From positions 1-46,103 of the forward strand of contig WFPP01000111.1 in assembly GCA_015487495.1 (NCBI GenBank): DNA of 46,103 nt, given 5' to 3'. Below, in pieces: positions 1 to 46,103 of this stretch (the stretch's first letter is position 1; each line of letters opens with the position of its first letter). Origin of the DNA: Thiomicrorhabdus sp. (GTDB lineage: Bacteria; Pseudomonadota; Gammaproteobacteria; Thiomicrospirales; Thiomicrospiraceae). Made by a program: the position numbers and the translations under genes. Under the pieces are notes generated by a model, which worked only from the letters and a program-made list of their open reading frames with translations, searched no databases and was not told the origin of the DNA.

Positions 1-46
1 AAAGCCAGACTTCATTCCCTGTTAAAGAGATTGATAATCTGGCTTT
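1..46 (-). other. 9-bp inverted repeat downstream of tRNA-fMet
   Basis: Perfect arms AAAGCCAGA (1-9) and TCTGGCTTT (38-46) are separated by 28 nt. On the minus strand this lies a few bases past the tRNA 3' end and ends in TTT exactly at the window edge. It could be a terminator whose U-tract continues outside the window, or a processing hairpin before the next gene (rimP is expected there from synteny). The long loop makes a simple intrinsic terminator doubtful. Confidence 0.35.
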
Positions 47-52
47 AGAATG

Positions 53-129
<77 letters not shown>

Positions 130-173
130 ACAATATAAGATTAAAAAGCATGTAATGTGCTTCAATGAGGCGT

Positions 174-201
174 ATTATAGGAGATTAAATGATTAACGCA
201 A
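174..201 (-). promoter_or_regulatory. Sigma-70 promoter for tRNA-fMet
   Basis: On the minus strand a perfect TATAAT (179-174) lies 16 nt downstream of TTGCGT (201-196). Transcription would begin near 167, about 38 nt before the tRNA 5' end. The strong -10 is typical of stable-RNA genes. It lies in the 169-nt spacer between the DUF2818 gene and the tRNA, so the tRNA probably has its own transcript. Confidence 0.7.
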
Positions 202-298
202 GCCTTATACGATTTTTATTTAAAAGAAATCTTGGGAGACAGATCAGAAAGACCTAAGAAAACACTGATCAAATTGCTGAATGATTATGTTTTGAGTT

Positions 299-637
299 TT
301 AAAGTGTTTGCCCAGAACTTTTTTTATGCTTTTTGGAAAACTGGCTTAAATTATAGCGATAAATAAACCCTGGAAAAGCAAAAATTAAAAACATAAATAA
401 TGCAACGATATAAAACTCCCACGTTTGAGGTGCAACATGCCCCATGCTTTTATTTTCTAGTAAATAAGCAAAAAGCCCTGTCATTAAAAAATACACAAAC
501 CATTCTATTACATTCACAATAAATGATTTATGGGTCATTTTAATAAACAAGAATAAACGGTTACTCAATAAGAAAGGAATATTAGCTAAAATAAACCCTG
601 TGATAAGTAACAACCAAACGGCTTGATTTAAATCCAT
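299..637 (-). CDS. DUF2818 family membrane protein, nuoN-linked
   Basis: A 112-residue hydrophobic protein with about three to four membrane segments (roughly residues 7-29, 43-62 and 74-96). The segment WEFY followed by FPGFIYRY near residues 73-95 is the pattern I recognise from DUF2818 proteins, which commonly follow nuoN in betaproteobacteria and some gammaproteobacteria. Function is unknown; the genomic link suggests a role with complex I, which is inference. The ATG at 637 is preceded by AAGGAA. An intrinsic terminator lies between nuoN and this gene only about 38 nt before the start, so expression probably depends on read-through. Confidence 0.8.
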   Translation of the reverse strand: MDLNQAVWLLLITGFILANIPFLLSNRLFLFIKMTHKSFIVNVIEWFVYFLMTGLFAYLLENKSMGHVAPQTWEFYIVALFMFLIFAFPGFIYRYNLSQFSKKHKKSSGQTL

Positions 638-674
638 TTTTTTATGATTCCTTTTCTAAAAACATTCTCTCAAT

Positions 675-707
675 AAAAAAGCCCCAGAGATATTCGGGGC
701 TTTTTTT
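675..707 (-). terminator. Intrinsic terminator between nuoN and DUF2818
   Basis: GCCCC (681-685) and GGGGC (696-700) pair around a 10-nt loop and are flanked by A6 on one side and T7 on the other, giving a near-perfect bidirectional rho-independent terminator. On the minus strand it follows the nuoN stop at 734 and precedes DUF2818. With no gene converging from the plus strand, its natural job is to end or attenuate the nuo transcript. Confidence 0.85.
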
Positions 708-733
708 CACCGTGACCCTGATTAAAAAGTCAC

Positions 734-2182
734 TTATGAAACCACATTCAAACTGTTAAAAAAAACATCAATCATCGTTCCTGGTAACAGTCCGAGTACT
801 AATAATAAAATAGCGATACTGCTTACCCCAATGGTTAAACGGCTATTAGCGGGTTCTAATTTTGAGGCATCCTCTGGTGTATCAAAATACATGGCTTTAA
901 TCACTTTCAAATAATAGAAAGCACTGATTACTGCGGCAATAACAGCTAATACGGCTAACCATAAAAAGCCTGCTTGAATAATTTCTTCAACCACAAGAAG
1001 TTTCGCCCAAAAACCTATAAAAGGCGGGACACCTGCCATAGAGAACATAATCATCAATATCATTAGGGCTAACCACGGATTACGCGCATTCAAGCCTTTA
1101 AAGTCTGAAATTAAATCAAATTCTTTACCTGTTCTGGATAAGGTCGCAATCACACCAAACCCTGCTACACCTGTAATGGCATAAATGACAACATAAAACA
1201 TTGCGGAAGCATACCCATCTGGTGTTGCAGCAATCACACCCAATAGCAAGAAGCCCATGTGTCCAATACCGGAATAAGCCAACATGCGCTTTAAGTTATC
1301 TTGAACAATGGCAACAAATGCTCCCACAATTAAAGACAGCACCGACAACATAATAATAAGCGACTGCCAATCCTTAAGCAGATCAGGCATTGCTTCCGCC
1401 AAAAGACGATATAGCATTGCAAAGGCAGCAATTTTAGGTGCTGTTGCTAAAAAGAGGGTAACAGCTGTTGGCGAACCGTGATACACATCAGGTACCCACA
1501 TATGAAAAGGAACGGCACCTAATTTAAAGGCAAGACCAATTACAACAAATACCACACCAAATGAAAGCACAACAGTATCTGCTTTACCTGAAGCAATAAT
1601 ATCCGCAATTTCAGGGAAAGTAATTGAGCCTGTTGCACCATAAATCATTGAGAAACCATATAACAGCATGCCTGTTGCAAGTGCCCCTAATACAAAGTAT
1701 TTTAAGCCTGCCTCAACGGCACCTGCACTCTCTTTACGCATGGCAACCATGGCATAAATTGCAAGAGACATAATTTCTAGCCCAAGGTACATGGTAATCA
1801 TGTTATGCGCCGAAATCATGACAAACATCCCTAGAACACTAAACAGCCCCAGTACAAAAAATTCACCACTAAAAAACTTATGTTGAACAAGGTACTCTCT
1901 TCCAAAAAAGAACACACCAAATGAAACGGCTAAGACAAACAGTTTTAAAACATCACCAAAACTGTCTCGAACAAAACTGCCATCAAAGGTAATGACTGGT
2001 ACCGTTGCAAAACTGGAGATAATTAAGAACCCTACAACAACTAAACTTATTTGAGTTGCGTAATAGGTTGCAAATTGAAAACGTTTTGCCCAAAAAGTAT
2101 CCGCGATCAAAATCGTTGAAATAAGTGCTAATAACACCATTTCGGGAACCGCTGGTGTAAATGATGGAATAACAAAATTCAT
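734..2182 (-). CDS. nuoN: NADH-quinone oxidoreductase subunit N
   Basis: A 482-residue polytopic protein of the antiporter-like (MrpA/D) family. NuoN, with NuoM and NuoL, forms the proton-pumping arm of complex I. The core around residues 110-310 carries the family signatures: an acidic residue in the MYLGLEIMSLA helix, the lysine-bearing FKLGAVPFHMWVPDVY stretch, and a later lysine in DNLKRMLAYSGIGHMGF. Length is normal. It is the last nuo gene, 23 nt after nuoM, and is followed by an intrinsic terminator. Confidence 0.97.
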   Translation of the reverse strand: MNFVIPSFTPAVPEMVLLALISTILIADTFWAKRFQFATYYATQISLVVVGFLIISSFATVPVITFDGSFVRDSFGDVLKLFVLAVSFGVFFFGREYLVQHKFFSGEFFVLGLFSVLGMFVMISAHNMITMYLGLEIMSLAIYAMVAMRKESAGAVEAGLKYFVLGALATGMLLYGFSMIYGATGSITFPEIADIIASGKADTVVLSFGVVFVVIGLAFKLGAVPFHMWVPDVYHGSPTAVTLFLATAPKIAAFAMLYRLLAEAMPDLLKDWQSLIIMLSVLSLIVGAFVAIVQDNLKRMLAYSGIGHMGFLLLGVIAATPDGYASAMFYVVIYAITGVAGFGVIATLSRTGKEFDLISDFKGLNARNPWLALMILMIMFSMAGVPPFIGFWAKLLVVEEIIQAGFLWLAVLAVIAAVISAFYYLKVIKAMYFDTPEDASKLEPANSRLTIGVSSIAILLLVLGLLPGTMIDVFFNSLNVVS

Positions 2183-2205
2183 ATGGTTAACTCACCTATT
2201 CCTAA

Positions 2206-3729
2206 TTACAGTTTAGAAGTTGTTGCTTGAACAAGTAAATGCTCAACAGATGTATGTAAGACTTCGATTAATGGACTTGGGAACACACCCAGTCCGATAA
2301 CAAAAACGGCCAACGTTGCCATTAGTGCAAATTCTCGTTTATTTAGGTCTTGAAGTTTTTCAACATTTTCATTAGTCACTGGGCCAAAGAAAACCCGTTT
2401 AATCATCCATAAGGTATAGGCGGCACCAATAATTAAGGTTAACGCAGCTAAGGTTCCATACCAAATATTCGCTTTAAAGGAACTTAAGATAACCATAAAT
2501 TCACCAACAAACCCTGATGTACCTGGTAGTCCAACATTTGCCATTGCAAATAGAACAGCAAACATGGTAAACCACGGCATTTTATTCACAACACCGCTGT
2601 AAGCAGCAATCTCGCGTGTATGCATACGGTCGTATAAAACACCAATCGCCAAGAACATCGCACCTGATATAAATCCGTGTGAAATCATTTGAACCATTGC
2701 GCCTTCCATACCCAACTGTGCACCTTGCATGGAACCGGTTGATTGCATAATGTCATACACAACAAACATCCCTAACGTCACAAAGCCCATGTGAGAAATA
2801 GAGGAATAAGCCACCAGTTTTTTCATATCCGATTGTGCAAGCGCCACGACCCCAATATAAACAATCGCAATGAGTGATAAACCAATCACTAACCAGTCAA
2901 GTGTCATAGAGGCATCGGGGGTAATAGGCAAACTAAAACGAACAAAACCGTAGCCCCCCATTTTCAACATAATGGCCGCAAGAACAACGGAACCTGCTGT
3001 TGGTGCTTCAACATGTGCATCTGGCAACCATGTATGTACAGGAAACATGGGAATTTTGACTGCAAAAGCCGCTAGGAAAGCAAGGAAAATTAAAATTTGA
3101 GCAGTCATTCCAAGGTGCATGACATGGAAGTCCAAAATTGAGAAACTTCCTGATTGATAGTACATATAAAGGAATGCTACCAACATAAATACGGAACCTA
3201 AAAAAGTATACAAAAAGAATTTTAAGGTTGCATATACTCGTTTAGGGCCACCCCATTTACCAATAACAATAAACATGGGAATGAGCAACGCTTCCCAAAA
3301 TACATAAAACAAAATGGCATCAAGAGCAACAAACACACCGACCATAATACCCCCCATGATAAGGAAGGCACCCATATATTGCTCTACACGTTCTTTAATC
3401 ACATCCCAGGCTGATACAACGACAAGCACTTGTGTGAACGTGGTTAATAACACCAGTGGCATTGAAAGCCCATCAACCCCTAGATGATAATTAATATTAA
3501 ACATCGGAATCCAGGGAACGTTCTCAACAAACTGCATTGACGCGGTTGTTGTATCAAACCCCGTCCACAGAGGAATTGAAAGAATAAATGTTAACCCTAC
3601 TGTAAACAATGAGAGCCATTTAGCCAATGTAGGATTGTTACGCCCTGCAAATAGCACGAGTAAACCACCAACAATTGGAAGCCAAATTAATGTGCTTAAA
3701 ATTGGAAAGCCTGTAAGCATGAAATCCAT
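2206..3729 (-). CDS. nuoM: NADH-quinone oxidoreductase subunit M
   Basis: A 507-residue membrane subunit of complex I, one of three antiporter-like proton-translocating subunits. FYVFWEALLIPMF holds the conserved glutamate, and KIPMFPVHTWLPDAHVEAP is the diagnostic loop/helix with the channel lysine. SDMKKLVAYSSISHMGF matches the second lysine helix. Length and start are normal. It is spaced 23 nt from both nuoL and nuoN, consistent with one transcript. Confidence 0.97.
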   Translation of the reverse strand: MDFMLTGFPILSTLIWLPIVGGLLVLFAGRNNPTLAKWLSLFTVGLTFILSIPLWTGFDTTTASMQFVENVPWIPMFNINYHLGVDGLSMPLVLLTTFTQVLVVVSAWDVIKERVEQYMGAFLIMGGIMVGVFVALDAILFYVFWEALLIPMFIVIGKWGGPKRVYATLKFFLYTFLGSVFMLVAFLYMYYQSGSFSILDFHVMHLGMTAQILIFLAFLAAFAVKIPMFPVHTWLPDAHVEAPTAGSVVLAAIMLKMGGYGFVRFSLPITPDASMTLDWLVIGLSLIAIVYIGVVALAQSDMKKLVAYSSISHMGFVTLGMFVVYDIMQSTGSMQGAQLGMEGAMVQMISHGFISGAMFLAIGVLYDRMHTREIAAYSGVVNKMPWFTMFAVLFAMANVGLPGTSGFVGEFMVILSSFKANIWYGTLAALTLIIGAAYTLWMIKRVFFGPVTNENVEKLQDLNKREFALMATLAVFVIGLGVFPSPLIEVLHTSVEHLLVQATTSKL

Positions 3730-3752
3730 TTCCTTATATCTTATTCTTTAAA

Positions 3753-5726
3753 TTACCAAAGAGTCCAAACAAGCATTGCTAGCAGACCAAAAATCATCGC
3801 AAATGCGTAATGATACATATAACCTGTTTGTGTTAAACGCAATGCCTGCCCTGCATTTTCAATTGCCATAAAGGTTCTTGTTACCATTCCTGTATCAATC
3901 AATTTAATATCAATTGATTTTGTAAAGAAATGACTGAGTTTACGGCTTCCATCAACAAATACAATTTCATTTAAACGATCAAAGCCATAAGCGCTGTCCA
4001 AAACATAGAAACCTCGTGGACACATTTTTTTCAACTTACCAGGCAAGCTTGGTATTTTGATATACATCAACCAGGAAAGAAAAACACCAGACAGGGCCAA
4101 GACAACAGGTAACGTCATAAAAGCATCCGTTACCAGTTTTAGAGCGCCCTGAAAATAATTGTTGTATACCGATAGCATAACGTCATTTTGTGGCAGAACC
4201 TGAATGGCCTGTCCAAAATAATCGCCATTTAGCATTGGAGAAATCATCGGCCAGCCCATCAAGGCAGAAGGAATGGCTAATAAAACCAAGGGAAGAGTTA
4301 CAACCCAAGGCGACTCTTTAATTTTATGGGTTTTCACGTATTCACTCTCTTTTCCGTGGAACACCAAGAAGAACATGCGGAAACTATAGAATGCGGTAAT
4401 AAAAACCCCTGCCATCAATAAAACATAGGCAAAACTTGAGCCAAAACGCTCGGAGGCATTAAGAGATAATAAAATGCTGTCTTTTGAGAAAAACCCTGAA
4501 AACCCAGGGAATCCAATTAATGCCAAAGAACCTATTAATATTGTTATATAAGTGATTGGCATGTATTTAGCCAATCCACCCATTTCACGAATATTTTGTT
4601 TATGGTGCATTGCAATAATGACGGAACCTGCGGCCAAGAACAACAGTGCTTTAAAGAAAGCATGTGTCAGCACATGGAACATGCCTGCGGCGTAAGCTGA
4701 AGCTCCCATTGCAGCAATCATAAATCCGAGTTGAGACAGCGTTGAATATGCAATAACACGTTTAATGTCATCTTGAATTAGTCCTAAAAGCCCCATCATA
4801 AATGCCGTTGATGCACCAATAATTAAGATGACGCTCAATGCCGTTTCCGACATTTCAAATGCGGGAGATAAACGTGCAATCATAAAGACACCAGCCGTTA
4901 CCATTGTTGCAGCATGAATAAGCGCTGAAATGGGCGTTGGCCCTTCCATCGACTCTGGTAACCAGACATGTAACGGCATTTGAGCAGATTTCCCCATTGC
5001 TCCTATAAACAACAAGAGAAGCATTAAGGTAATCATTGACCATTCAACACCTGGAATGATTTCAATCATGACATCGCCATTTTCAGAAAGCTGAGCAAAA
5101 AACTCGTTGTAGTCCATCGTATTAAAATAGACAAATACGACGGCAATTCCAAGAATAAACCCAAAATCACCCACCCGGTTCACTAAAAAAGCTTTAAGAT
5201 TCGCTTGAATCGCTGACTCTCGTTTCATGTAGAAACCAATCAAAAGATAAGACACTAGGCCAACCGCTTCCCAACCAAAGAAAAGTTGCAAGAAGTTATT
5301 CGCCATCACTAATGAAAGCATCGAGAAGGTAAACAGAGAAATATAGCTGAAAAAACGCTGAAAATATGGATCATCATGATCGTAGTCTTCATCATGATCC
5401 ATATACCCTATTGTATAGATATGAACCATAAGAGAAACAAACGTAACCACTAACATCATCGTTGCAGACAGTTCGTCAATCATGAAACCAATTTCAAAAC
5501 GAATACCATCACTGACCATCCAGGTATAAAGACTGGCGTTATAAGCTTCGGAACTATTTAACACAAAAGCATTAAAAACATAAACCGAAAGCACTGTCGA
5601 AACAGCCACTCCTAAAATAGTAACCGCTTGTGCGCCTTTTCGACCAATTTGCCTACCCAATAAACCTGCGAATGCCGCACCGATTAGAGGGGAAACAAGA
5701 ATTAAAGTTAAAATTGTGTGTAACAT
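3753..5726 (-). CDS. nuoL: NADH-quinone oxidoreductase subunit L
   Basis: A 657-residue membrane subunit at the distal end of the complex I proton-pumping arm. The family core is clear: FFGWEAVGLVSYLLIGF with the essential glutamate, then the KSAQMPLHVWLPESMEGPTP motif, then DDIKRVIAYSTLSQLGFM. The C-terminal third contains the extra helices that form the lateral amphipathic arm of NuoL, ending in a final hydrophobic helix. Length matches the family. It starts 7 nt after the nuoK stop. Confidence 0.97.
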   Translation of the reverse strand: MLHTILTLILVSPLIGAAFAGLLGRQIGRKGAQAVTILGVAVSTVLSVYVFNAFVLNSSEAYNASLYTWMVSDGIRFEIGFMIDELSATMMLVVTFVSLMVHIYTIGYMDHDEDYDHDDPYFQRFFSYISLFTFSMLSLVMANNFLQLFFGWEAVGLVSYLLIGFYMKRESAIQANLKAFLVNRVGDFGFILGIAVVFVYFNTMDYNEFFAQLSENGDVMIEIIPGVEWSMITLMLLLLFIGAMGKSAQMPLHVWLPESMEGPTPISALIHAATMVTAGVFMIARLSPAFEMSETALSVILIIGASTAFMMGLLGLIQDDIKRVIAYSTLSQLGFMIAAMGASAYAAGMFHVLTHAFFKALLFLAAGSVIIAMHHKQNIREMGGLAKYMPITYITILIGSLALIGFPGFSGFFSKDSILLSLNASERFGSSFAYVLLMAGVFITAFYSFRMFFLVFHGKESEYVKTHKIKESPWVVTLPLVLLAIPSALMGWPMISPMLNGDYFGQAIQVLPQNDVMLSVYNNYFQGALKLVTDAFMTLPVVLALSGVFLSWLMYIKIPSLPGKLKKMCPRGFYVLDSAYGFDRLNEIVFVDGSRKLSHFFTKSIDIKLIDTGMVTRTFMAIENAGQALRLTQTGYMYHYAFAMIFGLLAMLVWTLW

Positions 5727-5733
5727 TAATCAA

Positions 5734-6039
5734 CTACCCCTTCAGAGTGCCAAGATCATCCACATTGATGCTCTTGCGTTTACGAAAAACCAATACAATA
5801 ATCGCTAAACCAATGGCCGCTTCTGCAGCGGCAACCGTTAGGATAAAGAAAACAAAAATTTGCCCTGTAACATCATTATGAAAATGCGAAAATGCAACTA
5901 AATTGGTATTGACGGCTAAGAGTAATAGCTCAATTGCCATTAAAAGAACAATTACATTTTTTCTATTCAAAAAAATTCCAGCCATACTGATTACAAAAAG
6001 TATGGCGCCAAAAATCAGATAATCAGACAATGCAATCAT
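5734..6039 (-). CDS. nuoK: NADH-quinone oxidoreductase subunit K
   Basis: A 101-residue protein with three membrane helices (about residues 5-23, 29-50 and 60-84), the normal size for NuoK. Two glutamates lie within helices, in IELLLLAVN and in [11 protein letters not shown]; these are the conserved buried carboxylates of the complex I proton pathway. The ATG overlaps the nuoJ stop by four bases (ATGA), indicating translational coupling. Confidence 0.96.
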
Positions 6040-6677
6040 TTTTCTTCCTCCTCTTTTGGCTTAATCGGCTCTTCAATAACCGGGGTCATTTTGATCATTT
6101 TTAAACGTTCTGATGCTTGTGTTTTAACCTGTTTATCAATGTTTTGATAACGAACCTCTGTCGTAGGTCTACGACGAAGTGTTAAGGCAATCGCCGCAAC
6201 GATTCCAATCAACAAGAGAACCGCAGCCAAAATAAATGCATACACATGGAAAGTGTAAAGTTGAATACCGATGGCTTTAGTATTACTGTAATCTGCTGAA
6301 TGAACAACAGGAGCACCTGTTGCTTCCAAACCAAATCGCTCTGGACCTAATACTAAATACATCATGGCAGAAATCGCCAAAACAACCATTGTTCCAATAG
6401 GAAGGTATTGCGTAAAGCCTTCTTTTAAAATAGCCAGATTGATATCTAACATCATGACCACAAATAAAAATAAAACCATCACTGCACCAACATAAACCAA
6501 AATAAGCACTAAGCCTAAAAATTCTGCTTGAGCAGTAATCCAAACACCCGCTGTCGCAATAAAAGCCAGCACTAACCACAGTGCGGCTTTTACAGGATCC
6601 TTAATAGTAATCATCATGACACCAGAGATACTTGCAATTGCTGCGAGAAGGTAAAAGATAAATAATTCAAAAGTCAT
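6036..6677 (-). CDS. nuoJ: NADH-quinone oxidoreductase subunit J
   Basis: From the ATG at 6677 this encodes 213 residues beginning [12 protein letters not shown], with five membrane helices up to about residue 165 and a charged cytoplasmic tail ending in a run of glutamates. The reading frame stays open for 26 more codons upstream, to 6755, but that stretch overlaps nuoI and lacks the hydrophobic N-terminus typical of NuoJ, so the internal ATG is preferred. NuoJ contributes the pi-bulge helix that transmits redox-driven motion in complex I. Confidence 0.93.
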
Positions 6678-6693
6678 ATTGATTCGCTTTCTG

Positions 6694-7185
6694 TTATCGG
6701 TACTTTGCATCCACTGCACGATCGGCAGCAATTTGAGCTTCGTGTTTATCACCAAAGGCTAGAAGCTTGTCTTTTGTTTGAATATTCGGCCCACGCTCAT
6801 GGAACTCATATTCAAAAACACGTGTTTCAACAATGGCATCCACTGGACAGGCTTCTTCACAAAAGCCGCAGTAAATACACTTAAACATGTCAATATCATA
6901 CTGTGTTGTTCTTCTTGAGCCATCATCACGCTCTTCTGACTCAATGGTAATGGCATTTGCAGGGCACACCGCCTCACATAATTTACATGCGATACAACGT
7001 TCCTCTCCATTTTCATAACGTCTTAATGCATGATGTCCCCGAAAACGAGGGGAAATTGGTGTTTTTTCTTCAGGATAACGTACCGTTATTTTCTTTTTAA
7101 AGAAGTACCTACCCGTGACACTAAGACCTTTAAATAACTCAGTTAGGCCCCATGTTTTTATTTGATGTTTTAAAAATTTACCCAT
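6694..7185 (-). CDS. nuoI: NADH-quinone oxidoreductase subunit I (2x[4Fe-4S])
   Basis: A 163-residue ferredoxin-like subunit in the connecting arm of complex I. It carries two CxxCxxCxxxCP motifs, C64/C67/C70/C74 and C103/C106/C109/C113, which bind clusters N6a and N6b. The ATG at 7185 is preceded by AGAGGG at good spacing and gives the usual family length; an upstream in-frame start at 7218 would overlap the end of nuoH and has weaker support. Confidence 0.95.
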
Positions 7186-7198
7186 GCTACCCTCTAAA

Positions 7199-8260
7199 CT
7201 AATTAAACCAAGGACCAAAACTAAAGTACTTCATTGCACCTACAACAAATACCCAAAGAATCGTCAGAGGAATTAAAACTTTCCAACCCAAACGCATTAA
7301 TTGGTCATAACGGTATCTTGGGAATGTTGCACGTAACCATAAAAATACAAATAACAGTAAAGAGACTTTAAAGGCCAACCAACCAAGTTGCGGAACCCAC
7401 GCAAACATCGACTCTAAAAGAGGAATGCCTTCAAAAGGAGACAACCAACCTCCTAAAAACATAATTGCTGTCATAAAGGAAATCAGAATCATCATGGCGT
7501 ATTCCGCCAACATGAAAACACCAAAAGTCATTCCTGAATAGTCAACATGGAAGCCTGCAACAATCTCCGCTTCCCCTTCAATGACATCAAAAGGGGTTCG
7601 GTTTGTTTCAGCTAATCCTGAAACAAAATACACAAAAAACATCGGTAACAAAGGTAATAAATACCAATTTAGCATGCCACCTTGTTGTGCATTCACAATA
7701 TCTGTTAAGTTCATACTGCCTGCAATCATCAACACGGTTACAAGCGCAAAGCCCATTGCAATTTCATATGATATTTTCTGAGCAGATCCACGTAATGCCC
7801 CTAAGAAAGCATATTTTGAGTTAGAAGCCCAACCTGCAACAATGGTTCCATACACAATAATAGAAGTAACAGCTAAAACATATAACAAACCCGCATTAAT
7901 ATCTGCGACAACCATTCCGTCAGCAAAAGGAATCACAGCCCACGCGGCAACAGCAGGGGCCAAAGCCAAAATCGGTGCAATAATAAATAAATATTTATTT
8001 GACTGATCAGGAAAAATAACTTCTTTGGTCATTAACTTTAATGCATCCGCAATCGGTTGCAAAAGTCCCAATGGACCAACACGGTTAGGACCCATTCTAA
8101 CTTGCATAAACCCAATGACCTTACGTTCAGCATAAGTTAACCACGCCACCACTAACATAATTGGTAAAACGACGGCAACCGTTTGAAGAATTAATGTAAT
8201 TAAAATAGCCAACCAATCAAATAAAAAAGTTGATAAAAAAGCTTGGAGTGCATCAAACAT
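7199..8260 (-). CDS. nuoH: NADH-quinone oxidoreductase subunit H
   Basis: About 353 residues with eight predicted membrane helices; NuoH forms the quinone-binding chamber where membrane and peripheral arms meet. Diagnostic stretches include [20 protein letters not shown] near residue 45, the [20 protein letters not shown] acidic loop around residues 220-240, and [14 protein letters not shown] near the C-terminus. The ATG at 8260 has GAGG upstream; a TTG directly before it (8263) is in frame but less likely. Confidence 0.96.
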
Positions 8261-8265
8261 CAATA

Positions 8266-10383
8266 TTATCCTCTACCCATAGTGGCAACGTCCGCATCAG
8301 GGGTTGCTTGTAACGATGGCGCTCGACGAACAAAAGCATCAATGGCATAAGGCGATACCAGCGCAACCTCTGAATCATTATTCTTAGGCAATTGACATGA
8401 AATGGAGGTTAAATCAATTCGAGTAAGCTGATTATCCAAAACATCGCGTAACACTTCATTTGAGTGTATATAATCAAATCCTTCAAGATCAAACATATTA
8501 CCTAAAACACGGAAAACCTTCCATGCGGCCTTTGCATCCCCAGCAGGTTTCACTGACATTTTAAACGATTGCTTAAGCCCCGTTGCATTTACAAACGTTC
8601 CTGCCGTCTCTGAAAATGCTGCAATTGGCAATAATACATCCGCATACTCTCTTTGAATTTCAGAATCAAATGCCGTTAAATTGACTACAAAATCAGCGGT
8701 TTTCATTGCGGAAATGGCTTGTTGACTCATTGTAAAATCAAATTCAGGCTCAATATTCAAGTTAATAAAACCTGCCAAATTCCCTGAAATCATTTTTGAG
8801 CTATTCTTACCCGAAAGAGGCAAAAAATTAACAAGATGTGCACCAACCTCATTTGCCGCTATAGGCAAAATACTCAATTTAGCAGATGTTCGATTTTCAA
8901 TTAAAGCAACCAGTTTTTGAATCACTGAAAAGTCTGGATGCATTTGACTTATTTGCCCAACCATAATACTGGCATTTTTAGCATCGCATAATACTTGGGC
9001 AGTTTCTTTTTGGGCTTTGGTTGCCTGAATGCATCTCATCCATTCTTGATCATCGTTGTCTGATAATTCTAAAACGGCTTTTGCAATACCTGCCAGTTCA
9101 AAAACAATGCCATTATCACCTGATTCAATCTGAGAAACTTTATAGTTAAACTCCAATGTTCCAGGGTTTAAAACAATCGCTTTTGCATCGTTGTTCACAA
9201 CTGCTTTACGTACACGATGATTTAAAATAGGCAATTCTTTTCTTAAATAAGATCCAACAATAAAAAATACATCACATGCTTCAATATCCACCAACTCATT
9301 CATCAATAACGGCGCATTAAAACCAAGTTGTTCATCAACTGAAAAATCAACTTGACGATGACGAAAATCCATGTTCTCAATGCCAAGCCCACGCGCCAGT
9401 TTTTGTAATAAATGCAACTCTTCAAGCGTGGAATTAGCAGAGGCCAAAACGCCGACTTCTTTTTCTGTTGCTAAAACCTTTTTTAGTCCTTCTACTGTCG
9501 ATTGAAGAGCCGTTTCCCAGTCCACTTCATACCACTGACCATTCTCTTTTACCATTGGTTGCGTCAATCTGTCTTCTGAATTTAAAGACTCATACGAAAA
9601 ACGGTCTCGATCCGAAATCCAAACTTCGTTGATGGTTTCATTCGCTCTAGGTACAACTCGTTTAACCTTATCTTTTTTCGAATGAATAAAAATATTGGAT
9701 CCCATACTGTCATGAGCAGCAATGGATGAATACGCCTTAAGTTCCCAAGGACGAGCTGAATATCGAAATGGTTTAGATGTTAAAGCCCCAACCGGACAAA
9801 GGTCTATCATATTACCTGACATTTCAGATGTAATTGATTTTTCAATATAGGTTCCAATGGACATCCATTCACTGCGTCCCGTTGCGCCTAATTCTTTCAT
9901 TCCGGCAACTTCCTGACCAAAACGAATACAACGTGTACAATGAATACAACGAGTCATATCCATTTTAATAAGAGAGCCTGCATCTCGATCACTTACAACG
10001 CGTTTGGCTTCTGAATAATGAGAAACATCATCTCCATACCCCATAGCGACATCTTGTAATTCACACTCACCGCCTTGATCACAAATAGGACAATCTAAAG
10101 GGTGATTAATTAACAAAAACTCCATAACCGATTTTTGTGCAGCAATGGCTTTTGCTGATTTGGTATGGACTTTCATTCCATCTGTAACAGGAGTAGCACA
10201 AGCAGGAAGAGCCTTCCATGCGCCCTCAACTTCAACAAGACACATACGGCAATTTGCTGCAATTGATAGTTTTTTGTGGTAACAAAAACGAGGAATTGGA
10301 ATCTGCGCATCATCTGCAACATCAATTAACATGTCACCTTCATGAGCTTCAACAACTTGTCCGTTTATCTCAACTTTTACCAT
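8266..10383 (-). CDS. nuoG: NADH-quinone oxidoreductase subunit G
   Basis: A 705-residue peripheral-arm subunit carrying iron-sulfur clusters. The N-terminal [2Fe-2S] site uses C34, C45, C48 and C62. A His-ligated [4Fe-4S] site uses H94, C98, C101 and C107. A third site uses C146, C149, C152 and C196. The extra four-cysteine N7 site of E. coli-type NuoG is not visible, so this is the shorter mitochondrial-like form. The remainder is a molybdopterin-oxidoreductase-like fold without obvious cofactor residues. It ends just before nuoH. Confidence 0.96.
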
Positions 10384-10455
10384 AATTATTTAACCTAAGT
10401 TTTTTTGATTAACCTAATAGATCTATTTTACACAGCGTTTCAGCCAATAAATTCA

Positions 10456-11736
10456 TTAAGCTCGGTCATAAATACTGCACCCATGTTCAATGTAATGAAC
10501 AAACTCATGCTCATAGTGTTTTAGTGCACTGCTCAAAGCAATGGTTGCCGCATCACCTAGACCACAAATAACATTCCCCATAATTTTCCCACAAACATCA
10601 TTCAGTGCTTCAATATCTTCAGGACGACCTTGTCCAGCACGAATACGTTTAATGACTCGATATAACCAGCCGGTTCCTTCCCGACAAGGCGAACATTGAC
10701 CACAAGATTCATCCCAATAAAAGTGACTTAAATTTTCCACTACTTTTACAATGTCCGTTTGATCATCCATGATAATGATTGAACCCGCACCTAAAAAAGA
10801 GCCTGCTTTTGCAATCGAATCGTAATCCATATTCATCGCCAAAGCATCTTCTGCAGGTAAAATCGCTGTTGAAGCCCCTCCAGGAATCACCGCCTTTAAT
10901 TGGCGCCCTTTCCAAATACCTCCCGCCAATTCAAGAACCTCTTTAAAAGGGGTTCCCATTCGAACCTCAAAATTACCTGGGTTATTTACATGTCCAGACA
11001 CAGAATAACATTTTGTACCACCCGCATTAGGCACCCCCAAATCATTAAACCACTCTCCACCTTTTGCCAAAATCATTGGAATGGACGCTAACGTCTCAGT
11101 ATTATTAATAGTAGTTGGTTTGCCATAAAGGCCATAGCTCGCAGGAAAAGGAGGCTTAAATCGGGGCTGTCCTTTTTTACCTTCAATCGATTCAATTAAA
11201 GCGGTTTCTTCACCACAAATATAAGCACCAGCGCCAAGGTGAGCATACAAATCAAAGTCATACCCTGATCCCAAAATATTGTCACCCAGAAAGCCTGCTT
11301 GACGAGCTTGATTGATGGCATTTGTAAAGCGCTTATAAGGTTCCCAAAACTCACCTCGAATATAGTTATAGCCTGCAGAAGCACCAATTACATAACCTGC
11401 AACCATCATCCCTTCAACCAAGGCATGAGGGTTATAGCGTAAAATATCTCGATCCTTAAAGGTACCTGGCTCACCCTCATCCGAATTGCAGACAATGTAT
11501 TTTTGCCCTGGAGCAAAGCGATTCATAAAACTCCACTTTAACCCAGTGGGAAAGCCTGCTCCCCCGCGACCACGGATATTAGATGTTTTTACTTCTTCAA
11601 TAATTTCGGTGGGTTCTAAGTCCCCTGCTAACACTTTTTTCCAAACTTCATAACCACCATGTGCCATATAGACATCAATATCCCATGAGTTTTCCAGGTG
11701 GTTTAAACGAAAACAATTTTCATTTTGTACAGCCAT
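10456..11736 (-). CDS. nuoF: NADH-quinone oxidoreductase subunit F
   Basis: A 426-residue NADH-oxidising subunit. [13 protein letters not shown] (residues 56-68) and the [15 protein letters not shown] stretch (84-98) form the NADH and FMN site. C345, C348, C351 and C391 bind cluster N3. It starts 3 nt after the nuoE stop. The 72 nt between nuoF and nuoG contain nothing I can recognise. Confidence 0.97.
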
Positions 11737-11739
11737 TTA

Positions 11740-12240
11740 TTACTCCATACCATCTAGAATTTTATCAAGGGAAGCTTCCGTAAGGTCCTCATAATACACC
11801 TTACCAACCTGCATCATGGGAGCACCGCCACACGCACCTAAACACTCAACTTTTTTAATCGAAAAACGACCATCTTCAGTGATTTCGCCTGGTTTAATAT
11901 TCAATTTATTCTCTAGATACTCAAGAATATCCTCGCTCCCCCTCAACATACATGAAATGCTGGTACACACGCACAAATTAAATTTTCCAACAGGTTGATG
12001 TTCATAATTGGAATAAAACGTTGCAACTTCATAAACTGAAATAGGAGGAATTTCTAAATATTCTGCAATTTGATCCATCAAATTGGTCGTTAAATAGCCT
12101 CCATTGACCTCTTGAACAATACGCAAAGCCGCCATTGTTGCAGACTGTTTTTGATCTTCGGGATAGTTTGCTATCCAGCGGTCAATGCGTGCTTTCACAT
12201 CCCCCTGAATAACGTTTTCACTGTTTACTGTCGAACTCAT
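11740..12240 (-). CDS. nuoE: NADH-quinone oxidoreductase subunit E
   Basis: A 166-residue thioredoxin-fold subunit of the NADH dehydrogenase module. The [2Fe-2S] N1a ligands are visible as C92-x4-C97 and C133-x3-C137, with GACGGAPMM after the last cysteine. [11 protein letters not shown] near residue 70 is a family signature. The start overlaps the nuoD stop by four bases, indicating coupling. Confidence 0.97.
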
Positions 12241-13490
12241 CGATCCACCTCTCCAAAAACAATATCTTGCGTACCAATAATCGCAACCACATCCGCAATC
12301 ATATGACCTTTCACCATTTCATCCAAAGAGGCCAAATGCGCAAACCCTGGCGCACGAATTTTCATCCGATAAGGCTTATTCGCACCATCCGAAACCATAT
12401 AAATCCCAAACTCTCCTTTCGGATGTTCAACAGCGGTATAAACTTCCCCTTCCGGCACAAAATAACCTTCAGAAAACAGTTTAAAATGATGAATAAGCGC
12501 TTCCATGTTTGACTTCATGTCTTCTCGACCAGGAGGCGCCACCTTATGATTATCAGACATAACCGGACCTGGGTTTTCCTTCAACCATTTGACACACTGT
12601 TTAATAATTTTATTTGACTCACGCATTTCTGCTACCCGAACCAGATAACGATCATAACAGTCCCCTGTTTTGCCAACAGGAATATCAAAATCTAACTTAT
12701 CATACACCTCATAAGGCTGTTTTTTACGCAAATCCCATTCAATACCTGAACCACGCAACATTGGCCCTGTAAACCCAAGCTGTAAGGCTCTCTCAGGTGA
12801 CACTATCCCAATATCAACCGTTCGTTGCTTCCAAATACGGTTATCGGTTAATAAGGTTTCATATTCATCAACATACCCAGGAAAACGGCCTGTAAAAGCG
12901 TCTATAAAATCAAGCAAAGACCCTTGTCGATCTTTATTTAGGTGTTTAAGTTTTTCACCAGAATGCCATTTTGACTCCTGGTTTTGAGCCATCGTATCAG
13001 GTAAATCTCGATAGACCCCACCAGGTCGATAGTAAGCTGCATGCATTCGTGCACCAGAAACCGCTTCATAACAGTCCATCAAATCTTCACGCTCCCGGAA
13101 AGCATACAAGAAAACGGTCATAGCACCAATATCCAGTGCATGTGCACCTAACCACATCAAGTGGTTCAAAATACGCGTAATTTCATCAAACATAACTCGA
13201 ATGTATTGCGCTCGTTCTGGCACATCAATGCCTAACATTTTTTCAATACCCATAACATAAGCATGCTCATTACTCATCATTGAAACATAATCAAGACGAT
13301 CCATATAACCTATTGATTGATTATACGGCTTGTATTCAATTAATTTTTCAGTACCGCGGTGTAACAGTCCAATATGAGGATCAGAGCGCACAATTGTTTC
13401 CCCGTCCAACTCTAAAACAAGGCGTAAAACCCCGTGAGCGGAAGGATGCTGAGGACCAAAATTAAGGGTATAGTTACGAATTTCAGGCAT
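12237..13490 (-). CDS. nuoD: NADH-quinone oxidoreductase subunit D
   Basis: A 417-residue subunit related to the large subunit of [NiFe] hydrogenases, forming most of the quinone-binding cavity. The beginning contains [15 protein letters not shown], with the conserved histidine loop that contacts quinone, and the end [18 protein letters not shown] is the standard C-terminus. It is separate from nuoC, unlike the fused NuoCD of E. coli. Confidence 0.97.
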
Positions 13491-13503
13491 TTCTTATTCC
13501 TAA

Positions 13504-14175
13504 TTACACGTGTTCAGGTGCTTGTTTACGAATGACTCTTGGAACATTAACACGGTTTTCAATAGAGACTGGCTCATAAATAACACGACCTTTCTCAGCA
13601 TCGTAACGCATCTCTACATGCCCGGTTAATGGGAAATCTTTTCTAAGAGGGTGTCCAATAAAACCGTAATCCGTCAGAATTCGACGTAAATCAGGATGAC
13701 CGTTAAACAAGATGCCAAATAAGTCAAAGGCTTCCCGCTCAAACCAGTCAGCACAACGCCAAATCTCAATCACACTGTCCACTATCGGCATTGTGGTTGA
13801 TTCAGGATAAATTTTTACTCTTACACGCAAGTTATGCTCAATAGAAAGTAAATGGTAAACCACCGCAAAGCGCCTCTCCATTTCTAAAGCACTGTCAGTA
13901 TTTTCCTGATCAAAATCAAATACACCACGGCTAAAACCACTATTCACAGCGGTCATGGTTTCCCAATTGGCTTGCCCAAAATCTAAATAGTCAATGCCAC
14001 ACAGGTCAATAAGTTGCTCAAAACCCAACTTATCCTTAAGCGTTTGAAAAGCTGAAAATGCCGTTGATGAAGCAAGCTCTATCGTAAGCTCATCAAATTC
14101 GATATTCGATGCAACCACATCACTTCCCAGCACGTCCGTAATGTTATTTTGTAAATCTAGTACTGACTGTTTCAT
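13504..14175 (-). CDS. nuoC: NADH-quinone oxidoreductase subunit C
   Basis: A 223-residue peripheral subunit (30 kDa type). The signature segment [20 protein letters not shown] near residues 142-161 and the following [15 protein letters not shown] are diagnostic. A variable N-terminus of about 30 residues precedes the conserved fold. It is an unfused NuoC lying 13 nt upstream of nuoD. Confidence 0.96.
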
Positions 14176-14198
14176 AGTAAATTTCTACCGTTCTATGG

Positions 14199-14675
14199 TT
14201 AACGTGCAATGGTATTTGTACGCTTAATCTTATTTTGTAGTTGAATAATGCCATACAACAATGCTTCAGCTGTTGGAGGGCAACCAGGAACATAGACATC
14301 CACAGGAACAATACGATCACAGCCTCGAACAACAGAGTATGAGTAATGATAATACCCCCCACCATTGGCGCAAGAACCCATCGAAATCACCCATCTCGGC
14401 TCAGCCATTTGATCATAAACCTTACGAAGGGCGGGTGCCATTTTATTCACGAGTGTACCCGCTACAACCATCACATCCGATTGCCTGGGGCTGGGACGAA
14501 AAATAATTCCAAAGCGATCCAAATCATAGCGTGACGCTCCAGCGTGCATCATTTCTACCGCACAACAAGCCAAACCAAAGGTCATTGGCCAAAGAGAACC
14601 CGTTCGCGCCCAATTTATTAATTTATCAGCAGAGGTGGTAACCACCCCTTCCTTTAAAACGCCTTCTATTCCCAT
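14199..14675 (-). CDS. nuoB: NADH-quinone oxidoreductase subunit B
   Basis: A 158-residue subunit binding cluster N2, the terminal [4Fe-4S] donor to quinone. Its ligands are the unusual adjacent pair C37-C38 in [11 protein letters not shown]102 in GSCANGGG and C132 in [11 protein letters not shown]. The gene overlaps the end of nuoA by 10 nt, indicating tight coupling. Confidence 0.97.
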
Positions 14676-15022
14676 TCAAGCGCTCCTTTTCTCCACTCAT
14701 AAATAAATCCAACAACCAATAAAGATAAAAACACACCCATCGCCAATAAGCCAAACGTTCCAATCTCATCAAGAACAACGGCCCACGGAAATAAAAATGC
14801 AATTTCCAAATCAAAAATAATAAATAAGATAGCAACCAAATAAAAACGCACATCAAACTTCATTCGAGCGTCCTCGAAGGCTTCAAAACCGCACTCATAA
14901 GGTGAATTTTTTTCAGAATCCGGTTTTTTCGGGCCCACTAAGTAACCGATCAAAATAGGACCGACCCCAAACAGAGCACCTAATACAATAAAAACCAAGA
15001 CTGGAAGATAGTTTTCTAGCAT
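14666..15022 (-). CDS. nuoA: NADH-quinone oxidoreductase subunit A
   Basis: A 118-residue protein with three membrane helices. [20 protein letters not shown] in the first loop is the diagnostic motif; in complex I this loop and its cysteine line the quinone-chamber entrance. It is the first gene of the operon, with GAGG about 10 nt before the ATG. The 222 nt between it and tRNA-Leu show no -10/-35 pair I would trust, so the operon may use a weak or alternative promoter or be read from the secG-tRNA-Leu transcript. Confidence 0.96.
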
Positions 15023-15244
15023 GGGTATTGACCTCGTCTAGCATTAAATTAAACCGCTGTTTACAACCACTCAAATCAAGCCAAAATAAATATTTTAATC
15101 CAGCGCCACACAGTCTACGTATTGCAGGTAACCACAATAGAAAACATCATCACTTGAAAACCTACGCCTCAAGATGGTGCACACTAAAAATTAAAAACCT
15201 CACCAAAACTCAATCAGAACACCTTTGCACAACGACTTCGAATA

Positions 15245-15329
15245 TGGTGCCGATGGCCGGAGTCGAACCGGCACAGCTTGCGCCACTACCCCCTCAAGAT
15301 AGCGTGTCTACCAATTCCACCACATCGGC
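15245..15329 (-). tRNA. leuU: tRNA-Leu (anticodon GAG)
   Basis: An 85-nt class II tRNA on the minus strand. Acceptor arms GCCGATG and CATCGGC pair, followed by A and an encoded CCA. The anticodon stem CTATC/GGTAG encloses a loop with GAG in the anticodon position, and there is a long variable arm as expected for leucine. It starts 11 nt after the secG stop, the same arrangement as secG-leuU in E. coli, so it is probably processed from the secG transcript. Confidence 0.95.
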
Positions 15330-15340
15330 ATAATTAAAAA

Positions 15341-15658
15341 TCAGTTTGGAACGACAGGAACCTCTGGATCTTTTGTTACCTGAGTTTCAACCGCTTCTTT
15401 TGCAACACTTTGATACCCCTTGGCCTGCTGGCTTGCAAGGTAAGCCAGTGTTAAGCTGGTAATAAAGAAAACGGTTGCCACAACAGCAGTCAATCGAGAC
15501 AAAAAAGTCGCCGTTCCCCCACTTCCAAAAACCGACTGAGAGGAACCACCACCCCCAAAGTTTGCACCCGCATCCGCTCCTTTACCATGTTGTAAGAGCA
15601 CTAAAGTAATCAATAAAAATGCAATAATAATATGCACTGTTAAAATAATTTCAAACAT
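15341..15658 (-). CDS. secG: Protein translocase subunit SecG
   Basis: A 105-residue inner-membrane protein with two helices (about residues 3-23 and 53-74). Between them is the characteristic [17 protein letters not shown]...SVFGS loop, and the C-terminal tail is charged and variable. SecG stabilises the SecYEG channel and assists SecA-driven export. Its ATG overlaps the tpiA stop as TAATG, so the two are translationally coupled. Confidence 0.96.
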
Positions 15659-16416
15659 TAAATTTCCGCCGCTTTACAAATTGCGATGAAGTCATCTGCA
15701 TCAAGCGATGCTCCACCAATAAGACCACCATCAATATCAGGTTGCCCAAATAACTCTTTCGCATTTCCAGGTTTTACACTGCCACCGTATTGAATCACAA
15801 CACCCTCTGCAATAACCGGATCGAGCTCCGCCAGCTTTGAGCGAATAAAAGCATGTACTTCTTGCGCTTGCTCTGGAGTGGCTGTCACACCTGTTCCAAT
15901 TGCCCAAACAGGTTCATAAGCAATGACGATTGATGAAAAAGCGGCAATGCCAACGGTGGATAACACTGCCTCCAATTGAGTTGAAATCACAGATTTCATC
16001 ACACCTGACTCACGCTCTTGCAATGTTTCACCAACACAAAAAATAGGTGTTAATCCTGCATCCAGAGCAACCTGAACCTTATTCGCAATTTCTGAATCCG
16101 TTTCTCCATAAATCGCACGTCGTTCAGAATGCCCTAAAATAACATAACGACAACCAAGATCTTTTAACATAGAAGCAGAACCTTCTCCTGTAAAAGCACC
16201 CTGGTGAGGCTCTTCTGCCATATTTTGTGCACCCAGTGCAATGACACCCGTAGACAACGTCCGCTTTGTAAAATCGATATAGAGTGACGGTGGACAAATA
16301 GCAACATCAACACCTTCAAGCTCCCCCGCTCTTGAATTTAAACCCGTAACCAAATTCAAAATAAACGCTTTTGAACCATGCATTTTCCAGTTACCAGCAA
16401 CAAATGGTTTTCTCAT
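15658..16416 (-). CDS. tpiA: Triosephosphate isomerase
   Basis: About 252 residues from [14 protein letters not shown], interconverting glyceraldehyde-3-phosphate and dihydroxyacetone phosphate in glycolysis/Calvin-cycle flux. Catalytic K11 in NWKMHG, the histidine in GHSERR and the glutamate in [10 protein letters not shown] are all present, with the phosphate-binding GGSVKPGN and GGLIGGASL loops. The ATG at 16416 is chosen because GGAG lies about 9 nt upstream; the frame opens earlier, to 16443, but without a ribosome site. Confidence 0.97.
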
Positions 16417-16483
16417 CGACATTCTCCGACACAAAATTTTCACAATATTAGCGGTTTATTGACATAAAAACAACATTGAAATT

Positions 16484-17812
16484 TCACGAAAATTCTGATT
16501 TAACTAAATTAGCCAGCTCTTCAGCCACATTTTCAACCAACTCAGCATCACTTCCTTCAACCATGACACGTATTAAAGGCTCCGTTCCCGAAGCTCTAAT
16601 TAAAATACGCCCTTCATCGCCCATCATTTTTTCAAAAAACTGCACTTTTTCCTGAAGAGCTGAATTTTCATCCAACCCCTTCGCACTCTCAACCAAAACA
16701 TTTTTTAGTACCTGTGGGTACATCTTCAGAGCGTGCCTTAACTGCACCAAACTCTTTCCTGAATTCATTATCGCCGTCAATATCTGTAAAGCCGCAACAA
16801 TACCATCACCCGTTGTTGTCTTATCCAAACACAACACATGGCCGGAAGGCTCAGCACCATAACACAAGTCGTTCGCTAATAAAGATTGCATAACATAACG
16901 ATCTCCGACTGGAGTTCGATTCAAAACAATTCCCTTGGCTTTCAATGCATTCTCCAGCCCCAAATTGCTCATTACAGTCCCTGATACCGCTGACACACCC
17001 GTCTTCATAGACGTTGCCAAAATATAAAGAAGAGCGTCACCATCCAAAACCTCTCCTTCCTGATCAACCATCATGACCCGATCACCATCGCCATCAAAAG
17101 CCACGCCCAATATAGCCGAATGCTTCAATACCGTTTCTTGCAACAAACCTAAACTTGTCGCACCACACCCCTGATTAATATTCAAACCATCAGGATCAAC
17201 TCCAATCGTTACAACCTCTGCCCCTAACTCTTGGAAAACAGAAGGCGCAATATGATAAGTCGCCCCATGCGCACAATCCAAAACAATCTTCAAGCCATCT
17301 AATTTGCTTGTTCCTGAATAGGTGCTTTTGCAAAACTCAATATAACGCCCTGCCGCATCTTCAATCCTTCGAGCCTTTCCAAGCTCTTCTGAAGGTACAA
17401 TTTCAAGAGATGTCTCAAACACCTGTTCAATTTCCAGTTCAACTTCATCACTGATTTTTTGCCCTGTTGATGAAAAAAACTTAATGCCGTTATCGTAATG
17501 CGGATTATGAGAGGCGCTGATAACAATCCCCGCATCGGCATGAAATGTTTGAGTTAAATAAGCAACAGCCGGCGTAGGCATCGGCCCTAAAAGCAAGACA
17601 TCAATACCTGCAGCAATAAATCCAGCCTCTAATGCTGATTCAAACATATAACCTGATATGCGAGTATCCTTACCAATCATCACCGTTGACTCGCCTCGTT
17701 CCTTCATCACCTTACCCGTTGCCCAGCCCAATTTCAATATCTGATCTGGGCTAATCAAGCCTTTTCCAACACGATTGCGAATACCATCTGTTCCAAAGTA
17801 TTTTTTTTGCAT
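16484..17812 (-). CDS. glmM: Phosphoglucosamine mutase
   Basis: A 442-residue alpha-D-phosphohexomutase converting glucosamine-6-phosphate to glucosamine-1-phosphate for peptidoglycan and LPS precursors. The active-site serine lies in VISASHNPHYDNG (about residues 98-110), the Mg-binding loop is DGDGDR, and the sugar loop GAEPSGHV and C-terminal RASGTEPLIRVM phosphate loop are intact. A GTG directly abuts the ATG (17815), so either may initiate. It lies downstream of folP, as in E. coli. Confidence 0.96.
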   Translation of the reverse strand: MQKKYFGTDGIRNRVGKGLISPDQILKLGWATGKVMKERGESTVMIGKDTRISGYMFESALEAGFIAAGIDVLLLGPMPTPAVAYLTQTFHADAGIVISASHNPHYDNGIKFFSSTGQKISDEVELEIEQVFETSLEIVPSEELGKARRIEDAAGRYIEFCKSTYSGTSKLDGLKIVLDCAHGATYHIAPSVFQELGAEVVTIGVDPDGLNINQGCGATSLGLLQETVLKHSAILGVAFDGDGDRVMMVDQEGEVLDGDALLYILATSMKTGVSAVSGTVMSNLGLENALKAKGIVLNRTPVGDRYVMQSLLANDLCYGAEPSGHVLCLDKTTTGDGIVAALQILTAIMNSGKSLVQLRHALKMYPQVLKNVLVESAKGLDENSALQEKVQFFEKMMGDEGRILIRASGTEPLIRVMVEGSDAELVENVAEELANLVKSEFS

Positions 17813-17868
17813 CACTCTCTCAACTCATTTAACCAAACACATACAAAGAACACTCTTTTACAAAACAC

Positions 17869-18699
17869 CTATAACAAACGCATGGTTACCTTTAATGCTT
17901 CAACCGTTTCCTTTACATCATGAACTCGCACAATTTTAGCCCCTTTTAAAGCCGCCAATACCGCCGAAGCCACACTGCCGTTCACCCGATCAGATACTGA
18001 AGCGCCATCCAATATATCCGCAATCATCTTTTTTCGTGAAACCCCAACCAGTATGGGATAACCCAAAGAAACAAGTAATTCCAAGTTTTGAAACAAAGCC
18101 TCATTATGAGACAACGTTTTACCAAATCCAAACCCTGGATCCAATATAATTTTATCTTTACGAACCCCCTTTGATTCACATGCCAATGCTTGCTTTAACA
18201 AGAAATTACGAACCTCCAAGACAACATTTTCATAAACGGGTTGTTCTTGCATCGTAGCAAATTCACCTTTTTTATGCATCAAACAAACATAAGCACCCGA
18301 TTGTGCCACAAGAGCCATTGCGCCTTCTGCCTGCAAGGCGTTCACATCATTAATCATGTGAACGCCTTGTTTCAAAGCTTCCCGCATCACTGGCACTTTA
18401 TAGGTATCCACAGAAATCATCACATCAAACCGTGACACAACCCATTCCACTACAGGCATAACACGATTCATTTCTTCATCCAAAGAGACTTTTTGTGCCC
18501 CTGGCCGCGTTGATTCCCCACCGATATCAAGAATGCTTGCACCATCCGAAATCAATTTAAGTACTTGCCTTTCAATCGCATCCTGAGTTAAAAACCGACC
18601 ACCATCCGAGAACGAATCTGGAGTAACATTTAAAATCCCCATCACCGATGGCATCGGCAAACCAGACTGATCTGCATTCAAAAATAGTGGAATACCCAA
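17869..18699 (-). CDS. folP: Dihydropteroate synthase
   Basis: Folate-pathway enzyme joining p-aminobenzoate to dihydropterin pyrophosphate, the sulfonamide target. GILNVTPDSFSDGG, GGESTRPG, a DPGFGFGK-type segment and the VGVSRK loop are all recognisable. No ATG fits the N-terminus: the frame opens with TTG at 18708, but AGGA sits immediately against it. A second TTG at 18699, 9 nt after AGGA, is better spaced and is used here (276 residues). An intrinsic terminator ends only about 10-18 nt upstream, so translation and transcription control meet here. Confidence 0.93.
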   Translation of the reverse strand: MGIPLFLNADQSGLPMPSVMGILNVTPDSFSDGGRFLTQDAIERQVLKLISDGASILDIGGESTRPGAQKVSLDEEMNRVMPVVEWVVSRFDVMISVDTYKVPVMREALKQGVHMINDVNALQAEGAMALVAQSGAYVCLMHKKGEFATMQEQPVYENVVLEVRNFLLKQALACESKGVRKDKIILDPGFGFGKTLSHNEALFQNLELLVSLGYPILVGVSRKKMIADILDGASVSDRVNGSVASAVLAALKGAKIVRVHDVKETVEALKVTMRLL

Positions 18700-18716
18700 T
18701 TTACTCAATCCTAATC

Positions 18717-18744
18717 AAAAAAAAACCCCGTAAAAAACCGGGGT
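18717..18744 (-). terminator. Intrinsic terminator between ftsH and folP
   Basis: On the minus strand ACCCCG (18744-18739) and CGGGGT (18730-18725) form a hairpin around an 8-nt loop, followed by eight T residues. It begins 42 nt after the ftsH stop and its U-tract ends about 9 nt before the first possible folP start, leaving no room for a promoter in between. It probably ends most ftsH transcripts and lets a fraction read into folP-glmM-tpiA-secG. Confidence 0.85.
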
Positions 18745-18785
18745 CTAGAAAGAGTTCACAAGCAAACTCTTTATCAAAGAACAAA

Positions 18786-20750
18786 TCAATGCAACTTAGG
18801 CTCACCAGATTCAGGGAGTTTATCTCCACTCAAGTCATCGGACACCGTATCCTCTGACTCCTTATCTTTGGTGACGCTTTCAGCGTCTTCTGCCACCGAA
18901 CCGGAATCATCTCCCTCCGAAGCTTCCCACCCCTTTGGCTTGCCAGGAGGTCGCCCTTCCATAATATTTTTTATTTGTTCCGCATCAATGGTCTCAAATT
19001 CCATTAATGCATCTGCCATCACTTCAAGCTTATCAGAATGCTCCAATAAAATTGCTTGTGCACGCTTATAATTACGGTCGATAATATTTCGCATTTCAGC
19101 ATCAATTAATCGAGAAATCTCCTCCGAAACATTGGCATTTCGAGACCCCCCAAAAAAACTACCATCATCATCTTCTTCATACATAAGAGGGCCAAGCTTA
19201 TCGGATAATCCCCATTTAGTAACCATATTACGCGCAATACTGGTGGCACGCTCAATGTCATTACTTGCTCCAGTCGTCACCAAGTCTGCACCATAAATTT
19301 GCTCTTCTGCAACTCGCCCACCATACAAGCTCGACAACTGACTCTCTAACTTTTGTTTGCTGTAACTATAAGCATCTTCTTCCGGCAAATACATTGTCAC
19401 ACCCAAAGCACGCCCTCTTGGCATAATACTCACCTTATATACAGGATCGTGCTCAGGAACCAAATACCCTACAATTGCATGACCAGCTTCATGATAAGCC
19501 GTCATTCGGCGCTCTTTCTCACTCATAATCATACTTTTGCGTTCAACACCCATCAAGATTTTATCTTTTGCTTGTTCAAAGTGCTTTTGCGTCACGAGTT
19601 TATCATTATTTCGGGCTGCAAATAAAGCGGCCTCATTAACCAGGTTTGCCAAATCAGCCCCTGAAAAACCAGGCGTTCCACGAGCAATATAAGCTGGCTT
19701 AACATCGTCTGCCAACGGTACTTTGCGCATATGAACTTTCAATATTTGCTCACGTCCTTTAATATCTGGCAACCCAACAGACACTTGACGATCAAAACGA
19801 CCTGGCCGTAACAGTGCTGAATCCAGAACATCTGCACGGTTGGTTGCCGCAATAACAATCACCCCCTCATTGCCCTCAAAACCATCCATCTCAACCAATA
19901 GCTGGTTCAATGTTTGCTCTCTTTCATCATTACCGCCCCCCATTCCTGAGCCGCGACTACGACCAACTGCATCAATTTCATCAATAAAAATAATACACGG
20001 TGCATGGGCTTTTGCCTGCTCAAACATATCTCTTACTCGGGAAGCCCCTACCCCTACAAACATTTCAACAAAATCAGAACCTGAAATCGTAAAGAAAGGA
20101 ACCTTTGCTTCTCCAGCAATGGCTTTTGCCAATAAGGTCTTACCCGTTCCGGGTGGTCCAACCATTAAAACCCCACGGGGAATATTTCCACCCAAGTTTT
20201 GATATTTTCCAGGGTCTTTCAAAAAATCAACAATTTCCGCAACTTCCTGCTTTGCCTCATCGGCACCAGCAACATCATCCAGCGTCACCTTAATTTGCTC
20301 ATCGCTTAACATCTTGGCCTTACTTTTACCAAACGACATTGGGCCACCTTTACCGCCCATGCCACCGCCCATGGATTTCATAAAGAAAATCCACACGCCA
20401 ATCAACAATAACATTGGGAACCATGAGATAAAGATTTGCATTAGAATACTTTGTTTCTCAGGTGGTTTTGCACTGACTTTTACCCGATTATCCAAAAGAT
20501 CGCCCATTAAGCCTGGATCACCGGGGTTATAAGTAGTAAACGACCCACCATTTACATACACACCTCGAATGGTCGGCCCTTCAATTGAAACCTGACTCAC
20601 CTGCCCTTGATGAATTTGATCAATAAAATCGGAATAATCGATACGACTAGAGGCACTTTTTCCCTGTGTACTAAAGTGATTAAACACGGACATCAGCACC
20701 ATCGCTGCAACCGCCCAAATCAACATATTTTTTAACATATCATTCTTCAT
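18786..20750 (-). CDS. ftsH: ATP-dependent zinc metalloprotease FtsH
   Basis: A 654-residue membrane-anchored AAA+ protease that degrades misassembled membrane proteins and regulators. Two membrane helices (about residues 7-24 and 101-124) bracket a periplasmic domain. Walker A is GPPGTGKT (198-205), Walker B IIFIDEID (253-260), and zinc/catalytic HEAGH is at 420-424. The C-terminal tail is acidic and low complexity. It starts with ATG after AGGG. A good promoter lies about 90 nt upstream, just inside the spacer after rlmE. Confidence 0.97.
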
Positions 20751-20838
20751 TGACTACCCTTAACCATTGTTGCCAAGCGATTGTACGCACTCCAAAACAA
20801 CATTCATATTTAAAATTTTAGCAGATTACTTTAACACA

Positions 20839-20867
20839 ATTATCCATAAAAATATCTTATGTCGCAA
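20839..20867 (-). promoter_or_regulatory. Sigma-70 promoter upstream of ftsH
   Basis: On the minus strand TTGCGA (20867-20862) and GATAAT (20844-20839) are separated by exactly 17 nt. Transcription would start near 20832 and give a leader of about 80 nt before the ftsH ATG. The -35 lies about 10 nt beyond the rlmE stop, so ftsH can be transcribed independently of rlmE. No heat-shock (sigma-32) consensus was recognised. Confidence 0.6.
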
Positions 20868-20876
20868 TGATCTTAT

Positions 20877-21494
20877 TTATTTTTTGCTTCGCGCCAATAA
20901 GTATATTTCTTTACTTCGCGACCTAGAAGCCTTTGGTTTTCTAGTCATGACCTTTCTATATTTTGATTTCAAGGACGCAAGCAATTGATCGTAACCTTCA
21001 CCCTGAAAAACCTTCATAAAAAGATCCCCATTTTTCTTTAAAACCTGATCAGCCAAATCAACACACAATTCAACCAGACACATTGCCCGAGGAATATCCA
21101 CCCCTTTATTGCCACTCATATTTGGCGCCATATCCGACATCACAACATCCACATCTCGTCCATCCAAAGAGGAAAGCAACTGGTTATAAACCTCCTCCTC
21201 CCTAAAATCGCCCTGAATAAACGTCACGCCTGCAAACGGCTCTACTGGTAAAATATCTAGCGCAAACACCTCTCCTTTTAAACCAACCTTATGCGTTGTC
21301 CATTGTGACCAACCACCAGGGGCGGCACCCAAATCCACCACGCACATGCCAGGCTTAAATAAATGATCTTTCTCATCCACCTCTTGAAGCTTATAAACCG
21401 CACGAGAACGCCAACCCTCCTGCTTTGCTTTCTGAACATAGAGATCATTAAAGTGCTCTTTTAACCAACCATCACTCGATTTACTTCGCGCCAT
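20877..21494 (-). CDS. rlmE: 23S rRNA 2'-O-ribose U2552 methyltransferase RlmE
   Basis: A 205-residue FtsJ/RrmJ-family S-adenosylmethionine methyltransferase that modifies U2552 in the ribosomal A-loop. The SAM-binding motif VDLGAAPGGWSQ is near residues 54-65. The K-D-K-E catalytic tetrad is recognisable in RAVYKL, SDMAPNMSG, FMKVFQGEG and SKEIYLLA. It is paired with ftsH as in E. coli. There is little Shine-Dalgarno signal before the ATG at 21494. Confidence 0.97.
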   Translation of the reverse strand: MARSKSSDGWLKEHFNDLYVQKAKQEGWRSRAVYKLQEVDEKDHLFKPGMCVVDLGAAPGGWSQWTTHKVGLKGEVFALDILPVEPFAGVTFIQGDFREEEVYNQLLSSLDGRDVDVVMSDMAPNMSGNKGVDIPRAMCLVELCVDLADQVLKKNGDLFMKVFQGEGYDQLLASLKSKYRKVMTRKPKASRSRSKEIYLLARSKK

Positions 21495-21528
21495 AATACA
21501 TTTTCTACTACAATACCTATAAAAAGGC

Positions 21529-21537
21529 TTTGCACAA
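21529..21537 (+). repeat. TTTGCACAA short dispersed repeat, copy 2
   Basis: The 12-mer TTTGCACAATAC in the rlmE-yhbY spacer recurs at 44692. The shorter 9-mer also occurs at 15224-15232 and 43959-43967. All copies are intergenic and all are in plus orientation. They resemble terminal inverted repeats of some insertion sequences, which is recollection rather than a match I could test. Read on the minus strand, this copy supplies a TTGTGC that could act as a -35 for rlmE. Confidence 0.4.
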
Positions 21538-21666
21538 TACCATCACAAAAAAAATGGCCAACATTTCCTTACTTTTCATTAACGTTAAAAAATAAAATAC
21601 GATCTTTTCATGCCAGTATCGTGCAAAATCTCAAGTTTAAAATAATAATCACAAATGGACTATTCA

Positions 21667-21975
21667 ATGAGCCAACCAGAAAAACTAACCAATAACCAAA
21701 AAAAATACCTCCGTGGAATTGCACATGGCTTAAACCCAATGATTATGATTGGTTCAAATGGCATTACAGACAACCTAATGGAAGAACTTGAAAGTACATT
21801 AGAACACCACGAGCTGCTTAAAATTAAAATCGCATTTGGTGACCGTGATGAGCGCCAAGAGATTGTTCAATATATTTTAAAACAAACAAACGCATTACTG
21901 GTTCAATCCATCGGAAAGACCTGCATTATCTATCGCCAAAATGACGAAACAGAACTTCCCTTGCCTAAAAATTAA
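21667..21975 (+). CDS. yhbY: Ribosome assembly RNA-binding protein YhbY
   Basis: A 102-residue CRS1-YhbY (KH-like) domain protein associated with pre-50S particles. LRGIAHGLNPMIMIGSNGIT is the GxxG-bearing RNA-binding segment, followed by ELLKIKIAFGDRDER and a C-terminal GKTCIIYR strand. The ATG at 21667 has GGA 7 nt upstream; an ATG 12 nt earlier (21655) lacks a ribosome site. It diverges from rlmE-ftsH, the standard gammaproteobacterial arrangement. Confidence 0.94.
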   Translation: MSQPEKLTNNQKKYLRGIAHGLNPMIMIGSNGITDNLMEELESTLEHHELLKIKIAFGDRDERQEIVQYILKQTNALLVQSIGKTCIIYRQNDETELPLPKN

Positions 21976-22080
21976 CCCCTCCTCCTTCTTGTTCAGGGAG
22001 GCACTGAAAACATAACCAAAATGGATTTCACAGTGGATTTTTCACTCTTGAACAGGCATCCAAAACGGTTCAAAAACAGC

Positions 22081-22111
22081 GTGTAACCATTCAATTACGG
22101 ACTGGTTACAC
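22081..22111 (-). terminator. Hairpin between convergent yhbY and metZ
   Basis: Arms GTGTAACCA (22081-22089) and TGGTTACAC (22103-22111) are a perfect 9-bp inverted repeat with a 13-nt loop, in the spacer between the converging genes. On the minus strand the hairpin is followed by GCTGTTTTT, a modest U-tract, so it may terminate the biosynthetic superoperon after metZ. On the plus strand no U-tract follows. Confidence 0.5.
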
Positions 22112-22135
22112 CTCTCCCTAAACTTCAACAACATA

Positions 22136-23311
22136 CTACAGGCGATCCAACCCCCGCGCCAAGTCCGCTTTAATGTCCCCAATAAACTCCAAACCAACCG
22201 AGATTCTAACCAGATTATCCGTAATTCCAGCCTTTAGACGCTCTTCAGGCTCCACTCGACAATGCGTTGTCGTTGCAGGATGGGTAATGCTGGTTTTAAC
22301 ATCCCCTAAATTAGCCGTAATAGACAACATTTGTGTTTGATCAATCACAGACCAAGCTTCAGCCTGCCCACCTTTTACTCGAAAACTCACCAATCCACCA
22401 CCCGCAGACTGCTGTTTGCACGCTAATTCATATTGAGGATGAGACTTTAATTCAGGATAAAAAACCTGTTCTATCGCTGAATGCCCTGACAACCAAGTTG
22501 ATAACTGTAATGCATTTTGGCAATGCGCTTTCATTCGAATACTCAGCGTTTCTAGCCCTTTCAAAAAAATCCACGCATTAAACGGGCTCATACTGGGACC
22601 TGCTGTACGCATAAACGCACGAACATGCTCCTCAACCACCAATTCAGGCCCAACCACAGCCCCACCAATCCCTCGGCCTTGTCCATCTAAAAATTTAGTC
22701 GCTGAATGAATCACAATATCCGCACCTTGCTCTAACGGTCTTTGCAAAATAGGAGTGCAAAAACAGTTATCCACAATCAACAAACTGTCGCAACGCTTGG
22801 CTAATGCGCTGATTTCAGCCAAGTCGGCAATCTCCGTTAAAGGGTTTGAAGGCGTTTCTAAAAACAAGGCTTTGGTATTTGGACGAATCGCTTGCTCCCA
22901 CTCCGACAATACGGTCTGGGAAACAAACGTCACCTCAATGCCAAATTTGGCCAAGTATTTATTAAACAAGACTTTGGTCGTTCCAAAAATACTCTGCGAT
23001 GACACAACATGATCACCCTGCTCCAACAACGCCATAAAGGTAGAAAGAATGGCAGACATTCCCGAAGCTGTTGCCACACAAGCTTCTCCTCCCTCCATCA
23101 AAGCCAAACGCTTTTCAAAGGTGCGTACGGTTGGATTGGTAAAACGGGAATACACATTGCCTTTTTCTTCACCACTGAAACGTGCAGCAGCTTGTGCTGC
23201 TGACTGATATCGAAAACTCGATGTCGGAAAAATGGCTTCACTGTTTTCTTGTTCATGTGTCTGCTCATAACCAGAGCGAACCGCCAATGTTTCTATATCA
23301 AATGATTGCAT
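22136..23311 (-). CDS. metZ: O-succinylhomoserine sulfhydrylase
   Basis: A 391-residue Cys/Met-metabolism PLP enzyme. MetZ condenses O-succinylhomoserine with sulfide to homocysteine, a direct sulfhydrylation route to methionine. The PLP lysine is K206 in HSATKFLDGQGR, and YSRFTNPTV and ASGMSAI contribute to the PLP phosphate site. The call of MetZ over cystathionine gamma-synthase rests on position: metZ follows purF in pseudomonads and relatives, and here the gap is only 9 nt. Confidence 0.92.
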   Translation of the reverse strand: MQSFDIETLAVRSGYEQTHEQENSEAIFPTSSFRYQSAAQAAARFSGEEKGNVYSRFTNPTVRTFEKRLALMEGGEACVATASGMSAILSTFMALLEQGDHVVSSQSIFGTTKVLFNKYLAKFGIEVTFVSQTVLSEWEQAIRPNTKALFLETPSNPLTEIADLAEISALAKRCDSLLIVDNCFCTPILQRPLEQGADIVIHSATKFLDGQGRGIGGAVVGPELVVEEHVRAFMRTAGPSMSPFNAWIFLKGLETLSIRMKAHCQNALQLSTWLSGHSAIEQVFYPELKSHPQYELACKQQSAGGGLVSFRVKGGQAEAWSVIDQTQMLSITANLGDVKTSITHPATTTHCRVEPEERLKAGITDNLVRISVGLEFIGDIKADLARGLDRL

Positions 23312-23320
23312 AATAATGAC

Positions 23321-24838
23321 TTAACTTCCGTTATAAATACCGACCGTTTCTTGAGCCTGTGACTTGGCTTCTGCCTGAGCATGGTCATTTCGAGCAGAAT
23401 CGATCGAAGCCAAATACTCAGGGGTAATGTCTCCTGTTGCATAAACACCACTAAAACAAGAGGTATCAAACTCTTTAATACTCTTATTACCAGCTCTTAC
23501 CGCTTGAATCAAATCATCAAGGTCCTGGTAGATGAGTTTATCCGCACCGATCACTTTTGCCACCTCTTCAGTAGTACGGTTATGAGCCACCAACTCGAGT
23601 GGCGATGGCATATCAATACCATACACATACGGATATCGAACCGCAGGCGCAGCTGAAGCGAAATAAACTTTTTTCGCACCCGCTTCTCGTGCCATTTCAA
23701 CAATTTGAGCCGAGGTTGTTCCCCGAACAATCGAATCGTCAACCAATAAAATATTTTTACCTTCAAACTCCAAATCAATCGCATTAAGTTTTTGTCGCAC
23801 CGATTTTTTACGCAATTGCTGGCCTGGCATAATAAACGTTCGGCCAATATATCGGTTTTTAATAAACCCTTCACGATAAGGCGCCCCCAAACGAAAAGCC
23901 AGTTCTAATGCCGAGGTACGACTGGTATCTGGAATGGGAATGACCACATCAATATCATGATCTGGCCACTCTTTTAAAATTTTATCTGCTAACGTTTCCC
24001 CCATACGTAAACGAGACTTATAGACAGAAATATCATCGATCATTGAATCAGGACGAGCAAAATACACAAACTCAAAAATACAAGGGGACAATTTAGGATG
24101 GTCAGAACACTGTTGATAATTAATCTCTCCCCCCTCAGTAATAACAACAGCTTCACCTGGAGCCAAATCTTTTTCCAGCGTAAACCCTAATCCGGTAATG
24201 GCTACTGATTCTGAAGCAACCATATAATCCGTACCATTCTCCGTTTCACGCTTACCAACAACAACAGGGCGCAAGCCAAAGGGGTCACGAAAAGCAACCA
24301 AGCCAAATCCAGAAATAATCCCTACGGCGGCATAACCGCCTCGCACACGTTTATGCACCGTTCGAACGGCATTAAAGACATCTTGATGATCAATAAACAA
24401 CTTTTTCTGTTGTATTAATTCATGTGCAAAAACATTTAACAACACCTCTGAATCGGAGTTTGTATTTAAGTGACGTAAATCTTGTTGATAAATTTCCTGC
24501 GCGAGCTCATCCGCATTAGTTAAGTTCCCATTATGTCCCATCGCAATCCCATAAGGCGAATTAACATAAAATGGTTGTGCTTCCGCACTGGATGACGATC
24601 CTGCCGTAGGATAACGAACATGCCCAATACCAATACTGCCATGCAAATCTCGCATATGACGTGTTCGGAAAACATCTTTAACCAAGCCATTGTCTTTGCG
24701 TTGAAAAAAGCGCCCATTCTTACTGGTCACAATACCTGCCGCATCCTGCCCACGATGTTGCAAAATAGTTAATGCATCATAAATTTCCTGATTGACAGGT
24801 TCAACACCAGCCGAGACAATTCCAACAATTCCGCACAT
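23321..24838 (-). CDS. purF: Amidophosphoribosyltransferase
   Basis: A 505-residue enzyme catalysing the first committed step of purine synthesis, transferring glutamine amide nitrogen to PRPP. After removal of Met the N-terminal nucleophile is the cysteine of CGIVGIVS. The glutamine domain shows RYPTAGSSS and GHNGNL, and the PRPP-binding loop is [14 protein letters not shown]. The usual upstream neighbour cvpA is missing; the 88 nt before purF contain no coding frame. Confidence 0.97.
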
Positions 24839-24926
24839 AATTTGTACTCTCTATTTAAGTTCTCTCACCTTCTGCCAGAAATGCATACAAAAGCATAACA
24901 CCTTAATACGCCTTTCAAACTGAAGA

Positions 24927-25424
24927 TTAGGGAAGCCGCACAATCTCCGATTGAATATGCAACATTTTATCTAATTTCTGTTTATCCTGTTCTGCTTTAG
25001 CTTTAGACAAATAAGGCCCTGCACGCACAGAGTGCATTCCTGTTGCCTCAAACGTCTTAATACTCACATCAAAATCACTCTCCAAACGCCCAAGCAAATC
25101 ATTTGCACTCTTCATCTCTTTATAGGCAATGATTCGCACAATCCATTGTGGCTTTTGAGCACTCTGTTCCTTGGATTCACCCGATGTCTTTTTAGCCATT
25201 ACCTTGTTTATTTTAAGATGATCTGCCACCTCTTCCCCAGAAACCTTTTCTGAGGAGCGATAAGCCATCCCAACCAAAGGTCGCTCCTCCACAACAGGTT
25301 GAGAAAGCGAGTAATTTTCAGGATCAAAATGAACAGGTTCACCAAACCAAACCGGCACCAGAACCACCAATAAAGTCAACCAGATCAATGCACCCGTTAG
25401 CCGATGTTTACTCACCTCATCCAT
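24927..25424 (-). CDS. SPOR-domain inner-membrane protein (DedD-like)
   Basis: A 165-residue protein with a short cytoplasmic N-terminus, one membrane helix (about residues 8-25), a linker and a C-terminal SPOR domain (about residues 85-165: WIVRIIAYK...VRAGPYLSKAKAEQ...). SPOR domains bind denuded septal glycan strands, so it should localise at division sites. Position between folC and purF matches dedD. The ATG at 25424 is preferred; the frame extends four codons to a TTG abutting the folC stop. Confidence 0.85.
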   Translation of the reverse strand: MDEVSKHRLTGALIWLTLLVVLVPVWFGEPVHFDPENYSLSQPVVEERPLVGMAYRSSEKVSGEEVADHLKINKVMAKKTSGESKEQSAQKPQWIVRIIAYKEMKSANDLLGRLESDFDVSIKTFEATGMHSVRAGPYLSKAKAEQDKQKLDKMLHIQSEIVRLP

Positions 25425-25436
25425 AAAAAACACCAA

Positions 25437-26783
25437 TTATTTTTCAAAGTAGGCGTACACTTGAGATACTGTAAAAAAAGAACCCCATACCAAAATCTTA
25501 TTCGTCGCCTGCTTTTGAATGAATTCAACCGCTTCTTGAACACTCTCTTGAACCAAAATGGCTTTTGAATCAACGCCAGCCTGCAATAACAATGCTACCA
25601 ACTCAGACACAGGCATTGCACGTGAAATACCTAAATCAGCCACCACCCAATGTGAAATAAAAGGCATCATAACCTTAACCATTGGTAACGCATCCTTATC
25701 CTTTAAAACAGAAAAAATGGCGGTATAACATGCGCTATAACGAGAAGACTCATTTTTCTGGGTTTCTTGCTGTAAATACAACGCCAAAGCATTCGCCGAT
25801 TGAGGGTTATGTGCAACATCCACCAACCACGTTTGATGCCCACGTTCCAATAATTCCAGGCGCCCAGGATGCCTTGCTTGCGTTAACCCTTTTATAATGG
25901 ATTCTTTATCCACAGAGAAGCGCCCTTTTCTCCTCTCTGTTAATGCCTGTAATGCAACCACAACCCCTGCGGCATTTTGTACTTGAAATTCCCCTTTTAA
26001 ACTAGGATAAGGCAACTGAATGAAAGAGGAGTTTTCAAACCATGAAAAAAATCCCCCCCCCCTACCAGACTGCCACAAAATACTCCAATATTGTTCCGCC
26101 TGCTCTAATACAAAATCTTGATTTAATTGAATAAAAGGCACACTATGTTGGTCTGCATACCTTTTTAAACTCTCAGGCGGAAAAGGATCTGAACACACTG
26201 CCAGTTTTCCTGAGCGCATAATCCCCGCTTTTTCCGTTGCAATAACACTGCGATCATCACCAAGCCACTCAACATGGTCAATGTCAATCGCGGTAATTAA
26301 GGCCAAGTCCGCATCCACAACATTAACAGCATCCAAACGACCTCCCAGCCCAACTTCCAATACCACCACATCCAGACAGGCCTGTTTAAAAATCGTCAAT
26401 GCAGCCAATGTTGCAAACTCGAAATAAGTCAGTTTGGTTGCCTCACGAGCCTGTTCAATCTGTGAAAACGCCTGAACAATGCTTGCATCCCCAACAGGCA
26501 ATCCTTCAATTTGAATACGTTCATTAAAAAATTGAATGTGGGGCGACGTATAAGCGCCAACACGGTAACCAGCCGCCTTTAATATAGCAACCAGCATAGC
26601 CACACTCGAGCCTTTTCCATTGGTGCCCGCCACACTGATAACGAGAGGGGCTGGACGCGTCACCTTCAGTCGGTTCGCAACCTGTCGAATCCGTTCCAGC
26701 CCTAAATCAATTTCTTCTGCATGCAAATTCAATAACCAGTCAATCCAACACTCCAAACTGGCTCGTTTATCAGGAGAACGCAT
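25437..26783 (-). CDS. folC: Bifunctional folylpolyglutamate/dihydrofolate synthase
   Basis: A 448-residue Mur-ligase-family enzyme adding glutamate to folates and dihydropteroate. SVAGTNGKGSSVAML is the P-loop, EVGLGGRLDAVNVVDADLALITAIDIDHVEWLG the folate/Mg region, and the C-terminal domain opens with a LVDVAHNPQSA stretch. A G10 tract on the coding strand (plus-strand C10, 26053-26062) encodes a Gly-Gly-Gly in a loop around residues 241-243; losing or gaining one base would truncate this normally essential enzyme. Confidence 0.95.
   Translation of the reverse strand: MRSPDKRASLECWIDWLLNLHAEEIDLGLERIRQVANRLKVTRPAPLVISVAGTNGKGSSVAMLVAILKAAGYRVGAYTSPHIQFFNERIQIEGLPVGDASIVQAFSQIEQAREATKLTYFEFATLAALTIFKQACLDVVVLEVGLGGRLDAVNVVDADLALITAIDIDHVEWLGDDRSVIATEKAGIMRSGKLAVCSDPFPPESLKRYADQHSVPFIQLNQDFVLEQAEQYWSILWQSGRGGGFFSWFENSSFIQLPYPSLKGEFQVQNAAGVVVALQALTERRKGRFSVDKESIIKGLTQARHPGRLELLERGHQTWLVDVAHNPQSANALALYLQQETQKNESSRYSACYTAIFSVLKDKDALPMVKVMMPFISHWVVADLGISRAMPVSELVALLLQAGVDSKAILVQESVQEAVEFIQKQATNKILVWGSFFTVSQVYAYFEK
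26053..26062 (-). repeat. G10 homopolymer in folC
   Basis: Ten consecutive C on the plus strand, G on the coding strand, followed on the coding strand by A and T7. It is the longest homopolymer of G/C in the window and lies inside a gene. It encodes the last two bases of an Arg codon, two GGG and most of a GGA. Confidence 0.95.
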
Positions 26784-26794
26784 AAAACAGAACG

Positions 26795-27718
26795 CTACTT
26801 AACACCAGAGGGCTCAGGTTCCGAATCAACCAATTCTGCCTCAATGACTTCTGGCTTGGAATCAGCAAGCCTGCAATCCATTAACATACGACAAATCTCT
26901 GATAACTCCGAACTCAAATGATGGCGATGAATAATTTGATCAATCGCACCATGCTCTAATAAAAACTCACTGCGCTGAAAGCCCTCAGGTAACGTTTCAC
27001 GTACAGTCTGCTCAATAACACGCGGACCAGCAAAACCAATCAAAGCTTTAGGTTCAGCCACATTTAAATCACCCAACATCGCAAAACTGGCAGAAACCCC
27101 CCCCATCGTCGGATCAGTTAACACAGAAATATAAGGCAAGCCCTTGGCACGCAAGCGCCCTAAAGCCGCACTGGTTTTCGCCATCTGCATTAATGAAAAC
27201 AGAGCCTCTTGCATCCGTGCACCACCACTGGCAGAAAAACAAATAAAGGGACACTCCCGTTCAATCGCTTCATTTACCGCACGAACAAACTTCTCACCCA
27301 CAACCGATCCCATTGAACCGCCCATAAACTTAAACTCAAATGCCGCAACCACCACTTCTAATGCATGAATGGTTCCTACCCCCGTAATCAAAGCATCCCT
27401 TTCTCCCGTTGCTTTTTGTGCCGCTGAAAGTCGGTCTTTATATTTTTTAATGTCCTTAAATTTCAGGCGATCAACGGGAGAAATATTCGCAGACGTTTCA
27501 TTAAAGCTTTCATCATCTAAAAACGATAATATGCGCGCACGCCCGCCTAATCGCATATGATAGTCACACTTAGGGCACACCTCTTGATTACGAGAGACCT
27601 CCGAACGATACAACGTGCTTTCACACTTAGGGCACTTAGTCCACACACCTTCTGGCACGGAGCCTTTACGTTGAGCACCTTGCTTAATACTTGGTAAAAT
27701 TTTTTCAAACCAATTCAT
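26795..27718 (-). CDS. accD: Acetyl-CoA carboxylase carboxyltransferase subunit beta
   Basis: A 307-residue subunit that, with AccA, transfers carboxyl from biotin to acetyl-CoA, the first step of fatty-acid synthesis. The N-terminal four-cysteine zinc ribbon is C29, C32, C48 and C51. The crotonase-like core contains [10 protein letters not shown] and [11 protein letters not shown], whose codons create a G8 run (plus-strand C8 at 27097-27104). The tail of about 25 residues is acidic. It lies between trpA and folC. Confidence 0.96.
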
Positions 27719-27727
27719 ACTTTACTC

Positions 27728-28567
27728 CTACGTATTTAATGCGCCTACTCGATTCATGTCCGCACGATTCAAGGCATCGCGAAATTCTGTCATTTTTTCA
27801 CCAATTGCTAAATGCATATCATAACGACCTTTAGACTGATTCGCTTCAATTAATTTAACCAAAACAGAACCAACAATCACCGCACTGCCCAAGTTTGCCA
27901 TTTCAAATGCCGTTGCGCCATCTTTAATGCCAAACCCAATGCCAATAGGCATATTCAACTTGGATTTTAAGCGAGTCATGTTTTGAGCAACGTCTTCCAT
28001 GTCCAGCTCTTTCGATCCCGTCACGCCCTTTAGAGAGACATAATAAACAAAACCACTTCCTTTCTCATTGACCGCACTCAAACGGCTGCCTGGAGTGGTG
28101 GGAGACACTAAAAAAACACGATCCAAGCCAACCTGCTGCAATGCCTCTAAATACCCTTTTGATTCTTCTGGAGGCATATCTACCGTTAAGACAGCATCCA
28201 CACCTACCGAACTGGCTGCATTGGCAAAGGCTTCATATCCCTGTGCTTCAATCGGATTTAAATACCCCATTAGCACCACAGGGGTTTCAGCATCTTGCTC
28301 TCGAAATACTCGAACATACTCCAGTACGTCATCCAAACTGACATTGTGAATCAACGCACGTTCAACCGCTTTTTGAATTACCGGGCCATCTGCCATAGGA
28401 TCAGAAAATGGCACCCCCAACTCAATCACGTCTGCCCCTTTTTCCACCAATAAGTGCATTAATGCTACGGTTGCATTAGGGGTTGGATCACCTGCTGTAA
28501 TATAAGGAATTAACGCCGTTTTTCCCACCTGCTTCAAGGAAGCCATTTTTTTTTGTAATCTGCTCAT
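27728..28567 (-). CDS. trpA: Tryptophan synthase alpha subunit
   Basis: About 279 residues; cleaves indole-3-glycerol phosphate to indole, which is channelled to TrpB. LIPYITAGDPTP, the catalytic glutamate in VIELGVPFSDPMADGPVIQ, the catalytic aspartate region VLTVDMPPEE, and the phosphate-binding GIGFGIKDG are present. The ATG at 28567 is chosen; a GTG five codons earlier (28582), 11 nt after the trpB stop, is possible, and neither has a strong ribosome site. Confidence 0.95.
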   Translation of the reverse strand: MSRLQKKMASLKQVGKTALIPYITAGDPTPNATVALMHLLVEKGADVIELGVPFSDPMADGPVIQKAVERALIHNVSLDDVLEYVRVFREQDAETPVVLMGYLNPIEAQGYEAFANAASSVGVDAVLTVDMPPEESKGYLEALQQVGLDRVFLVSPTTPGSRLSAVNEKGSGFVYYVSLKGVTGSKELDMEDVAQNMTRLKSKLNMPIGIGFGIKDGATAFEMANLGSAVIVGSVLVKLIEANQSKGRYDMHLAIGEKMTEFRDALNRADMNRVGALNT

Positions 28568-28592
28568 ACGTTCACTGTCCACAATGCGCTAT

Positions 28593-29798
28593 TCAAAGCT
28601 CAATACCTTCAATCTGTGCAATGGTATTCATATCTTTATCACCACGACCCGATAAGTTCACCACAATTATCTTATCTTTCGCTAAGGTTGGAGCAAGTTT
28701 GGTGGCATACGCCAAGGCATGACTGGATTCAAGTGCAGGAATAATCCCTTCAAAACGGGTTAAATCCCGAAAAGCTTGCAATGCTTCTTCATCATCCACC
28801 GCCACATAATTCACTCGACCAATGTCTTTTAGCCAGGCGTGCTCTGGTCCGACTCCAGGATAATCAAGCCCTGCCGAAATCGAATGCGTCCCTAAAATTT
28901 GGCCATTCTCATCCTGCATCAGATAGGTACGATTACCATGAAATACCCCCGGTTTTCCCTTGCATAACGGAGCGGCATGCTTCCCCGTTTCAAGCCCCAA
29001 ACCTGCGGGTTCAACTCCATACATTTCAACAGAACTGTCCTCTAAAAACGCATGGAACAAGCCAATAGCATTGGAGCCTCCCCCGACACACGCAATTAAA
29101 GCGTCCGGTAATTTATGCTCATGTTGCAAAGATTGTTGCTTTGCTTCACGCCCAATAATAGTCTGAAAATCTCGTACCATCGCAGGATAAGGATGCGGGC
29201 CAGCAACCGTACCAATAATATAAAACGTATCATCAACATTCGTTACCCAGTCACGCATGGCTTCATTTAAAGCATCTTTAAGCGTTTTAGTACCCGACTC
29301 AACGGGAACAACAGTGGCTCCCAACATTTGCATACGCACAACATTAGGGGCTTGACGCACCACATCATCCGCCCCCATATACACTACGCATTCAAGCCCC
29401 AAACGAGCTGCCACTGTTGCACTGGCTACGCCGTGTTGGCCTGCACCAGTTTCTGCGATAATGCGCTTTTTGCCCAAACGCTTTGCCAATAACGCTTGCC
29501 CAATGGTGTTATTTACCTTATGAGCACCCGTATGATTTAAGTCTTCACGCTTTAAATAAATTTTCCCCCCCCCTAAGTGCTCAGACCAACGTTTGGCATA
29601 ATAAAGAGGGGTAGGACGACCAACATAATTTTGTAAATCATCCGCCAACTCTCTTAAAAACTCGGGGTCCTGTTTGACACACTCATATTCTTGAGTTAAC
29701 TGCTCCAGTGCGGCCATTAGTGTTTCAGGTGCAAAAATACCGCCATAAGGCCCAAAGTGACCTTGTTCATCGGGGTAATTAGAAAAATTAATTGTCAT
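28593..29798 (-). CDS. trpB: Tryptophan synthase beta subunit
   Basis: A 401-residue PLP enzyme joining indole and serine to tryptophan. The Schiff-base lysine is K94 in [11 protein letters not shown], the carboxylate loop is [10 protein letters not shown], and the phosphate-binding GGGSNAIG is intact. Residues 76-78 are Gly-Gly-Gly, encoded by a G9 tract on the coding strand (plus-strand C9, 29565-29573), just before the KIYLKRE strand. It follows trpF in the superoperon. Confidence 0.97.
29565..29573 (-). repeat. G9 homopolymer in trpB
   Basis: Nine consecutive C on the plus strand. On the coding strand G9 is followed by AAAATTTATTT. It encodes three GGG glycine codons at residues 76-78. 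Synonymous codons could have broken the run, and they were not used. Confidence 0.95.
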
Positions 29799-29846
29799 TC
29801 GGTTCCACTCATTAATTGTTGTATATACGACATCGACTCAAAAAAC

Positions 29847-30482
29847 CTAGGACGAAAGTGGAAGAGATGCTCCCACCACCACATCCATAAAGCGTTTCAA
29901 TTTATCTGGAGATTTAATCCCTTTTTCTGCCTCAACGCCACCGCTGACATCAACCGCCCAAGGTTGCGTTTGTTGAATGGCCTGCAAAACATTATCAGAA
30001 GTTAAGCCACCAGCTAAAATAATCGGTTTACTCAGTGTAGCTGGCACACGCTCCCAATCGAACTGTTCACCTGTCCCCCCTGGAATACCCGCTTTATAAG
30101 CATCAAGCAACAACCCTGAAGACGCCTGATATTGCTGAGAAGATGCCAACAAGTCAACACCTTCTCGCATTCGAATGGCTTTAATATACGCACATGAAAA
30201 CTGCTCACAAAATTCAGGCGATTCCTCTCCATGAAACTGCAATAAGTCCACCGACACCTGATTTAAAACCGCTTGAACATACGCAACATCAGGGTTCACA
30301 AACAGAGCCGTTCTGGTTACAAAAGCAGGCATCATTTGAGCAATTTCAGCCGCCTTTTCAAGCGTAACCGAACGTGGACTGGACTCATAAAAAACCAAAC
30401 CGATGGCATCCGCCCCAAATCGTACCGCCAATAGCGCATCTTCAACAGACGTTAACCCACAAATTTTAACACGCGTTCTCAT
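29847..30482 (-). CDS. trpF: Phosphoribosylanthranilate isomerase
   Basis: About 211 residues from MRTRVKICGLTSVEDA, converting phosphoribosylanthranilate to the carboxyphenylamino-deoxyribulose phosphate. The catalytic cysteine lies in KICGLT and the catalytic aspartate region in WAVDVSGGVE, with PIILAGGLTSDN for phosphate binding. The ATG at 30482 has AGGG nearby; an in-frame TTG at 30509 would overlap truA by 10 nt. Confidence 0.95.
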   Translation of the reverse strand: MRTRVKICGLTSVEDALLAVRFGADAIGLVFYESSPRSVTLEKAAEIAQMMPAFVTRTALFVNPDVAYVQAVLNQVSVDLLQFHGEESPEFCEQFSCAYIKAIRMREGVDLLASSQQYQASSGLLLDAYKAGIPGGTGEQFDWERVPATLSKPIILAGGLTSDNVLQAIQQTQPWAVDVSGGVEAEKGIKSPDKLKRFMDVVVGASLPLSS

Positions 30483-30499
30483 TCCGCCCTGTAAACCAT

Positions 30500-31306
30500 T
30501 CACTGCCAAAGCACCTCATCCAAAGGTATTTGAGGAATTTTAAATGCCTCAGGATAAAAAGCATTCACAAAATACAAACCACTGGCAGGCCCCGTTGGAC
30601 CCGCCTTGGTACGGTCCTGTAACGCCAATAATTCAGCCACCCACTCCACCGGTTTTTGAGACAAACCAATTTGAAACAGCGTACCGGCAATGTTCCGAAC
30701 CATATGATGCAAAAAAGCATTGGCCTTAATATCAATAAACACAAAATCCCCTTTACGAGAGACCTGAACAAACTCCACTGTTCTTAACGCATTAGATGCT
30801 TGACAGCCAGAAGCACGAAACGAACTAAAATCATGCTTTCCAACGAGTGTTTGCGCGGCTAAATGCATTTTTTCCTCATCCAGCGGTGAATACAACCATG
30901 TTACTCGATTGGCTAACACGGCAGAGTTGACCGAGCGATTAAAAATAACATAACGATATTGGCGGGCAACGGCTGAAAATCGTGCATGAAACGCATCCAG
31001 TACAGATTGTGCCCAACGAATACGAATGTCCGAAGGTAACTTTGTGTTCGCACCTTGCAACCATGCTTTCATCGGACGCTCAGCCACGACATCAAAATGC
31101 ACAACCTGACCAATAGCATGAACCCCAGTATCCGTACGACCCGCACAAATTAACGCTACCGGTGCATTGGCAATGCTTGTTAATGCCGTCTCTAAATGCC
31201 CTTGCACCGTTGGGCACTCTAATTGTCGCTGATAGCCACAATAATTTGACCCTAAATACTCAACCCCCAAGGCGATTCTTTTTGCTTGCACGTTTAATAC
31301 ACACAC
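30500..31306 (-). CDS. truA: tRNA pseudouridine(38-40) synthase TruA
   Basis: A 268-residue pseudouridine synthase acting on positions 38-40 of the tRNA anticodon arm. The catalytic aspartate is D59 in CAGRTDTGVHA, and the RQYRYVIFN and FLHHMVRNIAGTL motifs are typical. The start is a GTG with no clear ribosome site, so the exact N-terminus is uncertain by a few residues. It lies between asd and trpF; fimV, which often sits between asd and truA, is absent. Confidence 0.94.
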   Translation of the reverse strand: MCVLNVQAKRIALGVEYLGSNYCGYQRQLECPTVQGHLETALTSIANAPVALICAGRTDTGVHAIGQVVHFDVVAERPMKAWLQGANTKLPSDIRIRWAQSVLDAFHARFSAVARQYRYVIFNRSVNSAVLANRVTWLYSPLDEEKMHLAAQTLVGKHDFSSFRASGCQASNALRTVEFVQVSRKGDFVFIDIKANAFLHHMVRNIAGTLFQIGLSQKPVEWVAELLALQDRTKAGPTGPASGLYFVNAFYPEAFKIPQIPLDEVLWQ

Positions 31307-31388
31307 ATCTGTTTAATAACGAATCTTAATAACGGCTCTGACCCCTAAAAAGAGACATGCCAAAATAACGACCCAATCAATCTCAATG

Positions 31389-32411
31389 CTACAGATACTC
31401 TTTAATTAATAACTCAGCAATCTGTACCGTATTCGTTGCCGCACCTTTGCGAACATTGTCGGCCACCACCCAAAGATTTAAGCCATTTTCAATTGAAATA
31501 TCCTCACGAATGCGTCCAACATACACAGGATCAGTATCAGTAGCATCAGACGTCGCAGTTGGGTAACCACCATCCACATGTTCATCAACCAATACAATTC
31601 CCTCCGCCGCTCTCATTAAATCTTTAGCTTCTTCCGCTGTGATTTTTTTATCCGTTTCAATATGAACAGCTTCACTATGGCCAAAGAAAACAGGAACACG
31701 TACCGCTGTAGGGTTAACCAAAATAGAATCATCTTCCATGATTTTTTGGGTCTCCCAAACCATCTTCATCTCTTCTTTGGTATACCCATTCTCCATAAAA
31801 ACATCTATTTGAGGAATGCAATTAAACGCAATTTGTTTAGGGTAAACACTCGGCTCTGCGGATTTCATATTCAACAAATTTGCCGTTTGTTTTGCCAACT
31901 CCTCAATGGCCTCTTTACCCGTTCCTGAAACCGCCTGATACGTTGCCACATTAATACGCTTAATACCCACTGCATCATAAACAGGTTTTAACGCCACCAA
32001 CATTTGAATCGTAGAACAATTTGGATTTGCAATAATGCCACGCGCTTTATACCCCGCAACCGCAGAAGGGTTGACCTCTGGCACCACCAGTGGAATGTCA
32101 TCCTCATAACGAAATTCAGAGGTATTATCAATCACCACACACCCCGCTTCAGCAGCTTTAGGCGCATAAACCCTGGATACACTTGAACCAGGAGAAAACA
32201 GACCAATCTGGGCCTTTGAAAAATCAAACGTTTCTAAATCCAATACCTCAATCCACTTACCATTAAATTGAATTTTTTTACCCGCAGAACGGCTACTGGC
32301 TAATGGATACAACCTTCCAACCGGAAAGTGGCGCTCCTCTAATACTTTTAAAATGGTCTCACCCACGGCACCCGTCGCACCCACAACAGCAATATCATAT
32401 AATTTAGTCAT
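31389..32411 (-). CDS. asd: Aspartate-semialdehyde dehydrogenase
   Basis: A 340-residue NADPH-dependent enzyme of lysine, threonine, methionine and diaminopimelate synthesis. The nucleotide-binding GATGAVGE is at residues 11-18, the catalytic cysteine is C132 in IANPNCSTIQ, and YQAVSGTGKEAIEEL follows. Its ATG overlaps the bactofilin stop by four bases. The 82 nt before truA hold no coding trace of fimV. Confidence 0.96.
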   Translation of the reverse strand: MTKLYDIAVVGATGAVGETILKVLEERHFPVGRLYPLASSRSAGKKIQFNGKWIEVLDLETFDFSKAQIGLFSPGSSVSRVYAPKAAEAGCVVIDNTSEFRYEDDIPLVVPEVNPSAVAGYKARGIIANPNCSTIQMLVALKPVYDAVGIKRINVATYQAVSGTGKEAIEELAKQTANLLNMKSAEPSVYPKQIAFNCIPQIDVFMENGYTKEEMKMVWETQKIMEDDSILVNPTAVRVPVFFGHSEAVHIETDKKITAEEAKDLMRAAEGIVLVDEHVDGGYPTATSDATDTDPVYVGRIREDISIENGLNLWVVADNVRKGAATNTVQIAELLIKEYL

Positions 32412-32914
32412 CTGCTACTCTCAACTCCTAACTCTTCTTTTTTATGTTTATTGACAGGTTTCGTATCGGCATCCATTTCAGATTCAATCGACAGTGAATC
32501 AACCGCTGTTTTCGCTAACTGTTTAAAGGTTTCCGGCAAACTAACCACCATACCACCTTCTGTCATTTCATGGCTTTGACCAATAAATTTTCCACCTGTT
32601 TCCACCACAAAATCACTGCAAACCAGCTCACCAATCAACTTCCCTGTTGAAAGAATATCAATACTTTCACAAATCATTTTCCCTTCAAACACGCCACTTA
32701 ACACCACATTTTTAGCCTTCACCAAACCCGTCACATACCCAGATTTACCAATAGAGAGATCATGCTCACTGTCAATCACACCATCCACCCGGCCATCCAC
32801 ATGCAAAGCACCCGCTAATTCGCAGATCTCACCAGCAATGGTGCACCCCTGAGCAATAATTGTTTTTCCATTTTCTTGACGCGGTTTGCGACTGCTTGAC
32901 TTAAAGAACCCCAT
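32408..32914 (-). CDS. Bactofilin family cytoskeletal protein
   Basis: A 168-residue protein with a central bactofilin (DUF583) beta-helix at roughly residues 18-115, visible as short repeating hydrophobic/glycine rungs (for example LHVDGRVDGVI, LSIGKSGYVTGLV, VVLSGVFEGKM, DILSTGKLIGEL). Tails are charged and disordered. Bactofilins polymerise without nucleotide and position envelope enzymes. The start has a strong AGGAG and lies inside the 3' end of the M23 peptidase gene (100-nt overlap); the stop overlaps asd. The pairing implies a joint role in cell-wall shaping. Confidence 0.9.
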   Translation of the reverse strand: MGFFKSSSRKPRQENGKTIIAQGCTIAGEICELAGALHVDGRVDGVIDSEHDLSIGKSGYVTGLVKAKNVVLSGVFEGKMICESIDILSTGKLIGELVCSDFVVETGGKFIGQSHEMTEGGMVVSLPETFKQLAKTAVDSLSIESEMDADTKPVNKHKKEELGVESSR

Positions 32915-33792
32915 GGTACTCCTTTGATCTTGGTAAAAATCTCATCGTAATTTTCAATTGACCAACGATTAAAATATTTTGGATTTAAACGGCGAAAAAC
33001 AAACCAAACTTCATAATGCAAATGGTTACCTGAAGAGCGTCCTGTTGAACCAATTTCACCAATCACATCCCCCTTTTGAACATACTCACCAACCTTCACC
33101 AAACGCTTACTTAAATGGCCATATACGGTTCGAAATCCATTTGAATGCGTAACACTAATTAAATTACCAAATCCACTGTCTTTTTTAAAACCGGAATAAC
33201 TCACCACACCATCCGCCGTCGCAATGACCGAATCCCCTTTTTTGCCACGGTAATCCACTCCAGCATGCAAGTGACGTTTTCCTGTAATCGGGTGATTGCG
33301 ATAACCATAAGCACTGGTAATGCCTTTAAACTCCTTCACTGCATGACCATTAGGAATCATCGAAAGCATTAAATCTTTGCCCAGTGAGCTCAACTGCACC
33401 TGCTTGATTCGCTCAGGCAAAGGCAAGGCTTCAGAATCCATGCCTGCTTCGCCAACCAACTCCTCCAACCCTTTTAAAGTTTGATCCAAATAAGCCACTT
33501 GAGAGCTGGTCACTTCCAAATCTTCTTTTAATCGAGCACGCTCAAGCAGCAAGGATTCATAATCCGACTGCGTGGTTTTTAAATCATTTATAAACGCATC
33601 CACCACCACTTTATGCTGTAATTCAACCTGTCTGGCTTCATTACTGAGCCACCAGATAGAAATCGCTCCCACAACCCATAACAACACAAAAAAGAGCAAC
33701 ACCAACCAGGCAAAACGACGCACGAACTGTTTAAAAGAGTAATGCCGAGCACCGTGTACATCACTAATGGTGATTGTAAAATAATTTCTCAT
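32815..33792 (-). CDS. M23 (LytM-type) peptidoglycan endopeptidase, membrane anchored
   Basis: A 325-residue protein with one membrane helix (about 28-49), a coiled coil (about 55-115) and a C-terminal M23 domain (about 155-275). The zinc ligands H176 and D180 in HLHAGVD and catalytic/ligand H257 and H259 in GNHLHYEV are intact, so it should cleave cross-links in the periplasm. The last 33 residues are encoded within the first 100 nt of the bactofilin gene in another frame. M23 peptidase-bactofilin pairs control cell curvature in other bacteria, for example csd1-ccmA of Helicobacter. Confidence 0.92.
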   Translation of the reverse strand: MRNYFTITISDVHGARHYSFKQFVRRFAWLVLLFFVLLWVVGAISIWWLSNEARQVELQHKVVVDAFINDLKTTQSDYESLLLERARLKEDLEVTSSQVAYLDQTLKGLEELVGEAGMDSEALPLPERIKQVQLSSLGKDLMLSMIPNGHAVKEFKGITSAYGYRNHPITGKRHLHAGVDYRGKKGDSVIATADGVVSYSGFKKDSGFGNLISVTHSNGFRTVYGHLSKRLVKVGEYVQKGDVIGEIGSTGRSSGNHLHYEVWFVFRRLNPKYFNRWSIENYDEIFTKIKGVPWGSLSQAVANRVKKMEKQLLLRGAPLLVRSAN

Positions 33793-33819
33793 TAACTAAA
33801 CCATAACCACACTAAAGGA

Positions 33820-34893
33820 CTACAGTTCGGCAACAACAGCGTCACCCATTTCACAGCAACCCACTCTGGTCATGCCTTCCGAATAAATATCACCTGTTCG
33901 CAACCCTTTATCCAACACTTTAGATACTGCATTTTCAATTTTAACCGCCAAATCTTCACGCCCCAAAGTGTAACGCAACATCATCGCCGCCGATAAAATG
34001 GTCGCCAATGGGTTCGCTAAATTTTTCCCTGCAATATCGGGGGCAGAACCATGACTGGGTTCATACATTCCTTTATTATTTTCATCCAGAGAAGCCGATG
34101 CCAGCATCCCAATTGAGCCCGTCAACATAGACGCCTCATCCGATAAAATATCCCCAAACATGTTCCCTGTAACCATCACATCAAATTGCTTGGGGTTTAA
34201 CACCAGTTGCATTGCCGCATTATCAACATACATGTGTTTCACCTCCACATCAGGATACTCGCTTGCCACCTGATCAATCACTTCTCGCCAAAGCTCTGTC
34301 ACTTCCAATACATTTGCCTTATCAACCGAAGTGAGCTTTTTATTACGCTTCATCGCCGCCTTAAACGCCACATGTGCAATGCGCTTAATTTCAGACTCGG
34401 AATACACATAGGTATTAAACCCTTGACGCTCACCGTTTTCCAACACTCGAATACCACGCGGTTGACCAAAATAAATCCCCCCCGTTAATTCACGCACAAT
34501 CAAAATATCCAGCCCAGACACCACTTCTGGTTTTAGGGTCGATGCATTGGCTAATTGAGGAAATAAAAAAGCAGGGCGTAAATTAGCAAACAACTTCATT
34601 TCAGAACGTAAACGCAACAACCCTTTTTCAGGGCGAACCGCAATATCCAAAGCCTCCCATTTATACCCCCCTACGGCACCCAATAAAATGGCATCGGCAG
34701 CTTGTGCTTTAGCCATCGTCTCATCAGACAAGGGTACCCCATGCACATCATAGGCCGCTCCACCTACAAGGTCTTCCGTCATACGAATGTCCAACTTGTC
34801 TGACGTTTTTAATGCATTTAATACCTTTACGGCCTCCGCAGTAATTTCTGGGCCAATGCCATCGCCAGGTAAAATCAATACTTCTTGTGTCAT
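33820..34893 (-). CDS. leuB: 3-isopropylmalate dehydrogenase
   Basis: A 357-residue enzyme oxidising 3-isopropylmalate to the precursor of 2-ketoisocaproate in leucine synthesis. [10 protein letters not shown] opens the protein, [14 protein letters not shown] is the substrate loop, and DNAAMQL and [15 protein letters not shown] carry the metal-binding aspartates; [17 protein letters not shown] follows. The start has a purine-rich ribosome site. A 179-nt spacer with a weak hairpin separates it from leuD. Confidence 0.97.
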
Positions 34894-34960
34894 GTTAAAT
34901 TACTCTTCTTTTTCTTAATTGCGATAACGTTTTTACACGATACCGACATAAAAATATAAG

Positions 34961-34984
34961 CGAACCCTTTTCTAATTGGGTCCG
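34961..34984 (-). terminator. Weak hairpin between leuD and leuB
   Basis: On the minus strand CGGACCC (34984-34978) and GGGTTCG (34967-34961) pair with one G-U, around a 10-nt loop, followed by the U-rich CTTATATTTTTATG. It lies in the 179-nt leuD-leuB spacer. It may be a partial terminator or an RNA stability element tuning leuB relative to leuCD. The rest of the spacer holds nothing recognisable. Confidence 0.35.
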
Positions 34985-35072
34985 AAAACGCCATCTAATA
35001 ACAAAAGCCATTTCTACTCATGATGGTTGTATCCGTGTAACAGCCTCTCTATTTTAAACGTATCGATCCTTT

Positions 35073-35720
35073 TCAAGAGCACGCTGAAAACAACCACGGT
35101 GCTTCTTGCTTACGCTTTGCTTCATACGCCCTAATTTCATCTTGATGCGCCAACGTTAAACCAATATCATCCAGTCCATTTAATAAACAGTGACGTCTAA
35201 ACGCATCCATTTCAAACGGAATCACTTCACCATCTGGCTTCACTATGCGTTGCGCCTCTAAATCCACCGTTAACGCATACCCTTCTGTTGCAAACACCTC
35301 TTTAAACAACTGCTCCACTGTTGCATCATCCAGCACAAGTGGCATAATGCCGTTTTTAAAACAGTTATTAAAAAAAATATCCGCAAAACTAGGGGCAATC
35401 ACCACATCAAAACCGTAATCTTTTAATGCCCAAGGCGCGTGTTCCCGACTGGAACCACACCCAAAATTTTCACGCGTCAATAAAATTTTAGCCCCTTGAT
35501 AACGCGATTGATTTAACACAAACTCTTTACGCAAAGGGCGCTTTGAATTATCCGAATCAGGTTGACCAACATCTTCATAACGCCACTCATCAAATAAATT
35601 GGGGCCAAAGCCAGAACGCTTAATCGACTTTAAAAACTGCTTCGGAATAATCGCATCGGTATCCACATTAGCGCGATCCATCGGAGCAACAACAGCGGTT
35701 ATTTTCACAATCTTATCCAT
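35073..35720 (-). CDS. leuD: 3-isopropylmalate dehydratase small subunit
   Basis: A 215-residue swivel-domain partner of LeuC in isopropylmalate isomerisation. [18 protein letters not shown] near residue 19 and [22 protein letters not shown] near residue 84 are the diagnostic motifs, and [14 protein letters not shown] follows. Normal length. It starts 23 nt after the leuC stop. Confidence 0.97.
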
Positions 35721-35743
35721 ACTCTCTCTCCCTTTTCGCGTCG

Positions 35744-37159
35744 TTATATAAAATCACGAACATCAACAAAATGCCCCGCTACCGCAGCAGCAGCGGCCAT
35801 TTCAGGGCTCACCAAATGCGTACGACCGCCCGCGCCCTGACGGCCTTCAAAATTGCGATTGGACGTTGAAGCACAATGTTTACCTGCGGGTAATTTATCC
35901 GCATTCATTGCCAAGCACATAGAACAACCAGGGTTACGCCATTCAAACCCCGCTTCAATAAAAATTTTATCCAACCCTTCTGCTTCTGCTTGTTGCTTCA
36001 CCAACCCCGAACCTGGTACGGCCAGTGCCAACTCCACACGCTCTGACACCTTGCGCCCCTTTAACACCTGTGCAGCCGCTCTAAAATCCTCAATACGAGA
36101 GTTGGTGCAAGAGCCAATAAACACATACTCTACTGGAATACTTTTTATTGGCATATTGGGTTTAAGCCCCATATAATCTAACGCACGCTGAATTCCGCCT
36201 GCCTTAACCAGGTCGCTTTCCTTTGACGGGTCTGGCACAAAACCATTCACATCCAGTACCATTTCTGGCGATGTTCCCCACGTCACTTGTGGCTCAATCG
36301 TTGCCCCATCCATCTCAACAACGGTATCAAACAAAGCACCATCATCTGACTTTAAATCCATCCATGCCGTTACAGCCATATCCCAACATTCGCCTTTAGG
36401 CGCATAAGGTCGGCCCTGAACATACTCCACGGTTTTTTCATCCACAGCCACCAACCCCACTCGCGCACCCGCTTCAATGGCCATATTGCAAACCGTTAAA
36501 CGCCCCTCAATCGACATATCCCGAAACACTTGACCACCAAATTCAATCGCATGGCCATTGCCACCTGCTGTTCCTATTTTGCCAATAATCGCCAACACCA
36601 CATCTTTAGGAGTCACCCCTTTTTGTAACTGCCCTTCCACACGCACCAACATGTTTTTCATTTTCTTTTGAATGAGGCACTGTGTTGCTAAAACATGCTC
36701 CACTTCCGACGTACCAATACCATGTGCCAACGCACCCAACGCACCATGCGTTGCCGTATGTGAATCACCACATACCACGGTCATTCCCGGTAATGTCGCC
36801 CCCTCTTCAGGCCCAACCACATGCACAATACCTTGACGAATATCGCCCATTGAAAATTCCGTAATACCAAATTCACGAGTATTCATCCCCAATGTTTCGA
36901 CCTGAATACGTGATACTGGGTCTTTAATACTCGCCACCCCGCCCGTTAAATCGGTGGTTGGTACATTGTGATCTGGCGTGGCCAAATTGGTATCAATTCG
37001 CCAAGGTTTACGACCAGCCAAACGCAACCCCTCAAACGCCTGTGGAGAAGTCACTTCATGAAGCAGTTGGCGATCAATGTAAATCAGTGCCGTTCCATCT
37101 TCTTCCTCACGCACCAAATGCGCGTCCCACAATTTATCGTATAAAGTCTTTGCTGACAT
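35744..37159 (-). CDS. leuC: 3-isopropylmalate dehydratase large subunit
   Basis: A 471-residue aconitase-family enzyme. The [4Fe-4S] ligands are the cysteine in [12 protein letters not shown] and the pair in [26 protein letters not shown] and [10 protein letters not shown] are also typical. The ATG at 37159 ([12 protein letters not shown]) gives the standard N-terminus; a GTG at 37174 is in frame with a slightly better-placed GAG. It is the first gene of the 15-gene biosynthetic run, with an extended -10 promoter just upstream and no room for a leucine attenuator peptide. Confidence 0.97.
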
Positions 37160-37200
37160 CGTTCGTAAACCCACAATTCACTCATTTTAAATAGCCCAGA

Positions 37201-37209
37201 ATTATATCA
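37201..37209 (-). promoter_or_regulatory. Extended -10 promoter for leuC operon
   Basis: On the minus strand TGATATAAT (37209-37201) is a perfect extended -10 element; no good -35 lies upstream, which an extended -10 can tolerate. Transcription would start near 37194, leaving a leader of about 35 nt or less. It lies back to back with the queE promoter and shares part of the same DNA. Confidence 0.6.
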
Positions 37210-37210
37210 C

Positions 37211-37238
37211 TTCACAACCCGTACTATAAGAATAAAAT
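37211..37238 (+). promoter_or_regulatory. Sigma-70 promoter for queE
   Basis: TTCACA (37211-37216) and TAAAAT (37233-37238) are separated by 16 nt, each one mismatch from consensus. Transcription would start near 37245, about 70 nt before the queE ATG. It sits beside the divergent leuC -10, so the two polymerases would compete for overlapping DNA. Confidence 0.55.
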
Positions 37239-37314
37239 AGGAGCAAAATTCGAGTAAAATACGCTCTAAACATCAACCCCATTTCACTTCCCCTGTAAAA
37301 ACAAAGGAAATCCA

Positions 37315-37956
37315 ATGAGTTATTCGGTCAAAGAAGTCTTCTACTCCCTACAAGGAGAGGGGTTTCATAGTGGACGGCCTGCTATTTTTTGCCGACTCAG
37401 CAACTGCAACCTCTGGACAGGACGAGAAGCTGACCGAAACAAAGCGATTTGCCAATTTTGTGATACCGATTTTATTGGAACGAACGGGCAAAATGGAGGA
37501 CGTTTTAAAGATGCCAAATCCCTGTGTCAACATCTCTTAACCTTTTGGCCAGCCCTCAAAACCCCTCCTTTTGTGGTACTCACAGGAGGCGAACCCTTAT
37601 TGCAGGTAGACGAGGCTCTCATTCAGCAATTACACCAATATCAATTTGAAATTGCCATTGAAACCAATGGAACCAAGAGCGCCCCACCCAATATCGACTG
37701 GATTTGTATGAGCCCAAAAGCCGACGCCCCCATTATTTTAGAAACCGGAAATGAATTAAAACTCGTCTACCCCCAGCCCAACCTCCTACCCAAAGACGTA
37801 GAGCAACTGGCGTATCAATATTTTTATCTGCAACCTATGGATGACTCCGACCCAGTTGTTCGACAACACAATTTGCAACAAACCATTAACTACTGCCTAC
37901 AACATCCTAAATGGCAACTGAGCCTGCAAACACATAAACTATTAGGCATTGACTAA
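37315..37956 (+). CDS. queE: 7-carboxy-7-deazaguanine synthase (radical SAM)
   Basis: A 213-residue radical SAM enzyme of queuosine synthesis, contracting 6-carboxytetrahydropterin to CDG. The N-terminus VFYSLQGEGFHSGRPAIF is typical. The cluster ligands are C31, C46 and C49, a C-x14-C-x2-C arrangement instead of the radical SAM CxxxCxxC, as known for one QueE subgroup. LTGGEPLLQ is the SAM-binding GGE motif and QPMD(D) is near the C-terminus. AAAGGA precedes the ATG. No other queuosine gene is in the window. Confidence 0.95.
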   Translation: MSYSVKEVFYSLQGEGFHSGRPAIFCRLSNCNLWTGREADRNKAICQFCDTDFIGTNGQNGGRFKDAKSLCQHLLTFWPALKTPPFVVLTGGEPLLQVDEALIQQLHQYQFEIAIETNGTKSAPPNIDWICMSPKADAPIILETGNELKLVYPQPNLLPKDVEQLAYQYFYLQPMDDSDPVVRQHNLQQTINYCLQHPKWQLSLQTHKLLGID

Positions 37957-38051
37957 GCATGATCTACAACCACACATGTTTAGGAAAGCACAAACTCACA
38001 ATATTAGCGTAAATCCATTTCTTAACATCCGGTTTTATTGCCTTATTTTTA

Positions 38052-38086
38052 TAAAAAAGCTCACACTTACCTATGGGCTTTTTTAT
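38052..38086 (+). terminator. Intrinsic terminator downstream of queE
   Basis: AAAAAAGCTC (38053-38062) pairs with GGGCTTTTTT (38075-38084), one G-U, around a 12-nt loop, with the T-run forming the tail. It lies about 100 nt after the queE stop and separates queE from the metal-transport operon. The A-tract makes it potentially bidirectional, but no gene converges on it. Confidence 0.75.
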
Positions 38087-38123
38087 TTAACCACTCTCCT
38101 TATACTTCATTTCCTTCCTTTTA

Positions 38124-38157
38124 TGCTATAGTTTTATCCAGTTTAATTAAGGAACTG
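38124..38157 (+). promoter_or_regulatory. Candidate promoter and operator of the troABCD operon
   Basis: TGCTATAGT (38124-38132) is an extended -10 with no strong -35. Just downstream, CAGTT (38139-38143) and AACTG (38153-38157) form a 19-bp interrupted palindrome around an A/T-rich centre, a geometry suited to a dimeric metal-responsive repressor. It does not match a Zur, Fur or MntR box I can recognise, so the operator call is tentative. The leader to the troA ATG is about 80 nt. Confidence 0.35.
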
Positions 38158-38218
38158 TATCATTCATCGTAATATCATTTTTAACCATACTTTTCCCAAC
38201 AAAATAGAATTAAAAAAC

Positions 38219-39106
38219 ATGAACAAACGTCTCTTATTCAGCTTTTTTTGCTTTATCATGACCTCTCTACCGGTACACGCACAACTCAATATTGTGACCA
38301 CCACGGGTATGATTGCAGATTTAACAAAGAACATCGGTGGCAAACACGTGAAAGTTACGGCTTTGATGGGCACCGGCGTTGACCCTCATTTATACAAAGC
38401 CACCCAAGGCGATTTAAGACGTTTGGTCAAAGCCGATATTATCCTTTATAACGGCCTGAACCTTGAAGGAAAATTACAAGCTATTTTTGAAAAAATGGCT
38501 CATAAAAAACCCGTTTTTGCCATCAGCGCCCACATTCCAAAAGCCGAACTCATGTACCACGACAACACCCCTGACCCCCATATTTGGTTTGATGTGGCAC
38601 TCTGGCAAAAAGCGGGGGTGCGTATTCTGGAGATTTTAAAAACACAAGACCCCACCCATCAAGCCGACTATGAACGTAATGCCAGCGCCTACTTTACCCA
38701 ATTACAACAACTCGACCAATGGGTGACCACGGAAGTTCAACGTATTCCCGAATCACGCCGTATTTTAATTACCGCACACGATGCGTTTGGGTACTTTGGC
38801 CAAGCTTATCAAATAAAAGTGCTCGGACTGCAAGGCATGAGTACTGCATCCGAATTTGGACTGCAAGACATTAAGCAACTGAAAGACACAATTGTTCAAC
38901 ACCGTGTTCAAGCCGTTTTTGTTGAATCCAGTCTCTCCCCACGTTTTATTGAAGCCGTGGTTAAAGGGGTTGAAGCCGAAGGCACACCTCTAAAAATTGG
39001 AGGCGAACTGTACTCCGATGCCATGGGGCTGACCGACACACCCGCTGGCACTTACATTGGCATGGTAAAACACAATGTCAACACCATTGTATCGGCATTA
39101 AAATAA
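38219..39106 (+). CDS. troA: Metal ABC transporter substrate-binding protein, TroA type
   Basis: A 295-residue periplasmic cluster A-I binding protein with a signal peptide cleaved near residue 20 (PVHA|Q). The putative metal ligands are H57, H121, H187 and D267; their spacing (64, 66, 80) closely matches TroA of Treponema (H68, H133, H199, D279). The TAHDAFGYF...LQGMSTASE stretch is TroA-like. There is no His-rich loop as in ZnuA, so Mn, Zn or Fe are all possible. The stop overlaps the ATPase start (TAATG). Confidence 0.9.
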   Translation: MNKRLLFSFFCFIMTSLPVHAQLNIVTTTGMIADLTKNIGGKHVKVTALMGTGVDPHLYKATQGDLRRLVKADIILYNGLNLEGKLQAIFEKMAHKKPVFAISAHIPKAELMYHDNTPDPHIWFDVALWQKAGVRILEILKTQDPTHQADYERNASAYFTQLQQLDQWVTTEVQRIPESRRILITAHDAFGYFGQAYQIKVLGLQGMSTASEFGLQDIKQLKDTIVQHRVQAVFVESSLSPRFIEAVVKGVEAEGTPLKIGGELYSDAMGLTDTPAGTYIGMVKHNVNTIVSALK

Positions 39107-39909
39107 TGAAAAAAACAGCCACACAAAATTCTCCCCCCCCCTTAATGGTCAGCAATCTCAGTATGCGCTACCACCATAAACCTGTTTTAACCGATGTCAG
39201 CTTTCAAATTCCCGAAGGCAAAACCATTGCCATTGTCGGACCAAATGGCGCGGGAAAATCGACCCTGTTAAAAGGCATTATGGGACTCGAACCGACCATG
39301 GGGGGGGAAATTTGTTTTTTTGGCAAACCTTTAACCCATAAACGCTTAGCCATTGCCTACGTGCCACAACGAGAAGAAATTGACTGGGATTTTCCCATCA
39401 ACGTATTTGATGTGGTTTTAATGGGACGACATGGCCAGCTAAAACTGTGGCAAAGACCCTCAAAAATTGACAAAGACATTGCCAAACAAGCTTTAAACGA
39501 TTTAAACATGTGGGACTTTAAAGATCGTCAAATCAGCGAACTCTCTGGTGGGCAACAACAACGGGTATTTTTAGCTCGCGCACTGGCACAAAAAGCCCGT
39601 CTTTATTTAATGGACGAACCCTTTTCTGGCGTAGACGTTTCAACCGAAAAAGCCATTATTGAACTGTTTAAAAAACTGAAACGCCAAGGAAAAACCATTG
39701 TATGCGTGCATCACGACCTCAATACGGTGGGAGAATATTTTGACTGGATTATCTTTATTAACGCCCGACTGGTCGCCGCAGGCCCTGTCGAAACCGTGCT
39801 CACCAAAGACAACCTTAATAAAACCTACGGAGGCCGTCTATCGCTCTTAAACGATTTAACCGAAAAAATGTACCGCACCCAGCTTAATAAAGCCCACGAT
39901 ACCGATTAG
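39106..39909 (+). CDS. troB: Metal ABC transporter ATPase, TroB type
   Basis: A 267-residue ABC ATPase powering manganese/zinc/iron import. Walker A GPNGAGKST is at 45-53, signature LSGGQQQR near 147-154, Walker B LYLMDEPF near 167-174, and the H-loop histidine follows in CVHHDLN. Residues 10-12 are Pro-Pro-Pro encoded by a C9 tract (39133-39141); an in-frame ATG at codon 14 lies just after it. A G8 tract (39300-39307) lies within the gene after Walker A. The gene is coupled to troA. Confidence 0.95.
   Translation: MKKTATQNSPPPLMVSNLSMRYHHKPVLTDVSFQIPEGKTIAIVGPNGAGKSTLLKGIMGLEPTMGGEICFFGKPLTHKRLAIAYVPQREEIDWDFPINVFDVVLMGRHGQLKLWQRPSKIDKDIAKQALNDLNMWDFKDRQISELSGGQQQRVFLARALAQKARLYLMDEPFSGVDVSTEKAIIELFKKLKRQGKTIVCVHHDLNTVGEYFDWIIFINARLVAAGPVETVLTKDNLNKTYGGRLSLLNDLTEKMYRTQLNKAHDTD
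39133..39141 (+). repeat. C9 homopolymer near the 5' end of troB
   Basis: Nine consecutive C at codons 10-12 of the ATPase gene. On the opposite strand it reads G9 AGAATTTTG, resembling the G-tract plus A/T pattern seen at other tracts in this window. Confidence 0.95.
39300..39307 (+). repeat. G8 homopolymer inside troB
   Basis: Eight consecutive G across a Met-Gly-Gly codon stretch after Walker A, followed by AAATTTG and a T6 run. Confidence 0.95.
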
Positions 39910-39921
39910 GCAATCCAGACA

Positions 39922-41316
39922 ATGGATGGTTTTACACTCTTCCCCCCCCCTTCTTTCTGGGACAACTGGCTCAGTTTTTGGCGCTTTGAAGATATCAACG
40001 TGCTCTGGGTCTTAATGGGCAGTATCTTACTGGGCATGAGCGCCTCGGTTATTGGAGGCTTTGCCTTTTTACGCAAACGCTCCCTGATTGGTGATGCCCT
40101 TGCACATGCAGCTCTGCCAGGGGTGATGATGGCTTTTCTACTGTTTCAAACCCGCGACCCGCTCATTATATTTATTGGCGCACTGTGCAGCAGTTTTATC
40201 GGATTTTTTCTCATTGACTGGCTGCCCAAAAATACCAAAATAAAAGCCGATACCGCACTTGCCATCACCCTCTCCTTCTTTTTTGCCATAGGGCTTATGT
40301 TACTCTCCTACATTCAAGGACTGGAAGTCAGCAATAAAAGTGGACTGGACAACATTCTTTTTGGACAAGCCGCCGCAATGACTGAAGAGGATATTCAACT
40401 CCTTACCTACGTTACGCTTTTTACCCTCATCACGGTTGTGCTGTTTTTTCAAAAATTTCGACTCATCGCTTTTAATCAAGATTTCGCCCGAACCATCGGC
40501 ATGGCCGTTCATCGCTACGAGCTGTTGCTGGCACTTCTCATCGTAATGTCGGTTGTGGTAGGTCTGCAACTCGTGGGGGTGGTATTAATGGCGGCCATTT
40601 TGCTCACCCCAATCGCCGCCGCACGATTTTGGAGCAATCAGCTGTCGCACATTTTAATCATTGCGTCAATGCTTGGGGCTTTAAGCGCCATTATCAGCAC
40701 TCAACTTTCCTACCTCGCCCCCGCCATGCCCACAGGCCCGTGGATGGTCGTCAGTCTCTCAGTGTTGTTTATACTCTCCCTGCTGTTTGCCCCAAAAAAA
40801 GGGCTGGTAAAACGCTATTTTGAGTTTCAGGCACTGCGCCAACAAGTGGCCGAAGAAAATATTTTGCGTACCCTTTACAAACTACTGGAACGCAAAGAGT
40901 TTATGCACAATCACTTTACTCAAGCCGACATACAATCGTTTCGAAACATGCCCAGCAGCTGTTTACAAAGCACCTTAAAACAGCTCGGAAAAAAAGGCCT
41001 TATCAAAGCCTCAACACAAGGAGTGCAACTCACCCAAAGCGGACTGGAACGTGCTACACAACTCACTCGCCGCCACCGTTTATGGGAAAACTACCTCAAC
41101 CAACAGGCCAAACTGTTGCCAGAACAAGTACATCAACAAGCCGAACGCATTGAACACATTCTTACCGATGCACAAGAAGCCCAATTGCAACGGGAGCTCA
41201 GTAACTCACAATCCGATCCACACGGTAACGCCATTCCCACTACACACAAAGCAGACAAAACGCAAGACGCCATCTCTTCCACATCTAATACAAGGGGGGG
41301 GGAAAATTTTGATTAA
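39922..41316 (+). CDS. troC: Metal ABC permease fused to an MntR/DtxR-like regulator domain
   Basis: A 464-residue protein. Residues about 25-290 are an ABC-3 permease with 8-9 helices (FAFLRKRSLIGDALAHAALPG is diagnostic). Residues about 305-440 match a DtxR/MntR repressor: a winged helix (about 311-380, ending LTQSGLERATQLTRRHRLWE), then a metal-binding dimerisation domain with VHQQAERIEH and DPHGNAIP. H385, E389, H404, E408, E411 and H412 align with DtxR/MntR metal ligands; glutamate at 408 is the manganese-type choice, while the N-terminal helix ligand position holds Asn. C9 (39942-39950) lies at codons 8-10 and G9 spans the stop region. Confidence 0.9.
   Translation: MDGFTLFPPPSFWDNWLSFWRFEDINVLWVLMGSILLGMSASVIGGFAFLRKRSLIGDALAHAALPGVMMAFLLFQTRDPLIIFIGALCSSFIGFFLIDWLPKNTKIKADTALAITLSFFFAIGLMLLSYIQGLEVSNKSGLDNILFGQAAAMTEEDIQLLTYVTLFTLITVVLFFQKFRLIAFNQDFARTIGMAVHRYELLLALLIVMSVVVGLQLVGVVLMAAILLTPIAAARFWSNQLSHILIIASMLGALSAIISTQLSYLAPAMPTGPWMVVSLSVLFILSLLFAPKKGLVKRYFEFQALRQQVAEENILRTLYKLLERKEFMHNHFTQADIQSFRNMPSSCLQSTLKQLGKKGLIKASTQGVQLTQSGLERATQLTRRHRLWENYLNQQAKLLPEQVHQQAERIEHILTDAQEAQLQRELSNSQSDPHGNAIPTTHKADKTQDAISSTSNTRGGENFD
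39942..39950 (+). repeat. C9 homopolymer near the 5' end of troC
   Basis: Nine consecutive C encoding Pro-Pro-Pro at codons 8-10 of the permease-regulator fusion. A single-base change would shift the frame after about 10 residues. Confidence 0.95.
41294..41302 (+). repeat. G9 homopolymer at the troC-troD junction
   Basis: Nine consecutive G followed by AAAATTTT. It encodes the Gly-Gly near the end of troC and is also the only ribosome-binding-like sequence before the troD TTG start at 41309, giving a spacing of about 6 nt. Confidence 0.9.
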
Positions 41317-42199
41317 TGATATTTGGATTCTTGCCACCGCTTCTCTGGTGGCCGCCGCTTGTGCACTCGTTGGCGTTTTTTTAATCTTGCGCCGCCAAGC
41401 GCTGATGGGCGATGCCATTAGCCACTCCGTACTGCTTGGCATCGTGCTAGCCTACCTCATCACCGACAGCCGTGCCTTACCAGTCATGTTGGGGGGCGCC
41501 GTCCTTATTGGCTTACTCACCGCATGGCTCAGCGACAGCCTGCACCGCATAGGAAAACTGCAAAACGACGCCAGTATCGGCATTGTCTTTACCCTGTTTT
41601 TCGCCATTGGGGTCATTTTAGTTTCACTTTATACCGGTCAAATTGACCTGGATCAAGAGTGTATTTTATATGGTGAAATCGCATTCATTCCTTTCGATAC
41701 CCTTACCATAGGAGGGGGGGGAAATATTGCAGACGGATTTGAAATCGGTCCCAGAGCATTTTGGAGCATCGCTATTGTTTTTATGATTGTACTCATCAGT
41801 ATTCTCATCACCTTTCACCGACTGCAAACCGTGGCCTTTCATCCAAACCTAGCTCTCTCTTTAGGCATTAACACTGTTTTTTGGCACTATTTTTTAATGA
41901 CACTGGTTTCCATGACCACCGTTGCCTCCTTCGATGCCGTCGGTGCCATTTTGGTGGTCGCCCTCCTCGTCATCCCCGCCAGCAGTGCCTACCTTGTCGC
42001 CAAATCACTCAAAGGCATGCTTTGGAGTGCCATTGCCTACTCTCAAACGTCCGTTGCCATCGGCTACACACTCGCCTATCAACTCGACAGCGCCATTTCA
42101 GCCTCCATTTCTGTCAGCGCTGGCCTGTTACTGCTCCTGACCATTTTGATACTGGAAATTCAAAAAAAACGCACTCACAATCTACAAAAAGCATCATAA
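41309..42199 (+). CDS. troD: Second metal ABC permease, TroD type
   Basis: A 296-residue ABC-3 permease with about 8-9 helices, beginning at TTG 41309 (INDIWILATASLVAAACAL). FLILRRQALMGDAISHSVLLG is the family motif. The frame is open upstream to 41051 but that stretch lies inside troC, is not hydrophobic and has no permease character, so it is excluded. Start and troC stop overlap by 8 nt, with the G9 tract as Shine-Dalgarno. A G8 tract (41714-41721) encodes part of a Gly-Gly-Gly-Gly loop. There is no C-terminal regulator domain. Confidence 0.9.
   Translation: MINDIWILATASLVAAACALVGVFLILRRQALMGDAISHSVLLGIVLAYLITDSRALPVMLGGAVLIGLLTAWLSDSLHRIGKLQNDASIGIVFTLFFAIGVILVSLYTGQIDLDQECILYGEIAFIPFDTLTIGGGGNIADGFEIGPRAFWSIAIVFMIVLISILITFHRLQTVAFHPNLALSLGINTVFWHYFLMTLVSMTTVASFDAVGAILVVALLVIPASSAYLVAKSLKGMLWSAIAYSQTSVAIGYTLAYQLDSAISASISVSAGLLLLLTILILEIQKKRTHNLQKAS
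41714..41721 (+). repeat. G8 homopolymer inside troD
   Basis: Eight consecutive G followed by AAATATT, in a glycine-rich loop of the second permease. Confidence 0.95.
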
Positions 42200-42276
42200 T
42201 CAGCACTTTTCTAAAAGAGCTCTTTACACATACACATAATTCACATAAAGAATGCATGGATAAAAAAAAGAAGAGA

Positions 42277-42285
42277 GGGGGGGGG
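42277..42285 (+). repeat. G9 homopolymer in the troD-DUF2058 spacer
   Basis: Nine consecutive G followed by AATTTTTAA, between the troD stop and the converging DUF2058 gene. It is the only long tract of the set outside a coding region. No terminator hairpin is visible in this spacer. Confidence 0.95.
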
Positions 42286-42303
42286 AATTTTTAACCACTC
42301 ACA

Positions 42304-42852
42304 TTACCAGACCAAATCATCAGGCACTTCAAACTGAGCGTAGTAGTCTTTATCTTCCTCTGAAAGAGAATCATCCTGTCCAGCCAATGGAATCAATACA
42401 CTGGCATCTCGTTGTTGTATTTTTTGAGCCGCTTCTTCTGTCAATAAAACATACCCTCCTTTAAAACGCGCAATTCTTAGCGTTTCAACAATCAGTTGTT
42501 TGTGAATTTTCTGAGCCACATTCAAGGTTTTAACCGCACTGCCATCCACAAAATTATAGGCCAGTTTTCCCTCATAATTCTTCAAACAATTGGATTCAAT
42601 CATTTGACCAACGGCAGCTTGCTGAGCTTTTTTCTCTTGCTGTTGCTGGCGCTCTAAATTCAGTTTACGATCCTGTTCTGCCTTTTGTTTCGCCGCCTGT
42701 TCCGCTAACAAAGTGGCTTCGCTTACAACAACTTCACCCTTTTTACCCTTCTTCTGTTTAGCTTGCTGGTATTTCTGTTTTTTAACTTTTTTTGCCTTTT
42801 TTTCATCCACTAAACCCGCTTTTTGAAGCTGATCAAATAAAGAACCTGCCAT
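42304..42852 (-). CDS. DUF2058 domain protein (YaiL-like)
   Basis: A 182-residue basic, soluble protein. The N-terminus SLFDQLQKAGLVDEKKAKKVKK and a lysine/glutamine-rich helical segment (about 18-85) are typical of DUF2058, followed by a folded part with YNFVDGSAVKTL and VLLTEEAAQKIQQRD. Family members have been described as nucleoprotein or RNA-associated, but a function is not established. It converges on the troABCD operon. Confidence 0.85.
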   Translation of the reverse strand: MAGSLFDQLQKAGLVDEKKAKKVKKQKYQQAKQKKGKKGEVVVSEATLLAEQAAKQKAEQDRKLNLERQQQQEKKAQQAAVGQMIESNCLKNYEGKLAYNFVDGSAVKTLNVAQKIHKQLIVETLRIARFKGGYVLLTEEAAQKIQQRDASVLIPLAGQDDSLSEEDKDYYAQFEVPDDLVW

Positions 42853-42954
42853 TTTATCTCCCCTAAACCCGTTATTATTTTTTTAAATCGCACCATTTTA
42901 TCAGTATCATACCCAAATCATTCCATAGAAATGGAAAAAACAGTGTAAGGGCTT

Positions 42955-43012
42955 GAGGTTTGGGAAAAACCTCTAACCAAGATACAACAACGATATAGTA
43001 CGAAGAGGTACT
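42955..43012 (+). other. Two hairpins in the leader of the nuclease-like gene
   Basis: GAGGTTT (42955-42961) pairs with AAACCTC (42967-42973) around GGGAA, and AGTAC (42997-43001) pairs with GTACT (43008-43012) around GAAGAG, with a flanking GATA/TATC extension. Neither has a U-tract on the plus strand. Both lie in the 196-nt spacer between divergent genes, within about 95 nt of the start codon, and may be leader RNA structure or operators. Confidence 0.4.
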
Positions 43013-43048
43013 CGCTATCTATTTCTGATTATCTATTCTGGAGACAAC

Positions 43049-43945
43049 ATGCTTAAAACGGCTCAAATATTATGGCAACCCACAGGACAAAATTTACCCT
43101 CATTGGGTTCAAAATCTCTGGTTGATATTTCAGACGGAGACACCCCAAATATTCGGATGCCAATTCGAATGCTCTCAATAGACACACCAGAAGTCACTGC
43201 TCGCTCGCTCAAAGGAGCGACCAAGATCGATAAAAAGTTTAAACAGTTAGCAACGTGGATACGAGAAGGAAAAGCACCGGTTTCCCAAACCTTTCAAGAA
43301 TACATTTTACCCAAACTGGAAAGTAAAGCCGCTGGCACACTACAATACAAACAAGGCAAAGAAGCCAGTGCCTATTACAAAACAAAAGCTGAAGAGCGCT
43401 TGAAAAAAAACAACTCAACAAAACATCGTAAATTATTTATCCGGATGGCACACCCTCCTTTTGATCATTACGGTCGGTTATTAGCGTATGTTGCCCCTTC
43501 CTATAGCTATAAAGAACGACAAACCATGAGCCGTCACGAACGCGCAACCTTTAATTTAGACATGATTGAAAGCGGCTGGGCGGCACCCTTTATTCTGTAT
43601 CCCAATATTCCTGGTGAACTGGATTTACCACTCTTTATCGAAACCGCTGTCAATGCAAAAGCATTAAATAAAGGACAATACCAAGACCCCCTCTCATTAC
43701 CTGGTTACGAATACCGCATGTGTGAAAAACTGTATGACATTACCAAAAGAATTGTGTCTGGAGAGACACTCAGTGCACAATCAAAAATGGCATGGCGTAG
43801 TCGTTACTGTGTGGATATGCGGGATCGACGACTGGTTGGCCCCGAACAATACATGAATATTCCCGAAGCCTATCGCCTATGGGTTTGGCCAAACGATGTT
43901 GCTGAAGCCATTGGAAAACTGAACTTAGTCCCCATAAACTTGTAA
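43049..43945 (+). CDS. Staphylococcal-nuclease-like (SNase) family protein
   Basis: A 298-residue protein with the SNase catalytic pattern: D29-G-D31-T, R40, D45-T-P-E48 and a later DHYGR with R143, corresponding to D19/D21, R35, D40/E43 and R87 of micrococcal nuclease. The stretch between E48 and R143 is about 95 residues against 44 in the classic enzyme, a lysine-rich helical insertion, and about 100 residues follow the core. No signal peptide is visible, so it is probably cytoplasmic. GGAG precedes the ATG. Substrate is unknown. Confidence 0.72.
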   Translation: MLKTAQILWQPTGQNLPSLGSKSLVDISDGDTPNIRMPIRMLSIDTPEVTARSLKGATKIDKKFKQLATWIREGKAPVSQTFQEYILPKLESKAAGTLQYKQGKEASAYYKTKAEERLKKNNSTKHRKLFIRMAHPPFDHYGRLLAYVAPSYSYKERQTMSRHERATFNLDMIESGWAAPFILYPNIPGELDLPLFIETAVNAKALNKGQYQDPLSLPGYEYRMCEKLYDITKRIVSGETLSAQSKMAWRSRYCVDMRDRRLVGPEQYMNIPEAYRLWVWPNDVAEAIGKLNLVPINL

Positions 43946-43958
43946 AACCGGTGATGGC

Positions 43959-43967
43959 TTTGCACAA
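43959..43967 (+). repeat. TTTGCACAA short dispersed repeat, copy 3
   Basis: Occurs as GGCTTTGCACAAGAGG just after the SNase-like gene; compare copies at 15224, 21529 and 44692. This copy diverges after the core nonamer. Confidence 0.35.
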
Positions 43968-43998
43968 GAGGCTTAACACCTGATAAGAGCAAGCCGAC

Positions 43999-44028
43999 AC
44001 AAAAAATTAAGCAATTTTTTGTTTTTTT
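43999..44028 (+). terminator. A/T-rich intrinsic terminator after the SNase-like gene
   Basis: ACAAAAAATT (43999-44008) and AATTTTTTGT (44013-44022) form a perfect 10-bp stem with loop AAGC, followed by a T6 tail. The stem is weak in G+C, so efficiency is uncertain. It opens the 300-nt spacer before the rhodanese gene. Confidence 0.55.
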
Positions 44029-44070
44029 ATCCATGCACCCTTTCGTACAAAGGTATCATCTAATAAAAAA

Positions 44071-44135
44071 TCCCTGTAAAATCTTCCTCAAAAATGCGTT
44101 TTTTACAGTCCATTTTTTTTATTTTTAGACAGGGA
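44071..44135 (+). other. Overlapping alternative hairpins upstream of the rhodanese gene
   Basis: The segment TCCCTGTAAAA (44071-44081) can pair either with TTTTACAG (44101-44108) through CTGTAAAA, or with ACAGGGA (44129-44135) through TCCCTGT; the two pairings exclude each other. A T8 run follows the first alternative. If this DNA is transcribed, it has the layout of a switchable leader. The rest of the spacer to 44245 is A/T-rich with no other feature seen. Confidence 0.35.
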
Positions 44136-44245
44136 CTACCTGATAAATTAAACCACTTTCTTAAACAGTATAATTTGATTCTTAATATTGATACCCAAAT
44201 TTTTACATAAAAACAACGCTTTTTAGCATAATTTTGGATTCCCCC

Positions 44246-44662
44246 ATGCTTTTAAAATCTTTAAAAATTGTGAGTGTTTTACTGCTGACCCTTGCCTTGT
44301 CAAGCTGCTTTAAACCGCCTTATACCAATTTAAACAATGACGAATTGCAAAAACTGCTGGATCAAGGTGTCCCCATTTATGACATTCGACGCCCAGAAGA
44401 ATGGCGTAAAACAGGAGTGGTGGCAAACAGTCGCCTGCTTACCTTCGTGGATAAAGGAGGGCGATTGAAACCCAATTTTTTACCTCAATTTACCCGTGAA
44501 ATCGATAAAAACCAACCCGTAATCTTAATTTGCCGAACCGGTAACCGAACAGATACTCTGGCTCGCCATCTTATGGAGAAATTAGGATACACACAGGTGT
44601 ATAATGTACGGGATGGCATTACACGCTGGATAGGCGAAAAACGCCCCGTAGTACGTCCATAA
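44246..44662 (+). CDS. Rhodanese-domain lipoprotein
   Basis: A 138-residue protein with a lipoprotein signal (LALSSC, lipidated C21) and a rhodanese domain (about residues 28-135). YDIRRPEEW near residue 45 and the active loop C96-RTGNR are intact, so it should be a periplasm-facing single-domain sulfurtransferase; the electron/sulfur donor is unknown. It fits a sulfur-oxidising lifestyle, which is inference. ATG 44246 places the hydrophobic signal at the N-terminus; the frame extends to a TTG at 44234. Confidence 0.88.
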   Translation: MLLKSLKIVSVLLLTLALSSCFKPPYTNLNNDELQKLLDQGVPIYDIRRPEEWRKTGVVANSRLLTFVDKGGRLKPNFLPQFTREIDKNQPVILICRTGNRTDTLARHLMEKLGYTQVYNVRDGITRWIGEKRPVVRP

Positions 44663-44691
44663 TATTTTAAAATAAAGCCTAAATTAAGGCC

Positions 44692-44700
44692 TTTGCACAA
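44692..44700 (+). repeat. TTTGCACAA short dispersed repeat, copy 4
   Basis: Shares TTTGCACAATAC with the copy at 21529, and both are followed within about 25 nt by GGCCA. This suggests two remnants of one longer element rather than a chance nonamer. Confidence 0.4.
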
Positions 44701-44784
44701 TACACATATCAGAAAGGTATCGGCCATTTTTTACTCGTGATCGTATTGCATAACGAGCTCACGTTACTTTTAAGGAAGCTTTGC

Positions 44785-45519
44785 ATGAACCAGACAACCT
44801 CCCCCAACCTTCCCGAACATAAACCCCGCCCAATGGTGGATTTATTGGTAAGCATTATTATTCCCTCCATTATTTTAATGAAACTCAGTGGCGATCAAGA
44901 CCTGGGAGCCACAGGCGCTTTAATTGCCGCACTGGCCTTTCCTATTGGCTGGGGACTGTATGAACTGATTAAATTTAAAAAATTTAACTTCATCGCTTTA
45001 CTGGGATTAATCAGCGTACTGCTGACAGGCGGAATTGGTTTACTCGAACTCGACACCCAGTGGCTCGCTATCAAAGAAGCTGCCATTCCAGGCATCATTG
45101 GACTCGCCGTACTCATCTCAACCAAAACCCGCTACCCACTCATTAAAACCCTGCTGTACAACCCGAAGGTGATGCAAGTCGAAAAAATCGAACAACGCCT
45201 CAAAGAATCCAATAACACACAAAAATTTGAAGCACGCTTATTAATGGCCACCTACCTACTCGGAGGCACCTTCTTCTTCTCCGCCATAATGAACTACATT
45301 CTTGCTACGTGGATTGTCGTTAGCCCTGCAGGCAGTGCCAAATTTAATGAAGAACTAGGCCAGCTAACCCTATTAAGCTATCCAATGATTGCCATTCCAT
45401 CCATGCTCATGATGATGGCCATTTTTTATTATCTATGGCGCACCATCAACGGACTAACAGGACTCAAACTAACAGAAGCCCTTAATAACGTAGAACAACC
45501 TGAAAAGAAAACGGATTAA
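44785..45519 (+). CDS. VC0807-family integral membrane protein
   Basis: A 244-residue polytopic protein with about six membrane segments. The sequence style (IPSIILMKLSGDQDLGATGAL, IKEAAIPGIIGLAVL, TRYPLIKTLLYNP, FNEELGQLTLLSYPMIAIPSM) is what I recognise as the VC0807 family of unknown function. The ATG at 44785 has a strong AAGGAAG; the frame opens 16 codons earlier without one. It is probably monocistronic. Confidence 0.82.
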   Translation: MNQTTSPNLPEHKPRPMVDLLVSIIIPSIILMKLSGDQDLGATGALIAALAFPIGWGLYELIKFKKFNFIALLGLISVLLTGGIGLLELDTQWLAIKEAAIPGIIGLAVLISTKTRYPLIKTLLYNPKVMQVEKIEQRLKESNNTQKFEARLLMATYLLGGTFFFSAIMNYILATWIVVSPAGSAKFNEELGQLTLLSYPMIAIPSMLMMMAIFYYLWRTINGLTGLKLTEALNNVEQPEKKTD

Positions 45520-45630
45520 CCCTTCCTAGAGAATCATAGGGGGAGGGAAAATAGTTTGGATTACAACGTTCTGCCCCCTCTCTCAATCAAACCGTTATCC
45601 GAAGCTTGACCTAAACGTAGCAAACGCTTG

Positions 45631-45939
45631 CTAATCCAAGATAAGAACGCAGTCCCAACCTTTATTAACCAGATTATCAAAGGACGCTTGCAAAGACCCT
45701 TTCTTTTTAACCTTTATATGACTCGCTCCCTTAGTACAATCCAGCTCATCATATTGAACCGGCTCTACAGCAGTAAGTCGCATTATTTGACTTACTTCAA
45801 TGGATGAATCCCTATCGCTAGACTCAATAAACACTCCTTCAGATTGAATAACAAAAGGAAGAGGTTTTGGTTTTTCAGAACATCCAGACAACATCGCCAA
45901 AAAAACCATTGCCAAAATACCTATTATTGCTGTTTTCAT
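45631..45939 (-). CDS. Small putative lipoprotein, unknown function
   Basis: A 102-residue protein with a clear lipoprotein signal (FLAMLSGC, lipidated C20) and a mature part of about 82 residues containing two further cysteines (in ELDCTKG and WDCVLI) that could form a disulfide. I do not recognise the family. AGGAG precedes the ATG. Its upstream region runs directly into an IS30-type element, which may have displaced its original promoter. Confidence 0.75.
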   Translation of the reverse strand: MKTAIIGILAMVFLAMLSGCSEKPKPLPFVIQSEGVFIESSDRDSSIEVSQIMRLTAVEPVQYDELDCTKGASHIKVKKKGSLQASFDNLVNKGWDCVLILD

Positions 45940-45988
45940 ATGACACTTCTCCTCGTGGATTCGGATAATAAGTGCAATCGGAAAAAGG

Positions 45989-46018
45989 AAAGCCAGTTGA
46001 GTTAAACTTAATGGCTTT
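45989..46018 (+). other. Inverted repeat upstream of the IS30 transposase start
   Basis: AAAGCCA (45989-45995) and TGGCTTT (46012-46018) pair around 16 nt, followed by TTC, about 20 nt before the transposase ATG. It may shield the transposase from outside transcription, or be part of the element's left terminal region. The right end of the element is outside the window, so terminal repeats cannot be compared. Confidence 0.35.
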
Positions 46019-46039
46019 TCACAACCACGAGATTAGCAC

Positions 46040-46103
46040 ATGAAATATACTCAACTGACTGAAGGTGAACGATACCAGATTTACGGATTATTGAAAGCAG
46101 GAT
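46040..46103 (+). mobile_element. IS30-family transposase, N-terminal fragment (runs off window)
   Basis: The ATG at 46040 opens MKYTQLTEGERYQIYGLLKAG, continuing past the window end. This matches the N-terminus of IS30-family transposases, where tQL-eRyqI--l-kaG leads into a helix-turn-helix that binds the element ends. Only 21 codons are visible, so intactness cannot be judged. The left end of the element should lie between about 45955 and 46000. Confidence 0.8.

Follow-up and report, generated by a model that had tools for sequence, protein, structure and literature searches.

Does a repressor-like domain that is joined to a metal permease act on genes, or on the transporter that carries it? 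The question is raised by gene CR of Thiomicrorhabdus sp. contig WFPP01000111.1, of which a stretch of 46,103 nucleotides was analysed (the whole of this stretch is called the window below). CR belongs to an operon of the troABCD type with the gene order A-B-CR-D, and its product joins an ABC-3 permease to a C-terminal tail of the DtxR/MntR type (Table 1). The original prediction described it as an ABC metal permease fused to a complete MntR/DtxR-like sensor and offered two readings, namely a membrane-tethered sensor which gates transport directly, and a membrane-bound repressor of its own operon.

Gene organization and domain content

CR is a single open frame from the ATG at 39922 to the stop codon at 41314-41316. 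Residues 27-289 match ABC-3 (PF00950, E-value=3.6e-62) and residues 371-440 match Fe_dep_repr_C (PF02742, E-value=3.5e-19; 69 bits against a cut-off of 27). Coordinates, frame and residues of the predicted fusion were found to be correct, with both families above their cut-offs. The profile score together with a permease fold identifies CR as an ABC-3 metal permease, and the profile score together with the ligand residues places its tail in PF02742. The tail has neither of the two features by which we define a DtxR/MntR repressor, a PF01325 match and a conserved recognition helix.

For the ATPase encoded by gene B, the top NCBIfam models are those of the manganese/iron and the Deinococcus MntA ATPases, both of which score below their cut-offs. 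The product of gene D shows 67-88% identity to D of relatives in the genus; its probable start is a TTG codon at 41309, overlapping the end of CR.

Table 1. Features of the metal transport operon in the window
Feature	Position	Strand	Details and evidence
Upstream region of A	37957..38218	+	without the MntR-type operator common in genus relatives; operator comparison
A, periplasmic metal-binding protein	38219..39106	+	PF01297, 4.4e-78; closest solved relative TroA (1k0f), 1.8e-75
B, ABC ATPase	39106..39909	+	PF00005, 4.6e-32
CR, ABC-3 permease with DtxR/MntR-type tail	39922..41316	+	464 aa; Pfam, AlphaFold, Foldseek
Permease domain of CR	40000..40788	+	residues 27-289; PF00950, PsaBC fold match
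Single continuous predicted helix of CR	40804..40893	+	residues 295-324; basic linker leading into sensor helix 1, contains N313; AlphaFold model
Winged helix-turn-helix of CR	40909..41034	+	residues 330-371; recognition helix 343-356 unconserved; model, site rates, motif counts, PF01325 blank
Metal-binding/dimerisation domain of CR	41035..41241	+	residues 372-440; six ligands, W388, DPHGNAIP; PF02742, 3.5e-19
D, second ABC-3 permease, no tail	41309..42199	+	PF00950, 3.1e-50 on the longer ORF 41051-42199

The window also contains ten runs of G or C, 7-10 bases long, at positions 26053, 27097, 29565, 34477, 39133, 39300, 39942, 41294, 41714 and 42277. Those of length 8-9 (eight) outnumber those of length 7 (one), and several adjoin A/T-rich flanks such as AAATTT near the ends of operon genes. 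The near relatives L049, L050, L054, L055 and L056 carry 4-11 such runs per locus, and 25 other genus loci that were counted carry 0-1. Since the G9 run near the end of CR (41294-41316) sits within the open D frame (41051-42199), a one-base slippage might fuse CR and D into a single long protein.

Distribution of the fusion

PF02742 was located in a long frame in 31 of 32 genomes of the genus, and all 31 frames are tailed permeases; the lone genome without one (G016) is 82% complete. When the tail alignment was used to scan the named genome collection, at least 588 confirmed stretches encoding relatives of the tail were obtained. The closest named relatives, among the matches listed, are Thiomicrorhabdus species. 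The best 80 of the at least 588 come from Verrucomicrobiota (the largest share), Chlorobiota, Cytophagaceae, Deltaproteobacteria, Thermoanaerobaculia, Phycisphaerales, Sumerlaeota and Hydrogenedentota, and fused relatives span at least six phyla. Among these 80 loci the A-B-CR-D layout is usual, and in 78 of them the tail shares its frame with a permease; the other two (L119 and L142) reach a contig end before the permease and were entered as fused. The fusion is genuine, of old origin and broadly distributed. Because the fused architecture is conserved across the genus and in other phyla, we exclude a frame error or the chance joining of two genes, the flaw that the original prediction had itself raised, as vanishingly improbable.

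Both permeases are tailed at many of the loci sampled from the phylum of L148 (Phycisphaerales) and from that of L085 (Verrucomicrobiae). Fifty stretches were chosen from these two phyla by frame length, three of which (L160, L174 and L201) proved to be without a tailed permease; the longish frames in G495, G497, G528, G561, G467 and G440 were left outside the counts. Split tails occur at loci of the phylum around L148 (L194-L197, L168, L169 and L171), and are of several kinds: D tails without the winged helix, C tails with altered ligands, and D tails consisting of the winged helix alone.

Predicted structure

The AlphaFold model of CR, based on a 45-row alignment, has a pLDDT of 91.4 and a pTM of 0.83. 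Foldseek matched the permease half to PsaBC (TM-score by target 0.87-0.91), and the tail to DR2539, DtxR and IdeR with a best E-value of 4.2e-6. The TM-score by target of the tail is about 0.8-0.86 against two-domain chains and 0.5-0.7 against longer chains. In the model the last membrane helix (residues 271-289) is followed by an unbroken helix (residues 295-324) which leads into helix 1 of the sensor. The linker part of this helix (residues 295-311) is basic, with a mean net charge of +3.3 to +4.9 in three groups of fused tails versus +0.7 to +1.1 in rows of free proteins.

Metal site of the tail

In the columns of the DtxR/MntR alignment, CR has H385, E389, H404, E408, E411 and H412, N313 at the place of the helix-1 ligand, and the DPHGNAIP motif at D432-P439. 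The six ligands and the motif are therefore where the original prediction had put them, and the ligands are intact in all 31 tails of the genus. Its observation that Asn replaces the ligand of the N-terminal helix also holds for the genus, N313 being present in 30 of the 31 tails and the remaining one gapped; in free proteins this place is Asp in 68 of 92. By analogy with DtxR, we take the two metal sites to be H385/E389/H404 and E408/E411/H412, helped by N313.

Wider counts were made on an unfiltered set of 83 fused C tails, comprising 31 from the genus, 5 from the class and 47 from other loci. With His or Asp allowed at position 404 and Glu, Asp or Cys at 408, and with no motif filter, the six ligands are intact in 74 of the 83. 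The same test is passed by 64 of 92 free proteins, so the ligand set of the tail is no more than the family demands. In the other nine C tails the ligands are altered, heavily so in four (L194-L197), and metal sensing is therefore not universal. A tryptophan corresponding to W388 is found in 83/83 of the unfiltered C tails versus 5/92 free proteins. Another alignment set holds 106 fused tails, L072-L083 having been omitted because their genomes were repeated; 70 of the 106 came via a pattern demanding [LIV][TV]R[RHN]HRLWE, so that H385, R386, L387, W388 and E389 are fixed there by construction. The conservation of the ligands supports the view that the tail may sense metal.

The DNA-reading helix

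A repressor made as part of a permease has a precedent in Chlamydia, and because YtgCR (CT069) of the ytgABCD operon likewise consists of a permease with a C-terminal DtxR-like domain (PMC7755916, PMC5599777, PMC6504234), the architecture of CR is not new. According to these papers, YtgR is released by cleavage during infection and acts as an iron-dependent repressor (PMC5599777, PMC7755916, PMC6504234), binds DNA (PMC5599777, PMC6504234), and is called the sole identified iron-dependent regulator in Chlamydia. Full-length YtgC repressed a reporter in E. coli, and the review among them credits the cleavage products (PMC5599777, PMC7755916, PMC6504234). The gene order A-B-CR-D and the domains are, by this account, the same as in ytgABC(R)D. 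CR might accordingly yield a repressor of the same kind, either cleaved off or acting at the membrane, which in its metal-loaded form would repress the operon that encodes it.

The helix with which such a repressor would read DNA is not conserved. Across the 31 CR genes of the genus it evolves at a relative site rate of 2.24, compared with rates of 0.50 and 0.52 for the core metal region and the permease, respectively. The corresponding helix of 29 free MntR proteins from the genus has a rate of 0.15, the lowest among the parts compared, each alignment being scaled separately. The recognition-helix motif of free MntR, which was defined after the alignment had been inspected, occurs in 69/92 free proteins versus 0/153 fused tails, D tails being outside this count. 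CR residues 344, 346, 347, 349 and 350 correspond in our alignment to S37, P39, T40, S42 and Q43 of DtxR, which we take to be DNA contacts. Two IdeR-DNA structure entries among the Foldseek matches carry the changes P39G and Q43A.

Profile searches gave a similar picture. The domain search of the tail which the original prediction had proposed returned PF02742, while the DNA-binding family PF01325 gave no match at E<=1 in four fused tails, CR included, a result to be read with the fact that HMMER filters discard most matches above about 0.1; PF01325 matches a sister genome's free MntR at 4.7e-14. To call the sensor complete is thus an overstatement, the metal domain and a predicted winged-helix fold being present and the DNA-binding profile unmatched. 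A loss of positive charge, as a mark of lost DNA binding, was not seen in the fused tails, the net charge of the helix-turn-helix being +1.7 to +3.0 versus +1.3 to +1.6 in free proteins. The buried positions of the recognition helix are conserved in the fused tails, and the helix is therefore still under some constraint.

The unconserved recognition helix and the missing free-type motif agree with the early hint that the DNA function may be altered, and suggest that the tail probably does not act as a repressor. Since the metal ligands are kept and the DNA-reading residues are not, the tail may switch the importer instead of genes.

Separate MntR-family proteins and the putative operator

It had also been asked whether genomes with such a tail lack a free MntR. 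Most of those examined have one: a separate member of the DtxR/MntR family, defined as any other PF02742 protein in an open frame of <=358 aa and hence including proteins other than demonstrated MntR and possibly some with a permease part, was found in 106 of 110 genomes carrying the fusion. These include 29 of 31 fusion genomes of the genus, all five other fusion genomes of the class sample, and 28 of the 30 genomes behind named loci (30 of 69 non-genus loci were taken), the two exceptions both being labelled Thermoanaerobaculia. Among the fetched genomes with tailed permeases from the two sampled phyla the counts are 14/14 and 30/30, those for separate and fused members in one of these samples being "at least" values, among the matches listed. 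A separate frame of the DtxR/MntR type lies within the same stretch in 31 of the best 80 loci (of at least 588). In the class sample (n=274), a separate member is present in 6/7 genomes with the fusion versus 15/267 without it (Fisher 6.5e-7, uncorrected for kinship).

PF02742 in a short frame was found in 30 of 32 genus genomes, the window's genome and G001 being without it. The window's genome (93.8% complete), in which no other PF02742 protein was found, is therefore an exception, in which the tail could have assumed the role of the repressor. In the sister genomes L006, L018 and L025, mntR is located between ntrB and a gene of 154 aa. The corresponding interval in the window's genome, between ntrB and a 133-aa frame homologous to the 154-aa gene (contig C33:26072-26958, L205), gave no match to mntR. 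An assembly gap was rejected as the cause, since ntrB and the homologue are adjacent on one unbroken contig.

A palindrome like TTTAGCCATGACTAAC, which we infer to be the MntR operator, precedes gene A in 23 of 28 usable upstream regions of the genus at <=4 mismatches (about 1.0 expected by shuffling) and in 18 of the 28 at <=3 mismatches (0.13 expected). Such a region was available for 28 of the 31 fused genus genes, and the consensus was taken from those same regions. Both genomes without a free MntR lack the palindrome: the best site in the window, located where the preceding gene ends, has 5 mismatches, and that in G001 has 6. Genomes with a free MntR that go beyond 4 mismatches are L036, L058 and L051 (5, 5 and 7, respectively). 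Presence of the palindrome is associated with that of free MntR (Fisher p 0.026). A search for a strong palindrome before A in the window found none, a weak result since the same test also misses the operator-bearing L035 and L056; nor was a Fur-type box found in the window at <=3 mismatches, which is equally weak since none was expected. The window's genome contains one Fur-family gene. In G001, where free MntR and operator are likewise absent, the fused tail (L033) has lost the DPHG motif and kept the six ligands.

The window's genome has lost both the repressor and the likely operator and has retained the tail with all its ligands, as expected if the tail acts on the transporter instead of on this operator; the tail could also have taken over repression at another site in this genome. 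A repressor of the YtgCR kind is nevertheless unlikely in our view. It has the shared architecture and the missing partner of this one genome in its favour, but the recognition helix evolves fast in the genus, nearly all fusion genomes have a separate family member, and the operator follows free MntR rather than the tail. The second reading of the original prediction, the membrane-bound repressor, is weakened on the same grounds.

Origin of the tail

A quick tree was calculated from 93 of 270 aligned rows, drawn by group, over 133 columns; it is unrooted and has many open forks. Of its free rows, 38/39 lie on one side of a branch with SH-aLRT 99, with zero fused tails there. The odd free-labelled row outside this branch (L201) is an ATPase-like frame of 941 aa with a DtxR-type domain. 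Because the free branch holds no fused tail, the genus tail does not appear to have been copied recently from the MntR of the same genus, nor does this unrooted tree of few columns support a fusion event in which that MntR was recently joined to the permease. Tails of the genus cluster with a Cytophagaceae tail and three further ones from gammaproteobacteria (support 93, unstarred), and a fourth from that class (L069) is placed elsewhere.

Proposed mechanism and alternatives

We lean towards the view that the tail is a metal sensor which acts as the regulatory domain of the transporter, gating transport instead of genes. This is the first reading of the original prediction, and the indirect evidence of sequence and model favours it. 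The ABCD transporter would import Mn2+ or a similar divalent metal, and rising cytoplasmic metal would fill both tail sites, whereupon the metal-filled tail would repack or dimerise. Because sensor helix 1 is continuous with the post-membrane linker in the model, the two forming one predicted rigid helix, the change could be carried to the interface of permease and ATPase, where it would stop transport (trans-inhibition). Transcription would normally be handled by the separate MntR on the palindromic operator before A.

There are parallels for such a scheme. MetNI and ModABC are ABC importers that are trans-inhibited by dimerising C-terminal domains, according to a review on transporter regulation, in which the term "DtxR" is absent (PMC10710835). 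As in these importers, a C-terminal cytoplasmic domain of CR would sense the imported substrate and halt the cycle; their domains, as described there, are on the ATPase and have other folds, whereas the CR tail is on the permease and is related to repressors. Since just one of the two permeases encoded here is tailed, a dimer of tails on the MetNI model would presuppose either that transporters pair up or that two CR subunits form a homodimer.

As improbable as the repressor, in our estimate, is a tail that serves as a metal acceptor or chaperone dock, taking the metal that leaves the permease channel and passing it on, with the transport cycle unregulated. Ligands conserved on the cytoplasmic side of the permease, next to a recognition helix and a tail end that drift, are what one would expect of a dock, but both ligand sets, DPHG and the winged-helix fold would exceed its needs, and no partner is known. 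It is less probable still that the metal-loaded tail is a platform which binds free MntR or another cytoplasmic protein, for example holding MntR at the membrane; the dimerisation domain is common to tail and free MntR and the two mostly coexist, but the tail is intact in the window's genome despite the missing free MntR.

Relation to known systems and significance

Set beside YtgCR, CR differs in that a separate family member is usual and the DNA-reading helix unconserved, the comparison being with the published description of YtgCR. The tail resembles DtxR, MntR, IdeR and ScaR (structures DR2539 8pvt, DtxR and ScaR 3hrs) in its predicted two-domain fold, its six ligands and DPHG, and differs from them in the PF01325 blank, in Asn at the helix-1 ligand, in Trp388 and in being tethered to a membrane protein. 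The operon is like TroABCD and PsaBCA in having a binding protein closest to TroA and a permease of the PsaBC fold, and unlike them in the tail on one permease (on both, in some loci of other phyla).

The domain pair of CR is detectable by any Pfam scan. In the literature searched we found no tailed permeases outside Chlamydia, which is weak evidence of absence, subscription literature being thinly covered. The new element is evidence that makes a repressor role of the tail improbable. There is, we would say, an even chance that a large class of metal ABC importers, undescribed in that literature and from at least six phyla, uses a sensor of the DtxR/MntR type which has given up DNA reading as a metal-operated shut-off of the transporter, beside an ordinary MntR.

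This reading would allow a direct test of how metal uptake can be shut off more quickly than by transcription. With it, Chlamydia YtgCR also becomes one member of a broad family, and one may ask if its tail never lost the ability to bind DNA or acquired it anew. If the reading is true, the two tails would form a sensor dimer within one transporter in lineages with both permeases tailed, and the tail would be a clear case of a transport regulator related to a gene regulator, with a repressor-type fold on a permease. The same fold would then sense one metal at two levels, that of the genes and that of transport.
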